In this document: one piece after another, positions 1-64,000 of the stretch | Layout: each line of letters starts with the position of its first letter | How positions within the stretch are numbered: the stretch's first letter is position 1 | Assembly: GCA_026004195.1 (NCBI GenBank) | Contig: BPIQ01000003.1 | Coordinates: forward strand, 248,001-312,000 | From: Candidatus Binatia bacterium | Lineage (GTDB): Bacteria > Desulfobacterota > Binatia > HRBIN30 > BPIQ01 | Direction of reading: 5' to 3' | DNA length: 64,000 nucleotides | Notes under the pieces: generated by a model | What the model saw: only the letters and a program-made list of their open reading frames with translations | The model's database searches: none | What the model was told of the DNA's origin: nothing | Translations under genes and position numbers: made by a program

Positions 1-2600
1 GGCGTCGTCCTGCGTGTCGTTCGCAATCGTGGGGCAGTTGTCGCACGCGTCACCCACCCCGTCACCGTCACCGTCCTGCTGGCCGGAGTTGGCCACCGTC
101 GGGCAGTTGTCGCAGACGTCCCCGTCGCCGTCGCCGTCGGCATCCGCCTGGTCGGGGTTCGCGAGGCCCGAGCAATTGTCGCAGGCGTTGCCGAAACCGT
201 CGTTGTCGTTGTCCTTCTGGTTGTTCGGCTGGTCCGGGCAGTTGTCGGCCACGTTCAGGACACCGTCACCGTCGCGGTCCGGGTCGCAGAGGTCTCCGAG
301 ACCGTCGGCGTCCTGGTCGGCCTGGTCGTCGTTTTCCGTGAAGGGACAGTTGTCGCAGATGTCACCTACGCCGTCCTGATCCGTGTCCGCCTGTCCCGGG
401 TCGGCGTCGGAGGGGCAGAGATCGCACACGTCACCGACACCGTCCGCATCTCCGTCGTCCTGACCGGGATTGTGGTTCGAGGGGCAGTTGTCGCAGGCGT
501 CGCCGACGAGATCGCCGTCGGCGTCCTCCTGGCTCGTATTGGCGACCGTGGGGCAGTTGTCGCAGGCGTCGCCGATGCCATCCGAGTCCCCGTCATCCTG
601 ACCGCTGTTGGAAACGGTCGGGCAGTTGTCGCAGAGATTCCCGATACCGTCACCGTCCGCGTCTCCCTGGTTCGGGTTGGGAATCTCGGGGCAGTTGTCC
701 GAGATGTTGGGTTTGCCGTCGCCGTCCCTGTCCGGGTCGCAAACGTTGCCCGTGCCGTCCCCGTCCTGGTCGGCCTGATCTTCGTTCGTGTCGTTCGGGC
801 AGTTGTCGCACACGTTGCCGAGGCTGTCGGTGTCGGAGTTGGCCTGATCGGTTCGGCTCGTCGGGACAGTTGTCGCACACGTCACCCACGCCGTCGCCGT
901 CGCTCGTCGGCCTGGTCGGGGTTCGCGACGGTCGGGCAATTGTCGCAGGCCGTGCCACCCCGTCGTTGTCGCCAGTCGGCTGACCGTTGTTCACGACGTT
1001 CGGGCAGTTGTCGCAAACGTCGCCGAAGTTGTCGCCGTCGGCATTGGCCTGGTCCGGGTTGGCCACGTTTACACAGTTGTCGCAAGCGTCGCCCAGGCCG
1101 TCGCCGTCGGCATCGCCTGGTCGTTGTTCGACGCGTTCGGGCAGTTGTCGCAGGCATCCCCACCCGTCGCATCCCGTCGGCCTGGCCGGGTTCGCTACCC
1201 CCGGGCAGTTGTCCACGTCCTCGCACGTGCCGTCGCCGTCCGCGTCGTTCGTGGCGTCGTTGGGGCACGTGTCGCAGATGTCTCCGATCCCGTCGCCGTC
1301 CGCGTCCGCCTGGTTGTTCGGAACCCCCGGGCAGTTGTCCACGTCCTCGCAAATGAAATCGCCGTCGGCGTCGTTCGTGGGATCGTTGGGACAGCTGTCG
1401 CAAACGTCACCCAGGCCGTCACCGTCCGCGTCCGCCTGGTCGGGGTTCGTAACGGTCGGGCAGTTGTCGCAAATGTTGCCGAGCCGTCGCCGTCGCTGTC
1501 CGCCTGGCCCCGCCACCGTCGGGCAGTTGTCGCAGGCGTCGCCCCGGCTGTCGCCGTCGGCGTTCGCCTGGTCGGGGTTGGCACGCGAGACGCAGTTGTC
1601 GCAAGCATTTCCTACGCCGTCGTTATCCGTGTCCGCCTGGTCGGCGTTCGGTTTGCTGGGACAGTTGTCGCAAGCATCTCCCACGCCGTCGCCGTCACCG
1701 TCGGCCTGGGTGGAATTCGCAACCCCCGGGCAGTTGTCCACGTTCTCGCAGACTCCGTCGCCGTCGGCGTCGTTCGTGGGTCGTTGTGGCACCCGTCGCA
1801 CTCGTCACCCAGGCCGTCGCCGTCCTGTCGGCTCTGGGTGGATTCGACACCCCGGGGCAGTTGTCCACGTCCTCGCAGACGCCGTCGCCGTCGGCGTCGT
1901 TCGTGGCGTCGTTCGGGCACGTGTCGCAAACGTCGCCGAGTCCGTCGCCGTCCGCGTCGGCCTGGTCCGGGTTCGAAGCGCTCGGGCAGTTGTCACAGAT
2001 GTTGCCGAGCCCGTCCCCGTCGCTGTCCGTCTGGGAGCCCGCCACCGTGGGACAGTTGTCGCAGGCGTCGCCCCGGCTGTCCCCGTCGGCGTTCGCCTGG
2101 TCGGGGTTGGCCACCGAGACGCAGTTGTCGCAGGCGTCGCCTACTCCGTCACCGTCACCGTCCGCCTGGTCGTTGTTGGCGTTGTTCGGGCAGTTGTCGC
2201 AGGCATCCCCGAAAGCGTCGCCGTCGGCGTTCGCCTGATCCGGGTTGGGCGTGGCGATGCAGTTGTCGCAGGCCGAGCCCACGCCGTCGCCGTCGCCGTC
2301 CATTTGCGTCGCGTTGAAGGTCGAAGGGCAGTTGTCGCAGTAGTCCCCGATCCCGTCCCCGTCGGAGTCCTTCGTCGCGCAGTCCGCGTTCGTCGTGCAC
2401 GCGTCGCCGGAGGGGCTTCCGCCGATGTTGCACGTCCCGTTCGTACAGACGTTCGCCTGCGTGGGACACTTGTCGACGAGGTCGTCGACGGTGTCGCCGT
2501 CCGTGTCGACGGCACGCGCGAGGCCGAACGTGCCGAGGACGATCAAAAACGTGCTCGTCCAGACGAGATGACGAAAGCTGCGGACTCCCTTGGCCACCAT
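1..2600 (-). CDS. Secreted thrombospondin type 3 repeat protein, frameshifted, C-terminus beyond left edge
   Basis: Probable surface or extracellular calcium-binding protein. Translation starts at 2600 with a signal peptide (core FLIVLGTFGLARA, about residues 17-30). It then runs directly into Asp-rich repeats of the form DxDGDGxGDxCDNCP joined by NPDQADAD-type linkers, roughly thirty in 2.5 kb. These are hallmarks of thrombospondin type 3 repeats, whose Asp residues bind calcium and whose Cys residues pair. The reading frame is clean from 2600 to about 1850 and again from about 380 to position 1, where it leaves the window open. Between these the repeat signature jumps frame several times (about 1780-1840, a paired shift near 1500, about 1110-1190, about 880-970). 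The shifts are one- or two-base indels relative to sister repeats. Either the repeat array was poorly assembled or the gene is decaying. No other domain is visible. Confidence 0.85.
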
Positions 2601-2739
2601 GATCTTCCCTCCTTACGATTCGAACTTCCCCCCGGAATTCCGAAAGCCGCGCGACGCGCGAGCGCTCCGAAACCCCGACTCTTCGTACGCCGATCGATTC
2701 ACTGCTTTCACACTGCACGCATTTCGATTCCCGGCGCAA

Positions 2740-2792
2740 TTAAGGATTTTCCCTAACAAAGCTCGTTCTTCGTTGTTAGGGTTTTCCCTAAC
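2740..2792 (-). promoter_or_regulatory. Two operator-like palindromes upstream of the thrombospondin-repeat gene
   Basis: A perfect 18-base palindrome, GTTAGGGTTTTCCCTAAC, lies at 2775-2792. A diverged copy, TTAAGGATTTTCCCTAAC, lies at 2740-2757, starting exactly 35 bases away. Both sit 140-190 bases upstream of the start codon at 2600, in a locally AT-richer patch. Half-site CCCTAAC occurs three times. The arrangement looks like two binding sites for a dimeric regulator. The cognate protein is not identifiable from the window. Confidence 0.5.
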
Positions 2793-2841
2793 GGTCACGT
2801 ACCCAATCTTGATCGAACGCGGCCCTGCTATCGGCGGGCAC

Positions 2842-3063
2842 GGACCCGACAGAGCGGGCCCCTCCGAAATGCACGGACGAAACGCCGCACCCCGATCCGG
2901 AGGGACGCGCCCCGTCGCGTCCGGGACGGGGACGAATCCGGCCATCGCGCGTCCGATCGTGGCCGACACCACGAACGAACACGGACCCGACAGAGCGGGT
3001 CCCTCCGAAATGCACGGACGAAACGCCGCACCGCGATCCGGAGGGACGCGCTCCGTCGCGTCC
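2842..3063. repeat. REP-like hairpin cluster A (two inverted pairs)
   Basis: Four copies of a short hairpin element, in two head-to-head pairs, with the pair itself duplicated 141 bases apart. Arms and loops: 2842-2861 (GGACCCG, loop ACAGAG, imperfect right arm CGGGCCC), 2903-2922 (GGACGCG, loop CCCCGT, CGCGTCC), 2983-3002 (GGACCCG, ACAGAG, CGGGTCC), 3044-3063 (GGACGCG, CTCCGT, CGCGTCC). Each has a CTCCG (or CGGAG) flank. The same element recurs near 23.1-23.5 kb and 35.8 kb. It is intergenic in every case. Confidence 0.75.
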
Positions 3064-3074
3064 CGAAGGGACGG

Positions 3075-3296
3075 TCAGCCCCGGCTCTTCGGGAGCATCC
3101 CGAAGTGTTCGAACGCGGCGCGAATGGCCTCGACCTTGTCCGGAGGGCAAGGATACGCGCGCCCCCCGGGCTTCCGGTTCCTCGCGGGCTTGACCTCGAG
3201 GCCGAACATTTCCTTGCAGTGAGCAATCCAGGCTGTGCTGGGCCAGAAGCCGTAGTGCTCCTTGACCCAGACCTGGATGTCTACGTACGTGGCCAC
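3075..3296 (-). CDS. Small conserved protein of unknown function, 73 aa
   Basis: A 73-residue basic protein beginning MATYVDIQVWVKEHYGF and ending HFGMLPKSRG. It has the look of a family of small stand-alone proteins I recall from many bacterial genomes, with a conserved W-x-A-H-x-K-E motif (WIAHCKE, about residues 23-29), a PCPPDK motif (about 49-54) and a terminal AFEHFGM. No function is known to me. It lies between the REP-like hairpins and exonuclease III on the opposite strand. Codon use matches the neighbours and the start is ATG, so I accept it as a real gene despite its size. Confidence 0.6.
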   Translation of the reverse strand: MATYVDIQVWVKEHYGFWPSTAWIAHCKEMFGLEVKPARNRKPGGRAYPCPPDKVEAIRAAFEHFGMLPKSRG

Positions 3297-3549
3297 CGTC
3301 GACCTCCTCGACGACGGGGCCCACGCGCGGCTCCGTGCTTCATCGTGCCGAACCTCCCTGATTCCATGGCACCCGCCCTATGGCACACTCGAACGCGAAA
3401 AGTCAATTCCGTTCCGACCGTCCGGAACGCCGCGGCTTTCCCGAAGCCGCCGGCCGCCCTGGCGAGGCGGCTTTTCGAGAAGGACCTGCGGCCCTTCGAC
3501 CGGCGGAGACGGAGCTGGTAAAAACGGCGGAGCGGCCGGGAGTCGTCCC

Positions 3550-4308
3550 ATGCAAACCCTGACGCTCGCTACCTGGAACGTGAACGGAATCCGGGCCCGA
3601 AAGAGCGAGGTTGCGGAGTTTCTCGCGACCGAACGCCCCGACGTCCTGTGTCTCCAGGAAATCAAGGCGCGGCCCGAGCAGGTGCCCGAAGAAATTCGCG
3701 AACCGCGAGAATACCGGGCCTTCTGGCACGGCGCGGGAGGCTACTCCGGCGTCGCGCTGCTCGTGCGGAAAGACGCCTTTCCCTCACGCCTCGAGGTCGT
3801 CGTGCCGTCTTTCGATTTCGAAACGCGGCTCCTGGAAGTCCGCGCAGGCGATCTTTTGTTCCTCTCCGCGTACGTGCCCAACGGCGGCAAGGACTTCGAG
3901 GCGAAGATGCGCTTTCTACGGACTCTCGAGGACTACGTGCGAAAGCTCCGCGCGGGCGGAAACCCCGTCGCGGTTTGCGGGGACCTGAACGTCACGCGCG
4001 AGGACCGCGACGTCCATCCCAAGGAGCGGAATCCGCAGCTTCTCGGCCAGCGACCGGAGGAACGAGCCGAGCTCGAAAAACTTCTCGCCGCGGGGCTCTC
4101 GGACGTGACGCGGACTTTCCACCCGGAGGACGAGCGGCTCTTCACCTGGTGGGCGCCCTGGCGACGGCACCGCGAGAGGAACATCGGCTGGCGGCTCGAT
4201 TACATCCTGCTCGACCCCTGGCTCGCGAGCCGCGCGCGCTCTTGCACCGTGCGGCGCGAGTTCGGTAGTAGCGACCACGCGCCCGTCGTGGCCACCCTGG
4301 AGGTGTGA
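3550..4308 (+). CDS. xthA: Exodeoxyribonuclease III
   Basis: AP endonuclease and 3'-5' exonuclease of base-excision repair, 252 aa, the normal length for the family. Active-site motifs are all visible: NVNGIR (residues 10-15), LCLQEIK with the metal-binding Glu37, GDLNV near residue 145, RLDYILL, and the C-terminal SSDHAPV with the catalytic Asp-His pair. ATG at 3550 is chosen because the family starts directly with the first beta strand (LATWNVNG); the longer upstream frame has no similarity. It ends seven bases before the next gene, so the two are probably co-transcribed. Confidence 0.93.
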   Translation: MQTLTLATWNVNGIRARKSEVAEFLATERPDVLCLQEIKARPEQVPEEIREPREYRAFWHGAGGYSGVALLVRKDAFPSRLEVVVPSFDFETRLLEVRAGDLLFLSAYVPNGGKDFEAKMRFLRTLEDYVRKLRAGGNPVAVCGDLNVTREDRDVHPKERNPQLLGQRPEERAELEKLLAAGLSDVTRTFHPEDERLFTWWAPWRRHRERNIGWRLDYILLDPWLASRARSCTVRREFGSSDHAPVVATLEV

Positions 4309-4315
4309 GAAACCG

Positions 4316-5128
4316 ATGCCCTACGCCGAGGCCCGAGGCACGAAGCTCTTCTACGAAGACGTCGGGAGCGGAGAACCGACGCTCCTTTTCCTCCACGGCT
4401 GGTGTTGCGACCACACGACCTTCGCCCCCCAGCTCGAGCACTTCCGAGAAAGGCACCGCGTCGTCGCTCCCGACCTCCGGGGGCACGGCCGCAGCGAGAA
4501 ACCCGAAGGACCCTACACGATGGAGACGCTCGCCGACGACGTCGCGCAGCTCGCGCGCGCCCTCGGGCTCCGGCAGGCGGTCGTCCTGGGTCACAGCATG
4601 GGCGGGCTCGTCGCTCTCTCGCTCGCCGCTCGCGAGCCCGAGCTTGTCGCGGCGGTCGTGACCCTCGACTCGCCGATCCTCCCGCCTCCGGAAGTTCGCG
4701 CCACGCTCGAAGAGCTCGCGCGCCGGTTTCGCGGCGCGGACTTCCCCGATGCGCAGAGGTCGCTCGTGAGCGATCGCCTCTTTCTTCCGACGGACGAACC
4801 CGAGATCCGCGAGCGAGTCTCGCGCATCATGCTCTCGGCACCGCAACACGTGGCGGCCGCGGCTTTCGAGGGCATCGCTGCTTTCGACCACGAGTCCGCC
4901 GTCCAGGCCCTGCGGGTTCCCTGGCTCGCGCTCTTCGCCTCCGAACCTCCCACGGACATCGCCTCGCTGCGGCTCCGCGTGCCCCACGTCATGGTAGGCC
5001 GGACGGTCGGAGCCGGCCACTTCCACCAGCTCGTCGTCCCGGACCAGGTCCACGCCATGGTCGAGCGCTTCCTCCGCGTCTCGGGCCTTCTCGGCCGGGA
5101 ACTTGTACGTTCCCGGGGACTCGGGTAG
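4316..5128 (+). CDS. Alpha/beta hydrolase
   Basis: A 270-residue alpha/beta-fold hydrolase. The oxyanion-hole segment HGWCCDHTTF starts at residue 27, the nucleophile elbow is GHSMGG with Ser94, and the catalytic His is in GAGHFHQL near residue 238. RGHGRS in strand 4 is typical of the peptidase S33/epoxide-hydrolase-like branch. The substrate cannot be deduced. It follows exonuclease III by seven bases. Confidence 0.85.
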   Translation: MPYAEARGTKLFYEDVGSGEPTLLFLHGWCCDHTTFAPQLEHFRERHRVVAPDLRGHGRSEKPEGPYTMETLADDVAQLARALGLRQAVVLGHSMGGLVALSLAAREPELVAAVVTLDSPILPPPEVRATLEELARRFRGADFPDAQRSLVSDRLFLPTDEPEIRERVSRIMLSAPQHVAAAAFEGIAAFDHESAVQALRVPWLALFASEPPTDIASLRLRVPHVMVGRTVGAGHFHQLVVPDQVHAMVERFLRVSGLLGRELVRSRGLG

Positions 5129-5154
5129 AAGCGCGTCGGGGAAAGGGGTTCGTC

Positions 5155-5562
5155 ATGAGGCGAGTGGTGCTGGTGGCATCGTTCCTGGTCTGCCTTTTCG
5201 TCGCCGACGGCCCGGCCGAGGAATCGAAGCCGGGCCCACCCGACCGCCCCTGTGCCGCCGACATCGAGAAGTTCTGCGCCTCCGAGAAAGGGAACCGCCG
5301 CCGTGTCGTGCTTTGCCTCGAGCAGCATCGGAAAGAGCTTTCCGAGCGCTGCAGGGCGTTCCTTGCCGGCGGAAGGCGAGGCCCCCGGGCGGGCGGCGGC
5401 CGGAGGCTCGTTTTCGCCTGCCGGGAGGAAGCGCAGAAGTTTTGCGGACAAAAGCGCGGGCGCGAGCTTTTCGACTGCCTCGGCGAGCATCGCGGCGAAC
5501 TCTCCGAGCGCTGCCGCACGGCGCTCGACCGGAGGGCGAAGGCCGGCGCGCCCCGCAACTAG
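5155..5562 (+). CDS. Secreted protein with two cysteine-rich (GLG1-type) repeats
   Basis: A 135-residue exported protein. ATG at 5155 gives a signal peptide (MRRVVLVASFLVCLFVADGPA). Two repeats follow, each with spaced cysteines: CAADIEKFC...VVLCLEQH...LSERCRAFL and CREEAQKFC...LFDCLGEH...LSERCRTAL. This matches the cysteine-rich repeat of Golgi apparatus protein 1/CFR (Pfam Cys_rich_FGFR), also found in many bacterial periplasmic proteins with unknown roles. A charged Arg/Lys tail ends the protein. Its stop overlaps the convergent histidine kinase stop by four bases. Confidence 0.75.
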   Translation: MRRVVLVASFLVCLFVADGPAEESKPGPPDRPCAADIEKFCASEKGNRRRVVLCLEQHRKELSERCRAFLAGGRRGPRAGGGRRLVFACREEAQKFCGQKRGRELFDCLGEHRGELSERCRTALDRRAKAGAPRN

Positions 5563-8243
5563 GCCCGCAGGGGGGGCCGGAGGTCTTCCTCGCCGATCCG
5601 TGACGGCAACGTCACCGTGAACGTCGTGCCCACGCCCTGCTCGCTCTCGACCTGGACGGAGCCCCCGAGAAGCTCGACGAGCCGCCGCACGATGTAGAGC
5701 CCGAGGCCCACGCCTCCGTATTTTCGTGTCGTCGAGCCGTCCACCTGCCGGAAGGGCTCGAAAATCGACCCGAGTTGTTCGCGAGGAATCCCGATCCCCG
5801 TATCCCGGACCCGGATATGGAAGTCCGCCCCGTCGCACCCCGCCGACACCCGGACCTCGCCCACCTCGGTGAATTTGAGCGCGTTGCCCACGAGGTTCTT
5901 CAGGATCACCTTCACCTTCGACGCATCCGTGCGGACGGGCAGGGGTTCCTCCGGAACTTCCCAGAGAAGTTCGACGGAAGGCTTTCTGTCTTTCTGCTCC
6001 CTCGCTTCTTCCTCCACCTCGGCCAGGATCGCCCGCAGATCGACTTGCTCGAACACGACCGGAAGCCTCCCGCTCTCGAGCCGACTCATGTCGAGCGTGG
6101 CCGTGATGAGCTCGTGGAGCTGTGCGGCGGCCCTCTCGATGCGCTCGAGGATGGTTTCCTGCTCTTGGGAAAGCTCCCCGAAGACCCCGTCTCGCAGGAG
6201 GTCCGCATAGCCCAGGATGACGTTGATCGGGGTCCGGAGCTCGTGCGACATCGTGGCCACGAACTCGGATTTGAGCCGGTTCGCGTCCTCGAGGTCCTCG
6301 ACGAGACGCGCGTTCTCGAAGGCGAGCGAAGCAATCTGGCTGATCCCGCGGGCGATCCGGAGTTCCTTCGAACCGAGCTCGGGCTCCCTCCCGCGCCAGG
6401 CGACGGTCTGGATGCCGACGATTTCTTCCCCTCGCCAGAGCGCCATGTAGAGCGCCGCCGTGATACCGTACCGAAGGGGAAGGGCAGGGGGGACCAGGTC
6501 CTGGGGTTCGCTCATCCGGGCGAACGCAACCTGGTTCTGCCGGAGTTCGGCAAGAAGCCCCGACACGAGGTTCCGGGGCACCTTGAGGACCCGGAGCGCT
6601 TCCCATTCCTCGGGCGAGTCGCCGAAGCCTGCCGTCGGCACGAAGACTTCCTCGGCCGCGTCCCAGACGAAGGTGTGGGCCGCGTCGCCGCCCAACGAGC
6701 GCGCGGCCGTCTCGCAGAGCGTCTCGAGGAGTTTCGGCCTGGCGAGCGTGGCAATGAGCGCCCGGCCCACCTCGGCCAGCTTGCCCGAGACTTCCGCCTC
6801 CTCGGCCTGCCGGCTGTAGAGGAAGATCGACTCGGCGGCTTGCGCGAGCTGCTTCGCAAGGCCGTCGCAAAGCTCGAGCTCCCCCGCCTCGAAAGCTCCG
6901 GTTCCTTCCCGGCACACGACGAAAAAGCCGAGCACGCGCTCGCGCCCGCGAAGCGGTGCGACGACCATGCGGCGGTGGCCGAGCATGCGCTCGAGAGTCC
7001 GGAGAGGCTCTTCGAGCCTGCAGCCGGGCTCGACGGCGGAAGCGCTTCTCGGGAGCTTCTCGACGGAAAGCTTCCCTACGCCCCCGAGCGCTTTTCGGAG
7101 CTCTTCCACCTTGCCCGCCTCGACTCCGAACGCCGAAGCGAGCTCGGGACTTTTTCCCTCGGCGCCCACGAGCACGGTGAGTGCCGCCGTACAGGGCACG
7201 GACCGAACGGCGGCTTCTTCCACGCTGCGAAGAGCCTCCTCGAGGTCGAGAGTTCCGCTCAGCGCTTGCGCGACTTCGAGGAGGGCCCGGGTTCTCTCCT
7301 CCGCCGTCTTCCGCTCCGTCACGTCCCGCGAGTTGACGACGACGCCGCCCCCGAGTTCCGGACCCAGAAGCGAGCCGATGCACTCGAGCGTCCGCCAGCT
7401 CCCGTCTTTGTGGAGAAACCTGGCCTCGATCGAATGAGGGACACCCGGGCTCGATCTCTCTACTTCGCGAGCGAACACCTCCACGACGCGTCCCACATCG
7501 TCCGGATGGACGAGCTCGAAGGCCTTTCTTCCGACGATCTCCTCGGGCCTGTAACCCAGGACGCGCTCGTGCGAGGGACTTGCGTACGCGCACGTGCCGT
7601 CGAGCCGCAGGACGGCAACCAGGTCGAGAGCGTTCTCGTTCAAAAGCCGGAAGTACTGTTCGCTCCGGCGCAGCGCAGCGAGCGCTTCGTCTCGCTCCCT
7701 TTCGCGCAGAAGAGAAGCGACGAGCTGACGCGCCGTCGAGCGGGCGATGAAAACGCAGACGGCAAAAAAGACGCCGAGGCCCAGGGCGGGATACCCGAGC
7801 ACGGCGTCGAAATGCCCGTCGACGAAATACACGTTGGCGAGGAGGGCGAGCACTGCCGCGGCCGTGGCTCCCGCCTGGTATCCCGCACCCCAGGGAAACA
7901 GGGTGGCCGAACCGGCGAGCAGGATGGTCGCGAGCAGCGGCATCGTGACGAGATCGCCCCGGAGCACGTTCGACGCCGTCGCACTCGCGCAAAGAAAAGC
8001 AGCCCCGGCGAGAGCCAGGGGGGCCGCCCTTCGCGGAAACCGGGTAAGAGCCCAGAGGAGAGAAAAGCTGAAAACGAGCTGAACTCCCTTGAGCACGAGA
8101 AGCGCCGGCGCGTCCTCCGTATCGAGCGCCACCTCGAAAAAGCCGAAAAGCACGATGGCGAAAAGGAGAACCCAAATGGCCACCCGTAACCGCGCGGCTT
8201 GCAGTTCGAGAACGCGCTCTCTGGCCCAACCCGTGGCTGTCAT
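5559..8243 (-). CDS. Membrane-bound PAS/GAF sensor histidine kinase (orphan)
   Basis: About 894 aa. The N-terminus has several hydrophobic helices (about residues 20-175), followed by a PAS domain (about 195-305, RSEQYFRLLNENALDLVAVL), two GAF-like regions, a HisKA dimerisation helix with MSHELRTP (phosphoacceptor His about 667) and a HATPase_c domain (NLVGNALKF, DTGIGIP, GVGLGLYIV). This is a hybrid-free kinase: no receiver domain is attached and no response regulator is adjacent, so its partner is elsewhere. Start at 8243 is preferred because the longer frame to 8591 would run through tRNA-Val, and because a G-rich stretch lies just before this ATG. Confidence 0.9.
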   Translation of the reverse strand: MTATGWARERVLELQAARLRVAIWVLLFAIVLFGFFEVALDTEDAPALLVLKGVQLVFSFSLLWALTRFPRRAAPLALAGAAFLCASATASNVLRGDLVTMPLLATILLAGSATLFPWGAGYQAGATAAAVLALLANVYFVDGHFDAVLGYPALGLGVFFAVCVFIARSTARQLVASLLRERERDEALAALRRSEQYFRLLNENALDLVAVLRLDGTCAYASPSHERVLGYRPEEIVGRKAFELVHPDDVGRVVEVFAREVERSSPGVPHSIEARFLHKDGSWRTLECIGSLLGPELGGGVVVNSRDVTERKTAEERTRALLEVAQALSGTLDLEEALRSVEEAAVRSVPCTAALTVLVGAEGKSPELASAFGVEAGKVEELRKALGGVGKLSVEKLPRSASAVEPGCRLEEPLRTLERMLGHRRMVVAPLRGRERVLGFFVVCREGTGAFEAGELELCDGLAKQLAQAAESIFLYSRQAEEAEVSGKLAEVGRALIATLARPKLLETLCETAARSLGGDAAHTFVWDAAEEVFVPTAGFGDSPEEWEALRVLKVPRNLVSGLLAELRQNQVAFARMSEPQDLVPPALPLRYGITAALYMALWRGEEIVGIQTVAWRGREPELGSKELRIARGISQIASLAFENARLVEDLEDANRLKSEFVATMSHELRTPINVILGYADLLRDGVFGELSQEQETILERIERAAAQLHELITATLDMSRLESGRLPVVFEQVDLRAILAEVEEEAREQKDRKPSVELLWEVPEEPLPVRTDASKVKVILKNLVGNALKFTEVGEVRVSAGCDGADFHIRVRDTGIGIPREQLGSIFEPFRQVDGSTTRKYGGVGLGLYIVRRLVELLGGSVQVESEQGVGTTFTVTLPSRIGEEDLRPPLRA

Positions 8244-8554
8244 GCAGGAACCCCCCAGTCCTCCAAGCAAGCGAGGTGCCATGCTGGAAAGGCCGAAAGG
8301 ACCGGCACCCGCCCTGAGAGAGCGCTCCGTCGGGTCGAAAAACTCGACGTAGCAACGCGAAGAACGGATGGAGGAGGCATTCGGGAAGCGCCCCGAGATT
8401 CGTCTTGCCGCTACCCGACGATACCCCGGGGTCGCACCCACGTCTTCCCCCGAGCCGCCTGTGGCAAGTGCAATCTGGAAAGGAAAGTCCAGGGGGAAAG
8501 GACGCCGGCCCGGGAAATTCGGCTCGGCGCGCCGGGGAACAGAGGAGGAAAGAG
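8244..8554. other. Non-coding leader between histidine kinase and tRNA-Val
   Basis: About 310 bases with no supported gene. An open frame crosses it on the minus strand, but its peptide has no domain and it would also read through the tRNA. It probably holds the promoter of the histidine kinase. I see no convincing -35/-10 pair. Confidence 0.4.
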
Positions 8555-8628
8555 TGGTCGCACGTGGACTCGAACCACGGGCCTCCTGCATGTGAGGCAG
8601 GCGCTCTGACCAGCTGAGCTATGCGACC
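8555..8628 (-). tRNA. tRNA-Val (anticodon CAC)
   Basis: Read on the minus strand it folds as a complete cloverleaf: acceptor GGTCGCA/TGCGACC, D stem GCTC/GAGC, anticodon stem CCTGC/GCAGG with loop CTCACAT (anticodon CAC), and T arm CGTGG-TTCGAGT-CCACG. The discriminator base is A and the CCA end is not encoded. Confidence 0.95.
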
Positions 8629-8934
8629 GACGAGGAATCTTGGCTAGCACCGGAGCGGGAGGAGAGCAAGAGCCGGGTATACCTCTGGAGGGCTCGTCGG
8701 GGGCTTACCCCCCGCGAAAGGGCGCGGGACACGCAAACGAGCCGCTGGCAGCCGAGCCCACGCCACCGCTCCGAGCACTCGGGCAGACCTTCTGCCGTTT
8801 TTGTGCGAGGGCTCGCTAGCACCTCCGGCAACGCCCCCCAACCCGCCGTTCCGCCTCCGGGCGCGCCGCGGGAAGATCGGGCCGACAAACCGGCTTGCGC
8901 GGCGAGCCCTCGCCACGCTAGGAGAACCCGAGGC
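8629..8934. other. Intergenic region upstream of a small gene
   Basis: About 305 bases upstream of the tRNA and of the divergent small gene at 8935. It contains a short GC hairpin, GGGGG-CTTA-CCCCC, at 8699-8712. No convincing gene is present. Confidence 0.35.
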
Positions 8935-9231
8935 ATGTCTCGGGTGACCGTCAAGCAAACGCGCACGGGCGATCCCCTCGAATTCCGCGTCGTCGTCGAG
9001 GAGAAGGGAAGCTCGACGCGTCACCGCGTCAAGCTCTCCCGCGCGACGCTCGAACGTCTCGGCCGAGCCTGCGGCAAGGAGCTCAGCGGCGAAGAGTGCG
9101 TGGAGGCGGCGTTTTCGTTTCTTCTCGACCGCGAGCCCAAGGAATCCATCCTCGCCGAATTCGACGTGGACGTGATCTCGCGTTACTTCCCCGAGTTCGA
9201 GCGAGAATTCCCGCGTTATCTCGGACACTAG
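8935..9231 (+). CDS. Hypothetical protein, 98 aa
   Basis: ATG at 8935 is preceded by AGGAGA about nine bases upstream, a better start than the longer frame. The product begins MSRVTVKQTRTGDPLEF and ends FPRYLGH. It is acidic, soluble and without signal peptide or membrane helix. The pattern of an N-terminal beta-rich half and a C-terminal helix ending in ISRYFPEFE is coherent, but I do not recognise the family. Confidence 0.6.
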   Translation: MSRVTVKQTRTGDPLEFRVVVEEKGSSTRHRVKLSRATLERLGRACGKELSGEECVEAAFSFLLDREPKESILAEFDVDVISRYFPEFEREFPRYLGH

Positions 9232-9347
9232 GTCCGGGCTCCCGGCTGTCGGATCCCGGGGAGACCGGCGCGGCCGCTCGACGACCCGCCCCGACGGACG
9301 AAGTTTCCGGCTTGACGGGTCCGAAAAGCGGCCCGTAGCATGGATGC

Positions 9348-12300
9348 GTGAAGCTTTCGCGCGCGCTGCTTCCTCTTCGCCTGCTTTTTTTCGCAGCCGT
9401 CTTTTTTCCTCTTGTCGTCCCCCTCCGAGACGGCCGGGCCGAAGTTCCGAGCACTCTCCAGGGACGGTGCCTCCGTTCCCTCTACCGAGATTTCCTCCGA
9501 TCCGCCGTCCGGGAGCGCCGCGAGTTCCGCCGGTGCACGCGCGAGGCGATCACGGGCAAGATCGAGACGCCGGCACAACTCCAGGAGTGCCTCGGAGCGG
9601 ACGAAAAGGGCCGCATGGCCCGCCTTCTCGAGAAATCTCTCGAGCGCGACCGGTTGCGATGTCGCCCGTTGCGATGGACCCTCTTCCCTCCGGGGGCGCC
9701 TCCTCTCGAAGTCGGGGGAGAACGGCCCGCCTTCGGCTACACGAACGCCTGGAACGTCGTCGAGGCGGGACGCGGCGCCGTTCTCGGGCTCCTTCGTGAA
9801 ATCCTGGGAGACGACCCGGCGGGCGCTTTCGACGCTTCGGGCGCGGGGAGCTGCCAGAGAAAAACCCTTTCCACGGCGGCGAGCCTTCTCCTGACCGAAA
9901 TTCGCACTTTCCGTGCTTGCGTGGTGAAGGGCCTTCGGACGAAGACCCTCGACTCCCGGGAAGCCCTCGCGGCCTGTCTCGACGCCGTCTCGCAGGACGA
10001 GAAGGGAACCATCGCAAGGCGGGCGAGCGAGCTCGGACGCGAGATCGATCGACACTGCGAGGGAGCGGACCTCGCCACGGTCTTTCCCGGTGCCTGCGCC
10101 GGAGCTCCGGATTTTTCTGCGTGCGCGAGAGAGCGCGCGACCTGTCAGGTCTGCCGGGCCGTGGCCAGGGCCGCGGACGTCGAGCCCGACTGCGACGCTT
10201 TCGACAACGGAGTCGCCGACGGAAGCTGTGACGGCCGCTATCCGGAGACCTTCGACACGATGAGCCGGCTTCCCGCAACCGGAGTTCGCTACTACGTCGG
10301 GGGGCCGTGTGCGAGCAACTCGAACGACGGGAAGTCCCCCACCTGCGACGGCTCCGGCGCGGGTCCCTGGGCGGACTTTCTCCCGCTCCAGGCCGTTTCT
10401 CTCTCGCCGGGCGACACCGTGCTCGTGCGCGCCGGAGTCTACGACCTCTCCGCGATGGGGCTCGCGACGCTCGAACTCTCTTCGAGCGGCACGCCGACCG
10501 AGCCCATCCGCCTTTCCGCCTTTCCGGGGGAGACCCCGGTCCTCGACGGCGGAAAAAGCCTGGATGACCGGGACCCCGTCGTGCGCCTCACGGGGGCCTA
10601 CACGATCTTCGAGGGGTTCGAGGTCCGCGGGTGCGGCAAGATCTGCGTCGCCCTGTACGAAGGCGCGGACCACGTGCTTTTCCGAGACAACCGGGTCGTG
10701 GGCAGTGTCGAGGACGGACTCAAGCCGCTTCACGCCAAAAATATCCTGATCCTCGGGAACCGGTTCACGGGCTTCGCTCACGAGGCCATCGACGTCTGGG
10801 GGTCCCACGACGTGTGGATCGTGGGGAACGAATTTTTCGGGAACGACACGAGCTTCTCGCCGAGCTCGACGACCTGGGCCAAGGCGGGCTCGAGCCACGT
10901 CCTCTACGTCGAGAACGACTTCCACGACCTGCTCGTGGCAGGCCACGCGCTCCTTCTGGGCGGGTGCTGCTGGATGAACTGGGACCAGGAGGGAGGCCTC
11001 CTCCAGGACGAAGACGGCCAGTGGACACCGCAGCCCGTGGCGCGACAGGTGCGGGCGCTGCGCAACACGTTCACGGCGGTCGAGATCGACTTCTCGAAGG
11101 GCCAGCTCCTGCCGTCGGTCATCGGCGCCCAGGGGTGCCGGCACTGCGAAGCCTCCGGCAACGTCCTCGACGGGACGTGGGATGCCTTTTCGGCGAAGCC
11201 CTCGGCTTCGGACACCCAGCCCTGCTTCGCCGGCGATCCGTGCCAGGGGGCGGAGTGCACGTGCTCGTGGAGCGTTGCGCCCGACGACGTGACCTTCACG
11301 GGCAACACGGCGAGAAACGTCGTGCCGACGGACCCCGCCGGAACCGGAACTTCCAGGAGCCGATTTTTCTCCCTGTGGGACGGCTACGGCGGGGCACAAC
11401 TCGCCATCGACGGGAACACGTACTGTGCGGACGGACCCGAAGAGTTCGTCGCGGGAAGCTGGAGCGGGGGCTTCGCGGGCTGGCAGGCTCTCGGCTTCGA
11501 TCTCCGGTCTTCCTTTTCGAGCTGCGCCGCTCCCCCGGGCCAGCTCGCGGACTTCCGTCTCGTGCTCCAGGGCGAATACGTACCCTCCGAGGACGCGGCG
11601 CAACTCGAGTCTCTCTGCGTGACGAACCGTGCCTGGGCCGCGAACAGCCTCTGGCTTCTCTGCAGCAACGCGGCGCTCGGAGACGAGAACTCCACCGAGC
11701 GCGAGCTCATCGAAGCCTTCATCGCGACGGGCGACGAAGAAGAAGACGAGGCGGCCCTGGGCCAACGGCTCGACACTTCGATCCAGCTCGCTTCCACTCG
11801 CGGCTTCGACCCGAACACGACGGATTTCGTCCTCCTCAACTGCGAAGAGCCGGTACACCCGCGGAAATGGGGCGCCATCCTGAACCAGCAGTACCCGGAC
11901 CTCGAAGCCGCCTACTACGCGGCCCTGGCCCGGCGGATCCGCGTCGCCCGGAGCAGGCTCCCGAACGCGCTCCTGGCTCTCGGTCCCACGATTCGCGCGG
12001 ATCCCGACGGGGTTCTCGACGAGCAACTCGAAGTGCGGATGACGGGCTACCGGAACGCGGGTGCGGCCGGTGTCTACGACGAGCTCGATTGCCTCGAGCC
12101 CCGAGTCTACCTCGAGGAAGACACCTCGGGCGGGTATGCTACGACACGCGCCATGACGACGCTCGCCCTCGAGCTCTCCTCGACCCTCACGAAAACGACC
12201 GGCGAGACGCTTCCCCTCTGCGTGCTCTCGAGTGTCCGGCTCGGCGGGAACTCGAGCGTGGCGCCCGCGGCTCAGGCCCTCGCGCAGATCGATGCCGTGC

Positions 12301-12419
12301 GCGAGTTCGCCTCGCAAGCCGCAAACGTGCTTTTCCTCGGCTGGTGGGACGGTGCCTTCGACGCAGGGGTCCATCCCGGGTTTTTCTCGGCTCTCGACCT
12401 CTGCGACGGCTCCGGCTGA
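9348..12419 (+). CDS. Large secreted protein with right-handed beta-helix domain and glycosidase-like C-terminus
   Basis: 1023 aa, starting at GTG 9348. A signal peptide (LLPLRLLFFAAVFFPLVV) leads into a Cys-containing N-terminal region (about 40-290). A segment starting near residue 310 (YYVGGPCASNSNDG...FLPLQAVSLSPGDTVLVRAGVY) is typical of pectate-lyase-like right-handed beta-helix proteins of the DUF1565 type, continuing to about residue 640 with repeated N-rich turns (ILILGNRFTGF, VWIVGNEFFGND). The C-terminal third (about 720-1023) reads like an alpha/beta barrel (LADFRLVLQGEYVPS, VFLGWWDGAFD), perhaps a glycoside hydrolase, but no catalytic pair can be assigned. It is probably an extracellular polysaccharide-binding or polysaccharide-degrading protein. 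Confidence 0.65.
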   Translation: MKLSRALLPLRLLFFAAVFFPLVVPLRDGRAEVPSTLQGRCLRSLYRDFLRSAVRERREFRRCTREAITGKIETPAQLQECLGADEKGRMARLLEKSLERDRLRCRPLRWTLFPPGAPPLEVGGERPAFGYTNAWNVVEAGRGAVLGLLREILGDDPAGAFDASGAGSCQRKTLSTAASLLLTEIRTFRACVVKGLRTKTLDSREALAACLDAVSQDEKGTIARRASELGREIDRHCEGADLATVFPGACAGAPDFSACARERATCQVCRAVARAADVEPDCDAFDNGVADGSCDGRYPETFDTMSRLPATGVRYYVGGPCASNSNDGKSPTCDGSGAGPWADFLPLQAVSLSPGDTVLVRAGVYDLSAMGLATLELSSSGTPTEPIRLSAFPGETPVLDGGKSLDDRDPVVRLTGAYTIFEGFEVRGCGKICVALYEGADHVLFRDNRVVGSVEDGLKPLHAKNILILGNRFTGFAHEAIDVWGSHDVWIVGNEFFGNDTSFSPSSTTWAKAGSSHVLYVENDFHDLLVAGHALLLGGCCWMNWDQEGGLLQDEDGQWTPQPVARQVRALRNTFTAVEIDFSKGQLLPSVIGAQGCRHCEASGNVLDGTWDAFSAKPSASDTQPCFAGDPCQGAECTCSWSVAPDDVTFTGNTARNVVPTDPAGTGTSRSRFFSLWDGYGGAQLAIDGNTYCADGPEEFVAGSWSGGFAGWQALGFDLRSSFSSCAAPPGQLADFRLVLQGEYVPSEDAAQLESLCVTNRAWAANSLWLLCSNAALGDENSTERELIEAFIATGDEEEDEAALGQRLDTSIQLASTRGFDPNTTDFVLLNCEEPVHPRKWGAILNQQYPDLEAAYYAALARRIRVARSRLPNALLALGPTIRADPDGVLDEQLEVRMTGYRNAGAAGVYDELDCLEPRVYLEEDTSGGYATTRAMTTLALELSSTLTKTTGETLPLCVLSSVRLGGNSSVAPAAQALAQIDAVREFASQAANVLFLGWWDGAFDAGVHPGFFSALDLCDGSG

Positions 12420-12438
12420 AGGTGCGTCCCGCCGAAAC

Positions 12439-13074
12439 CTAGCCTGCCTCGCTCTGGCCGAGCCACTTCTTTACGGCGTGCTCGATCTCGCCCTCGTACC
12501 CGCGGAAGAAGTGGTCGGCACCGGAAAGGACCACGAGTTCGGTGACATCCTTCCCCGTGCAGTAGGCACGAGCGGCCTCCACGGCACAAAAGGAATCCGA
12601 GTCACCCACCACGAGCAAAGTCGGAACCTTCTCCGCGGACGGTACGGCCACGACGGAAAGCGGCGGCGCGACGAGCACGAGGCGGGCGACCGACCGGTCT
12701 TCCCGCGCCGCTCGCGCGCAAAGCGCGGCACCGAAGGAATATCCCGCGAGCCAGAGCGGCAGGTCGGGATGCCGGTTTCGCTGAAAAGCAAGAGCAGCCA
12801 GGACATCGCGGTACTCCCCCTCGCCGCCCGACCAGGCTCCCTGGCTCCCTCCCGCGCCGCGGAAGTCGAACCGCAGGGCCGAAGCGCCGGACTCGCAGAG
12901 AGCCCGGGCGAGGGCGACGACGACGTTGTTGTTCCGGTCGCCGCCGTAGAGAGGGTGCGGGTGACAGACGACGGCCGCGGCCCGGAGGCGTCCGGGTGGA
13001 GCGCAGAGGTCGCCTTCGAGGCGCAAGCCCTCCGAGGAGAAGGCGACCGGCTCCGAGTGGATGGCCTGGCTCAC
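12439..13074 (-). CDS. Alpha/beta hydrolase, COG2945-like
   Basis: A serine hydrolase of the small cytosolic COG2945 type. Motifs: CHPHPLYGG (oxyanion region), FDFRGAGGSQG, nucleophile GYSFGAAL, an Asp in VVGDSDSF and a late His in SGADHFF. The frame can be extended to a GTG at 13125, but the conserved part starts at HSEPVAFSSEGLRLEG, so GTG 13074 is the better start. No substrate can be assigned. Confidence 0.75.
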   Translation of the reverse strand: MSQAIHSEPVAFSSEGLRLEGDLCAPPGRLRAAAVVCHPHPLYGGDRNNNVVVALARALCESGASALRFDFRGAGGSQGAWSGGEGEYRDVLAALAFQRNRHPDLPLWLAGYSFGAALCARAAREDRSVARLVLVAPPLSVVAVPSAEKVPTLLVVGDSDSFCAVEAARAYCTGKDVTELVVLSGADHFFRGYEGEIEHAVKKWLGQSEAG

Positions 13075-13360
13075 CGCCCCGGGAGCTCCGCTTCCCTCGC
13101 CCGGGCGGAAAACGCGAAAGCGCACCCCGCGGGCCTCGTTTTGCGCGCGATCTGCAGCGGGCCGCCGACCGCGGCCGGGGAAGAAGCCCGCACAGGACCG
13201 AGCCAGCCGAGAGCCGCTCCACGCCGGCAGAACCTCCGTCCCGCTCGTTCGCTCCGGGCTTTCATTCGGCCCTCTGCGGGGAAAGCCGAGCCTTCGCGCG
13301 ACGGCTTTTCGCCCCGGGATTTCGAGCGCCGCGTTTTTCGACCGCCCGGGTTGCCACGGA

Positions 13361-15129
13361 CTATTCCTCCAGGTCTTCGTAGTACGGAAGGCGCACTTTC
13401 TTTCCTTCGCCTTTTTGCGCCTCCCCTTTTTCCTTCCGCTCCTTCTCCCCCTCCGCCGTCATGCCGCCCACCATCGCGATCGTGATCGGAGCGATCACCT
13501 TCGGATCGGTAAGCACGTTCACACAAGCCGGCTTTCCGCTCCCGAGCGCCCGCTCGAGCGCGGGCCGGAGCTCCTCGGGCCTCTCGACGTGCTCCGCGTG
13601 ACAGCCGAATCCCGCGGCGGCCAGATCGTAGCGCGTGGGCAGAAGCTCCGTGACGACGCGCTTTCCCCTCCCCGTAGATCAGGTCCTGACCGTGGGCCGA
13701 CATGCCCCACTGCCGGTCGTTGTTGACCACCGTCACGACGGGAAGACCGTGGCGCACCATCGTGTCGAACTCCGCGAAGTTGAGGCCCACCGAGCCGTCT
13801 CCCGTGACGCAAACGACGGTCTTTTCGGGATGGGCGACTTTCGCCGCGAGGGCGAAGGGCATCCCGGTTCCGAGGCAGCCGAGATACCCGTGCGAAAGCC
13901 AGTGTCCTCCCGCACGGACGCGCGCCACCATTTCCATCCAGAAGGCCGTCTCTCCCCCGTCGGCCACCAGGATCGCGTCCTCGGGCAGGACCGAAGCGAT
14001 CTCGCTCGCGAGCCGGTAGGGGTGAATCGGGGGATCGCGGCGTTCGAGCGCCTCGGCGAAAAGAAAGCGGTGTCCCTCCCGAACGGTACGCACCGCCTCG
14101 AGCCACTCCCCCCCGCCCGGGCCAGGTCTTGCCCCTCGCCTCGGCTTCGAGCGCCCGGAGCGCCTCCCGGCAGTCGGCTACGATCCCGAGATCGACGGTG
14201 CGGTTCCGCCCGATTTCCTCGCCCTCGATGTCCACCTGCACGATGCGCGCTTTCGGCGGGAAGATGCGGCCGCTCGCCGTGAAAAGCCCGAAGCGCGCGC
14301 CGAGGACCAGGACGAAGTCCGCTTCGCCCACCCCTGCACGCCCCAGGGCCGAGAAGTGGGCGAAGGACCCGCCGCAAAGCTCGTGCGAAGCCGGGACCAT
14401 CCCGTGCGCCTTCCCGTTCGAGAAAACCGGCACGCGTGTCGTCTCGGCAAAGCCGAGAAGCTCTTTCTCGCACCGGGAGAACCACGCGCCGCCGCCCACG
14501 AGGATCGCGGGACGTTCGGCTTCCGCGAGCCAGCGTACGACCTGTATCACGGCTTCGGGGCTCGGGGCAGGCGCCGTGTCGGGAAAGATTTTCTCGGGCA
14601 CCGTCGCCTTTTCTTCTTCCACGCGGGCGAAAAGGACGTCGATCGGAATTTCCACGAAGACGGGGCCGGGCCGCCCCGACCGGGCGACCCGCAGGGCCTG
14701 CGCGAGAAGGTCCGGAATCCGCTCCGTCCGCGTGATCCGATGGGCCCACTTCGTGAGCGGCGTGGCGACGGCGACCTGGTCGAAACCGCCCTGGAGCGGC
14801 AGGCGTTCCGCGTCCCGGAGAGGAGCCGCTCCGGCCAGAAAAACGACCGGAATCGCGTCCAGGTACGCGTTCGCGATCGCCGTGACGACGTCGGTGAAGC
14901 CGGGCCCCGCGGTCACCAGCGCCACACCGGTCTCGCCCGTCGTCCTCGCCCAGCCGTCGGCCGCGTGACCCGCGGCCTGCTCGTGCCGGGTGTCGACGAA
15001 GCGGATACCGTGGCCGCGGGCCGCCTGGTAGATGGCATCGAGGTGTCCCCCGTGCAGGGTGAAAATCGTCCGCACGCCCGCTTTCTCGAGGACGCGCAGG
15101 ACGAGTTCCCCTCCGTCGACTTTGGCCAT
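13361..15129 (-). CDS. Thiamine-diphosphate-dependent acetolactate synthase-like enzyme, two frameshifts
   Basis: Reads as one ThDP enzyme of the acetolactate synthase/benzaldehyde lyase/oxalyl-CoA decarboxylase superfamily. ATG at 15129 opens [14 protein letters not shown]. The cofactor-activating Glu is in [17 protein letters not shown], the central domain follows, and the ThDP/Mg motif is [13 protein letters not shown]...VVNNDRQWG. The frame shifts at the C7 run at 14108-14114 and again near 13668 after YGEGK. Restored, it ends PYYEDLEE with its stop at 13361-13363. Both shifts are single-base homopolymer indels, so a sequencing error is the simplest explanation; true pseudogenisation is possible. 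Restored length is about 588 aa, normal for the family. The substrate is unknown. Confidence 0.8.
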
Positions 15130-15249
15130 GGCTTCCTCCCCGTCGGACGCAAGGCGTACTATCGCCGAGCCGGGGAACGCAAGCCGGCCCGGTCTTTTCG
15201 CCGCACGCCTTTGCCTCTGCGCGCGCCCCTTTGCTATGCAAGCCCGTCC

Positions 15250-15501
15250 GTGAGTCCGACACCGAAAAAGGGCTCGGGGATCGAGGTCCTCAAGTGCCTC
15301 GACCCCGACTGTCGGGGTCTCCTCGCCTACGAGGTGACGAGCGGGAACGAGCTCGTGCTCGACCTCGCCTGGACGGCGGAGCGGGACGGCGACACCCTCT
15401 ACTTTCCGTGCCCCAAGTGCGGGGGGCGCAACATTCTCGAACCCACGACGGCGCAGGACGGGCGTACGACCTACCGGGTCGTGCGCTACGAGAGGGGCTG
15501 A
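15250..15501 (+). CDS. Small zinc-ribbon-like protein, 83 aa
   Basis: GTG at 15250 opens [21 protein letters not shown]. Two cysteine pairs (CLDPDC and CPKCGG) could bind one zinc ion. A hydrophilic middle lacks membrane segments. It stops two bases before the dapL start, so it is probably translationally coupled. It may be a small accessory protein; its function is unknown. Confidence 0.6.
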
Positions 15502-15503
15502 AG

Positions 15504-16733
15504 ATGGCGCGTATCAACGAACACTACCGGAAACTCAGGGCAGGCTACCTCTTTCCGGAGATCGCCCGGCGCGTCGCGGCCTTCGCGGAAAAGCACCCCC
15601 GAGCCCCGATCCTGCGGCTCGGAATCGGGGACGTGACCGAGCCGCTTCCGGCTGCCGTCGTCGAAGCCATGCGGCGGGCCGTCGAGGAAATGGGGCGGCG
15701 GGAGACCTTCCGCGGCTACGGGCCCGAACAGGGCTACGAGTTCCTGCGCCAGGCCATCGCCGAGAACGACTACCGTGCGCGCGGGATCGAAGTGGAGCCG
15801 GACGAGATCTTCGTCTCCGACGGGTCGAAGTGCGACACGGGCAACATCCTCGACATCTTCGGGCTCGAGAACACCGTGGCCGTGCTCGACCCGGTCTACC
15901 CCGTCTACGTCGACACGAACGTCATGGCGGGAAGGACGGGTCCCCCGGACGAAACGGGGCGGTATGCGGGTCTCGTCTACATCCCGCTCACGCGCGAGAA
16001 CGGCTTCGTCCCCGAACCGCCGAAGACGAAGGTCGACCTGGTCTACCTCTGTTACCCCAACAACCCCACGGGCACCGTCGCGACGCGCGAGACGCTCCGC
16101 GCCTGGGTGGACTACGCCCGGCGGCACGGCTCGGTCCTCTTTTTCGACGCGGCGTACGAAGCGTACGTCACCGAAGAAGGCATCCCCCGTTCGATCTACG
16201 AGATCGACGGAGCCAGGGAAGTGGCGATCGAGTTCCGGAGCTTCAGCAAGACGGCCGGCTTCACCGGTGTCCGCTGCGCTTTCACCGTCGTGCCGAAAAC
16301 GCTCTACGGCACGACCGCCGGGGGCGACCGAGAGCCGATCCACCCGCTCTGGTACCGGCGGCAGACCACGAAATTCAACGGCGTTTCCTACGTCGTGCAA
16401 CGGGGCGCCGAGGCCGTCTACTCGACCGAAGGCAAAGCGCAGGTGCGCCGTCTTCTCGACTTCTACCTCGGGAACGCCCGTATCCTGCGCGAAGGTCTCG
16501 AACGCGCCGGCTTCGAAGTCTACGGAGGCGTGAACGCCCCCTACGTCTGGTTCCGCACACCCGACGGGCTCGGGAGCTGGGAGTTCTTCGACCTCCTGCT
16601 CGAGAAGGCCCATCTGGTGGGCACGCCGGGAAGCGGCTTCGGTCCGAGCGGAGAAGGGTACTTTCGGCTGAGCGCCTTCCAGAGCCGGGAGAACGTGGAA
16701 GAGGCCGTGCGCCGTCTCGAACGCCTGCGCTGA
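15504..16733 (+). CDS. dapL: LL-diaminopimelate aminotransferase
   Basis: PLP-dependent class I/II aminotransferase of 409 aa that makes LL-diaminopimelate directly from tetrahydrodipicolinate for lysine and peptidoglycan synthesis. Family signatures: start [50 protein letters not shown], and the PLP Lys249 in [10 protein letters not shown]. Its length and N-terminus match DapL rather than general aspartate aminotransferases. The transaminase route is typical of Chlamydia, cyanobacteria, plants and several deltaproteobacterial lineages. Confidence 0.95.
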
Positions 16734-16790
16734 GCCGATGCGCGACGCACCCCGTTTGCGGAAGTTCTCCCGAGCATCCTGCGCCCTGCC

Positions 16791-17453
16791 ATGAACCTCG
16801 TGCACGCCCTTTACGAACCCGAGGGCCCCGGCCCCCATCCGACGCTCCTCGCCCTTCACGGCTGGGGGGCGAACGCCCTCGACCTCCTCGGCCTCGCCCC
16901 TCATCTCGCCGGTGGACGCTTTCTCCTCCTCTGCCCCCAGGGGCCCGTGGAAGTTCCGCTGGGGCCCGCCACGGGTTACGGCTGGTTCCCCATCACCACG
17001 GGAGCGCCACCCGACCCCGCCGCTTTCGAAGAAGCGCTCGGGGCGCTCCGCGCGTTTCTCGACCAGGCGGTCGAGCGCTACCCCGTCCGGCGCGAAAAGC
17101 TCGCCGTCCTGGGTTTCAGCCAGGGAGGTGTCATGGCCTACGCCCTGGCTTTCTCGCAACCCGAGCGTTTTTCGGCGCTCGCGGCCCTGAGCTCCTGGTT
17201 TCCCGATCTTTTGGCCGAGCGGTTTCGGCCCCGGGCTCCCATTACGCTTCCCACGCTCGTCCACCACGGGAGCCAGGACCCCCTCGTTCCCGTCGAGCGC
17301 GGGCGGCAGTCGGTCGAAAACCTCCGCTCGCTCGGCGTGCCGGTCACCTACCGGGAGTTCGACATGGGGCACGAGATCACCCCACGGAGCCTCGCCGCCC
17401 TTTCGGACTGGCTCCGAGAGAAAGTGATCTCCCCGATCTGGACGCCGGGCTGA
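16791..17453 (+). CDS. Phospholipase/carboxylesterase family protein
   Basis: 220 aa. LHGWGAN oxyanion segment, LCPQGP after strand 4, nucleophile GFSQGG (Ser110), HHGSQDPLVP with the catalytic Asp, and GHEITP with the catalytic His. These are the motifs of the Abhydrolase_2 group (YpfH/EstB-like carboxylesterases). Cytosolic, with no signal peptide. Confidence 0.85.
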   Translation: MNLVHALYEPEGPGPHPTLLALHGWGANALDLLGLAPHLAGGRFLLLCPQGPVEVPLGPATGYGWFPITTGAPPDPAAFEEALGALRAFLDQAVERYPVRREKLAVLGFSQGGVMAYALAFSQPERFSALAALSSWFPDLLAERFRPRAPITLPTLVHHGSQDPLVPVERGRQSVENLRSLGVPVTYREFDMGHEITPRSLAALSDWLREKVISPIWTPG

Positions 17454-17459
17454 CCTCGC

Positions 17460-17603
17460 TCACCCCGGGCCGTGGAGCCGGAAAACGCGCTGCGGTTCGC
17501 GAAAGCCCTCGAGTTCGAGCTCGCCCACCTCTTCGAAGCCGAACGCGGCGCCGAGCTCGGCGAGCAGTGTCTTCTGGCCCGCGCTCCCGTCGAGAACCCC
17601 CAT
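17460..17603 (-). pseudogene. C-terminal remnant of a class III adenylate/guanylate cyclase
   Basis: A 47-codon frame after the SDR stop, encoding MGVLDGSAGQKTLLAELG followed by FGFEEVGELELEGFREPQRVFRLHGPG and a stop. The second half has the typical tail of class III nucleotide cyclase domains, where a short beta hairpin with the consensus G-x-x-x-L-K-G-F-x-x-P-x-x-x-Y-R-L ends the domain. The catalytic part is absent. It may be translated as a free peptide or be non-functional debris of a deleted gene. Confidence 0.45.
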
Positions 17604-17618
17604 GGGCCCGACCTTCGC

Positions 17619-18389
17619 TCAGCCCACCATCGTGAGCCCGCCGCTCACGCTGAGCACCTGTCCCGTGACGAAGTCCGCGTCCGGCGAGCAGAAAAACGCC
17701 ACGGCCGCGGCGACCTCCTCGGGCCTGGCGAGCCTCCGGAGCGGGGTCGCACGCCGGATGGCCTCGACGATCTTCGCCCCTTCGGGACCCCTCGTGACTT
17801 CCTCGAGAAGCGGCGTTTCCGTCGGCCCGGGCGAGACGACGTTCACGTTGATCGAGTACGGCGCGAGCTCGCGTGCCAGGGTCTTGGCGAAAGACACGAG
17901 CCCGCCCTTGCACGCGGAGTAGACGGCCTCGCCGCTGCTGCCGACGCGGCCGGCGTCGGAACCGATGAAGACGATCTTCCCTCCGCGATCGCGGATCATG
18001 TCGTCGAGAACGGCTCTCGTCGTGTGGATCGCCCCCCGCAGGTTGACCGCGATCACGCGGTCCCAGAAATCGGGAGTGTTCCGGACGAAGGGTTCGATTC
18101 GGTCCCAGCCGGCGTTGTTGACGAGAATCCCGGGGCCACCCCAGCTCCGCCGGAGCTCCTCGACCCCCGCCGTCACCTCGTCGAAATCCGTCACGTCGGC
18201 CCGGAGGGCCAGCGCCTGCCCTCCCTTCGCGCGGACGCGCGCCACGGTTTCCTCGGCACCTTCGATCCGGACGTCGAGAACGGCCACGCGCGCCCCTTCC
18301 GCCGCGAGCCGCTCGGCGATGGCTCTCCCGATCCCGCTACCCCCGCCCGTGACGAGCGCCGTTTTGCCTTCGAGACGACGGGGAGTCAT
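17619..18389 (-). CDS. Short-chain dehydrogenase/reductase, FabG/BadH-like
   Basis: 256 aa. NAD(P)-binding GGGSGIG, DVRIEGAEE at the end of strand 2 (the Asp suggests NAD preference), NNAGW, catalytic Ser in FIGSDAG, and the Tyr-Lys pair in YSACKGG. The sequence resembles 3-oxoacyl-ACP reductases and 2-hydroxycyclohexanecarboxyl-CoA dehydrogenase (BadH). It starts five bases after the ccmD stop and is probably the last gene of that transcript. Confidence 0.85.
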   Translation of the reverse strand: MTPRRLEGKTALVTGGGSGIGRAIAERLAAEGARVAVLDVRIEGAEETVARVRAKGGQALALRADVTDFDEVTAGVEELRRSWGGPGILVNNAGWDRIEPFVRNTPDFWDRVIAVNLRGAIHTTRAVLDDMIRDRGGKIVFIGSDAGRVGSSGEAVYSACKGGLVSFAKTLARELAPYSINVNVVSPGPTETPLLEEVTRGPEGAKIVEAIRRATPLRRLARPEEVAAAVAFFCSPDADFVTGQVLSVSGGLTMVG

Positions 18390-18394
18390 CGAAC

Positions 18395-18544
18395 TCAGGG
18401 GCCTTCGCGGCCCCGAAGAAGCTGCCGGAGTTCCTCGATTTCACGCTCGAGCCGGCGATTTCTCCGCGAGAGCAGGTGAATGTAGAAAAAGAGGAGAATC
18501 CACACTGCCGTGTACGCGGCGAAGAGGAAATCGAGCCGAGACAT
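18395..18544 (-). CDS. ccmD: Heme exporter protein CcmD
   Basis: 49 aa: a single membrane helix (FLFAAYTAVWILLFFYIHLL) followed by a basic, coiled tail (RRNRRLEREIEELRQLL). This size, topology and position after ccmC are characteristic of CcmD, the small subunit that helps release holo-CcmE from the CcmABCD complex. The start at 18544 leaves an 11-base gap to ccmC. Confidence 0.85.
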   Translation of the reverse strand: MSRLDFLFAAYTAVWILLFFYIHLLSRRNRRLEREIEELRQLLRGREGP

Positions 18545-18555
18545 CGATTCCTTCC

Positions 18556-19263
18556 TTACGCTTCCCAGGCTCTCTGCCGCAAGCGGACCACTTCCTCCCC
18601 GAGCCGTGCGCTCTCGTACCGGAGCCAGAGGAGGAGGGAGAAGAGGAGAAAAAAGGCCAGAAACGAGACGGCGAGCGTGAGCCGCATGCGCGGGTCCTCG
18701 AGGCCGCTTCCGCCCTCGCGCGTCACGATCACGGCCGGATGGATGGTCCTCCACCAGTAGACCGAACGGTTGATGATGGGGACGTCGATGGCACCCACGA
18801 TACCGAGGACGGCGGCGTAGCGTGCCGCTTGCTCGCTCGAGGGCGCCAGGTTCCGGAGCATGAGGTAAGCCGCCAGGATGAGCCAGAGAACGAGCGTGGA
18901 GGTGAGCCTCGCGTCCCAGGTCCACCAGGTGCCCCAGATCGGCTTCGCCCAGATCGGTCCCGTCGTCAGCACGATGCTACAGAAGAGGAGACCCAGCTCG
19001 GCGGCCGAGTGCGCGAGACGGTCCCAGACGGCGGACCCGCGCCAGAGAAAGAGAGCGCTGGCCGCGGCGAGGACCCCGGTCGCAACGAACGTCAGGATGG
19101 CGCTCGGCACGTGGAAGTAGAAAATTCTCTGGACCACGCCCTGGTAGCGGTCGCTCGGAACGTAGACGAAGACCAGGTAGAGGGCGGCCGCCATCGCGAG
19201 AAACGTGGCCGCGGGCAGTACCGTCTCCGCGAACCGACGCAAGAGAACTCCCGTCTGCGTCAC
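18556..19263 (-). CDS. ccmC: Heme exporter subunit CcmC
   Basis: 235 aa with six predicted membrane helices. The periplasmic tryptophan-rich heme-handling motif WGTWWTWDARL is present, as are the flanking His residues in YFHVPSA and TIHPAVI that ligate heme. CcmC delivers heme to CcmE in cytochrome c maturation system I. It is followed by ccmD and lies ten bases after the ccmB stop. Confidence 0.93.
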   Translation of the reverse strand: MTQTGVLLRRFAETVLPAATFLAMAAALYLVFVYVPSDRYQGVVQRIFYFHVPSAILTFVATGVLAAASALFLWRGSAVWDRLAHSAAELGLLFCSIVLTTGPIWAKPIWGTWWTWDARLTSTLVLWLILAAYLMLRNLAPSSEQAARYAAVLGIVGAIDVPIINRSVYWWRTIHPAVIVTREGGSGLEDPRMRLTLAVSFLAFFLLFSLLLWLRYESARLGEEVVRLRQRAWEA

Positions 19264-19273
19264 ACCTCGCCCC

Positions 19274-19936
19274 TCAAGGGTTCGTCACAGCATATTCGAA
19301 GAGCCACCAGCCAACAACCAGCGACACGACGTCGTAAGCAACGAGGACGGCAAGCCAGAGCCGCACGCTCCCGAAATTCGCGCCGGCGAGCAGAACTTCC
19401 GACGCGGTCACCCCCGCCACGAGCAGCGGCACCGACAGCGGAAGGAGGAGCAGGGGAAGCAGGACCTCCCGGGCACGGGTCTGCACCGAAATCGCGGCAA
19501 AAAGGGTCCCCATGCCGGCGAAGCCCGCGACGCCCAGCAGGAGAACGACCGCGAGGCGCAAGAGGGCGACATCGGGCGTCACGTCGAAGAAGACCACGAA
19601 AACGGGAACCATGACGGTTTCCGCCGCCGCGAGGAAAAGAAAATTCGCGACGAACTTCGCGAGGAAAAGGGTCCCGCGGTCGCACGGCGCGAGCAGCAGG
19701 CCCTCGAGGCAGTCGTTTTCCCGCTCGAGCAGAAACGACCGGTGCATGCCGAGAACGCCCGCGAAGACCAGCGCGACCCAGAGGGCGCCGGGCGCCGCGG
19801 CCGCCCGAAGCTCCCCGGCGGCGTCGAGCGCGAAGCTCAGCGTGAGGAGCACGAGAAGACCCAAAAGCAGGAGCGAAGCGAGCGTCTCGCGGGTGCGGAG
19901 CTCGATCAGGAGATCTTTTCGGAGAAGAGTCCACAT
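19274..19936 (-). CDS. ccmB: Heme exporter membrane subunit CcmB
   Basis: 220 aa, six membrane helices, starting MWTLLRKDLLIELRTRE. It contains the conserved FLLERENDCLEGLLLAP segment of CcmB. It is the permease partner of the ATPase CcmA immediately upstream. Confidence 0.92.
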   Translation of the reverse strand: MWTLLRKDLLIELRTRETLASLLLLGLLVLLTLSFALDAAGELRAAAAPGALWVALVFAGVLGMHRSFLLERENDCLEGLLLAPCDRGTLFLAKFVANFLFLAAAETVMVPVFVVFFDVTPDVALLRLAVVLLLGVAGFAGMGTLFAAISVQTRAREVLLPLLLLPLSVPLLVAGVTASEVLLAGANFGSVRLWLAVLVAYDVVSLVVGWWLFEYAVTNP

Positions 19937-19966
19937 GGACGAGGCTCGGAGCGCGCCCGCGCGCGA

Positions 19967-20671
19967 TCAGGCAACTCGGGTCCCCCGGGCGTAAAGTTCC
20001 TCGATCGGTACTTCCGGATCCAGCGGTCCGCGGGCCCGAACCGTTCCGTGGACGAGGAGGAGGAAAGAGTCGGCGAGCTCCTTCGCTTTCCCGAGGTCGT
20101 GGGTCGAAAGAACGACCGTGCGCCCCCGGTTTTTTTCGTTTCGAAGGAGCCCGAGGAGCCCCTCCGTGGCAGTCGGGTCGAGCCCCGCGAAGGGCTCGTC
20201 GAGGAGCAGAAGCTCGGGATCGTGCAAGAGGGCTCGTGCCAGGGCGCACCGCTGTTCGAGTCCCCGGGAAAGCTCCCGCACGGCGCGAGCGGCCCAGGGC
20301 TCGAGTCCGAAGTTTCCGAGGAGTTCGGCGATTCGTTCGCCGAGGCGGGCGACGCCGAAGAGCCGCCCGTAGAAGAGAAGGTTCTGCGTAACCGTGAGGT
20401 CGGGGTAGAGAAAACTCCGGTGAGAGAGAAAACCGACGCGACGACGAAGGCTTACGTCGAAGTCCGCGACTTCCTTCCCGAACACCCAGAGCCGGCCCGC
20501 ATTCGGTCGTAAAAGCCCCGCGCAGAGCCGGAGCAAGGTCGTCTTCCCCGCGCCGTTCGGGCCGAGGACCGCCAGGGCCGAACCCTCGAAAAGTTCGAAC
20601 GTCACCCCGCGCAGGGCCGCCACGGCACCGAAACGGCGAACGACCCCCTCGGCTCTGAGCGCCGCCCGCAT
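19967..20671 (-). CDS. ccmA: Heme exporter ATP-binding subunit CcmA
   Basis: 234 aa ABC ATPase: Walker A GPNGAGKTT, signature LSRGLEQR, Walker B LLLLDEPFAGLD, and the switch His in STHD. First gene of the ccmABCD run. The rest of system I (ccmE, ccmF, ccmG, ccmH) is not in the window. Alternative: a generic ABC-2 ATPase. The synteny with ccmB/C/D decides. Confidence 0.9.
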   Translation of the reverse strand: MRAALRAEGVVRRFGAVAALRGVTFELFEGSALAVLGPNGAGKTTLLRLCAGLLRPNAGRLWVFGKEVADFDVSLRRRVGFLSHRSFLYPDLTVTQNLLFYGRLFGVARLGERIAELLGNFGLEPWAARAVRELSRGLEQRCALARALLHDPELLLLDEPFAGLDPTATEGLLGLLRNEKNRGRTVVLSTHDLGKAKELADSFLLLVHGTVRARGPLDPEVPIEELYARGTRVA

Positions 20672-20750
20672 GGCCGCCGCTTATCCAAAGGACAAGAAAA
20701 AAGAAAGCGGGCCGAAGCGAGAAAACCCGCAAAAAATGCGGCCAAAAATC

Positions 20751-20779
20751 TTGCACAGCGTGGTTTCTCCGGCTAAAGG
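20751..20779 (+). promoter_or_regulatory. Candidate sigma-70 promoter upstream of the 93-aa gene
   Basis: TTGCAC at 20751-20756, 17-base spacer, TAAAGG at 20774-20779. It lies about 50 bases before the ATG at 20829, in an AT-richer stretch. Plausible but unproven. Confidence 0.3.
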
Positions 20780-20828
20780 AAGCCGCGGCCATTGCGCACG
20801 CGGGAGGGTCAAAAACGGGAGGCGATCC

Positions 20829-21110
20829 ATGTCGAGGGGAGTTCGGACGGTCCAGCAGCGCTGGACTTCGCTGACGGTCAAAATCGATCCGGAAGTGGTT
20901 GCGGAGGCGGAGAGACTCTGCCGGCTCGGCCGTATGTCGCGAGACGCTTACGTGAACCTGGCGCTACGCCACTACAACCGTTTTCACGCACTCACCCGGG
21001 ACGGCCGCGTGCGCACGGCCAAGGGCAGCCGCGTCGTGCCGCTCTTTCCCGAGCCGCCGCGACGCGAACGACCGAAAAAGCCGAAAAAGCGCCGGAGCTC
21101 CCCCCGCTGA
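20829..21110 (+). CDS. Hypothetical basic protein, possibly ribbon-helix-helix-like, 93 aa
   Basis: ATG at 20829 with GGGAGG seven bases upstream. The N-terminal part (TSLTVKIDPEVVAEAERLC...MSRDAYVNLALRHYN) has a beta strand followed by two helices, reminiscent of ribbon-helix-helix DNA-binding proteins. The C-terminus is Arg/Lys/Pro-rich (PKKPKKRRSSPR). Function not established. It is divergent from ccmA. Confidence 0.55.
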   Translation: MSRGVRTVQQRWTSLTVKIDPEVVAEAERLCRLGRMSRDAYVNLALRHYNRFHALTRDGRVRTAKGSRVVPLFPEPPRRERPKKPKKRRSSPR

Positions 21111-21142
21111 GCGGTCCCACGTCCGAGCGACTCGGCCCGGCG

Positions 21143-21695
21143 ATGTCGGAACCCGGTCCGATCTCGCGATTCCTTTCCGCCGACCACGCCCGGCTCCACG
21201 ATCTCCTGCGAAAGTCCACGGCGGAACTCCCGCGAATCGAACTCGGGTCCTTCGACGAATTCCGCGCGGGCCTTCTTCGGCATATCGCGCTCGAAGAGAA
21301 AATCCTGCTCCCGGCCCTGCAAGAAGCCTCGGGACGGCCCTGGGAAGCGGGCGTGACGCTGCGAGCCCAGCACGGTGCCATCGCGGCACTCCTGGTTCCC
21401 CCTCCCGATCCCGAGGTGGTGGCGACGCTCGAGAGGATCCTGGCCCGTCACAACGAACTCGAGGAAGGTGCCGGCGGCCTTTACGAAACGGCCGACCGCG
21501 CCCTGGCGGAACGGGCCGAAGAAATCGTGCGCCGGATGGGTGCGTACCCGGAGGTTCCGACAAGCCCCTACTCCACGGATCCGAAGGTTTTTCCCGGCTC
21601 TTTGCCGAGCGCTCCGCAGGGCCGGTTTCGAGGAGGAAGCCCGAGCTTTCGAGCAAGAGCGGAAGCTCGAAGGACCGGCGGAAGGAGCCGTCTAG
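21143..21695 (+). CDS. Hemerythrin-like domain protein, frameshifted near its C-terminus
   Basis: ATG 21143 opens MSEPGPISRFLSADHARLHDLL. His and Glu pairs at helix spacing (DHARLH, RHIALEEKILLPAL, AQHGAI, RHNELEEG) match the HHE-type hemerythrin fold that holds a di-iron centre. The frame then leaves coding sense at a five-T run (21588-21592). Removing one T continues as FPALCRALRRAGFEEEARAFEQ to a stop at 21695. Without that correction the frame reads through the next genes on the other strand, so a one-base error is likely. Cytosolic; an oxygen, NO or iron sensing role is inferred. Confidence 0.7.
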
Positions 21696-22021
21696 CTCAC
21701 GCGCGCCCCGGCCCGAACGCGCTTTTCCGGAACGAGAAGCACGGGCACTCCGTTCTCGTCCGAGGCGGCGAGAAGCATGCCCTGGCTCTCGACGCCTCGG
21801 ATTCTGGCGGGAGCGAGGTTCGCGACGACGACGATCTGCTTCCCCACGAGCTCGGCCGGCTCGTAGGCCCCCCGGATGCCCGCCACGAGCTCCCGCTCCT
21901 CTTCCCCCAGGTCGACGCGAAGCACGACGAGTCTCTCCGCGTTCGGGTGAAGCCGCGCTTCGCGGATCTCCGCGATGCGGAGGTCGAGGCGGCGAAATTC
22001 GTCGATACCGATCCGTTCCAT
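21692..22021 (-). CDS. tRNA-binding OB-fold protein (MetG C-terminal/CsaA-like)
   Basis: 109 aa starting MERIGIDEFRRLDLRIAEI. It contains the tRNA-binding-domain signatures LRIAEI, HPNAERLVVLRVDLG, VVVANLAP and ESQGMLLAA. This corresponds to the C-terminal domain of methionyl-tRNA synthetase or to the free-standing chaperone CsaA. It stands alone, so its role could be tRNA binding or chaperoning. Start 22021 chosen by alignment to the domain start. Confidence 0.85.
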   Translation of the reverse strand: MERIGIDEFRRLDLRIAEIREARLHPNAERLVVLRVDLGEEERELVAGIRGAYEPAELVGKQIVVVANLAPARIRGVESQGMLLAASDENGVPVLLVPEKRVRAGARVS

Positions 22022-22061
22022 GCGGCCGCCTTTAGCACGCGGCGCGCACACGCGTCGACCT

Positions 22062-22415
22062 TCAGGGCCGGACCAGGGCCCGCAGGCGCCCCTCGCTGTC
22101 GTAGACCTCGTAGGTGTCGGGCCCCGTCTTCTCGATGCGGCCGACCGAAAAGCTCTCCGGGGACCAGCCCCCGAGGACGGAAGCCCCGGGAGGCGGCTCC
22201 GCCAGCGCGCGTCTTTCGCCCTCGAGGTCCTCGATTTCGTAAGTTTCCGCGCCCGGAACTTTCCGCGCGTGCGCCCGAACTTCGCCGTCCCGTTCGATCC
22301 GGTAGCCGTCCGGCCCCTTTTCCACCCGCCACCCTTCCGCGCGCGCGCCGAACGCAAGGACGAAAAGCCCGACCGCGGCTAGAAAGCCGAGAACGCCTTT
22401 GCCAGGTACACGCAC
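22062..22415 (-). CDS. Hypothetical exported protein, 117 aa
   Basis: GTG at 22415 gives MRVPGKGVLGFLAAVGLFVLAFGARA, a clear signal peptide. The mature part is a charged beta-rich sequence (GPDGYRIERDGEVRAHARKV...GPDTYEVYDSEGRLRALV) with two similar YxI/V...DxEG units, so it may be a small repeated beta domain. No known family. The longer frame to 22505 would bury the signal peptide. Confidence 0.55.
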   Translation of the reverse strand: MRVPGKGVLGFLAAVGLFVLAFGARAEGWRVEKGPDGYRIERDGEVRAHARKVPGAETYEIEDLEGERRALAEPPPGASVLGGWSPESFSVGRIEKTGPDTYEVYDSEGRLRALVRP

Positions 22416-22503
22416 AGCTAGTACTTCTAGCCCTTTCGGCGCGCGACGGCAAGCTGCCCATTTTCCTTGACAGACGGGGTCTTTTCTGCGACGAGGCACT
22501 GTC

Positions 22504-23085
22504 ATGCATCGCCTCCGAGGTAGCGGTCGGGCGGTCGCCGTTCTGGCTTTCCTTTCGGCTTTCGCGCTCTCGGCCTGCGACCTCGTCCTGCTGAAGGAAG
22601 GTCCTGAAGCGGTCTACCTCGCCGAGCCGTTCTCTTACACGATCACCGTGACGAACAACCTGTCGCCCGTCGGGCAGTGCACGCGAACCAACGTGGTCGT
22701 CACGGACTCTCTTCCCCAGAACCTCGAGTTTCTCGGGGCGAGCACGACGGCCGGATCGTGCGCGGAGGCCGCCGGCACCGTGACCTGCAACCTGGGGACG
22801 CTCGTTCCCGGTCAGACGGAGACGGTCACGATACAGGTTCGAGCGCTCACGGTAGACCCTCTCACGAACACGGCGTCCCTCACGGCGAGCTACGGTCCGG
22901 ACTGCGACAGTCTCGCCCCGGATTTCGACGATTTCACGAACGACACGGACACGCTCGAGACCGTCGTCGGCGGCAGGCCCGCGCCTGCCCTCTCACCCTG
23001 GGCTCTCCTTCTTCTTCCCGCCCTGCTCCTGCCCCTCGCCCGGCAGAGGCTCCGGAGAGAGGCCCGAGGACGCCGAGGCCCGTAG
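22504..23085 (+). CDS. DUF11-domain lipoprotein with an IPTL-like C-terminal anchor
   Basis: 193 aa. It has a lipobox (FALSACDL), one DUF11 domain (YTITVTNNLSPVGQ...VVVTDSLPQNLEFLG...CNLGTLVPGQTETVTIQVRA), and a C-terminal PALSPWALLLLPALLL hydrophobic stretch with an Arg-rich end (RQRLRRE). That terminus resembles the IPTL/PEP-CTERM family of protein-sorting tails, processed by exosortase-like systems. Cysteines in the domain may form a disulfide. It is probably a surface-exposed structural protein. Confidence 0.7.
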   Translation: MHRLRGSGRAVAVLAFLSAFALSACDLVLLKEGPEAVYLAEPFSYTITVTNNLSPVGQCTRTNVVVTDSLPQNLEFLGASTTAGSCAEAAGTVTCNLGTLVPGQTETVTIQVRALTVDPLTNTASLTASYGPDCDSLAPDFDDFTNDTDTLETVVGGRPAPALSPWALLLLPALLLPLARQRLRREARGRRGP

Positions 23086-23102
23086 AAGCGAACGGACCCC
23101 CC

Positions 23103-23460
23103 GGACGCGACGGAGCGCGTCCCTCCGCGCGGGTCCATGTTCATGCGTGGCACGTCCGTCCCGCGCCCCGGACGCGACGGAGCGCGTCCCTCCGACCCGT
23201 GCGCGCGTACCCCGTGCGCCTCCGCGCGGCGCTTCGAATCCGCAATCGGAGGGCCACGCTCTGTCGTGGCCGTGTTCAGGTGCGGTCCGGCCGTCCATGA
23301 CCGTCACCACGCCCCCCGCCCCCCGGGCGCGACGGAGCGCGTCCCTCCGGGTGGCCGCGTCCCTCCCCCGGACGCGACGGAGCGCGTCCCTCCGCACGGG
23401 TCCATGTTCATGCGTGGCACGTCCGTCCCGCCCCCGGACGCGACGGAGCGCGTCCCTCCG
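23103..23460. repeat. REP-like hairpin cluster B (six copies)
   Basis: Six hairpins between the DUF11 gene and the acyl-CoA synthetase, with arms GGACGCG/CGCGTCC and loop ACGGAG at 23103-23122, 23170-23189, 23370-23389 and 23436-23455. A G-U wobble variant (GGGCGCG) lies at 23325-23344, and a reversed variant with arms GGCCACG/CGTGGCC and loop CTCTGT at 23252-23271. CTCCG (or CGGAG) flanks each. A longer stretch around 23130-23163 is repeated near 23398-23430. Frames through this block yield peptides like DATERVPP that I treat as artefacts. Confidence 0.8.
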
Positions 23461-23474
23461 GCTGGACCTGGGCT

Positions 23475-23507
23475 CCCGGCTCGGAGTATACGAAAACCCG
23501 AGCCGGG
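23475..23507 (+). promoter_or_regulatory. Strong hairpin overlapping the ribosome-binding region of the acyl-CoA synthetase
   Basis: Perfect 10-base arms, CCCGGCTCGG (23475-23484) and CCGAGCCGGG (23498-23507), with a 13-base loop centred on GTATAC. The right arm forms part of the GGGGGTGA ribosome-binding stretch six to nine bases before the ATG at 23516. It could mask translation initiation or be an operator. Confidence 0.5.
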
Positions 23508-23515
23508 GGTGAACG

Positions 23516-25354
23516 ATGACCAGGGATATTCTCGCCGAGCGCAGGGAAATCGACCGCGCGGTCGAAGGCCAGACGGTCTGCTCGCTTTTCCAGGAAACCG
23601 TCCGCAGGTTCGCCGACGCCGAGGCCATGAAATGGAAGGAAGGCGAGGCGTGGAGAGGGATGACGTGGGCCGAATACGGGCAAAGGGTCCGGGAGCTCGC
23701 GAACGGACTCTTCGCTCTCGGTTTCGAGAAGGGCCAGTTCGCGACGATCCTGGGTTCGAATCGCCCCGAGTACTACGTCGCCGACCTCGGAATCCTGCAC
23801 GCCGGAGGCGTCCCCGTCTCGCTCTACAACACGCTTTCCCCCGAGCAGATCGAATACATCGTGAACCACTGCGAAGCCGTCCTGAGCTTCGTGGAAAACC
23901 GGGCGTTCTACGAGAAGCTCGCGGCGATCCGGGACCGGATCCCCAGGGTGAGGCGGGTCGTCGTGTTCGAAAAGCGCGACGTGCCGAAGGACGACTGGGC
24001 CGTCTCGCTCGAAGAAGTCCTGGAACTCGGACGGCGGTACGAAAGGGAACATCCCGACCGCTTCGAGAAGACGTGGCAGGCCGTCCGCCCCGAGGACCTC
24101 GCCACGCTCATCTACACCTCGGGAACGACGGGGCCGCCGAAAGGCGTCATGGTGACCCACCGCAACGTCGCGTGGACGACGGAATCGCTCGAGCGCGTCT
24201 ATCCCAGGCGGCCGGGCATGCGACACATTTCCTACCTGCCGCTCGCCCACATCGCCGAACGCATGACGGGTCACTACCTCCACCTGAAAGGCGCCTCCCT
24301 CTGCTACTTCTGCCCCGCCCCCCAGGAAATCGCGGCTTACCTTCTCGAAGTGCGCCCGCAGTTCTTTTTCGCCGTCCCGCGCATCTGGGAGAAGATGTAC
24401 TACGGGCTCACCTCGGCCATCGAAGGGCTCGAAGAAGCGCAGAAAAAGGCCGTGCAGGAGGCGATTACGGTCCGGCTCGAAGTCGTGCGCCGCGAACAGC
24501 GCGGGGAGGAAGTCCCCGAAGACCTCCGTCGCAAGGCGGAAGAGGCGGAGCCCATCGTGGCGCTCGTCCGCGCGCGCCTGGGGCTCGACCAGGTCGAGCT
24601 GGCTTCGACCGGAGCCGCGCCCATCGCCCCGGAAATCCTCGAGTGGTTCCACGCGATCGGAATCCCCATCGCGGAAGTCTACGGGCAGTCCGAGGACACG
24701 GGCCCCACCTCCTGGAACCGGCCCGGCCGGGTCAAAATCGGGACCGTGGGCCCCACGATCCCCGGCGTCGAGGTGAAGCTCGCCGAAGACGGCGAGCTTC
24801 TCGTGCGCGGCGGCAACGTGACCGCAGGCTACTACAAGGAGCCGGAGCTGACCGCAGAGACCTTCGACGCCGAAGGCTGGCTCCACTCGGGCGACGTGGC
24901 CGAGATCGACGAGGAAGGCTTTCTCCGGATCGTCGACCGGAAAAAGGAGATTCTCATCACGGCCGGCGGCAAGAACATCGCGCCTTCGAACATCGAAAAC
25001 GCCCTCAAGCAAAAGCCCCTGATCGGTCAGGCGTGCGTCGTCGGCGACCGGAGGCCCTATGTGACGGCGCTCCTCGTCCTGGACCCGGAGTCCGCGCGGC
25101 AGTGGGCGCGGGAGCGCGGGCTTCCCGAAGACCTCGAGGCCCTGGCCCGGCACCCGGACGTGCACCGGGAGATCCAGCGCTACGTCGACGAGGTGAACGA
25201 AAAGCTCTCGAACGTGGAGCGAATCAAAAAGTTCGCGATCCTGCCTACCGAATGGACGGTCGACTCGGGGGAGCTGACACCGACCCTCAAGATGAAGCGA
25301 AAGGTCGTGCACGAACGTTACGCGGACGTGATCGAGTCGCTCTACCGCGGCTGA
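23516..25354 (+). CDS. Long-chain acyl-CoA synthetase (AMP-forming)
   Basis: 612 aa ATP-dependent fatty acid:CoA ligase. It shows the P-loop-like YTSGTTGPPKGVMVTHRN, the FFAVPRIWEKMY of the long-chain branch, VYGQSEDTG, LHSGDVAEID and the lysine motif GKNIAPSNIENALK. Length and C-terminal extension (VERIKKFAILPTEWTVDSGELTPTLKMKRK) match the FAA1/FadD15-type enzymes that activate long-chain fatty acids. No neighbour specifies the pathway. Confidence 0.92.
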   Translation: MTRDILAERREIDRAVEGQTVCSLFQETVRRFADAEAMKWKEGEAWRGMTWAEYGQRVRELANGLFALGFEKGQFATILGSNRPEYYVADLGILHAGGVPVSLYNTLSPEQIEYIVNHCEAVLSFVENRAFYEKLAAIRDRIPRVRRVVVFEKRDVPKDDWAVSLEEVLELGRRYEREHPDRFEKTWQAVRPEDLATLIYTSGTTGPPKGVMVTHRNVAWTTESLERVYPRRPGMRHISYLPLAHIAERMTGHYLHLKGASLCYFCPAPQEIAAYLLEVRPQFFFAVPRIWEKMYYGLTSAIEGLEEAQKKAVQEAITVRLEVVRREQRGEEVPEDLRRKAEEAEPIVALVRARLGLDQVELASTGAAPIAPEILEWFHAIGIPIAEVYGQSEDTGPTSWNRPGRVKIGTVGPTIPGVEVKLAEDGELLVRGGNVTAGYYKEPELTAETFDAEGWLHSGDVAEIDEEGFLRIVDRKKEILITAGGKNIAPSNIENALKQKPLIGQACVVGDRRPYVTALLVLDPESARQWARERGLPEDLEALARHPDVHREIQRYVDEVNEKLSNVERIKKFAILPTEWTVDSGELTPTLKMKRKVVHERYADVIESLYRG

Positions 25355-25357
25355 GCT

Positions 25358-25378
25358 GACCGGAGACAGCTTCCGGTC
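25358..25378 (+). terminator. Hairpin after acyl-CoA synthetase
   Basis: GACCGGA-GACAGCT-TCCGGTC forms a perfect seven-base stem directly after the stop codon. No T-run follows, so it is not a clear intrinsic terminator. Confidence 0.3.
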
Positions 25379-25445
25379 TGACCTTCGTCAGCTTCGCGCG
25401 GGAGCCGAGTTCTCTCGCGACCTTGCCGCGGCTAGCCTGGGCGCC

Positions 25446-25739
25446 GTGGCACCTTCGCGGAAGGACTCGGCAGGAGGGAAGGAGAAGGCGAGAGGGCGGC
25501 CTCGCCGGCTGCTACTCCTGTTCTTTTATTCCGCTTCCGCGATCCTGGCCTGCGGGCCCGCTCCCGAACCCGCGTCCCGCGAGAGGCCGCGGCAGGAGGA
25601 TCTGCCGCCGGTCCGCACGGTCCGCGCGAGGGTGCGAACGATCCAGCCGCGGATCGTCCTTCCGGCGAGCGTGGTCGCCCGCCGCCGAAGTCGCATCGGT
25701 GCCGAGGTGAGCGGCACGATCCGGAAAGTTCGGGTATGA
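25446..25739 (+). pseudogene. RND efflux membrane-fusion protein, N-terminal fragment
   Basis: 97 codons. It has a basic N-terminus, a lipoprotein-type signal (FYSASAILACGPAPEP) and the start of a membrane-fusion protein (VRTVRARVRTIQPRIVLPASVVARRRSRIGAEVSGTIRKVRV) that breaks off in the first beta strand of the barrel-sandwich domain. Intact family members are about 350-400 aa. The stop overlaps the next frame's ATG by four bases. It reads as the left side of a large deletion. Confidence 0.65.
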
Positions 25740-26221
25740 CATCGGCTCCTCTTTCGTTCGTGGGAGCCGCCGCTTCCGTGGCGATTCTCGGCTACTCGCT
25801 GGACATCATGGCGCAGATCGCTTTCGTCATGCTCATGGGCATCGTCATGAAAAACGGGATCCTGCTCGTGGACTACACCAACACGCTCCGGCGGAGGGGA
25901 AAACCCCTCCTCGAGGCCGTCCTCGAAGCCGGTCCGACCCGCATGCGTCCGGTGCTCATGACGGCGGTCTCGACGATCTTCGGGATGCTGCCGGTCGCGA
26001 CGAGCACGGGGGACGGCTCGGAATGGCGGAACCCCATGGGCGTGGTCGCGATAGGCGGTCTCGCCGCTTCGACGCTCCTGACCCTGCTCGTTGTCCCCGT
26101 GGTCTACACGCTTTTCGACGACGCGGGCCGGTGGCTCGCGCGCTGGCTCCGGGCGGAAGGACGAGCGGAAGTCACCGAGGTCGGCGTGGCGGCCGAGGCT
26201 CGAAGGCTCCCCTCCCGCTAG
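25736..26221 (+). pseudogene. RND efflux pump, C-terminal fragment
   Basis: 161 aa covering only the last membrane part of an RND transporter: SAPLSFVGA, YSLDIMAQIAFVMLMGIVMKNGILLVDYTNTLR, GPTRMRPVLMTAVSTIFGMLP, NPMGVVAIGGL, LLVVPVVYTLFD. Intact pumps are over 1000 aa. It joins the adaptor fragment directly, which fits an internal deletion of roughly 3-4 kb, or an assembly collapse. The product is unlikely to work as a pump. Confidence 0.7.
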
Positions 26222-26229
26222 CGGGAGGG
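26210..26229. repeat. Perfect 20-base palindrome across the RND fragment stop codon
   Basis: Two ten-base arms, CCCTCCCGCT and AGCGGGAGGG, with no spacer, cover the stop codon at 26219-26221. It may fold as a terminator hairpin (no T-tract) or be an operator for the next gene, which starts 62 bases downstream. Confidence 0.35.
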
Positions 26230-26290
26230 CGGGGAACCGTAGCCAACTCCCGGCCGGCGGGTTAACCTCTTCCGGTTCCGACCGCCCTCC

Positions 26291-27217
26291 ATGCCCGTCG
26301 TGGAACTTCTTTCCGTCACCAAGCGCTACGGTTCGCGCGTCGCCGTGGACCAGGTTCGTCTCTCGGTTCCCCGCGGGATCTGCTTCGGCCTTCTGGGTCC
26401 CAACGGGGCGGGAAAGACGACAACGCTCAGGATGATCTACGGCGTGAGCACGCCGAGTTCCGGGACGGTGCGCGTCTTCGGAAAGGAGATGCCCCGGGCG
26501 AGCCGGGAGGTACGCTCGCGTCTCGGCGTCACGCTCCAGCAGAACGCGCTCATCGACGCCCTTTCCCCCCGGGAGAACCTCCTCGTCTTCGGCCGTTACC
26601 ACCTTCTCCGGGGTCCCGCCCTCCGGCGCCGGACCGAGGAGCTGCTCGACTTTCTCGAACTCCGGTCGCACGCCGACGTCCCCGTCCGACACCTCTCGGG
26701 GGGTTTTCAGCGCCGGCTCGCCGTGGCGCTCTCGCTCGTGAACCGACCCGAGCTCCTCGTCCTCGACGAACCCACGACGGGCCTCGACCCCGCCGTACGG
26801 CTCGCGCTCTGGGGCAGAATCCGCGAGCTCCGGTCGCGGGGGCTCACGATCCTGCTCACGACCCATTACATGGAAGAGGCCGAGCGCCTTTCGGACCGCG
26901 TAGCCGTCATGGCCGCGGGCAAGATCGTGGACGAAGACGCTCCCCAGGCGCTGATTCGCCGTCACGTGGCCCGCGAAGCCCTCGAACTCGACTGCGCCCC
27001 GGCCGAAGAAGAAAAGCTTCTGCGGGCCGTGGGCGAGGTCCCGAGGTTTTTCCGGACGAGAGGACGTCTCGTCGTCTTCGCCGAGGACGTGCAGCCCATC
27101 GTCGAGCGGGTCCGAAAACTCGACGGCGGGGAGCGGCGCGCCCTCGTCGTCCGCCCGGCCAACCTCGAAGACGTCTTTCTCTCCCTCACCGGAACGAGCC
27201 TCGAGGAGGGGGCATGA
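26291..27217 (+). CDS. ABC transporter ATP-binding protein, NodI-like
   Basis: 308 aa with Walker A GPNGAGKTT, signature LSGGFQRRLAVALSL, Walker B LLVLDEPTTGLD and switch TTHYMEEAE. It resembles NodI and drug-exporter ATPases of the DrrA branch, with a C-terminal regulatory extension. Its GA-TGA end overlaps the next gene's ATG, so the two form one export unit. Confidence 0.88.
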   Translation: MPVVELLSVTKRYGSRVAVDQVRLSVPRGICFGLLGPNGAGKTTTLRMIYGVSTPSSGTVRVFGKEMPRASREVRSRLGVTLQQNALIDALSPRENLLVFGRYHLLRGPALRRRTEELLDFLELRSHADVPVRHLSGGFQRRLAVALSLVNRPELLVLDEPTTGLDPAVRLALWGRIRELRSRGLTILLTTHYMEEAERLSDRVAVMAAGKIVDEDAPQALIRRHVAREALELDCAPAEEEKLLRAVGEVPRFFRTRGRLVVFAEDVQPIVERVRKLDGGERRALVVRPANLEDVFLSLTGTSLEEGA

Positions 27218-27981
27218 ACGTCTCGTTTCCCCACGCTCTCGCCGTCTGGCGACGGAACGCGAGCATGTACCGCCGGACCTGGATGTGGAACATCCTTCCG
27301 AACTTCTTCGAGCCCGTGCTTTACCTCGCCGCGATCGGAATCGGCGTGGGTTCCTACGTCTCCTCGATGGCCGGGATGCCGTACGTGGCCTTTCTCGCCC
27401 CCGGCCTGGTGTGCGTGGCCGCCATGAACGGGGCGAGCTTCGAGGTCACCTACAACGTCTACGTGCGGCTCGAGTACGAGCACGCCTACGAAGCGATGCT
27501 GACGACACCCGTGGGCCCCGACGACATCCTGGCCGGAGAAGTCCTCTGGGCCGTCACGCGGGCCACGATTTACGGCGGCTGCTTCTTTCTCATCGTGGTA
27601 GCGGCCGGCCTGGCTCCGCTGCCGTCGTCGCTGTTCGTCCTCCCGGTCATTCCTCTCTGCGGGCTCCTTTTCGCCACGCTCGGCCTTTCCTTCTCGTTGC
27701 GCATCCCCACGATCGATCTCTTCAGCTTCTATTTCACCCTCTTTCTCACGCCGCTCTTTCTCTTCTCCGACGTCTTCTTTCCCCTCGAAGAGCGGCTTTC
27801 GGGCATCTGGCTCTGGGTAGCGGAAGCACTCCCGCTCCTCCATCCCGTACGCATGGCGCGCCTTTCTTTCCGCGGCGAGTTCGCGCCGGTCGTTCTCTGG
27901 GACCTGATCTACGTCGCGGTGCTCTCCGGCGTGCTCTTCGCTTTCGCCCTACGCGCCTGTCGGACGCGCCTCGGAAGCTGA
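27214..27981 (+). CDS. ABC-2 type permease, NodJ-like
   Basis: 255 aa with six hydrophobic helices. The N-terminus VWRRNASMYRRTWMWNILPNFFEPVLYLAAIGIG and the central YVAFLAPGLVCVAAMNGASFEVTYNVYVRLEYEHAYEAML are close to the NodJ/LptF-like exporters of lipo-oligosaccharides. It overlaps the ATPase gene by four bases. The cargo is unknown. Drug export is an alternative. Confidence 0.85.
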   Translation: MNVSFPHALAVWRRNASMYRRTWMWNILPNFFEPVLYLAAIGIGVGSYVSSMAGMPYVAFLAPGLVCVAAMNGASFEVTYNVYVRLEYEHAYEAMLTTPVGPDDILAGEVLWAVTRATIYGGCFFLIVVAAGLAPLPSSLFVLPVIPLCGLLFATLGLSFSLRIPTIDLFSFYFTLFLTPLFLFSDVFFPLEERLSGIWLWVAEALPLLHPVRMARLSFRGEFAPVVLWDLIYVAVLSGVLFAFALRACRTRLGS

Positions 27982-28068
27982 CAGGTGGCGCCGTCGAGCG
28001 ACCGTGCCATCGGTACCGACGGGCGGCACGCCCGCGCGCGCCTCTACCGGAGGCGCCATCCCGTGGCA

Positions 28069-28668
28069 CTATCCGCGGGCGCGGGGAATCCTGCGGCGCC
28101 GGCTCTGCCGCCGCTTCTCCCGCTCCTCCCAGGAGCGCAGCTCCTCCCGCACCCAATCGCACCAGCGGATCGACTCCTCGAGAAAAAGGATGCCGCGCCG
28201 TAGCGTGAAGTAAGCAAAAAGGACGTCGGGGTCGCCCTTCTCGAAAACCGAGGAAAAGTACTCGCTCTCGTACCGCCGGTAACGTTCGAGGAGCGCCTCG
28301 TAGCCCGAGCGCTCTTCTTCGAGCCTCCGCATCGCCTCCGACAGGGGAAGATGGAAGTAGAAGCGGCATTTGAGGAGCCCCTCGTGCTTCATCTGGAGGG
28401 GCCTGGGAGGCGTGGAAAGCCAGCGGACGAGCTCCGCCTTTCCCTCGGGAGTGATGGAGTAGAGCTTTTTCGTGGGGCGACCCGGCTGCCGGACCTCGCT
28501 GATCGTGACCAGGCCGCGCCGCCGGAGCCGTTTCAGAGTCGGGTAAATCTGACCGTGCCGGGCGTGCCAGTAGTGCGTCATGGAGAGCTCGAAAGCCTTC
28601 GCGAGCTCGTAACCGCTCACGGGTTCCATGGAGCTGATGAGCCCGAGCAAGGCTCCCTCGAGAGACAC
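28069..28668 (-). CDS. PadR family transcriptional regulator
   Basis: 199 aa from GTG 28668, with GGAGGG upstream. N-terminal winged helix (LEGALLGLISSMEPVSGYELAKAFELSMTHYWHARHGQIYPTLKRLRRRGLV) and a C-terminal dimerising helix (EERSGYEALLERYRRYESEY). PadR repressors often control neighbouring transporters; here it is convergent with the NodIJ-type exporter and could regulate it. The tail is Arg-rich. Confidence 0.85.
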   Translation of the reverse strand: MSLEGALLGLISSMEPVSGYELAKAFELSMTHYWHARHGQIYPTLKRLRRRGLVTISEVRQPGRPTKKLYSITPEGKAELVRWLSTPPRPLQMKHEGLLKCRFYFHLPLSEAMRRLEEERSGYEALLERYRRYESEYFSSVFEKGDPDVLFAYFTLRRGILFLEESIRWCDWVREELRSWEEREKRRQSRRRRIPRARG

Positions 28669-28742
28669 GGGTACCCCCTCCCTCCGGGTCGTTCCTAGCC
28701 CAAAGCCCGCGAGCCTGCCAAGGGGAGAGCCCCGAACGTGTG

Positions 28743-29087
28743 TCAACCCCAGAGCCGGGAGAGAACCTCGGGACGGCCGACGTAGACCGAACAGGGGAGG
28801 CTACGCCCCTCGACCAGGACGGGGAGGACGCGTCGCTCGTAAAGGTGCCCCTCGCCTTCGTAGCGGTCGAAAATCCGGAGAGACTCGGCATCCACGCCGA
28901 AGAGGACGACCCCCTCGACCCTGCCGCCCGGCCTCGCAACCACGTACGGGTAGCCGCGCCGAGGCGAGACCTTCTCGTAGTCCGGAAGCACCCCGGGTTT
29001 CCGGGGGAAGCTTTTCCCTACGAGTTCGCGGACGAGCTCCGCGGAAACCAGCGTTCCGTAGACGAAAAGACGACCCGGCTCATCCAT
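28743..29087 (-). CDS. Gamma-glutamylcyclotransferase/AIG2-like protein
   Basis: 114 aa. The start LFVYGTLVSAELV contains the substrate-binding YGTL motif, and the middle has the conserved acid in DRYEGEGHLYERRVLPV. This matches the GGCT/AIG2 (cyclotransferase) fold. Its start overlaps the stop of the next gene upstream (MBL hydrolase) by eight bases. Confidence 0.78.
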   Translation of the reverse strand: MDEPGRLFVYGTLVSAELVRELVGKSFPRKPGVLPDYEKVSPRRGYPYVVARPGGRVEGVVLFGVDAESLRIFDRYEGEGHLYERRVLPVLVEGRSLPCSVYVGRPEVLSRLWG

Positions 29088-29769
29088 AGCCCATGACGCG
29101 GAGAAAATCCTCGAGCCGCTCGAAGCGCAGGAACGGATTCCGCCGTTTTTCCTCGCCGAGGGTGGAATACGGCCTGTCCGCGTAATCGTGGCCCGGGTAG
29201 AGCACGGTGTCGTCCGGAAGTCGCTTGAGCTTGTTCACGAGGCTGTCGTAGAGAGCGGCCGGGTCGCTGCCGGGCAGGTCGACCCTGCCGCAGGAGCCGA
29301 TGAAAAGCGTGTCGCCCGACACGAGCCGATTTCCCACGAGAAAACACTGCGATCCCGGGGTGTGACCGGGAGTGTGGAGAAACAGCACGGGGACGTTCCC
29401 CACCCTGATCTCGTCCCCGCTCTCCACCCGTACGAGGTCGGAATCCGAAAGCCCGGCGATCCGGCGGACGTACGGTGCCTCGGATTTGTGGATGTACACT
29501 TTGACTTTCTGGTCCCGGTCGAGAAGCTCGGCGGCTCCCTGGATGTGGTGGCCCATCAGGTTCCCGCCCAGGTGATCCGGGTGGAAATGCGTGACGAGGG
29601 CGTGGCGCAGCGTCATGTCGTCCGCCTCGAGAACGCGAAGGATCGTGTCGACGTCCCAGGCGGGATCGACCACGGCGGCTTCCCGAGTCTCGGGGTCCCC
29701 GATGAGATAGACGAAGTTCTGCATCGGGCCGAGCTGGAGTTGCCGGAAGTAGAGCGGTTGCGGGTTCAT
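29080..29769 (-). CDS. MBL-fold metallo-hydrolase (glyoxalase II-like)
   Basis: 229 aa beginning MNPQPLYFRQLQLGPMQNFVYLIG. Zinc motif THFHPDHLGG, further His in HTPGHTPGSQ, GDTLFIGSCGRVDLPGSD and PGHDYADRP. These match hydroxyacylglutathione hydrolase and persulfide dioxygenase relatives. The start at 29769 is supported by a four-base overlap with the adenosyltransferase gene; the 36-aa longer frame is not conserved. Confidence 0.88.
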   Translation of the reverse strand: MNPQPLYFRQLQLGPMQNFVYLIGDPETREAAVVDPAWDVDTILRVLEADDMTLRHALVTHFHPDHLGGNLMGHHIQGAAELLDRDQKVKVYIHKSEAPYVRRIAGLSDSDLVRVESGDEIRVGNVPVLFLHTPGHTPGSQCFLVGNRLVSGDTLFIGSCGRVDLPGSDPAALYDSLVNKLKRLPDDTVLYPGHDYADRPYSTLGEEKRRNPFLRFERLEDFLRVMGYG

Positions 29770-30410
29770 CTTCGTTTTCCTCCGGATGCCTCCGAGGGTT
29801 TCTCGGCGGTTTTTGCCGAGCCCTTCCGGCCTCGCTCCCAGAGGAACTCGGGTTCCCCTTGCTGCTTCGAAACCCAACGGGAGAGCACGAAGAGAAAGTC
29901 GCCGAGCCGGTTCACGTAGCGGAGAAGCCGGTCGTCGAGCCCCTCCTCCTCGCGCGCCAGACGCACGATCTCTCGCTCCGCCCGCCGGCAGACCGTGCGC
30001 GCCTGGTGCAGGAACGCCCCCAGCTTCCCCCCACCCGGAAGGACGAAGGAGTCCAGAGGGCCGAGCTCCTTTTGCATCGCGTCGATCGACTCTTCGAAAA
30101 ACCGCACCTCCGCTTCTCCCACCCTGTGCATGCCTTCGTACTCCGCGTCCTTGGGAGTCGCGAGCTCGGCACCCAGGTCGAAGAGTTCGTTCTGAAGGCG
30201 GCGGAGGAGTTCGTCGATCCGGTGGCGAAGCGCAGGGGGCTCGGTGTCCGCGTTGAAGGCCCGGGCGAGCCCCAGAATCGCGTTGAGTTCGTCCACGGTC
30301 CCGTAGGCCGCGATTCGCGTGGAGTCCTTGGGGACCTTCCGGCCGCCGACGAGCGCCGTTTCCCCTCGGTCGCCCGTGCGCGTGTAGACGCGTGTGATGC
30401 GGATCGCCAC
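29766..30410 (-). CDS. ATP:cob(I)alamin adenosyltransferase, PduO-type
   Basis: 214 aa from GTG 30410. Signatures TRTGDRGETALVGG, GTVDELNAILG, SFVLPGG and RTVCRRAEREIV are typical of PduO-type adenosyltransferases, which make coenzyme B12. It overlaps the MBL hydrolase gene by four bases (ATGA). The C-terminus adds a basic tail. Confidence 0.92.
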   Translation of the reverse strand: MAIRITRVYTRTGDRGETALVGGRKVPKDSTRIAAYGTVDELNAILGLARAFNADTEPPALRHRIDELLRRLQNELFDLGAELATPKDAEYEGMHRVGEAEVRFFEESIDAMQKELGPLDSFVLPGGGKLGAFLHQARTVCRRAEREIVRLAREEEGLDDRLLRYVNRLGDFLFVLSRWVSKQQGEPEFLWERGRKGSAKTAEKPSEASGGKRR

Positions 30411-30421
30411 GGGAGTCCCTC

Positions 30422-31525
30422 CTACCCCTCGAAGAAACTCCGGAAAAGCTCCGGCGCCAGGGGTGGAACCCGGGCCGTCGCCAGGTTCTCGCGGACGTGT
30501 TCGGGGCGCTTCATGCCCACGAGCGCCGTCGTGACGCCGGGAGCCGACCGGGCGAACTGAAGGGCGCGTTGCGCGTCCGTCTCGAGGCCCGAAAAGGCGC
30601 GGGCGAGCGCGGTGGGGAGCCCGCGCGAGAGCCGCCCCTGGAGAAGCGGGGCGCTCGTCACCACGGTGAGCCCGAGCCGCGAGGCCGCCTCGAGGGGAGA
30701 GTACCGAGTTCCGTCCACTTCCTGGTTCCGCAGGGTCCAAGCCTCCGGCATCGCGAGATTGAAGGGAAGCTGAACGAACCGGAAGCGGTGCCCCTCCCCC
30801 GCTACCTCGCGTGCGATCGCGACGAGTTCGGCGAGCGAGACGTACTCCCGTGCCTCCGGTTTCGCGCGAAAGGCGTTCCAGGTCGCGACGCCGTACCAGC
30901 GGACGCTGCCGTCGGCGGCGCGATCTTCCATCTCCTCGAAAGCAGCACGGATTCTCCGGGCGAACTCGTCCCGGCCGACTTCCGCGAGCTGCGTCTCCGG
31001 GTTGTGGAGGTAGTAAAGGTCGACGGTGGAAAGACGGAGGTTCCGGAGGCTCGTTTCGAGCTGGTGCCGGAGGTAACGCGGCGTCATGCAATGGCATCCT
31101 GCGACCACGTCTTCGAAGCGCGCGACCCCCGGCCGAACGAACGTCTGCTCGAACCAGGCACGAGCGTCCCTGGGCGGTGCACCGTCGAAGGAAAGGTAAC
31201 CGCCCTTCGTACACACGAAGACTTCTTCTCGGGCCGGTTCGCCGGCCGAGAACATCCTCTCGAGAACCTCTCCGATCACCCGCTCGCTGCGCTGGAAGCG
31301 GTAGTTCACGGCCGTGTCGACCACGTTCGAGCCGCTCTCGAGCGAGAGCCGCAGGGCCTCGGCGTAGAGACGATCCGTCTTCTCGTCGTGCTCGCCCAGG
31401 TAGGTGCCGAGGCCGATCGAGGAAAGGACGAGCCCCTGCCCCGGGCGGAAGTGACCCTCGGCACACCGGGCCGCGAACCGACGTGCGTAACGGGCCGTCC
31501 CCTCGGGCGTCGCCGCGCGATCCAC
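30422..31525 (-). CDS. Aldo/keto reductase
   Basis: 367 aa TIM-barrel oxidoreductase. Catalytic region: SIGLGTYLGEHD, NVVDTAVNYRFQRSERVIGEVL, CTKGGYLSFDG, YYLHNPETQL, and the C-terminal SAPGVTTALVGMKRPEHVREN that lines the nucleotide-binding site. Immediately upstream of the adenosyltransferase gene with an 11-base gap, so perhaps one transcript. The substrate is unknown. Confidence 0.85.
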   Translation of the reverse strand: MDRAATPEGTARYARRFAARCAEGHFRPGQGLVLSSIGLGTYLGEHDEKTDRLYAEALRLSLESGSNVVDTAVNYRFQRSERVIGEVLERMFSAGEPAREEVFVCTKGGYLSFDGAPPRDARAWFEQTFVRPGVARFEDVVAGCHCMTPRYLRHQLETSLRNLRLSTVDLYYLHNPETQLAEVGRDEFARRIRAAFEEMEDRAADGSVRWYGVATWNAFRAKPEAREYVSLAELVAIAREVAGEGHRFRFVQLPFNLAMPEAWTLRNQEVDGTRYSPLEAASRLGLTVVTSAPLLQGRLSRGLPTALARAFSGLETDAQRALQFARSAPGVTTALVGMKRPEHVRENLATARVPPLAPELFRSFFEG

Positions 31526-31591
31526 GCGGGGAGTCTATCAACCGCACGCCCCCGACGAAAGAGAAGGCTCCGGCTTCACCCCGGCGAGCCG

Positions 31592-32035
31592 TCAGGGCCG
31601 GGGGCGGACGGGCACGACGTCGGGCGCCTCGAGAGGGGGTGCCGACACGACGAAGGCCGAAGCCGGTTCGTCCCCGGTGTTGACGAAAAAATGTTCCTTC
31701 CCCGCCGGAACCACCGCCACGTCCCCCGGGTCCATCCGCAACCGTTCCCCTTCCATCCAGAGAACCCCGCTACCGGAGAGCAGGACGACGACGAGGTCCT
31801 GCCGCGCGTGGAAGTGCCTCTCCTCCCGCGAACGCACGTGAACGAGCTGGTAGCCCAGGTGCCCGGTCCGTCCGAGGACCTCGCGCGTGATGTTCTCCGC
31901 CGGTCGGGCCGCTCGCTCGCGCACGAGCGTCGTCGAGACGTAGCTTCCCTCGGGCAAGTGGATCCGCAGCGCCCGGGGCGCGCAGGCCGGGACGACGAAG
32001 AGCCAGAGGATTCCCCCGAGGACCCTTGAACGCAT
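31592..32035 (-). CDS. Cupin-domain lipoprotein
   Basis: 147 aa from ATG 32035. A lipobox (LWLFVVPAC) precedes a cupin barrel: VHVRSREERHFHARQDLVVVLLSGSGVLWMEGERLRMDPGDVAVVPAGKEHFFVNTGDEPA, with the metal-ligand pattern H-x-H...E...H. The start overlaps the divergent TPR gene's ATG by two bases. Exported cupins are often sugar- or ligand-binding; no function can be given. Confidence 0.72.
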   Translation of the reverse strand: MRSRVLGGILWLFVVPACAPRALRIHLPEGSYVSTTLVRERAARPAENITREVLGRTGHLGYQLVHVRSREERHFHARQDLVVVLLSGSGVLWMEGERLRMDPGDVAVVPAGKEHFFVNTGDEPASAFVVSAPPLEAPDVVPVRPRP

Positions 32036-32546
32036 GGTTCCGCGCGCACAGAATAAGCGCGTGGACCCGGAAGAACGCAAGACGAGAGCCATCGCTCTTC
32101 TCGAGCAGGCGTACCGGGCACAGATGGAAGGGCAGCTCGACGACGCCATCCGTCTCTACAAGGCGTCGATCGCTTACCACCCCACGGCCGAGGCCCACAC
32201 CTTCCTCGGCTGGACCTACAGCTTCCAGGACCGGATCGAAGAAGCCATCGAGGAGTGCAAGAAGGCCATCGAGATCGACCCCGATTTCGGCAACCCGTAC
32301 AACGACATCGGCTCCTACCTCATCCGGCTCGGAAAGCTCGACGAGGCCATCCCCTGGCTCGAGCGCGCCATCGAAGCACCCCGGTACGAACCCCGTCACT
32401 ACCCCCATTGCAACCTCGGACGGATCTACTTCGCGAAGGGGATGCTCCAGCGCGCGATCGAGGAATTCGAAAAGGCGCTCGCGATCGAGCCGAACTACCC
32501 GTTCGCGCGAGCCGCCCTCGAAGCCCTCCGCCGGCGGCTCCACTGA
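32034..32546 (+). CDS. TPR-repeat protein
   Basis: 170 aa. Three or more tetratricopeptide units (AHTFLGWTYSFQDRIEEAIEECKKAIEIDPDF, NPYNDIGSYLIRLGKLDEAIPWLERAIEAP, HCNLGRIYFAKGMLQRAIEEFEKALAIEPNY). ATG 32034 overlaps the divergent gene's start. A GTG at 32059 (then DPEERKTRA) is a plausible alternative that would leave a 23-base gap. Protein-protein adaptor, partner unknown. Confidence 0.8.
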   Translation: MVPRAQNKRVDPEERKTRAIALLEQAYRAQMEGQLDDAIRLYKASIAYHPTAEAHTFLGWTYSFQDRIEEAIEECKKAIEIDPDFGNPYNDIGSYLIRLGKLDEAIPWLERAIEAPRYEPRHYPHCNLGRIYFAKGMLQRAIEEFEKALAIEPNYPFARAALEALRRRLH

Positions 32547-32695
32547 GCACGCGGCGTTTCGGCAAAGCCCAAAACTCCGGCTCGGGACGTTGGCCCTTGA
32601 CGGCGGGTCCGGTCGGGCTTATGCGGGGTTCTGTCCTTCCCCCCGGAAAAAGCCGCTGCCTCCGCGTGGTTCTCGAAACGGAGGAGGTGTCTTCG

Positions 32696-33106
32696 ATGGC
32701 GGAAAAGAAACGGAAAGAAACGCCCCCGGCGCGACGACAGGGACGCAGCGGTTCCTCCCGCAGGGCGCTTCTCGGGGTCGCCTCGGTCCCGAACGTAGCC
32801 CGTCGCCTGGGCTTTCGGATCGGCGGGTGGCCGCGCTCCCTCGAGCTCGGCGGAACCCGGGCTGCACGGTTCGCGAGAAGCGTCCTCCGGCAGGTCGAAC
32901 GAACGCTCGGCTCCCTTCCCGAGAGGATCGGACTCCTCTCCCGGAGCGAGCTCGGGCGACTCGAGCGGAGAGTACGAACGCTCGAGAAGAAAGTGGGCGA
33001 CCTCGCATCGCAGGGCCCGCAGCGTCGCGGCCCGCTGGCGGCGGAAGTCAAGGCCGGGAGCCCGGCGGCCCGGACAGCGTCGCGTCCCGGAGGCACCGCG
33101 ACCTGA
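32696..33106 (+). CDS. Hypothetical basic coiled-coil protein, 136 aa
   Basis: ATG 32696 is preceded by GGAGGAGG. The N-terminus is Lys/Arg-rich (MAEKKRKETPPARRQGR), the middle is amphipathic (VPNVARRLGFRIGG), and the C-terminal half has a short coiled coil (SELGRLERRVRTLEKKVGDL). This resembles small phasin- or granule-associated-type proteins, but I do not recognise a family. It overlaps no other supported gene. Confidence 0.5.
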   Translation: MAEKKRKETPPARRQGRSGSSRRALLGVASVPNVARRLGFRIGGWPRSLELGGTRAARFARSVLRQVERTLGSLPERIGLLSRSELGRLERRVRTLEKKVGDLASQGPQRRGPLAAEVKAGSPAARTASRPGGTAT

Positions 33107-33193
33107 GGTCGGACGCCCGTTCGAGCGACGACGGACCGCTCCGGACGGGACCGATTCTAGCCTCGCGCCACGGGGCGTGCTAAAGAGCGGCCC

Positions 33194-33925
33194 ATGGTCG
33201 CACCACGGATCGGAACGTCGGGGTACGCGTACAAGGAGTGGAAGGGAGCTTTCTACCCGGAAGACCTCCCCGACGAGAAGTTCCTCGCCTACTACGCGCA
33301 ACACTTCGACACGGTCGAGATCAACTACAGTTTCTACCGGATGCCGACGGTGCGGCAGCTCCAGGCCTGGGCCAAGGAGACACCCGACGGCTTCCTCTTC
33401 ACGCTGAAAGCCCCGCGCCGCATCACGCACGACATGCGTCTCCGCGATGCCGGCGAGGCCGTCACGCACTTCTGCGAGGTGGCGAGCGCACTGAAGGGCA
33501 AACTCGGCGTCCTTCTCTTCCAGCTTCCCCCGTTTCTCAGAAAGGACACGGCCCGGCTGGAGGACTTCCTTCACCAGCTTCCCGAAGGCTTCCGCACCGC
33601 CTTCGAGTTTCGCAACCCCACCTGGTTCGACGACGAAGTCTACGACTGCCTCCACCGATTCGACGTGGCGCTCTGCGTCACGGAAAACGAGCAGCGGGAC
33701 ACTCCCTGCGAGCGGACCGCCACGTTCGGCTACTTTCGGCTCCGCCGACCCGAGTACACCGACGAAGATCTCGCGGCTTGGGCGCGGAGGCTCGAGGAAC
33801 TCGGGAGGGGGTGGACCGACGCTTTCGTCTACTTCAAGCACGAGGACGAGGGCAGGGGCGCACGACTCGCGGCCAAGCTCCGCGCTCTTGTCGGGAGTCC
33901 GGAACGCGTCTCCGCCGAAGCCTGA
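33194..33925 (+). CDS. DUF72-family protein (YecE-like)
   Basis: 243 aa. IGTSGYAYKEWKGAFYPEDLP, FDTVEINYSFYRMPTVRQLQAWAKETPDGFLFTLKAPRRITHD, LLFQLPPFLRKDTARLEDFL and AFEFRNPTWF are diagnostic of DUF72 (TIM-barrel, YecE). Function unknown; relatives are conserved widely. ATG 33194 begins the conserved segment. Confidence 0.93.
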   Translation: MVAPRIGTSGYAYKEWKGAFYPEDLPDEKFLAYYAQHFDTVEINYSFYRMPTVRQLQAWAKETPDGFLFTLKAPRRITHDMRLRDAGEAVTHFCEVASALKGKLGVLLFQLPPFLRKDTARLEDFLHQLPEGFRTAFEFRNPTWFDDEVYDCLHRFDVALCVTENEQRDTPCERTATFGYFRLRRPEYTDEDLAAWARRLEELGRGWTDAFVYFKHEDEGRGARLAAKLRALVGSPERVSAEA

Positions 33926-33936
33926 AACGCCCCCGC

Positions 33937-34590
33937 ATGCTGCCGACGCAGGAGACGAACTTTCCCGCCGCTCCGCTCGTCCGCCCGCGAACGTGGAACC
34001 CCTTCCCCTGGGTCCGTTACCTCTACGACTGGGTGCTTCACTGGGCGGCGACACCCTACGGGGTGGCCGCGCTCGGGGTTCTCGCGTTCGCCGAGGCGTC
34101 CTTCTTTCCCGTGCCGCCCGACGTCCTCCTCGTCGCCCTCTGCCTCGCGTCGCCCCGCCGCTCGCTCTGGTTCGCGACCGTTTGTTCCGTCACGTCCGTC
34201 GTCGGGGGCATCGGCGGCTATCTCATCGGGGCTTTCGTGTGGGAACAGGTGAGACCTTTCTTCTTCGCGTACGTCTTCAGCCCTTCGACGTTCGAGCGCG
34301 TGGCAAACCTCTACCGGGAAAACGCGCTGGCCGCCGTCTTCACGGCGGGCCTCACGCCGATCCCCTACAAGGTCTTCACGATCGCGGCAGGCGTCTGCGA
34401 CGTGAACTTCCCGGTGTTCGTCGTGGCCTCCGTGTTCGGGCGCTCGCTCCGCTTTTTCGCCGTTGCCGGTCTCATCCGGCTTTTCGGCCCTCCGATCAAG
34501 GACTTCATCGACCGTTACTTCAACTTGCTCACGGTCGCCTTCACCGTTCTGCTCGTGGGCGGCTTTTTCGTGGTGCGTTACCTCCTCTGA
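33937..34590 (+). CDS. VTT/DedA-family membrane protein (YqaA-like)
   Basis: 217 aa integral membrane protein, with several hydrophobic helices and the conserved AEASFFPVPPDVLLVALCLASPRRS and GLTPIPYKVFTIAAGV segments of the SNARE-associated/VTT (DedA) group, possible lipid scramblases. It starts 11 bases after the DUF72 gene. Confidence 0.87.
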   Translation: MLPTQETNFPAAPLVRPRTWNPFPWVRYLYDWVLHWAATPYGVAALGVLAFAEASFFPVPPDVLLVALCLASPRRSLWFATVCSVTSVVGGIGGYLIGAFVWEQVRPFFFAYVFSPSTFERVANLYRENALAAVFTAGLTPIPYKVFTIAAGVCDVNFPVFVVASVFGRSLRFFAVAGLIRLFGPPIKDFIDRYFNLLTVAFTVLLVGGFFVVRYLL

Positions 34591-34749
34591 CCGCGGCTTT
34601 CGGAGCCTCGGGTCGAATCCCGAGGGCCGGAACGCCCCCGGGCTGCCGGCCGAGCACGACCGAACGAGCTTCCCCCGCCCGGGAGCGGGGAAATCCGAGA
34701 GCCCGTTTCGGCAGTCCGCGAGGGTGAACGCCGGCCCGGAATCCGGGAC

Positions 34750-35100
34750 TCAGCTCTCTGTGTCGTCCTCCTCGCTCCGGAGCTGCCGCTTCCAGTCGAG
34801 CACCCGGGCCTTTGCAGCCCACGCCTCCGCCTCTTCGATGTCCCCCTTGGCCTGGTAGAAGCGAGAGAGGTTCGTGTAGGCCAGGGGGTCGTCGGGGTCG
34901 AGCTCGAGGAGCTTTTTCCCGGCTTCGATGGCCTCGTCGAAAAGCTCCTTTTCGGCCAGCGCCATCGCGAGTCCGTGCCACGCGTCGACGTACTTCTCGT
35001 CGAGGGCGATGGCGCGCCGGTAGAGCTCGATCGCCTCGTCGAGACGGTCTTCGGCCACGAGATCGACGGCCCGATTGTAGAGATCTTCCTTTTTTTCCAT
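34750..35100 (-). CDS. TPR-repeat protein, 116 aa
   Basis: Compact helical-repeat protein: MEKKEDLYNRAVDLVAEDRLDEAIELYRRAIALDEKYVDAWHGLAMALAEKELFDEAIEAGKKLLELDPDDPLAYTNLSRFYQAKGDIEEAEAWAAKARVLD. Two and a half TPR units. Soluble, no signal. Its neighbours do not suggest a partner. Confidence 0.82.
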   Translation of the reverse strand: MEKKEDLYNRAVDLVAEDRLDEAIELYRRAIALDEKYVDAWHGLAMALAEKELFDEAIEAGKKLLELDPDDPLAYTNLSRFYQAKGDIEEAEAWAAKARVLDWKRQLRSEEDDTES

Positions 35101-35109
35101 CGGCCTCCC

Positions 35110-35700
35110 TCAGCGGCACACGACGACGGCCCCTTTTTCTTCGACCCGGCGGCGGCAACCCCGGAACGTGGCCTCGGCTCGGTAAGGCCTGCCATTCCCG
35201 TTCTCGCGTGCCTCGAGGACGACACGCACCGGGGCTGCCACCGAGGGGAGTTTCTCCGCGCGGGCGAAAAGGCGTGCCGTCACGTTGGCGCTCCCGTCCC
35301 GCCCGTACTGCACGCGGACGATTCCCGCCTCGCCCCGGAAAGAGTCCACGCCTCCCGTGCACCGGCCTCCTCGCGAGCGCGCACAACGAGGGGCGGGACA
35401 CGGAGGGAGCTCCACACGGAACACGGAGCCATCGGCACCTCGCGCCTCGAGACGCAGCGGCAGATCGAGAAGCCCGGTGGCGGTCGCACGTTTTTCCGCC
35501 TGAGTGCCCCGTTCGGCGCAGCGCTCCGGCTTCCTGCAGCGCTGTGCCGCGTACACGAAGAGAAGCCGCTTTTCCGCCGCGTCGTAGACGATCTTCATTT
35601 GTTTGGGGCGCTCGCAGGGAACGGGATCGGAGGCGCGGGCGGCACCGAGCGCAAGACACGAGAGCACGGCCGCCGAAAGCAAACCCCCGCGGAATCCCAC
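35110..35700 (-). CDS. Exported hypothetical protein, Cys-containing
   Basis: 196 aa with a signal peptide (GGLLSAAVLSCLALGAARA). The mature protein has about eight cysteines (CRKPERCAE, PPCPAPRCARSRGGRCTGG, FRGCRRR, VVCR) and beta-rich segments. Unrecognised; probably periplasmic with disulfides. Nine bases separate it from the TPR gene downstream. Confidence 0.6.
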   Translation of the reverse strand: MGFRGGLLSAAVLSCLALGAARASDPVPCERPKQMKIVYDAAEKRLLFVYAAQRCRKPERCAERGTQAEKRATATGLLDLPLRLEARGADGSVFRVELPPCPAPRCARSRGGRCTGGVDSFRGEAGIVRVQYGRDGSANVTARLFARAEKLPSVAAPVRVVLEARENGNGRPYRAEATFRGCRRRVEEKGAVVVCR

Positions 35701-35773
35701 GCCGACGAGGATGGCACATCCCGGCCCCGTTGCCTAGGACGGATGCGCCACGCATGGCCACGGCCAGGGGGAG

Positions 35774-35888
35774 GGACGCGCTCCGTCGCGTCCGGGGCGG
35801 GGCGGGGATACGGTCGTTCGTGTTCGGCCACGCACGACGGTACCGAACGTGGCCACGGCCACCCGGAGGGACGCGCTCCGTCGCGTCC
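35774..35888. repeat. REP-like hairpin cluster C (two copies)
   Basis: Two copies of the same dispersed hairpin at 35774-35793 and 35869-35888 (GGACGCG, loop CTCCGT, CGCGTCC) between divergent genes. A degenerate relative (GGCCACG ... CGTGGCC) sits between them near 35826-35855. The same element occurs near 2.9 kb and 23.1-23.5 kb. Confidence 0.75.
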
Positions 35889-35949
35889 CGGGGGATGGGA
35901 GAATCTGGCGGCAAAAGTACCCGCGGGCTAAAGTTCCGCACCGAGCCCC

Positions 35950-36459
35950 ATGCGCACGCTCTATCTGGTTTCGGTTTGGCTTCATATCCTGGCGGCCTGC
36001 GCCTGGATCGGCGGGATGCTCTTCCTCGCCCTGGTGCTCGTTCCGCTCCTGCGACGTCCCGAGCTCGGTGCTCAGCGCGGCGTCCTCCTCCACCTCACGG
36101 GCGTCCGCTTCCGTACCCTCGGCTGGGCCGCTCTCGCGGTCCTTGTCCTCACGGGTCTCGTCAATCTCACCGCGAGAGGGATCGACCTTTCCATGCTCGG
36201 AAGCCTCGTTTTCTGGAAGTCGACTTTCGGCTCGACGCTGGCCCTGAAGCTCGGCATCGTCCTCGGCATCCTTGCCCTGAGCCTGGTACACGACTTCACG
36301 GTAGGACCCCGGGCCACGCTGCTGGCACGAAGCGCGCCCGACTCGCCCGAGGCCGAGCGCTTGCGGCGCGCCGCGAGCTGGATCGGGAGGGCCAACCTTC
36401 TCCTGGCCCTTCTCGCCGCCGCTCTCGGGGTCGTTCTGGTCCGGGGCTGGCCGTGGTGA
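35950..36459 (+). CDS. CopD-like membrane protein
   Basis: 169 aa with four hydrophobic helices. The start MRTLYLVSVWLHILAACAWIGGMLFLALVLVPLLRR, with HILAACAWIGGM, is typical of CopD/YcnJ-type or DUF4149-like membrane proteins that handle copper. The end overlaps the next gene by four bases. Copper role inferred only. Confidence 0.7.
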   Translation: MRTLYLVSVWLHILAACAWIGGMLFLALVLVPLLRRPELGAQRGVLLHLTGVRFRTLGWAALAVLVLTGLVNLTARGIDLSMLGSLVFWKSTFGSTLALKLGIVLGILALSLVHDFTVGPRATLLARSAPDSPEAERLRRAASWIGRANLLLALLAAALGVVLVRGWPW

Positions 36460-37532
36460 TCCGTCACCGCCTTCCCCTCCTGGCCCTCGGAGGCGCGAGC
36501 CTTCTTGCGGGCCTCTGGGGAGGTCTCGTGCGGCTCGGCTGGCAGCTCCCCTTGCCGAGTGCCGCTTTCCTGAGCGACCACGGAGCTCTCATGGTCTCCG
36601 GTTTTCTCGGGACGCTCGTTTCCCTCGAGCGGGCCGTGGGGCTCGGCAGAACCTGGACGTACGCAGCCCCCGCTCTGGCCGGAGGCGGCGCGCTGGCGCT
36701 CGCCGCCGGTGCCCCCACCCCTCTCCCGCCGGGTCTCGTCCTTCTCGGAAGCGGCATTTACGTCGGAGCCTCGGTCGTCCTTCTCGCCCGGGCACGGGAG
36801 CTTTTCTCGGCCTTTCTCCTCGGAGGCGCACTTTGCTGGGCGGCAGGCAACATCGAGTGGCTCCGCGGCCGACCCGTCTTCACCTTGGCCCTCTGGTGGG
36901 CGGGGTTTCTTTTTCTCACCATCGCGGGCGAGCGACTCGAGCTTTCACGCGTCCTGCCGAGAAGCCGCGCGTGGCGCAGTCTGCTGGTCGTCTGCGCCGT
37001 CCTTTTCGTCGGTGGGGCCCTTCTCGGTCCCACCCCGACCGGGCGGGCCGTCGCCGGGGTAGGGTTCCTGGGAACCGCGGCCTGGCTGTTTCTTTTCGAC
37101 GTGGCCCGACGCAACCTGCGTCATCCGGGCCTTCCGCGCTACATGGCGTGTTGCCTCCTCTCGGGCTACCTCTGGCTCGGAGTTTCGGGAGTTCTGCTCG
37201 TCGGAAAGTCCGAGCCCTGGGGACCGGGGCTCGTTTACGACGCCGTACTCCACGGCTTTTTTCTCGGTTTCGTCTTTTCCATGGTCTTCGGCCACGCTCC
37301 GCTGATCCTTCCGTCCGTTCTCGGCGTCCCGATCGCCTACGGACCCGTGCTCTACGCTCCGCTCCTGCTCCTGCATGTGTCGGTCGCCCTGCGTCTTGCG
37401 GCGGATCTTCTCCCGTGGGCCGAACTCCGCCCGTGGGGGGGCCTTGCGAACGCGGCGGCGATCCTGCTTTTTGCCGCGTCCGCGGCGGGCCTGACCGTCG
37501 CCCGGCAGCGGAGCGCCACCCTCCGGAGCTGA
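36456..37532 (+). CDS. NnrS-like polytopic membrane protein
   Basis: 358 aa, about twelve hydrophobic helices, GTG 36456. The SDHGALMVSGFLGTLVSLERAVGL opening and the HGFFLGFVFSMVFGHAPLILPSVLGVPI segment resemble the NnrS family, heme- and copper-containing proteins linked to NO stress. It overlaps the CopD-like gene by four bases (GTGA). The pairing with a CopD-like protein supports a shared metal-related role, but the substrate is unproven. Confidence 0.7.
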   Translation: MIRHRLPLLALGGASLLAGLWGGLVRLGWQLPLPSAAFLSDHGALMVSGFLGTLVSLERAVGLGRTWTYAAPALAGGGALALAAGAPTPLPPGLVLLGSGIYVGASVVLLARARELFSAFLLGGALCWAAGNIEWLRGRPVFTLALWWAGFLFLTIAGERLELSRVLPRSRAWRSLLVVCAVLFVGGALLGPTPTGRAVAGVGFLGTAAWLFLFDVARRNLRHPGLPRYMACCLLSGYLWLGVSGVLLVGKSEPWGPGLVYDAVLHGFFLGFVFSMVFGHAPLILPSVLGVPIAYGPVLYAPLLLLHVSVALRLAADLLPWAELRPWGGLANAAAILLFAASAAGLTVARQRSATLRS

Positions 37533-37540
37533 AAAACCCG

Positions 37541-37846
37541 ATGCCGTCTTTCGAACTCGACATGAACTTTCCCGTGGCGGAGCTCCTCGAAGGTACCCTC
37601 CGGATCCTGGGGAAGAGGGGTGCGAAGACCGGGATTTCGCACGAAGGGCCCGACGCCGTCGTCCTCGACACGGAACTCCGAGGCGTTCCCCTCCGGATCG
37701 AGATCCGGAGCATTCCGCCGGAACGACGAGCCCCGTTCGCCTTCGGCCCGCGGAGCCTTCTCCGAGCGAGCTGCGAGGCAACCGGGACCGACCTCGAGGA
37801 ACTCCGGCGGGAAATCGTCCTCGCTTTTCTCCGGGTCGCGGGATAA
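37541..37846 (+). CDS. Hypothetical protein, 101 aa
   Basis: MPSFELDMNFPVAELLEGTLRILG, then a beta-rich core and a C-terminal helix (LLRASCEATGTDLEELRREIVLAFLRVAG). No membrane segment. It sits eight bases after the NnrS-like gene and 17 before the flippase-like gene, so it is part of the same operon. Family not recognised. Confidence 0.55.
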   Translation: MPSFELDMNFPVAELLEGTLRILGKRGAKTGISHEGPDAVVLDTELRGVPLRIEIRSIPPERRAPFAFGPRSLLRASCEATGTDLEELRREIVLAFLRVAG

Positions 37847-37863
37847 AAGAAACGTTCCGCCCC

Positions 37864-38949
37864 ATGTTCTCGGCCCTTCGTCGACGCTGGCAGGATCTTC
37901 CGCCGCGAACTCGCTCCACCGTCACGACCTGCGTCAAGGTCGTCGTCACGGCTTCGGCCTTCTACCTGCTTTTCACCCACGAGGTCCGGAACGAGCGAGG
38001 CGAACACGTCACGGCGCTCCGTGCCATCCTCGACTACATCCCTCGCATCGAAGGCGGGACGTTCTGGACGTTCGTCTTCGTGGCGTCGTTCCTGAAGGCG
38101 CTGGGCATTCTCGCCTCGATGTACCGCTGGCACCTCCTCCTCGTCGGGCAGGGGATCCGCTTTCCCTTCCGGCACCTCGCGGGTTCTTTTCTCATCGGGC
38201 GTTTCATCGGGACGTTCCTACCGTCGACGATCGGGCTGGACGGCTACAAGCTCTACGACGCCGCGCGTTTCAGCGGAAAAACCGTCGAAGCCGGCGCCGC
38301 CACGGTCGTGGAAAAAGTCGTCGGTCTCAGCGGCATCTTCCTCACGTTCCTGGTGACCTTCCCGCTCGGCTACGACGTCCTCGGGCGCCACGCGCCGCTC
38401 GTGGCCACGGTGACCGTACCGCTCGCGCTCGTCGTCGTGGGCGTCCTGTACTTCGCCATCCTCCGCCCCGGGCTTTTCCGGGCCCTCGTCTCCCGCCTTC
38501 CCCTTCCCGCGGCAGGCAAGGTCCGCCCACTCGTGGAACGCGTCACGGAGGCCGCCACCGCCTACCACGGCCGCACGGGTCTCGTCGCGGCCGTCGCCGC
38601 CCTGAGCTTCTTCGTCCACTTTTTCACGGCCGCCATGTACTACTTCACGGCGCTCGCCATCGGGGCGGCACACGCGAACTTCTGGGAGGTCTGCTTCGCC
38701 TCGAGCATCCAGATCCTCGCCACCGTGTTGAGCCCCTTCACCATCGCGGGCGAAGGCGTCCGGGAAATCGTCCAGGCGCTGCTCCTCGCACGCAAACTCG
38801 GCGTCTCCGAGTCCATCATCTCGGCGGCCCTGGGCTTCTGGGCCGCCGAAGCCCTGACGCTCGTAGGCGGTCTCGTCTACCTGGCCCGACCCGTGGACTA
38901 CCGTCCTTCCTACGTCGATCTCCAGAGCCGCTCCCGGGCCCGAGGATGA
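37864..38949 (+). CDS. Lysylphosphatidylglycerol-synthase-like flippase domain protein
   Basis: 361 aa integral membrane protein of the UPF0104/AglD2 (LPG synthase TM region) family: LAGSFLIGRFIGTFLPSTIGLDGYKLYDAARFSG, VEKVVGLSGIFLTF, LSPFTIAGEGVREIVQALLLARKLG. Such proteins are proposed lipid flippases. The end overlaps the phosphatase gene by four bases. Confidence 0.88.
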   Translation: MFSALRRRWQDLPPRTRSTVTTCVKVVVTASAFYLLFTHEVRNERGEHVTALRAILDYIPRIEGGTFWTFVFVASFLKALGILASMYRWHLLLVGQGIRFPFRHLAGSFLIGRFIGTFLPSTIGLDGYKLYDAARFSGKTVEAGAATVVEKVVGLSGIFLTFLVTFPLGYDVLGRHAPLVATVTVPLALVVVGVLYFAILRPGLFRALVSRLPLPAAGKVRPLVERVTEAATAYHGRTGLVAAVAALSFFVHFFTAAMYYFTALAIGAAHANFWEVCFASSIQILATVLSPFTIAGEGVREIVQALLLARKLGVSESIISAALGFWAAEALTLVGGLVYLARPVDYRPSYVDLQSRSRARG

Positions 38950-39557
38950 CCCGGCGCATCGTTTTCGTTCGCCACGGCGAGACGGAAAAAGGCTCGAGCA
39001 CCCGCTACTTCGGGCGGACGGACGTAGCGCTCAGCGACCTCGGGCGCGAGCAGTTGCGCCGCGCCCGGAGGGCGCTCCTCGACGAAGCTTTCGACCACGT
39101 CTACACGAGCACGCTCCGCCGGACCCGCGAAGGGGCGGAAATCCTCGCCCCCGGAGTCCCCTCGACGGCCCTCGCGGACTTCGACGAAATCCATTTCGGC
39201 GAATGGGAGGGGCTCACGGAAGAAGAAATCGCGACTCGCTACCCCGAGGCTTTCGCCCGCTGGCGCCGCGCGCCCGGGGATTTCGCCTATCCCGGAGGCG
39301 ACGACGCGAGGGAGTTCCGCCGTCGCGTCGCGAGCGCGATCCGACGGCTCCTGCCCCGGATGCCCCCGCGGGTCCTCGTCGTGGCCCACAAGGGAGTGAT
39401 CCGAGCCGCGGTGACCGAGCTTCTCGCGCTTTCCGAAGCGGAGCGACGGGCCTGGCCCTGCGACCTGGCGTCGATCCACGTGCTGGCGGAGCGCGACGGA
39501 ACGTGGCAAGCAGAGGTCGTGAACGACACGCGTCACCTCGCGGACCTCCCGTCATGA
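38946..39557 (+). CDS. Histidine phosphatase family protein
   Basis: 203 aa. The RHG motif (VFVRHGETEKGS), Arg in TLRRTREGAE, and the second His in VVAHKGVIRA define the phosphoglycerate-mutase-like branch (alpha-ribazole phosphatase or CobC-like). Its start overlaps the flippase gene by four bases, and its stop overlaps the next ATG (ATGA). Confidence 0.87.
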   Translation: MTRRIVFVRHGETEKGSSTRYFGRTDVALSDLGREQLRRARRALLDEAFDHVYTSTLRRTREGAEILAPGVPSTALADFDEIHFGEWEGLTEEEIATRYPEAFARWRRAPGDFAYPGGDDAREFRRRVASAIRRLLPRMPPRVLVVAHKGVIRAAVTELLALSEAERRAWPCDLASIHVLAERDGTWQAEVVNDTRHLADLPS

Positions 39558-41560
39558 AAGCCACGAGCCCCCTCGGCTTCGCCACCCGAGTCGAGCCCGC
39601 TCCCTTCGACCTCTCGCCCATCAAGGAAATCGAAATCCGGGCGAGCCGAATCCCCGACGCGATTTCTCTCGCGCAGGGCATCCCCGACTTCGACACGCCC
39701 GAACCCATCAAGGAGTTCGTCCGGCAAAAAATGGCCGAGGGCGCGTGCGCCCGGTACTCCCTCTCCCCGGGCCTTCCCGAACTGCGGGAGCTCGTGAGCG
39801 TCACGCTTTTGCGCGAAGGGATGCGCTACGATCCCGACGGGGAGATCCTGGTCACCTGCGGCGCCATCGAGGCCATCGCGGCCACGCTGCTCGCCTTCGT
39901 CGGTCCGGGTGACGAAGTGCTCGTCGCCTCTCCGAGTTACGCCTCCTACGTGCCCGCCATCCGGCTCGCCGGCGCACGCCCCCGATTTTTCCCGCTCGAC
40001 GAGGACAGGAACTTCGACCTCGACCCCGACGCCATCCGCTCGGCGGTCGGGCGGCGGTGCCGGGCCATCCTTCTCTGCAATCCCAACAACCCCACCGGCA
40101 CGATCTATTCGCGCGAGAAGGTCGAAGAGCTTCTCCGGCTGGCGGAGCGGCACGGCCTCCTGGTGATCGACGACGCCGTCTACAAGGACTTCGTCTACAC
40201 GGACGAAAAGCCCGGAAACCCTGCCGCCTACGCCGAGTTCCGGCATCGCGTCGTTCGGGTCTACTCGTTCTCGAAAGCTTTCGGCATGACCGGCTGGCGC
40301 GTCGCGTTCCTCCACACCGACCGGAAGCTCGCGGCCGAAATCCTCAAGGTCCACGACACCCTCGTCACCTGCGCGCCCGTCGCCTCGCAGTACGCCGCCA
40401 TGGCTGCCCTCGAGCTCGCCGAACCCTTCGTCGAGCGTTTTCGCGAGGAGCTCCGGCGTCGCCGTACCCGCGTGATCGAACGGCTCGACGCTCTGCCCGA
40501 AGTTTTCGACTACCAGAAACCGAACGCTTCCTACTTCGCCTTTCCGCGCGTCAAAGACACCGTGCCCTTCGCCCGCGACTCGCGCACGCTCGCCCGGGAC
40601 ATCCTCGAGCGCGTCCGCGTGGCGCTCGTCCCCGGCGTGGCGTTCGGGCCGACGGGGGAATCGCACCTGCGGCTCTGCTACGCCCGAGACCCGGAGGACC
40701 TCGACCGGGCCTTCGACCGGCTCGGGGACTACTTCGCCGGCCGCGCCCCCCGGGCGTATTCCCTACCCTCCCCGCTCGCGGCTTCGTCCGCCCGGCGCGA
40801 GTTCTCGCGGCGGGCCGGAGTTTTCCTCCTCCACGCCCTTTCGCGTCTCCGGCTCGCCCGGCAGAGGCCGCGTATCGTGGCCATCGCAGGAGGACAAGGC
40901 AACACGGTCCTCAAGCGCACGCTCACCGAGCTTCTCGCCTCTGCGTTCCGGGTACGCTCCAACCCCCTTTCCTACAACACGGACGTGGGCATCGCCTTCG
41001 CCGTTCTCCAGACGAGCTTCCGGCGGAGGAATCCGGCGGAGCTCGCCCGAGCCTTCGGCCTCGGTCTGCTCCACGCTCTTTTCCCGGAACCCCTCGACGT
41101 GATGGTGCTCGAGCTCGGGGTGCGACGTCCGGGCGACGTGCGGCGGCTCCTGCGCGTGGTGCCGCCCGATCTCGTCCTTCTCACCCCGCTCGCGCCTTCC
41201 TCCGCGGCCGACGACCGCACCCGAACGGTTCTCCGGGAAGAGCTGCGGGAGCTCGTGGCCCATGCCGTGCGGCGAGGCAAGCCGGTGCTGGTCTCGGGCG
41301 ACGACCCGCTCGTCGAGTCCCTCGCCCCGCCCGAGGCCGAGAAGTTCCGCGCGGACGACCTGGAGGAATCCGGCCACGGAGCCGTCCTCGTTCTCGGAGA
41401 CCGCCGTTACGCCGTCCGCCGAGACGTGGTGGGCCGGAGCGCCCGCGCCGCGCTTTCGGCGTCGGTGCGCGTGGCGCGCCTTCTCGGGGCGAGCGACGAG
41501 ACGGTCCGGAGGTTTCTCGCCCCCTCCGGTCAGGCCCCCGCCTTGGCGGGCTCGGGGTAG
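39554..41560 (+). CDS. Class I aminotransferase fused to a degenerate Mur-ligase domain
   Basis: 668 aa. Residues 1-395 are a PLP aminotransferase (SLAQGIPDFDTPEPIKEFV, CNPNNPTGTIYSREKV, PLP Lys241 in SFSKAFGMTGWR). Residues about 400-668 resemble MurF-type ligases (RSNPLSYNTDVGIAFAVL; VMVLELGVRRPGDVRRLL; VLVSGDDPLVES), but the P-loop, normally TGTNGKTT, reads AIAGGQGNT (443-451), with the ATP-binding Lys replaced by Asn450. It overlaps the upstream stop by four bases. The PLP half should be active; the Mur half looks like a pseudo-enzyme or binding module. I know no precedent for this pairing. Confidence 0.75.
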   Translation: MKATSPLGFATRVEPAPFDLSPIKEIEIRASRIPDAISLAQGIPDFDTPEPIKEFVRQKMAEGACARYSLSPGLPELRELVSVTLLREGMRYDPDGEILVTCGAIEAIAATLLAFVGPGDEVLVASPSYASYVPAIRLAGARPRFFPLDEDRNFDLDPDAIRSAVGRRCRAILLCNPNNPTGTIYSREKVEELLRLAERHGLLVIDDAVYKDFVYTDEKPGNPAAYAEFRHRVVRVYSFSKAFGMTGWRVAFLHTDRKLAAEILKVHDTLVTCAPVASQYAAMAALELAEPFVERFREELRRRRTRVIERLDALPEVFDYQKPNASYFAFPRVKDTVPFARDSRTLARDILERVRVALVPGVAFGPTGESHLRLCYARDPEDLDRAFDRLGDYFAGRAPRAYSLPSPLAASSARREFSRRAGVFLLHALSRLRLARQRPRIVAIAGGQGNTVLKRTLTELLASAFRVRSNPLSYNTDVGIAFAVLQTSFRRRNPAELARAFGLGLLHALFPEPLDVMVLELGVRRPGDVRRLLRVVPPDLVLLTPLAPSSAADDRTRTVLREELRELVAHAVRRGKPVLVSGDDPLVESLAPPEAEKFRADDLEESGHGAVLVLGDRRYAVRRDVVGRSARAALSASVRVARLLGASDETVRRFLAPSGQAPALAGSG

Positions 41561-42759
41561 ACTCCCCTTCCGCCCTCCGCGATGTTCCTTCCGTAGGCGC
41601 GCACCACGGGCAGTTCCTTCGGCTCGGGCCACTTCTTTTTCCGCGCGAGCGCGGCCTCGACGTAGGGCGCGAGCTCCTCGGCCTTTTCCCTCTCCCGCCG
41701 TTCGTCCCGCTCCTGGAACTCGGGAAGCACCTCGGAAGCGAAAAGCTCGAGCGATTCGCAGATGTGCTCGTGGCGGTTGTTGCCCCCCTGCTGGATGAAA
41801 ATCACCTGATCGACCTTCATTTCCTCGAACGCCCGGAGGTGTTCCCGGATGTGCTCCGGGGTCCCGATGGCCGTCGGACCCGGAGGAACGGGGAGAAAGG
41901 CCTTGCGGAACTCCTCGTAGACGTTCGTACGGCCGGGAACGTGCTCGCCGAAGATGTAGTAGTGGGCGAGCGCGTAGCCGAAGAACTGGAAGCCCTCCAT
42001 GCCGCGCCGGACGGCCTCGTCCTGGTCGCGGTGACACATGAAGCCCGTCACCATGGCGATGTTCGGGTTCACGCTCTGCGCGATCGGCACGCACTCGCGC
42101 TTGAACGTTTCGTAGTAGTCCGTGACCCAGTGCTGCGCTTCCGAGGGATCGACGAAGGCGAAGGTGAGGGCACCGAGTCCGAGCTGGGCCGCGAGGTGGA
42201 TCGTCTGGCGCGTGGAGCACGCGAGCCACATCGGAGGGTGGGGTTTCTGGACGGGCTTGGGTACCACGTTGCGAGCCGGCATCGAGAAGTACTTGCCCTC
42301 GTAGCCCGGGTAGGGCTCCTCCGAGAGCATCCGCGCGACCTGCTCCACGGCTTCGCGCCACATCTCGTGTTTTTTCGTGGGATCGATCCCGAACCCCTCG
42401 AGCTCCATCCGGGACGCCGACTCCCCCGTGCCGAATTCCACCCGGCCGTGGCTCACCAGGTCGAGCGTGGCGATGCGCTCGGCGACGCGGGCGGGGTGGT
42501 TGTACGCCGGCGGCATGAGAACGATGCCGTGGCCGAGCCGGATGCGGCGGCTCCTCTGGCTCGCGGCCGCGAGGAACACCTCGGGTGCCGAGGAGTGCGA
42601 GTACTCCTCGAGGAAGTGGTGCTCGACCTCCCAGGCGTAGTGGATCCCGAGACGGTCGGCGAGCTCGACCTGCTCGAGCGCCTCGTGGAAAAGTTTCTCC
42701 TCCCGCCCCTCGCTCCAGGGGCGCGGAAGCTGGTGCTCGTAGAAAATGCCGAATTTCAT
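41530..42759 (-). CDS. LLM-class flavin-dependent oxidoreductase (bacterial luciferase-like)
   Basis: 409 aa. FGIFYEHQLPRPW start, HHFLEEYS, LGHGIVLMPPAYNHPARVAERIATLDLVSHGRVEFGTGESASRMELEGFG and PMWLACST match the FMN/F420 luciferase-like monooxygenase fold. Convergent with the fusion gene and overlapping it by 31 bases. Its substrate cannot be deduced. Confidence 0.88.
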   Translation of the reverse strand: MKFGIFYEHQLPRPWSEGREEKLFHEALEQVELADRLGIHYAWEVEHHFLEEYSHSSAPEVFLAAASQRSRRIRLGHGIVLMPPAYNHPARVAERIATLDLVSHGRVEFGTGESASRMELEGFGIDPTKKHEMWREAVEQVARMLSEEPYPGYEGKYFSMPARNVVPKPVQKPHPPMWLACSTRQTIHLAAQLGLGALTFAFVDPSEAQHWVTDYYETFKRECVPIAQSVNPNIAMVTGFMCHRDQDEAVRRGMEGFQFFGYALAHYYIFGEHVPGRTNVYEEFRKAFLPVPPGPTAIGTPEHIREHLRAFEEMKVDQVIFIQQGGNNRHEHICESLELFASEVLPEFQERDERREREKAEELAPYVEAALARKKKWPEPKELPVVRAYGRNIAEGGRGVYPEPAKAGA

Positions 42760-42900
42760 CGCTCGACCTCCGGTGGCGAAAAACCGTGCCGGACCCTAGC
42801 AGAGCGGAACGCCTCGTGGCCAGACGAGGGACGGCTCGAAATCGGCGCCCTTTTCGTGCTAACGAGCGAAGCGTCGAAAAACACGGCCGAGAGGTGGACG

Positions 42901-43686
42901 GTGATTCTCGAACGGTTTCGCATTCCCGGGCGGGTGGCCGTCGTGACGGGCGGCGGAAGGGGAATCGGCGCGGGCATCGCTCGCGCCTTCGCGGAGGCAG
43001 GCGCAGACGTGGCCGTCGGTGCGCGCACGGCCAAGGAGGTCGAAGCCGTGGCCGAGGAAGTGCGGAGCCTCGGACGGCGCGGTCTCGCCGTCGTGTGCGA
43101 CGTGACGAAAAGGGAAGACATCGAAAACCTCGTCGAGACGACCGTACGCGAGCTCGGCCGCATCGACATCGTGGTGAACAACGCGGGCGGCACCCCGCCG
43201 CAAGAGGCCCTCTACACGAGCGAACGCATGTTCGAGGAAGCGTTCCACTTCAACGTCACCTCGGCTTTCCTGCTGACGCGCCTTGCCGTCCCCCACATGC
43301 TCCGGGAAGGCGGCGGAGCGGTCGTGAACATCTCTTCGGCCGCGGGTCGCGTTCCGATCCCCGGTTTCGTGGCCTACGGGACGGCCAAGGCGGCGCTTTC
43401 TTTCATGACGCGCATCCTCGCGCAGGAATTCGCCCCGAAAATCCGAGTCAACGCGATTGCCGTGGGCGCCGTGGAAACCTCCGCCCTCGCTCCCTTTCTC
43501 ACCCCGGAAATCCGCGAGAAGATGGAGGCGCTCACGCCCATGGCACGCATCGGCACCGTGGAAGACATCGCCGCCGCGGCCCTCTACCTGGCTTCCCCCG
43601 CTTCGAGCTGGGTAACCGGCAAAGTCTTCGAGGTCGACGGCGGAGCCGAGGGCTCCACCTGGCCTTTTCCCCCGCCACGGCTCTGA
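42901..43686 (+). CDS. Short-chain dehydrogenase/reductase
   Basis: 261 aa, GTG 42901 with GAGAGGTGG before it. GGGRGIG cofactor site, NNAGG, ISSAAG with the catalytic Ser, and YGTAKAALSF with the Tyr-Lys pair. It resembles 7-alpha-hydroxysteroid dehydrogenase and 3-oxoacyl-ACP reductases. Divergent from the LLM oxidoreductase. Confidence 0.88.
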   Translation: MILERFRIPGRVAVVTGGGRGIGAGIARAFAEAGADVAVGARTAKEVEAVAEEVRSLGRRGLAVVCDVTKREDIENLVETTVRELGRIDIVVNNAGGTPPQEALYTSERMFEEAFHFNVTSAFLLTRLAVPHMLREGGGAVVNISSAAGRVPIPGFVAYGTAKAALSFMTRILAQEFAPKIRVNAIAVGAVETSALAPFLTPEIREKMEALTPMARIGTVEDIAAAALYLASPASSWVTGKVFEVDGGAEGSTWPFPPPRL

Positions 43687-43702
43687 GGGAGGCCCGGGGG
43701 AG

Positions 43703-44440
43703 TCACTTCGGGAAGCCCTCGAAAAGATCTTCGACCATGGACTCGAGGCCCTTGCCCTCGAAGTCCCCGTACTTGCCGGCGGCGTTGGCCCAGAGAACGT
43801 CCCCGGTGGTCCCGTCGACGAGAGCCACCTCGATGCCGGCTCCCTTCGCATGGGGAACGCGAACGAGCCCGCCCGCCGTGGCAGCGCCCAGGAGCAGCGT
43901 CATGGTCCAGTCTCTCGCGATCTCGCCCCCGGACTTTTTCCATCCCGCCATTCTCACGAAGCAGAGCGCGTCCACCCCGGCCCGGTCGGCGAACCGGTTC
44001 ACCGAGGGTCCCAAGCTCGCCTCGTACGCCAGAGCCTCGGACTTGGACATTCGCCCTACCTGGAACATTTCGGCGCTTTTCTCCGCGAACGTAGCTCGAA
44101 TCTGCGTGAGCTCGAAGCGGAGATCCGCATCTTGCGACAATTCGGGCTCTGCGAGACGTACCGGCTTCACCTCGAACCCACGGCGCCGCAGCTCGGCTTC
44201 CAGGAGCTCCGCCAGCCGTTGGCTCACTGCCTCCGCTTCCTCTCGAAGCTCCTCGTTGTCGCCCCGGAACACGACGCGGACGATCTCCACCTCCGGCGGC
44301 ATGACCGCGACCGAGCGGAGTTCTTTGCGGCGCTCCTCGAACCCGGGATGTTTTCGGACCGTCGTGGTACACGCCGAGACGCTTGCGACCGAAACGACCA
44401 CCACGACGGCACGGAGCCAAAGCCTCGATGTTCCTTTCAT
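43703..44440 (-). CDS. Lipoprotein, partner of the adjacent M48 protease
   Basis: 245 aa. A lipobox (VASVSACTTT) leads to a domain with RSVAVMPPEVEIVRVVFRGDN, LLEAELRRRGFEVKPVRL, LCFVRMAGWKKSGG and VALVDGTTGDVLWAN. This resembles outer-membrane lipoproteins of the GNA1162/LpoB-like group. The start overlaps the M48 stop by four bases (ATGA), so the two genes form a unit. Confidence 0.65.
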   Translation of the reverse strand: MKGTSRLWLRAVVVVVSVASVSACTTTVRKHPGFEERRKELRSVAVMPPEVEIVRVVFRGDNEELREEAEAVSQRLAELLEAELRRRGFEVKPVRLAEPELSQDADLRFELTQIRATFAEKSAEMFQVGRMSKSEALAYEASLGPSVNRFADRAGVDALCFVRMAGWKKSGGEIARDWTMTLLLGAATAGGLVRVPHAKGAGIEVALVDGTTGDVLWANAAGKYGDFEGKGLESMVEDLFEGFPK

Positions 44441-45816
44441 GAACCGAGCTCCCGCAGGATTTTTTCCACGTATCGCCGATCCGGAGCGTCGGGCCTGCCG
44501 GCGAGATACGCTCGCAGCGCCTTCGACGCGGTCTCTCGCTCGCCTCGCGCATGCGCGACCATACCGATACCCCGGTGTGCCAGCGCAAGGGACGGGTCGA
44601 GCGACAAGGCACGGCGGTAAGCTTCGAGCGCCGCTTCGAACTCCTCCGGGGCTTTCGATCGGAAGGATTCGACGATCTTTCGGTCGACGCGCGTCGTGCG
44701 CTTGCGGAGCGCGGCTTCTTTCGCCGCGCCCTCCGGATCGGTTGCCAGAAGACGGTGCGCTTCGCCCAGGTAGTAGTGCAAGGTCGCTCTCGTCGGATCG
44801 CGAGCCAGAGCCCGCTCCGCCTCCCGACGAGCGTAATCGTAGTGACGTCTCCTCAGACGAAGTCGGATGTTTTCCACGACGACCCCTTCGGTGGCACGTC
44901 GGTAGGCTTCCGCGTTCGTCCGCCCGGCTTCGGCACGGACCAGGCCCGAACGCAGGAGTCCGCGGAGGTACTCCCGGCGCGCCTCGTTGGAGGGGTGGCT
45001 CGAATAAAAGAACCCTTCGAGAGCCCCCGGATCTTCCATCTCGGTAAGGAGCTCGAAGACACGCACTCCTTCGCGCACATCGTAGCCCGCTCGTGCCATG
45101 GCGAGCAGTCCCTGGCGATCCGCCTCTTCCTCGTTTTCCCGGCCGAAGCCGGTGACGGTCGCGGCATAACTCAAGGCGAGAAGATCCGACGCGAGCTGTC
45201 CTCCTCCCGCGCCCCCGAAGACGACGGCCGCCGGAAGCAGCACCATCTCGGCGACCTTGGCCGCCACGGTCTTGTTCCGAAGGCTCCGCAAGAACTCGAG
45301 CTGGTGCCGTTCGACCGTGTGGGCCACCTCGTGGCCGAGGATCATCGCGAGCTGCGCCTCGTTCTCCAGCCGCGCCAGGAGCCCGGTGTGCACGTAGACG
45401 GAGCCCTGTGCCAGGGCGAAGGCGTTGATCGTCGGGTCGCGAAGGACGGCGAAACGGAACCTGATCCTCCCGCGAGCGGCCGGCGGAACGAGTTTCTGGC
45501 CGACGGCATCGAGGTACTCGAGAAGGGCCGGATCGTCGTAAACCAAGCCCTTCTCCGCGAGTTCACGCTCGAGCTCGTCGGAGCGCCGGATGAGCTTTTG
45601 CTCGTCTTCCTCCATGCCGTACTGCGTCCCTGCTTGCGTGAGCGGCGGAACACGCGTGCTCGCGCAAGACGCCAGAACCAGAGCGAAAGCGACCGGGACG
45701 GCAGCGACCCGGACGAGACCGTAGATCGGCCGTCCGATGGGGCGGCCCGCCGCGAGCAGGACATGCCGGCACGGGGTGCTGCTAGGCGGACAAAAACCCT
45801 TCGCCCCCGGATTCAT
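44437..45816 (-). CDS. M48-family metalloprotease lipoprotein with TPR tail
   Basis: 459 aa. Lipobox (VLASCAS), metalloprotease active site GHEVAHTVERHQ, a third-ligand region ENEEEADRQG, then TPR-like repeats (AEAYRRATEGV..., ALEAYRRALSLDPSLALAHRGIG). The layout matches BepA/YfgC-type periplasmic proteases that quality-control the outer membrane. Overlaps the downstream lipoprotein gene by four bases. Confidence 0.88.
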   Translation of the reverse strand: MNPGAKGFCPPSSTPCRHVLLAAGRPIGRPIYGLVRVAAVPVAFALVLASCASTRVPPLTQAGTQYGMEEDEQKLIRRSDELERELAEKGLVYDDPALLEYLDAVGQKLVPPAARGRIRFRFAVLRDPTINAFALAQGSVYVHTGLLARLENEAQLAMILGHEVAHTVERHQLEFLRSLRNKTVAAKVAEMVLLPAAVVFGGAGGGQLASDLLALSYAATVTGFGRENEEEADRQGLLAMARAGYDVREGVRVFELLTEMEDPGALEGFFYSSHPSNEARREYLRGLLRSGLVRAEAGRTNAEAYRRATEGVVVENIRLRLRRRHYDYARREAERALARDPTRATLHYYLGEAHRLLATDPEGAAKEAALRKRTTRVDRKIVESFRSKAPEEFEAALEAYRRALSLDPSLALAHRGIGMVAHARGERETASKALRAYLAGRPDAPDRRYVEKILRELGS

Positions 45817-45867
45817 CGGGCCCCCCGCAAGCGCGGGAACCCGCCTAACACGAATCGAACCCGCCTT

Positions 45868-48291
45868 TCAAGCTTCGGGCCCGCCCTGGAACGGGGCGAG
45901 CTCCACCTCGTGCATCCGGTCGCGCGAAAAGCGGATCGGGGCCGGCGGCACGGGACCGCCGCCGAAGGCCACGACCTCGAAGCCGGGAGCCACGAGTTCG
46001 AGTACGGCTTCCGTTCGCGGGGAGCGGTAACGCCCCTCGCCCGGTAAAAAACGCAGCACCAGGCGTTCCCCTCTCCGCACTACCTCGACCTCGTTCCAGC
46101 GGAAAAAGCCGTCCACGTAAGCGAACGAAAGCCCGTCGTCCTCGTAGAGGCCGCCGATCCTGCCTTCGGTGACGGGCTCGGCGAGGAACACCCTCCAGAC
46201 GATCGGCGCGGTCGGCCGGTCTCCGGTGTGCCGGAGCCCTTCGACCGTGGGGATCGCCGAGTTCGCCCGCACGTAGAGCGGGAGCGTCGCGAGCGGAGCG
46301 GCGACGTCCAGAGTCCGGCCACCTTCGAGGAGAAGGCCGCTCGCCCAGTCGAACCAACGCCCCGGGGGCAGGTACACCTCTCTCCGCCGGGCGCCCTTTT
46401 CGAGAACCGGCGCCGCGAGGAGGGAAGGGCCGACCAGAACTTCGTCTTCCACGTCCCACGACGGCGCGTCGTCGGGAAACTCCGCGAAAAGAGGCCGCCA
46501 GACCGGCATCCCGCCCCGGCTCGTCTCCCAGAAGCACGTGTAGAGGTACGGAAGGAGCCGGTAGCGCAGCTCGAGCGCCCGGCGGGCAATTTCTTCCACC
46601 TCGGGCCCGAAGCTCCACGGCTCTTGCCGACGCGTGTGGAGCGCCGTGTGGGTGCGGGCGAAGGGCGAAAGCGCCCCGAGCTGGACCCAACGGGCGTAAA
46701 GTTCCGGGGTGCAGTCCCCGAAAAAGCCCCCGATGTCGCTCCCGGCAAAAGACATTCCCGAAAGCCCCAGGGAGAGCAACATCGGAACGGTCGCGCGCAA
46801 AAGGGACCACGAGCTCAGTACGTCGCCCGTCCACTGCGCGGCGTAGCGCTGGGTTCCGGCGAAAGCCGAACGTGTCAGGACGAAGGGTCGCTCACCGGGT
46901 CGGTGCCGGCGAAGCCCCTCGTAGGTCGCCCGCGAATGGAGGTGGCCGTAGGCGTTGCGAACCGCGAGATGCGGTACGACACGGCCGTCCTCGAGCACGT
47001 GCTGCGCGTCGTGGGTGCGCGCTTCGCCGAACGGCACGACGCCGTCCCCCACGTACCACGCTCCGCGCCATCCCGAAGGCTCGTTCATGTCGTTCCAGAT
47101 GCCCGCGATACCCGCCTCCACGTACACCCGGAGCCACTCGGCCCACCACTGGCGCACCTCGGCGCGCAAAAAATCCGGGAACGCGGCCTTGCCGGGCCAG
47201 ACGTACATCGTGAAGGGCTCGCCCCCCGTCCGGCGGACGAAGAAGCGCCGTTCGACGAGCTGGCGGTAGGGCTCGTAGCGCCGGTCGACCTTGAGACCCG
47301 GGTCGGTGATCGCCACGAGGCGGAACCCCTGCCGGGCGAGATCCTCCGAGAGCCTGCGGGGATCGGGGAAACGTTCGCGGTCGAACGTGAAGACGCGATA
47401 CCCGTCCATGTAGTGGATGTCGAGGTGGATCGCATCGGTCGGGATACCGCGCTTTCGGAACCGGGAGGCAACCTCGCGCACCTCTTCCTCGTCCGCGTAC
47501 GAGTAGCGCGACTGGTGGTGGCCGAGAGCCCAGAGCGGAGGCAGGGGAGGCCGCCCGGTCCAGCTCGTAAACCGAGCGAGCACCTCGCCCAGCGTGGGCC
47601 CCGCGAGAACGACGACGACGAGCGGGCCCGTGCGCGGTCCGAACTCGAGAACCCGCGGGTCGGTCGCCCCGAGGTCGAAAACCGAGCGTGCGGCGGAGTC
47701 GAGCCAGAGCCCCGACCAGGCGCCACGGCGAGCCAGGAGGAGAAAAGGAACCGAAGAATAGAGCGGATCCGAACGTTCCGTGACCGCGCTTTCCCACGCC
47801 CAGAGGAGGGTCCTGCGGCCGTTTCGCCGAAGTCCTCCCACCTTGGCGCCGAGCCCGTAGAGCCGATCCTCGGGCTCGAGCTCCCACCGGACACGCCAGC
47901 CCCTTTCGGTCGCGACGGCACGGCCGGCGAGCGGCCAGGCTCCCCTTACCTCGAACCCGGAAGAGTCCGAACGAAAGGCGGCCTCGAGCGCTCGGGTCGC
48001 GAGACGCCACGTCGATCCTTCCCGGGCCCGAGAGACCTCCGGCGGCGACGGAGGTTTTTCCACGCGCGCGAACGACGGAAGAAGCTCCTCGCCTTCGGCC
48101 CGCACGACGATCTCGAGAACTCCGTCGGAAAGAAAGCGCGCTTCCAGCTTCTCTTTCCCGCACGCGAAGCTCCAACCGGCGGGGATCTCCGAGACCGCGG
48201 ACGGAGGTGGAAGCTCCCGCACCTCCCGCGGAGGCGGGTCGACCGGAAGGGGGCGAGCGAGCCAGTCGGCGAGCCAGGCGGGTACGTTCAT
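45868..48291 (-). CDS. GH31 family alpha-glucosidase
   Basis: 807 aa. Nucleophile Asp401 in WNDMNEP; acid/base Asp490 in QWTGDVLSSW; HLDIHYMDGYRVFTFD; RSAFAGTQRY; and C-terminal beta domains (PPGRWFDWASG). No signal peptide, so probably cytosolic. The GH31 fold includes alpha-glucosidases and alpha-xylosidases; I cannot separate these by sequence. Confidence 0.92.
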   Translation of the reverse strand: MNVPAWLADWLARPLPVDPPPREVRELPPPSAVSEIPAGWSFACGKEKLEARFLSDGVLEIVVRAEGEELLPSFARVEKPPSPPEVSRAREGSTWRLATRALEAAFRSDSSGFEVRGAWPLAGRAVATERGWRVRWELEPEDRLYGLGAKVGGLRRNGRRTLLWAWESAVTERSDPLYSSVPFLLLARRGAWSGLWLDSAARSVFDLGATDPRVLEFGPRTGPLVVVVLAGPTLGEVLARFTSWTGRPPLPPLWALGHHQSRYSYADEEEVREVASRFRKRGIPTDAIHLDIHYMDGYRVFTFDRERFPDPRRLSEDLARQGFRLVAITDPGLKVDRRYEPYRQLVERRFFVRRTGGEPFTMYVWPGKAAFPDFLRAEVRQWWAEWLRVYVEAGIAGIWNDMNEPSGWRGAWYVGDGVVPFGEARTHDAQHVLEDGRVVPHLAVRNAYGHLHSRATYEGLRRHRPGERPFVLTRSAFAGTQRYAAQWTGDVLSSWSLLRATVPMLLSLGLSGMSFAGSDIGGFFGDCTPELYARWVQLGALSPFARTHTALHTRRQEPWSFGPEVEEIARRALELRYRLLPYLYTCFWETSRGGMPVWRPLFAEFPDDAPSWDVEDEVLVGPSLLAAPVLEKGARRREVYLPPGRWFDWASGLLLEGGRTLDVAAPLATLPLYVRANSAIPTVEGLRHTGDRPTAPIVWRVFLAEPVTEGRIGGLYEDDGLSFAYVDGFFRWNEVEVVRRGERLVLRFLPGEGRYRSPRTEAVLELVAPGFEVVAFGGGPVPPAPIRFSRDRMHEVELAPFQGGPEA

Positions 48292-48426
48292 CGCGAGTCC
48301 GGAGCGCTACTCGCTCTCGGCCTCTCGTGCAAGCACCCGCGGCGTCGCAAGGAGGCACGGGTTCCCCGTGCCCTTGCGGGACGGCGTTGCGCAGGACTCC
48401 TGCGCGGCGCTAAACTGCGGCGCCGC

Positions 48427-49578
48427 ATGGATTTCGCCTTCTCCGAAGAAGACGAGCTCTTCCGCCGGACCCTGCGCCGCTTCGCCGAACGAGAGCTGGC
48501 GCCTCGCTACCAGCGGCACGACCGCGAGAAGACCTTCCCCGAAGAGCAGCTCCGCGGTTGCGCCGAGCTCGGGCTTCTGGGCCTCAGGATACCCGAAGCG
48601 TACGGGGGGAACCCGCAGAGCTATCTTGCGAGCGGCATCGCGGCCGAGGAAATCGCCCGCGAGGACTTCAACGTGGCGTACTTCCCCCTCATGTACGGCC
48701 TCGTCGGGGAGCTTCTTGCCCGTTACGGGAGCGAAGAACTCAAGGCCCGTTGGCTTCCGCGTATGGCGCGGGGCGAGATCGTGGCGGGGCTCGCTCTCAC
48801 GGAGCCCGGAGCCGGCTCGGACGCCGCTGCACTCGCCTGCAGAGCGGAACGCGAGGGAGACGAATACGTTCTGACGGGCGAGAAATCCTCGATCAGCTTC
48901 TGTTCGCGAGCCGACATGGTCGTCGTCTTCGCCCGTACCTCGCCGGGCACGCGTGCGCAGGGCATCTCGGCCTTTTGCGTCCCGACCGACCTTCCCGGCA
49001 TCGAACGCCGCGCCTACAACAGCATGGGCTCGAAGTGCCTCGGCCGCGGTTCGCTTTTCCTCGACCGTGTCCGGGTCCCCGCGGCCGAGCGCGTCGGCGA
49101 GGAAAACCGGGCTTTCCGCATGGTGATGGAAACCTTCGACTACAGCCGTGCCGTGATCGGGCTCATGTGCCTCGGAAGCGCCGCACGCGCCCTCGAACGC
49201 ACGCGCGAACACGTCAAGCAGAGAAAAGCCTTCGGCCGGCCGCTCGCGACCTTCGAGGGCGTGTCGTTCCCCCTGGCCGAGCACTCGACGTACGTCGAAG
49301 CGGCCCGTCTCCTCTGTTACAAGACGCTCTGGCTCCGGGACCGCAACCTCCCGCACACCCGCGAAGCGGCGATGGCGAAGTGGTGGGCCCCGAAGGTAGC
49401 GGTCGACGCGCTCCACGACTGCCTTCTCCTCCACGGCCACTACGGGTACACGGACGAGTACCCGATCGAGCAGCAACTCAGGGACGTCATGGGGCTCGAG
49501 ATCGGAGACGGGACGGCGCAGATCTCGAAGCTCGTCATCGCCCGGGAAGAGCTCGGGCGGGAATATCGGCCGTACTGA
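48427..49578 (+). CDS. Acyl-CoA dehydrogenase with Asp in the catalytic-base position
   Basis: 383 aa ACAD fold: DFAFSEEDELFRRTLRRFAERELAP, ALTEPGAGSD, SSISFCSRADMVVVFART, YSRAVIGLMCLG, and the C-terminal EIGDGTAQISKLVIAREELG. The usual catalytic Glu lies in a YEGT motif; here it is GDGT, with Asp361. A similar GDGT is described for cyclohexane- and cyclohexenecarboxyl-CoA dehydrogenases. The substrate is not defined. Confidence 0.87.
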   Translation: MDFAFSEEDELFRRTLRRFAERELAPRYQRHDREKTFPEEQLRGCAELGLLGLRIPEAYGGNPQSYLASGIAAEEIAREDFNVAYFPLMYGLVGELLARYGSEELKARWLPRMARGEIVAGLALTEPGAGSDAAALACRAEREGDEYVLTGEKSSISFCSRADMVVVFARTSPGTRAQGISAFCVPTDLPGIERRAYNSMGSKCLGRGSLFLDRVRVPAAERVGEENRAFRMVMETFDYSRAVIGLMCLGSAARALERTREHVKQRKAFGRPLATFEGVSFPLAEHSTYVEAARLLCYKTLWLRDRNLPHTREAAMAKWWAPKVAVDALHDCLLLHGHYGYTDEYPIEQQLRDVMGLEIGDGTAQISKLVIAREELGREYRPY

Positions 49579-49588
49579 GGGAGGCGCG

Positions 49589-50557
49589 ATGCGCATTCGC
49601 GGGATCGAAAAGACCGAGCGCGAAAAAGTCCTCGACCTCCTGCAGGAGTGGTTCGGGGACCGCGAGTTCTTCCGGCGGTATTTCGAGCACGACCCCGGTT
49701 TCCGCGACGACCGCTGCCTCGTGGCCGAAGAAGACGGCCGCTTCGTCGCCACGCTGCAGATCTTTCCCCGAACGATCGCGGTCGGCGAAGCCCGACTCCG
49801 GGTGGGGGGCATCGGCAACGTGTTCACGACCGAGTCCCACCGCATGCGAGGGGTGGCCTCGCGACTTCTCTCGCGCGCGATCGAGCTCATGGCCGAGGAC
49901 GGCTGCGACCTCTCGCTTCTCTTCGCGACCCGCCTCTCTTTCTACGGGAGGCTGGGCTGGCGGCCCGTCCGGAGGCTCCTGGGCACGCTCCGGACCCCCG
50001 CGCGCCTCCCGCGGCCGGCTACGGAAATCGAGCCCTTCCGGCTCGAGCGCCACCTCGAGCGCGTCATGGAAATCTACCGCCGGTACAGCGGAGGCCTGCC
50101 CGGAGCCGCCGTGCGAGACCGGCGTTACTGGGAAGGGCAGCTCCGGTACGCGGGAAACCCGGACGAGCGTTTTCTCGTGGCGTGCCGGGATGGAGAGCCC
50201 GTCGCGTACGTGCGCGAAACGAAGCTCTACGGCATCGAAACCGTGACCGAACACGGCGCCCTGCCCGGCTGCGAGGACGCGCTCGCCGACCTCTACACCG
50301 TGCTCGGCGCCGAGACGCGCGACTCGGGCATTCTCCTTTTCCATCTCGGAGCGGACCTCGACCTCGCCGAAAGGCTCCGCGCCCGCGGCTTCGGCGTCGA
50401 AGAAGTGGAGGACATGTTCTGGATGTGGCGGGTGGTCCGTCCCGAGTCGCTGGCCGAAAAGCTCGGGCTTCCCGTCGAGGAGGTCGAGGCGCCGGGATTT
50501 TTCGAGAAACTTTTTCCCTACCGGGGCTCCGTGTTCTGGACCTCGGACCGCTTTTGA
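49589..50557 (+). CDS. GNAT-type N-acetyltransferase, Eis-like
   Basis: 322 aa. Acetyl-CoA site region GGIGNVFTTESHRMRGVASRLLSRAIELMAEDGCDLSLLFA fits the GNAT beta-bulge and pyrophosphate loop (RGVASRLL). Length and an added C-terminal half suggest the Eis-like subfamily. Follows the ACAD by ten bases. Substrate unknown. Confidence 0.78.
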   Translation: MRIRGIEKTEREKVLDLLQEWFGDREFFRRYFEHDPGFRDDRCLVAEEDGRFVATLQIFPRTIAVGEARLRVGGIGNVFTTESHRMRGVASRLLSRAIELMAEDGCDLSLLFATRLSFYGRLGWRPVRRLLGTLRTPARLPRPATEIEPFRLERHLERVMEIYRRYSGGLPGAAVRDRRYWEGQLRYAGNPDERFLVACRDGEPVAYVRETKLYGIETVTEHGALPGCEDALADLYTVLGAETRDSGILLFHLGADLDLAERLRARGFGVEEVEDMFWMWRVVRPESLAEKLGLPVEEVEAPGFFEKLFPYRGSVFWTSDRF

Positions 50558-50564
50558 AGAGGGG

Positions 50565-51692
50565 ATGACGGAAGCCGCGAGAGCTCTCGAGGACGAGGCC
50601 CGAAGTGGAGGGGCGCTCGAGCGAGCTTTTCCGGAGCTCGCCGAGGCGTTCCCGCGGCTTCCTTGCACGACGCTGCCGACGCGGGTCCACCGGCTCGAAA
50701 AGCTCGGAACCGAGCTCGATGTCGAGCTCTGGGTGAAACGGGACGACGAGACCGGCACGCTCTACGGCGGCAACAAGCCCCGGAAGCTCGAGTTCCTCCT
50801 CGGCGATGCCAGGAGAAAAGGCAAGCGCTCGATTCTCACCTTCGGAGGCATCGGGACGAACCACGGACTCGCCACGGCGCTCTACGGGCGGCGGCACGGC
50901 TTTTCCGTCGTCCTCGTCCTCCTGCGGCAACCCGTCACCTCGAAAGTGAGACACGGGCTCCTCCTCTGCCGTGCCGCCGGAGCCGAGCTCCACTATGCAC
51001 CGAGTCTCGGGCAGCTCGTCGCGAGAACGCTCGGAATTCTCGTGCGGCGCGGCGCGCGGGGCGACCTGCCCTACGTCGTGCCCACGGGCGGGAGCTCGCC
51101 CGTGGGCGTTCTCGGTTTCGTCGACGCGGCACTCGAACTCAAGGAGCAGATCGCACAGGGTCTCCTGCCCGAGCCCGGGTGGGTTTTCGTGCCCGTCGGC
51201 ACGGCGGGAACGCTCGCGGGACTCGTTCTCGGGTTCCGCCTCGCCGGGCTTTCCACGCGCGTGGCCGGCGTTCTCGTGACCGACATCCTGCCGCCCACGC
51301 GCAAGCGGGTCCTGGGCCTCGTACGCGCGACGCACGAGCTTTTGCGCCGGAAGCTCCCTTCGCTTCCCGATCTCGACCTCGCCGCCGAGCCGTTCCGTCT
51401 CGTCCACGGCTTCGTGGGTCCGGGCTACGGCACACCCACAGCCTCGGCACGAGCCGCACGCGACGAGGTAGCGGAGCTCGAGGGGCTCAAGACCGAGACG
51501 ACCTACACGGCGAAGTGCCTTGCCGCGCTGCGGGAGCTCGCGCGCCTCGAGCCGTACAGGACGGGCCCCGTCCTTTACTGGCACACGTATTCCGGCGTCG
51601 ACCCGACCGATCAGCTCGGGACACTGCCGGACTTCCGCGAGCTGCCCGACGAATTCCACCCGCTCTTCGAGGGCCCGCCCGTGCCCGATTGA
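50565..51692 (+). CDS. PLP-dependent enzyme, D-cysteine desulfhydrase/ACC-deaminase-like
   Basis: 375 aa fold-type II PLP enzyme. Lys71 in LYGGNKPRKLEFLL is the expected PLP lysine, with GGIGTNHGLATALYGRRHG, PTGGSSPVGVLGFVDAALE and YTAKCLAAL supporting it. Amino acid ligand not determined. It starts seven bases after the acetyltransferase. Confidence 0.85.
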   Translation: MTEAARALEDEARSGGALERAFPELAEAFPRLPCTTLPTRVHRLEKLGTELDVELWVKRDDETGTLYGGNKPRKLEFLLGDARRKGKRSILTFGGIGTNHGLATALYGRRHGFSVVLVLLRQPVTSKVRHGLLLCRAAGAELHYAPSLGQLVARTLGILVRRGARGDLPYVVPTGGSSPVGVLGFVDAALELKEQIAQGLLPEPGWVFVPVGTAGTLAGLVLGFRLAGLSTRVAGVLVTDILPPTRKRVLGLVRATHELLRRKLPSLPDLDLAAEPFRLVHGFVGPGYGTPTASARAARDEVAELEGLKTETTYTAKCLAALRELARLEPYRTGPVLYWHTYSGVDPTDQLGTLPDFRELPDEFHPLFEGPPVPD

Positions 51693-51963
51693 GGGCCCGC
51701 GGACGGAAGCGCCGTGAGCATCCCTACGGACCCTCCACACAAGCGGGAAAGAGGGAGGAAGGCACGCAGGACAGGGAGCCACGAAGAGAGCCGCGCGCTC
51801 GTGCCGGAGGGCGGCGGGCAAATGCTCGGGGGCAGTGGAGGACGCGGCAGGATCGCCCGGGCGAGGATGCCGAAGCCGACCACCGAACCAGGAAGAGCCT
51901 CCGGGTGGTGCCGCATCCGGCGGGGCTTGGCCCACCCGACACCGGGTGCTAAAGGCGAACGCG

Positions 51964-52521
51964 ATGGAGAGTCCGCTCCTGCGGAGCCCGCTCTCGCTCG
52001 ACCGCCGCTCCTTTCTCCGGCTCTCGGCGTTCTCGGCGGCCATGCTCGCCGTCTCCCGGCTCGGACCGGTCGCTTCGTCTGTTTCGGCCGCGGACGTCGG
52101 CCGCGGACTGCGGGTCCTCGGACCCGAGGAAGCACGAATTTTCACGGCCATTGCCGAGCGGATCGTGGAGACGGGCGACCCCGAAATGCCGCGGTTCGGC
52201 GACACGCAAGCGCTCTCGACCGTCGATACGGCGCTCTACCAGCTCGACCCCGAACTCCGCCGCCAGTTCGGCTGGGCCCTTTGGCTTTTCGAGTACGGAC
52301 CGATTCTCTTCGACTTCCGCTTCTCCCGTTTCACCTCGCTCGCGCCCGAAGAGCAGGACGCCCACATCGAGGGATGGAGAGAGAGCCGCTTTCTCTTCCG
52401 CCGGCTTGCCTACCAGGCCGTGCGCAACCTCGCCTTTCTCGGCTACTACGCCCAGGACGCCACGTGGAAGAAAATCCACTACACGGGCCCCTGGGTGCCG
52501 CGCCCGCGCAGGGTGGTGTGA
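51964..52521 (+). CDS. Gluconate 2-dehydrogenase subunit 3-like protein with Tat signal
   Basis: 185 aa. A twin-arginine signal (DRRSFLRLSAFSAAMLAVS) is followed by RVLGPEEARIFTAIAERIVETGDPEMP and a helix-rich body, which is the pattern of the small (gamma) subunit that helps export GMC-type dehydrogenase large subunits. The GMC oxidoreductase follows after a 460-base gap. No cytochrome c subunit is next to it. Confidence 0.75.
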   Translation: MESPLLRSPLSLDRRSFLRLSAFSAAMLAVSRLGPVASSVSAADVGRGLRVLGPEEARIFTAIAERIVETGDPEMPRFGDTQALSTVDTALYQLDPELRRQFGWALWLFEYGPILFDFRFSRFTSLAPEEQDAHIEGWRESRFLFRRLAYQAVRNLAFLGYYAQDATWKKIHYTGPWVPRPRRVV

Positions 52522-52981
52522 GGGGGGGCGCCGGTGGGGTAAGCTGCGCCCCCCTGACCCCTTGCCGCCGCCCCGGGCTCCCCGTTACATCCCCGTCCTC
52601 GACCCGAGCCCGTGTCCGGGGAAGCTCTACGCTGAGCACTGTCCGCCCGGGTAAAGGGCACGGTGGCAGCGACCTCGGGCTGCGCCAAGCAGGCCGGTCG
52701 GTGCGGCCGCCCGCTTCTCAGCCGCCGGCAATCTGCGCGAAGAATTCCTCCACGCGGGGGGCGAGGTCCGGCAGGGCGGGGTGCGGCGGCGCGTCAGCGC
52801 GGGCTCCGCCCGACCTCGACACCGACAGCGTCCAACTACCGACCCACCGGGCTCGGCCGGGCCCCGGGCCCCTTCTTGCCCGCGCCAGGGGGCGCGTGTA
52901 AGGGAGAAACACCCCGCGTGTGCTTCCCTCTCACCGCGAACGGCCGGATCCCCTGCTACCGACGCGGAGGCGAGCCTCTCC
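52522..52981. other. Gap between dehydrogenase subunits, with a strong hairpin
   Basis: 460 bases without a clear gene. Directly after the stop, GGGGGGCGC (52523-52531) can pair with GCGCCCCCC (52546-52554) across a 14-base loop. A minus-strand frame ending at 52718 finishes in LAPRVEEFFAQIAGG, which may be a decayed gene end. No other feature recognised. Confidence 0.35.
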
Positions 52982-54514
52982 ATGATCGCCAGGACGGAGG
53001 AAATCCGCACCGACACGCTGCTCCGTGCCGAGGTGTGCGTGATCGGGTCGGGCGCGGGAGGCTGCCCGGTGGCCAAGGAGCTCGCGGAAGCGGGGCGGGA
53101 CGTCGTTCTCCTCGAGCAGGGCGGCTACCACACGAAAGAAGACTTCACGCAGCGGGAAGACGAGATGCTGCCTCTCCTCTTCGAAGACATGGGGCAGCGG
53201 ACGACCGTCGACGGCTCGGTCGTGATCCTGCAAGGCAAAACCGTGGGTGGCTCGACGGTACACAACCTCTGCTACTGCTTCCGGACGCCCCCGCCGATTC
53301 TCGAGAAGTGGCGCAGAGAAGAGGGGGTGCGCGAGCTTTCCTACGAAGACCTCGTCCCCTCGTTCGAGCGGGTCGAAAAGATGCTCAAGGTGAAGCCGAT
53401 CGCCCCGCACGAGGTGAACAAGCTCAACGACAAGGTCCGCGAGGGATGCGAGAAGCTCGGCTACCACGGCTTCGTCGCGCACCACAACCGCGAGCACTGC
53501 ACCCTCTCGGGCTTCTGCATCCTCGGCTGCCCCTTCGACGCCAAGCAGAGCATGCTCGTCACGTACGTCCCCGCGGCCGACCGTGCCGGGGTTCGGATCT
53601 ACCCCTATTTCCGGGTCTCGCGGCTCGTGGCCGAAGGGAACCGCGTCCGGCGTGCGGAGGGGGAGATCGTCGACATCCTCGGCCGGCCTCGTCACTCCTT
53701 CCGCGTCGAGGCCGAAGTTTTCGTTCTCGCGGCAGGGGCGATCAACACACCGCTCCTTCTCCTGCGTAGCGGTCTCGGGAACTCGAGCGGCCAGGTCGGG
53801 CGCAACCTCCACCTCCATCCCGCCGTCGTTCTGAGCGGCATCTACGACGAGGACATCTACGGCTACCGCGGCATCCCCCAGAGCTACTACGTCGACGAGT
53901 TCATCGACCTCGAGAAAGACCCCGACAGCGGCTACATTCTGATGCCCATCTACGGCTTTCCCGTGATGACCGCCACGAACCTCCCGGGCTTCGGCCGCGA
54001 GCACTTCGAAATCATGCGCGAATACCACCGGATGGTGGGTCTTCTCGTCCTCATGCACGACCAGTCTTCGGGCCGGGTGCGGCCGGGACGTTCGGGACGT
54101 CCCGAGATCACGTACACGGTCGAAGAACACGAAAGGCGGCTTTTCGTCGAAGGCATGAAACACTGCGCCGAAATCCTTTTCGCCTCGGGCGCCAGGGAAG
54201 TGGTCGTCCCGTACGAGAAGCCGCTCCGGCTCCGCGAGCTTTCCGAGATCGAGGAAATCGACCGCCGCGGATTCCGGCAGGGCGAAATCCCCGTCGCGTC
54301 CACGCACCCCCAGAGCACGTGCCGGATGGGAGAAGACCCGAAGCGGCACGTCGTCGACTCCTACGGGCGAGCCCACGACCTTCGGAACCTGTTCGTGGCG
54401 GACATGAGCGTTTTCCCGTCCTCGCTCGGCGCGCCGCCGCAAATCACGACGGCCGCGCTCGGCGACCGCACGGGACGCTACATCGCGGCCAACTGGTCGA
54501 GTCTCCGGAGCTGA
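52982..54514 (+). CDS. GMC-family oxidoreductase (large subunit)
   Basis: 510 aa. FAD-binding GSGAGGCPVAKELAEAG, VGGSTVHNLCYC, PHEVNKLNDK, HCTLSGFCILGC, NTPLLLLRSGLG and the C-terminal THPQSTCRMG with the catalytic His. Family includes glucose/alcohol/choline oxidases and flavoprotein dehydrogenases. The upstream Tat-signal gene suggests co-export through the Tat system. Substrate unknown. Confidence 0.88.
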   Translation: MIARTEEIRTDTLLRAEVCVIGSGAGGCPVAKELAEAGRDVVLLEQGGYHTKEDFTQREDEMLPLLFEDMGQRTTVDGSVVILQGKTVGGSTVHNLCYCFRTPPPILEKWRREEGVRELSYEDLVPSFERVEKMLKVKPIAPHEVNKLNDKVREGCEKLGYHGFVAHHNREHCTLSGFCILGCPFDAKQSMLVTYVPAADRAGVRIYPYFRVSRLVAEGNRVRRAEGEIVDILGRPRHSFRVEAEVFVLAAGAINTPLLLLRSGLGNSSGQVGRNLHLHPAVVLSGIYDEDIYGYRGIPQSYYVDEFIDLEKDPDSGYILMPIYGFPVMTATNLPGFGREHFEIMREYHRMVGLLVLMHDQSSGRVRPGRSGRPEITYTVEEHERRLFVEGMKHCAEILFASGAREVVVPYEKPLRLRELSEIEEIDRRGFRQGEIPVASTHPQSTCRMGEDPKRHVVDSYGRAHDLRNLFVADMSVFPSSLGAPPQITTAALGDRTGRYIAANWSSLRS

Positions 54515-54517
54515 CCT

Positions 54518-55186
54518 TCAAGCACCGAGGCGGTGCCGCGAGGGTCCCGGGCAGGTCACACCCTCCCAGCCTTCGCGGGCGAGCCACGGCACCATGAAGA
54601 GCGCGGCCACGGGGTCGGCCCACCACCAGCCGAGCCAGGCGTTCGCCGCCAGTCCCACGAGCAGCGTGAAGGAAAGGTACGAGCAGGCGAGCGTCTCGAG
54701 GGCTTCGGAGCGCAGCGCCGCGCTCCCGATTCTCCGCGCCGCGCGCAGCTTTCCCGCGGCCAGAAGGGGCATGACGACGACGGACGCCGCGGCCAGGAGC
54801 ATCCCCGCCACGCTTTCCTCGGCCACGTGGCGTACCCAGAGAGCGTGGGCCGCCTGCACGACGACGTAGAGCGCCAGGAGAAGAAACGTGACGCCGATGA
54901 AGCGGTGGACGCGGTGTTCCGTCGAGGCCACCCGCTCGGGCTCGCCGCCCACGAGCTCCACCCAGACGCGCCAGAGCATGGCGGCGGCGGCGGCGCATTC
55001 GATGAGGCTGTCGAAACCGAAGCCCACGAGCGCCACGCTGTGCGCGTGGGCGCCGGCGAAGAGCGCGACGGCGGCCTCGAGAACGTTGTAGAAGAGCGTG
55101 GCCGCCACGAGCCAGAGCGCGTAGCGCTGCCAGCCCACGAGCTCCGCCGAAGCCCCGCCCACGAGCACTCGTTCGCTTCCCGTCAT
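54518..55186 (-). CDS. Cation efflux (CDF) family protein
   Basis: 222 aa with six hydrophobic helices. AHSVALVGFGFDSLIECAAAA holds the metal-binding Ser/Asp pattern of CDF transporters, and a second site is in ALRSEALETLACSYLSF. The cytoplasmic tail common to Zn exporters is nearly absent. ATG 55186 is preferred to the longer frame. Confidence 0.75.
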   Translation of the reverse strand: MTGSERVLVGGASAELVGWQRYALWLVAATLFYNVLEAAVALFAGAHAHSVALVGFGFDSLIECAAAAAMLWRVWVELVGGEPERVASTEHRVHRFIGVTFLLLALYVVVQAAHALWVRHVAEESVAGMLLAAASVVVMPLLAAGKLRAARRIGSAALRSEALETLACSYLSFTLLVGLAANAWLGWWWADPVAALFMVPWLAREGWEGVTCPGPSRHRLGA

Positions 55187-55202
55187 GCCCCACCGGAAAC
55201 GG

Positions 55203-56102
55203 TCATTCACCCACGCCGGCGCTCGGAAGGCAAGACCCGACGAGATCGGCGTAGGAGGAGAGCACCACCCCTCGGCTTTCGAGCGCCTCGCGGACCCGGG
55301 GCGAGCACAGGGCACGGAGCTCCTCCTCCCGGTCGTAGGTCGGCGTCCAACGCCGGACCCCCTCGTCGGCGTACGCCGGATGGCCGTAAAGCTCCGTCAC
55401 CCCTTCCGGGAGCCGCGTCGAGAGAAACAGCAGGTAGCGCTCGTCGACGCGCCCGCTCTGGTGCATACCGTAAACCCGGTCGGCAAAGAAAATCCCCGCA
55501 CGCCGGAGTCGCCTGCGGGCGTAGGAGCCGAGCAGCCGGAACGTCGCCCCCTCCGCGAGCTTGCGCGGGAAGTCCCGGCGGTCGAAGCGCAACGCCTCGA
55601 GAAGGGGCTCGCGAGGCACGCGAACCGCCCGGATTCCGTAGCGCGGCGCGAGATCGCAGAGAACGTCGAGGACGACGGGGTGGAGGTGGATCGTGAGGTG
55701 CCCGTCCACGTGGGAAAGAGGAAGTCCCGTGGCCGAAAACGCCTCGAGCTGCGCGCGGATTTCGCGACGGAGGACGTCGCGGAGCGAGCGGCGGAAAAAA
55801 TATCGGACTCCGGCGGCCACGGGGTTTTTCGGAAACTCCCCCGAGAAGTCCACGAGCGGCAGGGCCGCGTAGGGTGGAAGGGCGGACCGCCCCTGCACGA
55901 GAACGAGGTGAAGCCCCACGGCGAGCCCGGGCTCCCGGAGAGCCGCCGCGACGGCTTCCTCGGCCGCATCGCCGGCCACCATGAGACTCGCCTGTCGGAG
56001 GATCCCTTTGCGGTAAGCCTCCAGGATCCCCGCATTCGTACCCGGCGACATACCGAAATCGTCGCCCGATACGATCAACCGAATGCGACCGGACGCTCCC
56101 AT
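55203..56102 (-). CDS. hpnK: HpnK-like carbohydrate deacetylase (YdjC/ChbG family)
   Basis: 299 aa. SGDDFGMSPGTNAGILEAYRKGIL, ASLMVAGDAAEEAV, LGLHLVLVQG-like GLHLVLVQ, and HVDGHLTIHLHPVVLDVL are signatures of YdjC-like deacetylases. The length and motif order match the hopanoid-associated HpnK. No other hpn gene is near, so a role in another glycan is possible. Confidence 0.8.
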   Translation of the reverse strand: MGASGRIRLIVSGDDFGMSPGTNAGILEAYRKGILRQASLMVAGDAAEEAVAAALREPGLAVGLHLVLVQGRSALPPYAALPLVDFSGEFPKNPVAAGVRYFFRRSLRDVLRREIRAQLEAFSATGLPLSHVDGHLTIHLHPVVLDVLCDLAPRYGIRAVRVPREPLLEALRFDRRDFPRKLAEGATFRLLGSYARRRLRRAGIFFADRVYGMHQSGRVDERYLLFLSTRLPEGVTELYGHPAYADEGVRRWTPTYDREEELRALCSPRVREALESRGVVLSSYADLVGSCLPSAGVGE

Positions 56103-56303
56103 GAGCCGGCGCCCATAAACCGCGCGGCTCGGCCGGCGTCAAGGAACATCCCTTGCGATTCGGGCCGGCGAGATTCGCCCCGAGGAGCCCGGAGCCTCCG
56201 GCACGTGTACCGCTCGGGCGCCCTCCGGATTCTCGCCGCAGCCTCGATGGCGCGCCGGGGAGAACTTGGTGGTGAGTCGAAGCGAAGGTAAAAAAGCGCC
56301 GCG

Positions 56304-56870
56304 ATGCTTCCCAGGACCCTCGATCTCGGATGCGGCCCGAACAAGGAGCCCGGAAGCTTCGGGGTCGACCGCCGGCCCTGGCCCGGAGTCGACCTGCTCC
56401 ACGACCTCGACCACGTCCCGTGGCCGCTCCCCGACGATACGTTCGAACGGGTCGTCTGTAGCCATATCGTCGAACACGTGGCCGACCTCGCGGCCTTCTT
56501 CCGGGAAGTCCATCGCGTCTCGAAGGACGGCGCCCGGGTGTGGGTCAGGACGCCGCACTTCTCGTCCCTCGAGTCCTGGCGGGATCCGGGCCACCGCCAC
56601 CATCTTGCGCTCGGAAGCTTCGAGTTTTTCGCCGACCCCGAGGCCCTCGGAGGCCCCACGTTCCGCGTCGAGAGGGCCACGCTCACTTTCCGGAAGGCAC
56701 TCACGAGCCGGCTCGGCTTCCTTCTCTACCGCCTCTGGCCCCGCGGCTACGAGCAGAACCTGGCCTTTCTCCTGCCGGCGCGCGACATCGAGGCCGTGCT
56801 GGTCGTGGAAAAGCGGGAGCGCGGGACCGAAAGTTCGCGGGACCGTTCCCTCACGAGAAAACCCGGATAG
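56304..56870 (+). CDS. SAM-dependent methyltransferase
   Basis: 188 aa. LDLGCGPNKEPGSFGVD is the SAM-binding motif I; VVCSHIVEHVADLAAFFREVHRVSKDGA is motif III/post-III, typical of Methyltransf_11. Starts at ATG 56304. The acceptor is unknown. Confidence 0.83.
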   Translation: MLPRTLDLGCGPNKEPGSFGVDRRPWPGVDLLHDLDHVPWPLPDDTFERVVCSHIVEHVADLAAFFREVHRVSKDGARVWVRTPHFSSLESWRDPGHRHHLALGSFEFFADPEALGGPTFRVERATLTFRKALTSRLGFLLYRLWPRGYEQNLAFLLPARDIEAVLVVEKRERGTESSRDRSLTRKPG

Positions 56871-57034
56871 ACGCGCCACCGGCAGAGGCTTCCCCGTGCC
56901 GCTGCGGGAACCCCGGAGCCCTGCGGTGCGAGAGGTTTCGCGAGCGCCGTATGTCCTCTCGCCCATGCGGCTTCGGTCGCACCCGGGGCACGGACCTCGC
57001 GTCTGGCCCGGTGTGCGGCGTCGCCGTCCGGCGC

Positions 57035-58588
57035 TCAGTCTTTCTCCGCACGTTCTCTCGCAGCCCCGCGCAACCCCAGCGTCCGCATCATCCGGGAGAA
57101 GTTCGAGCGCGACATGCCGAGAAGCCGTGCGGCGGCCGCCTGGTTTCCCCCGCTCGCCTCGAGCGCCTCGAGGAGGCGCCGTTTTTTCTCGTCGCGAATG
57201 GTTTCCCCGAAGCTCGTTCGCCTGTCGGGAGAAGAGACGAGTTCGGGGAGGTGCTCGGGTCCGATCGTGGGGTCGCGCGAGAGCAGGACGGCCCGCTCCA
57301 CGACGTTGCGCAGCTCGCGGACGTTCCCGGGCCAACTCCACTGCCGCAGAAGCCGGACGGCGTCGGGGCGGAAGCCCCGGACCTCGCGGCCGTGCCTCCG
57401 GGCCGCTTCGTCGAGAAAGTGGGTGGCGAGCACGAGGATGTCGTCCCCCCGCGCCCGGAGCGGCGGCACGCGAATTTCCACGGCAGCGAGCCGGTAGAAA
57501 AGGTCTTCGCGGAAACGCCCGCGCACGACTTCTTCCCGAAGTTCGCGGTTGGTGGCGGCGACGAGCCGCACGTCGACACGCCTCGGCTTGCGGGCGCCCA
57601 CGCGCTGGACTTCGCCTTCCTGCAGCACCCGCAAGAGCTTCGCCTGGATGGCCAGGGGAAGGTCTCCCACTTCGTCGAGAAAAAGCGTGCCGCCGTCGGC
57701 AAGCTCGAATTTTCCCGGCCGCGATTCGACGGCACCGGTGAAGGCTCCGCGCTCGTGGCCGAAAAGCTCGCTCTCGGCGAGCTCGCCCGGGATGGCCGGG
57801 CAGTTGACGCTCACGAGCGGCCCCGCGGCCCGCCGGCCGAGCTCGTGGATCGCGCGCGCGACGAGCTCCTTTCCCGTGCCCGTCTCGCCCGTCACGAGAA
57901 CGGAAACGTCCGTCGGGGCCACGCGCTCGACGAGGGAGAGAACCTTGGCGAGCGCGGGGCTCCTCCCTACGATCCCGACCCGCTCGACGAACGCGAACAC
58001 CTGCTCGCGCACCCCTTCCTCCCGCTCCCGCCAGCGCCTCTCCCAGTCCCGCAGGCGCTCCGACACCTGCTCTTTTTCCTCGCGGTAGCGCCGCGCCGCC
58101 CAGGCCAGCGCGAGATGTCCCGCGAGAAGCTCGACACCGCGCCTGAGCCGCTCGTCCCTCGGGCGCTCCGCGAGCACCACGCGACCGAGCTCTTCGCCCC
58201 AGACCGAAAGCGGGAGGACTTCCTTTCCCTCCCCTGCCCCCTCTCCGTCCCCGAGCTCGGCCGGGAAGCTCGCCGCGTTGCCACCGCGGAAAAAGCGGAG
58301 TCGGTAGCGGCCTTTCTCGGGCACGTAGACCGCCGCACCTCCGGTAACCCCGGCTTCTTCGAGGCCCGCGGTGAATCCCTCGGCAAGCCGGCTCCAGTCC
58401 GCTTCGGCTCCTCTCGTCACTTCGAAAAACCGCGCCAGGGCGCGCGCGAGCGGATCCGCTGCGGACGTGCGGCGCGAGACCGGCCCGGGTCGGAAGCGGA
58501 GGAAAAACGCCGCTCCAGCGAGCCAGACCTCGCCGAGTGCATCGCCGGCCCAGGAAGAAAACCATCCCCCGATCTCGACGCTCGTCAT
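57035..58588 (-). CDS. Sigma-54-dependent transcriptional activator
   Basis: 517 aa. An N-terminal hydrophobic segment (about 20-40) and a GAF-like region precede the AAA+ core: Walker A GETGTGKE, the sigma-54-contacting GAFTGA, Walker B GGTLFLDEVGDLP, and the C-terminal Fis-type HTH NQAAAARLLGMSRSNFSRMMRTLGLR. No receiver domain, so it may respond to a small ligand. It is divergent from the phosphonate-type operon with a 273-base spacer, so it may regulate it. Confidence 0.92.
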   Translation of the reverse strand: MTSVEIGGWFSSWAGDALGEVWLAGAAFFLRFRPGPVSRRTSAADPLARALARFFEVTRGAEADWSRLAEGFTAGLEEAGVTGGAAVYVPEKGRYRLRFFRGGNAASFPAELGDGEGAGEGKEVLPLSVWGEELGRVVLAERPRDERLRRGVELLAGHLALAWAARRYREEKEQVSERLRDWERRWREREEGVREQVFAFVERVGIVGRSPALAKVLSLVERVAPTDVSVLVTGETGTGKELVARAIHELGRRAAGPLVSVNCPAIPGELAESELFGHERGAFTGAVESRPGKFELADGGTLFLDEVGDLPLAIQAKLLRVLQEGEVQRVGARKPRRVDVRLVAATNRELREEVVRGRFREDLFYRLAAVEIRVPPLRARGDDILVLATHFLDEAARRHGREVRGFRPDAVRLLRQWSWPGNVRELRNVVERAVLLSRDPTIGPEHLPELVSSPDRRTSFGETIRDEKKRRLLEALEASGGNQAAAARLLGMSRSNFSRMMRTLGLRGAARERAEKD

Positions 58589-58861
58589 GTTCTTCTCCTC
58601 CGTGGCACAAGACCGAGCACGCCCTCCGTCCCGGAGGACCCGTGAACCCGCATCGCCTCCGGCGCACCCGGCTCTTAGGCGGACCTTGCGAGGTCTTCAA
58701 TCCCGCACGGCCGTCGAAGCGGGGCATGTCCGCGCGGAGACCGTGCCGTGCTGCCCTTCTTGCAAGCACGGGTGGGTGCGGTTATACCCGAAGCCGCGCG
58801 CGTGCGGCGGGGGCGCCGCCTTTCCGGAGCGACGCACGCACGGCAAAGAGAGGGATTGCCG

Positions 58862-60535
58862 GTGTCCGAGAACCCCAGCAAAGCTCGCCTCCTGAGAGAG
58901 CGCCTTGCACGCCCGGGCCTCGTCCTTGCCGTCGGCGCTCACGACGCTCTTTCGGCGAAGCTCGTCGAGGAGGCCGGATTCGACGCCGTCTGGGCGAGCG
59001 GCTTCGGCATTTCGGCGGTGAGCGGCGTGCCGGACGCCAACATCCTGACGATGACGGAAAACCTCGACGCCGTAAAACGCATCGCCGAAGCCACGGCGCT
59101 TCCCGTCGTCGCCGACTGCGACACGGGATACGGGAACGCCATCAACGTTCTTCGCACCGTTCACGAGTACGAAAGAACGGGGGTCGCCGGCATCTGCCTC
59201 GAGGACAACGTGTTTCCCAAGCGTTGCAGTTTCTACGGCGGCGTCCGCCGCGAACTCGTACCCGTCGAAGAGCACGCGCAGAAGATCCAGGCGGCCAAAG
59301 AGCACCAGCGGGACCCCGATTTCTTCGTCGTGGCCCGCACCGAAGCGCTGATCGCGGGCTGGGGCGTGGAAGAGGCTCTGCGTCGCGCACACGCCTACGC
59401 CGACGCGGGAGCGGACGCGATCCTGGTCCACTCGAAAGCCTCGACTCTCGACGAGCTGCGGGAGTTCGCCCGCAGGTGGGGACGCGAGACGCCGCTCGTC
59501 GCCGTACCCACGACCTACCCCCACGTCCGTCCCGAGGAGCTTCTCCAAGCGGGCTTCCGCATGGCCATCTTCGCGAACCAGGCGCTGCGGGCCTCGATCC
59601 CCGCGATGCGGGAGGTGCTCCGCGCCATGCGGGAGGCCGGCTCGGCGGGTATCGTCGAGGGACGCATCGCGCCGCTCGAGGAAGTCTACCGGCTCGTGGG
59701 CGTGCCCGAGCTCGAGGAAAGCGAACGCCGCTACCTGCCGACGGCACGCCGCACGCGGGCCGTCGTGATCGCGGCGGGCTTCGACGAAAGCCTCATGCCG
59801 CTCGTGGCCGACCGGCCGAAAAGCTTGCTCGACGTCCGCGGCCGGACGATCCTCGAACGGCAGGTCCTCACCCTGCGGGCGGCCGGCGTCGACGACGTGA
59901 GCGTCGTCCGCGGCTACCGCAAGGAATCCTTCGACCTTCCGTCGGTCCGCTACTTCGACAACGATCGGTACGCCGAGACGGGCGAGGTCGCGTCGCTGTT
60001 CTCCGCGCGCGAGGTCCTCGACGACCGCTTCGTCGTCCTCTACGCGGACATCCTCTTCGACCGCTCCATCCTGGACCGGCTTCTGCGAGCCGACACGGAT
60101 TTCGCCGTGGTCGTCGACCGCTCGTGGTACGACCTCGTGCGTTCGGGCGAGCCCCTTCCCGAGCGCGCCGACCTGGTGGTGACCTCGTCGGCGCCCGTTC
60201 CCCAAAGGCGGTTCGTCCCCGAAGAAGAGGGAAGCACGCTCGTCCGCATCGGGCAGAAGATCCCCCCGGAGCAAGCGCACGCGGAGTTCGTCGGCATGGC
60301 GCTCTTCTCGCAGCGCGGCGCGCGCATCCTGGCGGAGCTCCACGACGAGTTGACGAGAACCCACCGGGGCCCCTTCCACGAGGCCCTTTCGTACGAGCGA
60401 GCGAGTCTGCCCGACCTGCTGCAGGAACTCGTCGACCGCGGCCACACGGTGCGTTGCGTCGAGATCTACAAGGGCTGGATGGAAATCTCGAGCTTCGAGG
60501 ACTACCGGCGCGCGTGGGCCGAGATCCGGGACTGA
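58862..60535 (+). CDS. PEP-mutase-like protein fused to a C-terminal nucleotidyltransferase
   Basis: 557 aa, GTG 58862 with AGAGAGGG upstream. Residues 1-290 are an isocitrate-lyase/PEP-mutase barrel: Asp58, Asp85 and Asp87 in SGVPD and ADCDTGYGN, and Glu114 in LEDNVFPKRCS. Residue numbers match mussel PEP mutase exactly. The canonical EDKxxxxxNS is here EDNVFPKRCS, so Lys116 is Asn and Asn122 is Cys, while Lys120 is kept. Residues 295-557 form a nucleotidyltransferase domain (VVIAAG...PLVADRPKSLLDVRG). A PEP mutase/cytidylyltransferase fusion is known in Fom1, but in the opposite order. First gene of an operon of six. Confidence 0.82.
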   Translation: MSENPSKARLLRERLARPGLVLAVGAHDALSAKLVEEAGFDAVWASGFGISAVSGVPDANILTMTENLDAVKRIAEATALPVVADCDTGYGNAINVLRTVHEYERTGVAGICLEDNVFPKRCSFYGGVRRELVPVEEHAQKIQAAKEHQRDPDFFVVARTEALIAGWGVEEALRRAHAYADAGADAILVHSKASTLDELREFARRWGRETPLVAVPTTYPHVRPEELLQAGFRMAIFANQALRASIPAMREVLRAMREAGSAGIVEGRIAPLEEVYRLVGVPELEESERRYLPTARRTRAVVIAAGFDESLMPLVADRPKSLLDVRGRTILERQVLTLRAAGVDDVSVVRGYRKESFDLPSVRYFDNDRYAETGEVASLFSAREVLDDRFVVLYADILFDRSILDRLLRADTDFAVVVDRSWYDLVRSGEPLPERADLVVTSSAPVPQRRFVPEEEGSTLVRIGQKIPPEQAHAEFVGMALFSQRGARILAELHDELTRTHRGPFHEALSYERASLPDLLQELVDRGHTVRCVEIYKGWMEISSFEDYRRAWAEIRD

Positions 60536-60539
60536 GGGC

Positions 60540-61022
60540 ATGGAGCCTGCGGAGTTCGTCGCCTGTCTCCGGCGACACGGGTTCGATTTTTTCGTGGGCG
60601 TGCCGTGCTCTCTCGTCCGGGGGGTGATCGCCGAGCTCGAGCGCGGGGGAGAGTACGTCGCCGACACGCGCGAAGACGCTGCCCTGGGACTCGCCGCGGG
60701 AGCCTACCTCGGGGGCCGGAAGCCCGTCGTGCTCATGCAGAACTCGGGGCTCGGCGTCTCGCTGAACGCGCTCGCCTCCTTGCACCTCCTCTACCGCATC
60801 CCCTGCCTTCTCGTCGTCACCTGGCGCGGCTACGGCGGAAAGGACGCGCCCGAGCACCTTCTCCTCGGCACCCGCTGCGACGAGCTTCTCCGGTTTCTCG
60901 GCGTCCCGTACCGGGCGCCGGAACCGGACGAGGTCGAGGAAAGCGTATCCTGGGCGTCTCGGGTCCTCGACGAAGAACGCCTTCCCGCCGCACTTCTCGT
61001 CCGCCCCGGGGTTCTCGGATGA
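60540..61022 (+). CDS. Phosphonopyruvate decarboxylase-like enzyme, N-terminal (PYR) subunit
   Basis: 160 aa. GVPCSLVRGVIAELE, TREDAALGLAAGAYLGGRKPVVLMQNSGLGVSLNALAS: the Glu in REDAA is the ThDP-activating residue and the run is diagnostic of phosphonopyruvate and sulfopyruvate decarboxylases. The ThDP-binding half is in the next frame. The two overlap by four bases (ATGA). Split alpha/beta arrangement resembles ComDE sulfopyruvate decarboxylase; the neighbours favour phosphonopyruvate. Confidence 0.83.
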   Translation: MEPAEFVACLRRHGFDFFVGVPCSLVRGVIAELERGGEYVADTREDAALGLAAGAYLGGRKPVVLMQNSGLGVSLNALASLHLLYRIPCLLVVTWRGYGGKDAPEHLLLGTRCDELLRFLGVPYRAPEPDEVEESVSWASRVLDEERLPAALLVRPGVLG

Positions 61023-61585
61023 CGCTGCGGGAAGCTCTCGAGGTCCTCGCCCCCGAGCTCGGGAACGAGCTCGTCGTCCACGCCAACGGCTTTCTCTCGC
61101 GCGAGTCTTTCGCCCTCGCCGACCGTCCCGCGAACTTCTACATGATCGGTTCCATGGGGCTCGCGTCCTCGATCGGGCTCGGGCTCGCCCTCTCCCGCCC
61201 GGACCGCCGGGTGTTCGTCTTCGACGGAGACGGAAACGTGCTCATGAACCTCGGGACGCTCGCTCTCGCGGGCGCCCTCGCGCCGAAAAACTTCTTCCAC
61301 CTCTGCTTCGACAACGGAGCCTACGCGTCCACGGGCGCGCAGCCCACGATCTCCCGCTTCGTCCGGCTCGAGGGCGTGGCACGCGCCTGCGGATACCGGC
61401 TCGCCGCGCGTGTCGACGGGCCCGCCTCCCTGCGGGACACCTTCCGTAGCTGGCGTGCGAGCGAAGGTCCCGCCTTCCTTCTCGTCCGCATCGACCTCGA
61501 CGCGGAACCGCGAAAGCTTCCCCGTGTCGAGCACGCACCGTCCTTTCTGGCCGAACGCTTTCGGAAAGAAGCGACCCGTACCTGA
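61019..61585 (+). CDS. Phosphonopyruvate decarboxylase-like enzyme, C-terminal (PP) subunit
   Basis: 188 aa. ThDP/Mg-binding motif GDGNVLMNLGTLA, preceded by YMIGSMGLASSIGLGLAL, and DNGAYASTGAQPTISRFV. This is the pyrophosphate-binding domain that complements the upstream subunit. The start overlaps the previous stop by four bases. No single-chain version is present in the window. Confidence 0.83.
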   Translation: MTLREALEVLAPELGNELVVHANGFLSRESFALADRPANFYMIGSMGLASSIGLGLALSRPDRRVFVFDGDGNVLMNLGTLALAGALAPKNFFHLCFDNGAYASTGAQPTISRFVRLEGVARACGYRLAARVDGPASLRDTFRSWRASEGPAFLLVRIDLDAEPRKLPRVEHAPSFLAERFRKEATRT

Positions 61586-61592
61586 GTGGACC

Positions 61593-62672
61593 GTGCGGCT
61601 CGTTCTCCTCAACCCCGGCCCCGTCAACGTGTCCGACCGTGTCCGGGCGGCGCTCCTCGGGCCCGACGCCTGCCACCGAGAACCGGAATTTCTCGCGCTC
61701 GTGCGCAGGGTGCGGGAGCGGCTCGCCCGCCTTTTCGGGGGCGAAGGAGAGTACGAGGCCGTGCTGCTGACGGGCTCGGGGACGCTCGCCGTCGAGGCCA
61801 TGCTTTCCTCGGGCGTGGGAAACGGCAAACTTCTCGTGGCGCACAACGGCGTCTACGGCCAGCGCCTTCTCGAGATCGCACGCACCCACGGGATCCCGAC
61901 CGCGGAAGTCGTGGGTTCCGCGACGGAGCCGCTCGAGCCGGACCGCGTGAGGAGAGCCCTCGGGGAGGAAAGGGGAATCGAAGCTCTCGCCGTCGTCCAC
62001 CACGAGACGAGCACGGGTGTGCTCAACCCGATCGCCGAGCTCGGCCGAATCGCCCGCCAGTACGGCGTCCGGTTCCTCGTGGACTCCGTGAGCGGGCTCG
62101 GCGGCGACGAGCTTTCGTGGGACGACGCGGGCCCCGACCTCTGCGCCGGCACGGCGAACAAGTGCCTGCAAGGCATCCCGGGCATTTCCTTCGTCCTCGT
62201 CCGGCGTCGGGTCTCCGACGAACTCGCCTCCTACCCGCGCCGCTCGCTTTCCCTCCATCTCCCCGCTCACCTCTCGGCCCAGCGTGCGGACTCCCTTCTC
62301 TTCACGATGGCCGTCCAGAGTCTCTACGCCTTCGACGCGGCGCTCGCCGAGCTCGAAGAAGAGACGGTCGCCGGGAGAATCGAGCGCTACCGGGAAGCCG
62401 CCGCGTTGCTCCGGCGGGGTTTCGAGGACCTGGGACTTTCCTTCCTCGTGGCCCCACCCCACCGCTCGAACTCCCTCACGGCCCTCTGGCTCCCGGCCGG
62501 GAAGACCTACGAAGAACTCCACGACCGCCTCAAAGACGAGGGGTTCGTCGTCTACGCGGGACAGGGAGACTTCGCGCGGCGGATCTTCCGGGTGGCGAAC
62601 ATGGGCGCGCTCGAGAGGCGCGACTTCGAGCGCTTTCTCGTCGCGCTCCGCAAGGTTCTCGGACGCCCATGA
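61593..62672 (+). CDS. phnW: 2-aminoethylphosphonate aminotransferase-like (PhnW-type)
   Basis: 359 aa, GTG 61593. LNPGPVNVSDRVRAALLGPDACHREPEF, LTGSGTLAVEAMLSS, VHHETSTGVLNPI and the PLP lysine in GTANKCLQGIPGISFVLV fit the class V PhnW family, which interconverts phosphonoacetaldehyde and 2-aminoethylphosphonate. Gene order supports the anabolic direction. Its end overlaps the next start by four bases (ATGA). Confidence 0.85.
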   Translation: MRLVLLNPGPVNVSDRVRAALLGPDACHREPEFLALVRRVRERLARLFGGEGEYEAVLLTGSGTLAVEAMLSSGVGNGKLLVAHNGVYGQRLLEIARTHGIPTAEVVGSATEPLEPDRVRRALGEERGIEALAVVHHETSTGVLNPIAELGRIARQYGVRFLVDSVSGLGGDELSWDDAGPDLCAGTANKCLQGIPGISFVLVRRRVSDELASYPRRSLSLHLPAHLSAQRADSLLFTMAVQSLYAFDAALAELEEETVAGRIERYREAAALLRRGFEDLGLSFLVAPPHRSNSLTALWLPAGKTYEELHDRLKDEGFVVYAGQGDFARRIFRVANMGALERRDFERFLVALRKVLGRP

Positions 62673-63415
62673 CGGCCATCGTGCTCGGAGCCGGCGTGGG
62701 ACGCCGCCTGCGGGAGCTCACGGGGGGACGCCCGAAATGTCTTCTCCGATTCGGGGGCCGTTCGCTGCTCCGCCGCCTTCTCGAGAGTCTCGGGCGAGCG
62801 GGCGTGGACCGCGCCGCCGTCGTGGTCGGCGCGGGAGCGGACGAGATCCGCGCCGAGCTCCGGGACTGGGCAGGCCCACCGCGGGTCTTTTTCGTCGAGA
62901 ACCCCGACTACGAAAGGGGTGCGATCCTTTCTCTCTGGGCGGCCCGGGAGTTCTTCGACGACGCGATCCTCGTCATGGACGCGGACGTCCTCTGCCCCGT
63001 CGCCATGGTCCGGAGACTGGTCGAGTCTCCGCGCGAGAACTGCTTTCTCCTCGACGGGCGGGTCCGGAGCACGGGCGAGGAGCAGATGCTCATGGCGTCG
63101 GGGGGGCGCGTCCTCGACATCTCGCGCCGCCCCGAGCCGGGCTACGAAACCTACGGCGAGTCCGTCGGCTTCCTCAAGCTTTCCCGCGACGCGGCCCGGA
63201 CGCTGCGTGCGGTCCTCGAAGACGAAATCGCACGAGGCCGGCTCGACATCGAACACGAAGAAGCGTACCCGCGCCTCCTCCGCGCCGTCCCGGTGGGCTA
63301 CGAGCGCGTCGACGACCTCCCGTGGACCGAGATCGACTTCCCGGAAGACGTGCGCAGGGCGCGGGAGGAGATCCTACCCCTCGTCGAAGCTCTCGACGCA
63401 CGAGAAAAGGCGTGA
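62669..63415 (+). CDS. Nucleotidyltransferase, phosphocholine/phosphonate cytidylyltransferase-like
   Basis: 248 aa. VLGAGVGRRLRELTGGRPKCLLRFGGRSLLRRLLESL is the NTP-binding start, with FFVENPDYERGAILSLWAARE and VMDADVLCP for metal and sugar/alcohol-phosphate binding. Similar to LicC-type choline-phosphate cytidylyltransferases. It overlaps phnW by four bases. Probably makes CMP-aminoethylphosphonate; the fused nucleotidyltransferase on the first gene may do the same or another activation. Confidence 0.8.
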   Translation: MTAIVLGAGVGRRLRELTGGRPKCLLRFGGRSLLRRLLESLGRAGVDRAAVVVGAGADEIRAELRDWAGPPRVFFVENPDYERGAILSLWAAREFFDDAILVMDADVLCPVAMVRRLVESPRENCFLLDGRVRSTGEEQMLMASGGRVLDISRRPEPGYETYGESVGFLKLSRDAARTLRAVLEDEIARGRLDIEHEEAYPRLLRAVPVGYERVDDLPWTEIDFPEDVRRAREEILPLVEALDAREKA

Positions 63416-63455
63416 AACACTTCCTGTCTTCTGGGAACGACCGCCGCCGGAGAGC

Positions 63456-64000
63456 ATGAAAGGACGAGATCACACCGCCGATCGCCGGGTCCGCCGGGCC
63501 GTCCTCTTCGCGGGCTCGGCACCCTCGCTTCGCGTGGGCGGACGCCCGCTGGTCGAGCGGGCGCTGATCGTTCTCTCCCGCGCCGGCGTCGAAGAGTGCT
63601 ACGTCGTCGGACAGTCTCCGCCCGAACGGCGCAAAGTGGGATACCCGCGCACCATCCGCCGCATCGTCGACCACGGCCGGCGCGCCGTGGACGAGCTTCG
63701 GGCCGAAGGCGTGAAGCCCGAAGAGCCCGTCCTGTTCCTCCACACGAGCCTCCTGACCGAAGCGCCCGCGCTGCGCTCCTTCGTCCGCGGAACTTCCTTC
63801 CGCGGTTCTCTCGCCACGGCCGAGGGCGAGCCCCTGCCTCTCCTTTGCGCCACGACCGAGAAGATCCGCGAGCTCTGGGAGCCGCTACGCCGGGGCGACG
63901 GGGCTGCGCTGGCCCGCGGAGCAAGGGAAGCAGGATTCGAAGAGCGGCCGCTCGAAGGTTTCGCCGCTGTCGTGCGCACGCGGGAAGAAGCCGAGCGGGC
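63456..64000 (+). CDS. Degenerate nucleotidyltransferase-like protein, C-terminus beyond right edge
   Basis: At least 181 residues from ATG 63456, open to the window end. RRAVLFAGSAPSLRVGGRPLVERALIVLSRAGVEECYVVG resembles the N-terminal nucleotidyltransferase-like domain of bifunctional CDP-alcohol phosphatidyltransferases, but the G-x-G-T-R-L metal/NTP motif is missing. A CDP-alcohol phosphatidyltransferase domain could therefore lie just outside the window. If so, the operon could end in a lipid-linked phosphonate. Confidence 0.6.
   Translation, partial: MKGRDHTADRRVRRAVLFAGSAPSLRVGGRPLVERALIVLSRAGVEECYVVGQSPPERRKVGYPRTIRRIVDHGRRAVDELRAEGVKPEEPVLFLHTSLLTEAPALRSFVRGTSFRGSLATAEGEPLPLLCATTEKIRELWEPLRRGDGAALARGAREAGFEERPLEGFAAVVRTREEAER

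Follow-up and report, generated by a model that had tools for sequence, protein, structure and literature searches.

We found that the intergenic region ahead of a gene whose product is a large secreted repeat protein contains two closely spaced copies of one palindrome. This pair is real, local and probably regulatory, and it has neither a regulon nor demonstrable conservation. The gene encodes thrombospondin-type-3 repeats (TSP3), and we see about an even chance that the two palindromes are a private operator, or an upstream activating pair, for a dimeric regulator of this gene.

Sequence and setting of the palindrome pair

The window is the whole 64,000-nucleotide stretch of DNA that was analysed, and positions given here are positions in it unless another genome is named. 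Copy 2 of the palindrome is 18 bp long with a 7-N4-7 design in which both arms are fully symmetric. Copy 1 is symmetric at 4 of the 7 arm positions when counted by eye in the register of copy 2. Direct reading of the window gave a start-to-start distance of 35 bp (Table 1), confirming the description in the first-pass annotation of a perfect palindrome with a diverged second copy 35 bases away. That annotation had also called the spacing helical-like, which is not what we found. The DNA helix has 10.5 bp per turn, so that 35 bp corresponds to approximately 3.3 turns rather than a whole number; the two copies are out of phase and therefore lie on different faces of the helix. The sequence that follows copy 1 is unlike the sequence that follows copy 2, and the likeness between the copies is confined to the palindrome. 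Since the likeness goes no further, a simple duplication in tandem does not account for the pair. Similarity that ends in this way is expected if a site, and not a duplicated segment, is what has been kept.

Table 1. Positions of the two palindrome copies, the downstream gene start and a similar site in another genome.
Feature	Positions	Strand	Remarks
Copy 2, perfect palindrome GTTAGGG-TTTT-CCCTAAC, GTTAGGGTTTTCCCTAAC	2775-2792	.	Distal to the TSP3 gene; read directly
Copy 1, TTAAGGATTTTCCCTAAC	2740-2757	.	3 mismatches to copy 2; read directly
Spacer between the copies, 17 bp	2758-2774	.	Read directly
First open frame of the secreted TSP3-repeat gene, 301 aa	1695-2600	minus	ATG at 2600
Single palindrome TTAGGGTAATCCCTAA in genome G007	L003 1501-1516		Upstream of PD40 gene

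The gap that holds the pair is bounded by the TSP3 gene on one side and by a small frame on the minus strand (3075-3296) on the other. The pair is located 140-192 bp before the minus-strand start codon of the latter, so its earlier placement upstream of a thrombospondin gene was correct. The start of the TSP3 gene has an AGGAGG ribosome site and a signal-peptide-like N-terminus, both judged by eye. GC content in 60-base steps was 0.47-0.48 across 2700-2819, compared with 0.65-0.75 over 2820-3119 and 0.57-0.70 over 2400-2669. This dip to 47-48% around the pair, as in promoter regions, was counted in favor of an operator.

The TSP3 gene (minus strand, 1-2600) runs past the start of the window to about G000:C3:246735 and is broken by frame changes into three main open frames of 301, 383 and 734 aa. 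Among the matches listed, several relatives from the same order have single TSP3 frames of more than 2000 aa. The frame splits may come from errors of sequencing or assembly within the repeats, or the gene may be decaying. On the other side of the gap, the 73-aa frame at 3075-3296 (minus) belongs to no Pfam or NCBIfam family, and neither the viral contigs nor 14 other genomes from the order yielded a relative. None of the six neighboring proteins scanned is a DNA-binding regulator, and the nearest signaling gene to the pair is a sensor kinase at 5562-8591. No sigma-70-like promoter was found in 2400-3600. A terminator scan found two candidates versus 1.1 in shuffles with neither at the palindromes, and the pair was rejected as a terminator on this basis.

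Chance, copy number and local repeats

With as many as 3 mismatches allowed, the window has two matches to the 18-mer, where 100 dinucleotide shuffles predict 0.01. At this stringency the 18-mer also occurs only twice in the whole 3,632,936-bp genome, both times at this locus, and the backwards control occurs 0 times. The prospect of further copies upstream of other genes was not realized, and with no further genomic copy within 3 mismatches there is no sign of a regulon. A looser arm pattern, TTAGGG-N4-CCCTAA with 2 mismatches, gave 9 genomic places, two of which are this pair, versus 76 for the backwards control; the loose pattern is therefore rarer, not commoner, than the control. The remaining seven places do not have the TTTT middle, none was convincing as a further copy, and this search likewise revealed no regulon. 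At the four other TSP3 places in the genome (L014, L016, L019 and L024) no match with 5 or fewer mismatches was found in a stretch of approximately 3 kb each.

A lone palindrome of this kind is common, since perfect palindromes with 7-bp arms and loops of 3-8 numbered 108 in the window versus a mean of 66.6 in 40 shuffles. The unusual part is the paired second copy. This bears on the explanation that the pair has no present function and is either a chance palindrome with a partial copy or the relic of a mobile or repeated element, which we regard as possible yet distinctly the weaker bet. Some palindrome with a second copy of 3 or fewer mismatches within 100 bp was present in 2 of 40 block-shuffled windows, and such a pair taken as a feature class is thus roughly a 5% event per window, which is compatible with chance. 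Against this, the chance that the sole other genomic copy falls 35 bp away is near 5e-5 by our arithmetic on the genome count (approximately 200 in 3.63 million), and this is not plausibly chance.

Repeat turnover does occur in the same gap, where a dispersed repeat family begins at 2839, and this agrees with a relic. The units of that family are, by contrast, unlike the palindrome, and a distant search of 2700-2830 found no match to a plasmid record. The dispersed repeat is GC-rich, is found at 2839-2929 and 2980-3070, and has 158 genomic matches, many of them clustered. It is made of two hairpin-forming halves, GGACCCG...CGGGTCC and GGACGCG...CGCGTCC, and is a REP-like element that differs from the palindrome pair. 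Its palindromic half recurs at approximately 23100-23450 and 35770-35890. The script that detected the pair reported, as the other palindrome pairs of the window, the GGACGCG...CGCGTCC unit at approximately 23.1-23.45 and 35.8 kb and a TSP3 repeat at approximately 1.9 kb.

Occurrence in other genomes

Of the genomes that the search returned, the nearest are related to this one at the level of the order, with no relative from the same genus or family among them. Among the TSP3 matches listed from the 14 other genomes of the order, one gene start (L032) is clearly comparable, with a protein that begins with the same signal-plus-TSP3 layout, and the motif is absent upstream of it. This absence is consistent with a pair that arose by chance or as a relic. 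We read stretches from eight relatives, and in the upstream part covered every match had at least 7 mismatches. These eight count as one test of conservation, because four of them (L037, L077, L078 and L080) had less than 200 bp upstream and three (L079, L081 and L082) begin with other sequences. The first-pass annotation had held that a lack of further copies and of conservation in relatives would refute its reading; this is the outcome we obtained, as far as a comparison at the level of the order and at a single gene start allows.

Tandem pairs of this type were found in 2 of 395 genomes of the phylum, this genome included, versus 4 for the backwards control and are therefore at or below the control level. 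The pair in the other genome (L048) is inside an open reading frame. The genome_contigs collection contained 16 stretches with such pairs, counted with no control run; approximately 100 would be expected with equal bases, and on this rough estimate the 16 do not exceed chance. One of them (L062) shares its core with L048. In viral_contigs there were three such stretches, also counted with no control run, and one of these (L076) is alike in its flanks, CCCTAACAAA and CCCTAACGGT-AC. It was set aside because by eye it reads as inside a short frame of approximately 57 aa that starts near 10204; a listing of frames of at least 60 aa shows another frame there.

We also considered a control element shared by secreted-protein genes in the order, with the site TTAGGGTAATCCCTAATTG in genome G007 as its second member. 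Among the 58 genomes searched, this one included, an exact TTAGGG-N4-CCCTAA occurred elsewhere only in G007. The G007 site precedes, by approximately 215 bp, a frame that has PD40 beta-propeller repeats and whose start looks signal-like by eye. It has the same orientation as copy 1, and both have TAATTG at the end nearest the gene. An extended pattern led to two further sites, and one of them (L083) is approximately 345 bp upstream of another frame with a signal-like start. L083 is, however, also inside a doubtful 113-aa frame, the second further site (L086) runs into the end of an open frame, and the G007 palindrome is a single copy with no direct repeat nearby. Moreover, the backwards control pattern matched 6 of the 58 genomes, and the extended pattern matched 4 of 98 genomes, this one included, versus 5 of 98 for the control. 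With counts at the control level we place little weight on a wider element and consider a shared one very improbable.

Candidate roles in expression of the TSP3 gene

The pair might act as RNA, with two stem-loops in the 5' leader of the TSP3 mRNA that would affect leader stability or translation, but we think this improbable. The proposed stem-loops are GUUAGGG-AAAA-CCCUAAC and GUUAGGGA-AAA-UCCUUAAU, which can also pair together into one nested structure. On the minus strand the hairpin of copy 1 has 8 pairs, including two G-U pairs, and a 3-nt loop, and it extends one base further out. Both copies fold on this sense strand, with -10.1 kcal/mol for copy 2 and -5.8 kcal/mol for copy 1, whereas on the plus strand copy 2 folds well (-10.6 kcal/mol) and copy 1 poorly (-2.0 kcal/mol). 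In copy 1, two pairs are not Watson-Crick: they are G-U on the sense strand and A-C on the plus strand. Such an asymmetry would be expected of a role as RNA, but one that depends on two G-U pairs is weak evidence. A 61-nt sense piece folded better than all 200 shuffles (z -3.44), with a nested form that joins both copies, but the corresponding plus-strand piece gave z -3.13, as a palindrome would. The best structure of the 142-nt leader contains both separate hairpins, although its z of -1.56 is modest in that 12 of 200 shuffles fold as well. The pair may in addition lie outside the TSP3 transcript. Rfam gave three matches in 2400-3600, none of them at the palindromes, and since all scored under the gathering threshold of their family, a known structured RNA leader was rejected. 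Also conceivable, but highly unlikely, is a one-gene switch: the tandem leader hairpins would exchange with the single nested hairpin, and a ligand or protein would in this way control expression of the TSP3 protein.

We then compared the pair, as DNA, with known binding sites. The DtxR/IdeR box has a 19-bp consensus of the TTAGGTTAGSCTAACCTAA type with TTAGG...CCTAA half-sites. The palindrome has these half-sites too but with a different spacing between them, and the best match to the 19-bp consensus in 2701-2830 was 10 of 19, leading us to reject a DtxR/IdeR box. The palindrome, in six spellings, does not occur in the open-licence library searched, and no paper there combines TSP3, bacteria, a promoter and a palindrome. 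A search of this library with the half-site led to a paper on plasmid RA3.

The closest layout is that of GcsR, a TyrR-like enhancer-binding protein with sites at the gcvH2 promoter of Pseudomonas aeruginosa (PMC4894688). Each GcsR site measures 18 bp and has a 4-nt middle flanked by 7-bp palindromic arms; the sites stand in tandem upstream of the gene, and GcsR works with an RpoN (sigma-54) promoter (PMC4894688). The pair described here is similar in having 18-bp 7-N4-7 sites repeated in tandem upstream of a gene. It differs in that there are two sites rather than the three reported at gcvH2, in sequence (TGTAACG-N4-CGTTCCG for GcsR), and in that no good candidate for a sigma-54 promoter was seen (PMC4894688 for GcsR). 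Our scan for such promoters was a simple count over 260 bp against the generally known consensus, not a full matrix; the best candidate had 8 of 12 specified bases, and none of the top 8 upstream candidates had both the GG and the GC of GG-N10-GC. Since no sigma-54-type promoter stood out, we did not assign the pair to the GcsR-type family. Sigma54_activat matched 14 of 14 control genomes in the profile search, archaea included, and so only strong matches were counted. The genome has 11 such domains above 220 bits, and regulators of this type therefore exist in it. One strong domain (242.7 bits) is within the same window at 57473-57973 on the minus strand.

In an operator pair, a putative dimeric regulator would bind the palindromes, with two dimers occupying the two sites, and would thereby alter transcription of its presumed target, the TSP3 gene on the minus strand with its start at 2600. 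An operator of this sort is recognized by at least two nearby copies of the same palindrome ahead of a gene, as is the case here. The genomic uniqueness of the pair, together with the ribosome site and signal-like N-terminus downstream, also argues for an operator. The suggestion in the first-pass annotation that the pair is typical of dimeric regulators binding cooperatively is thus partly upheld: position, symmetry, repetition and the GcsR layout fit it. Counted against it are the lack of further genomic copies and of a regulon, the absence of the motif at L032, the control-level frequency of pairs in the phylum, the out-of-phase spacing, and the 4 of 7 symmetry of copy 1, along with the negative scans for a sigma-70-like promoter, for GG-N10-GC, and for a DNA-binding regulator among the neighbors. 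Cooperative binding at the pair is only a guess.

Nothing found shows that the pair belongs to a wider or new system. The palindromes resemble an ordinary pair of control sites that serves the TSP3 gene alone, and they open no new kind of system. If they are an operator pair, they would provide a short bait for finding the regulator of a large secreted TSP3-repeat protein from a lineage for which few close relatives are available.

Follow-up and report, generated by a model that had tools for sequence, protein, structure and literature searches.

In surveys of phosphonate biosynthesis, authentic PEP mutase (PepM) is defined by the signature EDKx5NS (PMC6697681, PMC8931226, PMC12723261). The phosphonyl tailoring (Pnt) pathway clusters described by Rice et al. 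2019 (PMC6697681) carry such a mutase fused to a PF12804 domain, together with phosphonopyruvate decarboxylase (Ppd), a 2-aminoethylphosphonate aminotransferase (AEPT) and a separate PntC-type enzyme, and end in LicD-like phosphotransferases or glycosyltransferases. For PntC of T. denticola, synthesis of CMP-aminoethylphosphonate (CMP-AEP) was demonstrated (PMC6697681). The predicted phosphonolipid clusters of Nostoc and Burkholderia combine pepM, ppd, AEPT and NTPT with a CDP-alcohol phosphatidyltransferase and hpnL, according to the legend of Fig. 7 in PMC5987646.

The locus analyzed here lies at the 3' end of a window of 64,000 nucleotides from an uncultured Candidatus Binatia bacterium and comprises six co-directional genes (Table 1). 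Genes 1 and 2 are separated by 4, genes 3 and 4 by 7 and genes 5 and 6 by 40 bases, while ATGA overlaps connect gene 2 with gene 3 and gene 4 with gene 5. A sequence-only reading had proposed an operon encoding a mutase with a nucleotidyltransferase, two decarboxylase halves, a PhnW-like aminotransferase with the lysine motif NKCLQGIPG and a second cytidylyltransferase. The gene coordinates bear out this layout and profile searches matched each domain far above chance, with the aminotransferase motif present and NTP_transf_3 domains in genes 1 and 5. The genes, motifs, gene order, fusions and phylogeny reported below were directly observed. Judged from these sequence features, the operon probably makes an aminoethylphosphonate (AEP) lipid, a membrane lipid with a rare carbon-phosphorus bond in its head group, leading from PEP via AEP and CMP-AEP to the predicted lipid. 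The operon shares with the Pnt clusters the mutase-PF12804 fusion, Ppd, AEPT and a separate PntC-type enzyme, but differs in its mutase signature, in having Ppd split over two genes and in ending with a transferase of the CDP-alcohol type.

Table 1 Features of the phosphonate locus in window coordinates.
Feature	Position	Strand	Evidence
Gene 1, PEP-mutase-like domain fused to nucleotidyltransferase NT1	58862..60535	+	PF13714 1.1e-61, PF12804 9.7e-13
Mutase signature EDNVFPKRCS, residues 114-123	59201..59230	+	alignments and trees
Gene 2, PpdA, N-terminal half of TPP enzyme	60540..61022	+	PF02776 7.4e-9
Gene 3, PpdB, C-terminal half of TPP enzyme	61019..61585	+	PF02775 1e-15; GDGN TPP motif
Gene 4, AEPT, PhnW/AepZ-like 2-aminoethylphosphonate aminotransferase	61593..62672	+	TIGR03301 2.4e-99; NKCLQGIPG
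Gene 5, NT2, PntC-like cytidylyltransferase	62669..63415	+	6pd1 match 3.9e-17
Gene 6 (start), pseudo-nucleotidyltransferase/CDP-alcohol phosphotransferase	63456..64000	+	runs on to about G000:C3:312758 (contig coordinate of the window's genome)
HpnK-family deacetylase	55203..56102	-	TIGR03473 308.6 bits vs cut-off 232.6

The product of gene 1 consists of a PEP-mutase-like domain (residues ~6-294) and the MobA-like NT1 (residues ~297-556). That the first domain is PEP-mutase-like, as initially read, stands on its PF13714 match, but it is not a standard PepM by either signature or curated cut-off: its best family, TIGR02320, scores 295.4 bits against a cut-off of 319.55, and EDNVFPKRCS takes the place of EDKx5NS, a departure absent from the sequence-only reading. 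In Mytilus numbering, as used in the alignment, Cys122 replaces Asn122 of the Mytilus PEP mutase. The pattern EDN-x-FPK-[RKE]-CS is found in all 33 members of the group on the tree, and the catalytic residues W44, D58, D85, D87, E114, K120, S123, R159 and H190 are invariant across 29 aligned sequences. A structure model superimposes on PepM 5unc with a Z score of 40.9 and an rmsd of 1.2, a comparison that covers the mutase domain alone, with NT1 outside its reach. By fold and sequence PEP mutases are its nearest relatives, and the domain is probably a PEP to phosphonopyruvate enzyme from an off-signature branch of its family.

In a tree with a lyase outgroup, the window's mutase group falls outside the clade of known PepM; canonical PepM and phosphonopyruvate hydrolase are split from the EDN..CS enzymes and the outgroup with support of 100/99. 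A late offshoot of canonical PepM is not supported by this tree. Monophyly of the EDN..CS group was not rejected (AU p 0.113), and relative to canonical PepM these enzymes may be either its sister group or a grade at its base; in an earlier tree built without the lyase outgroup they had looked like a simple clade. The same split, the score below the TIGR02320 cut-off and the alignment of Cys122 with the cysteine of the lyase-type loop EDQVWPKRCGH would also fit a C-C bond lyase or hydrolase with a catalytic cysteine, in an operon acting on some other substrate. We regard this as improbable, given that Ser123 follows where lyases have Gly-His, that PEP mutases are closest by fold and sequence, and that the Ppd halves, AEPT and NT2 accompany most loci with enough flanking sequence. 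Furthermore, one genome with the same gene order (G009) encodes a PepM-NT fusion with canonical EDKLFPKTNS in an equivalent operon with Ppd, AEPT, HpnL, NT2 and transferase; therefore, the EDN..CS variant fills the place of the canonical enzyme. Across the class, the variant occurs in 30 of 148 genomes and the canonical signature, counted as a DNA pattern, in 3 of 148. Most variant carriers whose surroundings were examined contain further pathway genes.

Genes 2 and 3 appear to encode a split phosphonopyruvate (or sulfopyruvate) decarboxylase-like TPP enzyme. PpdA scores slightly higher with the sulfopyruvate decarboxylase alpha family TIGR03845 (119.5 bits) than with TIGR03297 (110.6 bits), whereas PpdB marginally prefers TIGR03297 (171.1 bits) over TIGR03846 (169.7 bits). 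The PpdA score and the division into alpha and beta subunits, as in ComDE, raise the scenario of a sulfonate pathway, in which a sulfopyruvate decarboxylase and the aminotransferase would lead to taurine. This is very unlikely in view of the PEP-mutase partner, the PntC-like NT2, the slightly better fit of PpdB as Ppd and the aminotransferase itself, for which PhnW-AepZ is the top family. The TIGR03301 score of AEPT is 333.1 bits, with a cut-off of 360.8.

The closest solved relative of NT2, clearly ahead of the others and matching over its full length, is T. denticola PntC. Measured against GxG(T/S)Rx4-8PK, NT2 reads GVGRRLRELTGGRPK, with Gly, Arg13 and Lys23 kept and the T/S position occupied mostly by Arg or Lys. 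Arg13, Pro22-Lys23, D104, D106, E197, W219, E221 and D223 are invariant in 17 aligned sequences. NT1 lacks the GxG(T/S)R P-loop (AAGFDESLMPLVADRPK), with no second Gly or Arg across the fusions; its Pro-Lys is kept in nearly all mutase-NT1 fusions. NT1 is a degenerate nucleotidyltransferase and probably has a regulatory or structural role. The presence of two nucleotidyltransferases had been called unusual, which does not hold: a second one occurs commonly in clusters of this kind, and Rice 2019 (PMC6697681) describes some that combine a fused with a separate one.

Extending the contig past position 64000 revealed a CDP-OH_P_transf domain in gene 6 (2.8e-10), a positive outcome of the check suggested with the sequence-only reading. 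The motif DxxDGxxARx8GxxxDxxxD is intact (DCSDGEVARVKLEESRFGDLLDITLD). Compared with relatives, the reading frame passes from 1 to 2 near contig positions 312452-312492, about 450-490 bases beyond the window edge. Because this change falls 3' of the catalytic motif, leaving the C-terminal helices without a continuous frame, the assembled copy of gene 6 may be defective, through either an assembly error or a real change. Its nearest solved folds are AF2299 and IPCT-DIPPS (4o6m, 4mnd), which share domain order, fold and motif with gene 6, and a structure model of the transferase from a relative (L062) matches AF2299. Unlike in these proteins, the nucleotidyltransferase-like N-terminal domain of gene 6 lacks both P-loop and Pro-Lys and probably has a regulatory or structural role, and the partner genes are of phosphonate rather than inositol-phosphate type.

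Among transferases of known acceptor, those closest to gene 6 are of the inositol-phosphate and not the diacylglycerol type, and IPCT-DIPPS itself couples two polar alcohols. Together with the linkage of hpnI/J/K-type genes, this could indicate that an IPCT-DIPPS-like transferase places the phosphonate on a polar cyclitol or sugar, as a soluble or lipid-linked glycan whose acceptor is built by HpnI/J/K. We consider this unlikely: a membrane transferase and an HpnL-type flippase, fused in one relative (L012, 689 aa), fit a lipid product, and neither a glycosyltransferase cluster nor LicD was seen in the operon. The order PepM-NT1/PpdA/PpdB/AEPT/NT2(/transferase) recurs across phyla, in MAGs whose titles name Planctomycetota, Deltaproteobacteria and other groups, and further fusions join AEPT to NT2 (L021, 611 aa) and NT2 to the transferase (L011, 457 aa). 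The shared gene order and the Rosetta-stone fusions link the predicted pathway steps and favor a lipid over a glycan. Of the earlier alternative, a phosphonate-decorated lipid or glycan, the phosphonate part is backed by the pathway genes, and the CDP-alcohol transferase, order and fusions favor the lipid.

In 12 of 13 genomes, hpnJ or hpnK is found no more than 5 kb from phosphonate genes, a linkage that the sequence-only reading had missed; hpnI, hpnJ, hpnK and hpnL-type genes adjoin the phosphonate genes in four families, with HpnK homologues as direct neighbors in several relatives. In the window's genome, HpnI (408.6 vs 310) and HpnJ (715.1 vs 577.6) exceed their curated cut-offs. An HpnL-like protein, encoded a few kb beyond the operon, stays below the HpnL cut-off (136.1 vs 195.65) but exceeds that of the flippase-like family TIGR00374 (57.6 vs 43.2). 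Such linkage suggests a phosphono-hopanoid. However, at 98.9% completeness, the window's genome yields no match to squalene-hopene cyclase (TIGR01507) and no HpnH above cut-off (best 3.6e-6), and two further genomes (G032, G045) likewise lack both; therefore, a hopanoid acceptor is unlikely here. Phosphonate decoration of hopanoids is accordingly given hardly any weight, with relatives that possess both enzymes as the place where it could still occur. A literature search returned no paper joining hopanoid, phosphonate and pepM. Replacement of phosphatidylethanolamine (PE) by the phosphonolipid was also rejected: PE synthesis is present in the window's genome, because a PS decarboxylase gene adjoins a CDP-alcohol transferase gene, and the predicted phosphonolipid may therefore be dispensable.

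The individual reactions of the favored AEP-lipid pathway, the way in which it runs, its acceptor and its product are all inferred. The mutase domain would convert PEP to phosphonopyruvate, PpdA/PpdB would decarboxylate it to phosphonoacetaldehyde, and AEPT would aminate the latter to AEP. NT2 would combine AEP with CTP to CMP-AEP, from which the CDP-alcohol phosphotransferase would transfer the AEP head group to a membrane-lipid hydroxyl, releasing CMP. The HpnL-like flippase probably carries the AEP lipid across the membrane, and the HpnI/HpnJ/HpnK homologues probably add an amino sugar or cyclitol to an acceptor lipid, presumably non-hopanoid here. Against this pathway speak the mutase score below the TIGR02320 cut-off and Cys122, the sulfopyruvate score of PpdA, the frame change in gene 6 and the inositol-phosphate-type relatives of the transferase.

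Comparable clusters of pepM, CDP-alcohol transferase and hpnL are already published for Nostoc, as far as the Fig. 7 legend of PMC5987646 describes them. In the excerpt of PMC5987646 considered, the Nostoc/Burkholderia cluster includes a 2-oxoglutarate oxygenase, which is absent from the window's operon, and the hpnJ/hpnK linkage seen here does not appear.

A broader, rather doubtful proposal takes the EDN..CS enzymes as PEP mutases of the stem group, which retain the catalytic C-C lyase cysteine of the isocitrate-lyase family and record how formation of the C-P bond evolved. In this proposal they also supply a widespread and so far unsurveyed phosphonolipid, its acceptor arising through the action of HpnI/J/K-type enzymes on a lipid other than a hopanoid. 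If the variant proves active, the loops EDQxxPKRCGH, EDNxFPKRCS and EDKxFPKxNS would offer a direct handle on the origin of C-P mutases from C-C lyases. Since hpnI/J/K/L linkage occurs in a genome without hopanoid synthesis, another lipid substrate is suggested for these 'hopanoid' genes. The surveys of 2019, 2022 and 2025 rely on EDKx5NS to tally phosphonate producers, a rule that the variant genomes of this class escape; an active variant would mean that phosphonate production is underestimated in soil, groundwater and freshwater lineages.

The operon reads as a probable route from phosphoenolpyruvate towards CMP-activated 2-aminoethylphosphonate (CMP-AEP), all functions being assigned here from sequence and neighbourhood. 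The six-gene layout of the sequence-only reading was borne out at agreeing positions; adjacent genes either overlap by ATGA or are separated by 4, 7 and 40 bases. In its genome (G000) the window occupies C3:248001-312000, and the contig continues past it. Gene 1 fuses a PEP_mutase domain (PepM, 1.1e-61) to an NTP_transf_3 domain (NT1). Genes 2 and 3 (PpdA and PpdB) cover positions 1-154 and 174-358 of a phosphonopyruvate decarboxylase model of 360 positions and thus represent two halves of a single enzyme. The gene 4 product, the AEP aminotransferase (AEPT), matches PhnW-AepZ-like proteins (2.4e-99). Divergent from the operon lies a gene that by eye encodes a sigma-54-type AAA+ regulator, which may control it.

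The mutase departs from the usual definition. Three surveys define authentic PepM by the signature EDKx5NS (PMC6697681; PMC8931226; PMC12723261). The window protein carries EDNVFPKRCS, and its relatives show the same signature (EDN..CS) with small variation. Position 122 is Cys where the Mytilus PEP mutase has Asn; the remaining catalytic residues, whose roles we take to be those of the Mytilus enzyme, are invariant. In a tree calculated after removal of the signature and rooted with EDQVWPKRCGH-type lyases, canonical PepM and phosphonopyruvate hydrolase split from EDN..CS with a support of 100/99. The EDN..CS proteins form a basal grade in the best tree, but the AU test does not reject their monophyly (p 0.113). 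The EDN..CS loop stands between the lyase and mutase forms. Within the class, it occurs in 30 of 148 genomes and the canonical pattern in 3, and no genome (0/148) holds both. In G009, one of these three and from the same order as the window, the PepM-NT fusion is of the canonical kind and its operon also encodes Ppd, AEPT, HpnL, NT2 and transferase; these shared partners argue that both mutase types do the same job.

Gene 5 (NT2) has as its closest PDB relative T. denticola PntC (3.9e-17 across the whole domain), for which CMP-AEP formation was shown (PMC6697681). NT1 lacks GxG(T/S)R in all fusions, including the canonical-signature fusions L067 and L068, but keeps its acidic motifs and, in nearly all fusions, Pro-Lys; NT2 retains both the P-loop Arg and Pro-Lys. 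From these motifs we infer that activation would be the work of NT2.

The window edge interrupts gene 6. Past this edge, where the sequence-only reading had suggested looking for one, the gene carries a CDP-alcohol phosphotransferase domain with DCSDGEVARVKLEESRFGDLLDITLD, an exact match to the family motif, behind a degenerate nucleotidyltransferase-like N-terminus. Its C-terminal helices are encoded in a different reading frame, reflecting either an assembly error or a real change. For L062, a relative whose gene is intact, the structure model (pLDDT 79) is closest to AF2299; IPCT-DIPPS also matched. Another contig of the window's genome encodes a second CDP-alcohol phosphotransferase, its N-terminal domain again degenerate, ~5 kb from nucleotidyltransferase genes. 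Elsewhere, two loci from genomes without a PepM signature (L084 and L096) cluster such a transferase with HpnL, HpnK and HpnJ.

Coordinates of features in and around the operon and in related loci
Feature	Position	Strand	Remarks
Sigma-54-type AAA+ regulator	window 57035-58588	-	
Gene 6 frame change	L003 (operon locus):6452-6492		about 450-490 bases beyond window end; adjoins run of five G
HpnL-like gene	L003:8666-9715	opposite to operon	~2 kb beyond gene 6 end
hpnK	G000 (window's genome):C3:303239-304081		above cut-off
hpnJ	G000:C3:328968-330377		above cut-off
hpnI	G000:C1:848504-849613		above cut-off
Second CDP-alcohol phosphotransferase	L093:7727-8962 (G000:C4)		
Transferase-hpn cluster	L084:6110-12071		
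Transferase-hpn cluster	L096:4839-10430		
Squalene-cyclase-repeat protein	L005:6923-7888		

A protein-based scan of genomes, many of the relatives being metagenome-assembled, yielded 38 loci. The order PepM-NT1, PpdA, PpdB, AEPT, NT2, often followed by the transferase, recurs in metagenome assemblies whose titles name Planctomycetota or Deltaproteobacteria, and portions of it in those titled Omnitrophota; in Nitrospirae-titled loci the PepM-NT1 fusion has no further pathway gene adjoining. Consecutive steps are also found fused in single proteins, of three kinds: AEPT-NT2, NT2-transferase and transferase-HpnL. This chain is the best evidence for a route in which CMP-AEP would pass to the CDP-alcohol transferase and the product on to the HpnL-like flippase. 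A squalene-cyclase-repeat protein of 321-342 residues adjoins or lies near PepM-NT1 in L005, L055, L060, L061, L063 and L075-L077 (f8 genomes and one f9 genome), followed in several loci by a short protein, Rieske-like by eye.

This operon logic is not new, since published Pnt clusters already combine a fused nucleotidyltransferase with a separate one (PMC6697681) and a further report presents, as a prediction, a Nostoc phosphonolipid cluster of pepM, ppd, AEPT, NTPT, CDP-alcohol transferase and hpnL (PMC5987646). The literature searched, which covered few subscription papers, gave no description of the mutase variant, of the size of the group overlooked by the standard EDKx5NS filter, or of hpnI/J/K linkage without hopanoids.

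Linkage of phosphonate genes to hpn genes takes several forms. PepM is divergent from hpnJ-hpnI in f11 genomes, NT2 is followed by hpnK in f9, and PpdA-PpdB-AEPT-NT2-hpnK adjoin hpnI-hpnJ in f8, with PepM located elsewhere. In the window's genome, hpnK precedes PepM by 2.8 kb, and hpnJ lies ~16 kb past the operon. Among 58 relatives, 13 EDN..CS genomes have hpnJ or hpnK, and in 12 of them a phosphonate gene lies no more than 5 kb away; random placement would give this with a chance of about 1-2% per genome. As genomes within one family are not independent, we count the linkage as four families.

HpnI, HpnK and HpnJ are known for successive steps to bacteriohopanetetrol cyclitol ether, and HpnL is without an established role (PMC12583986). 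Neither squalene-hopene cyclase nor HpnH was found in G032, G045 or the window's genome (3.63 Mb, 98.9% complete), which makes a hopanoid acceptor unlikely in the latter; as it nonetheless holds hpnI, hpnJ and hpnK, their substrate there must be something else. Transferase-HpnL-HpnK-HpnJ clusters occur in G003 and G026, genomes with neither the EDN..CS nor the canonical signature. The phosphonate genes thus look like an addition onto an older lipid head-group module.
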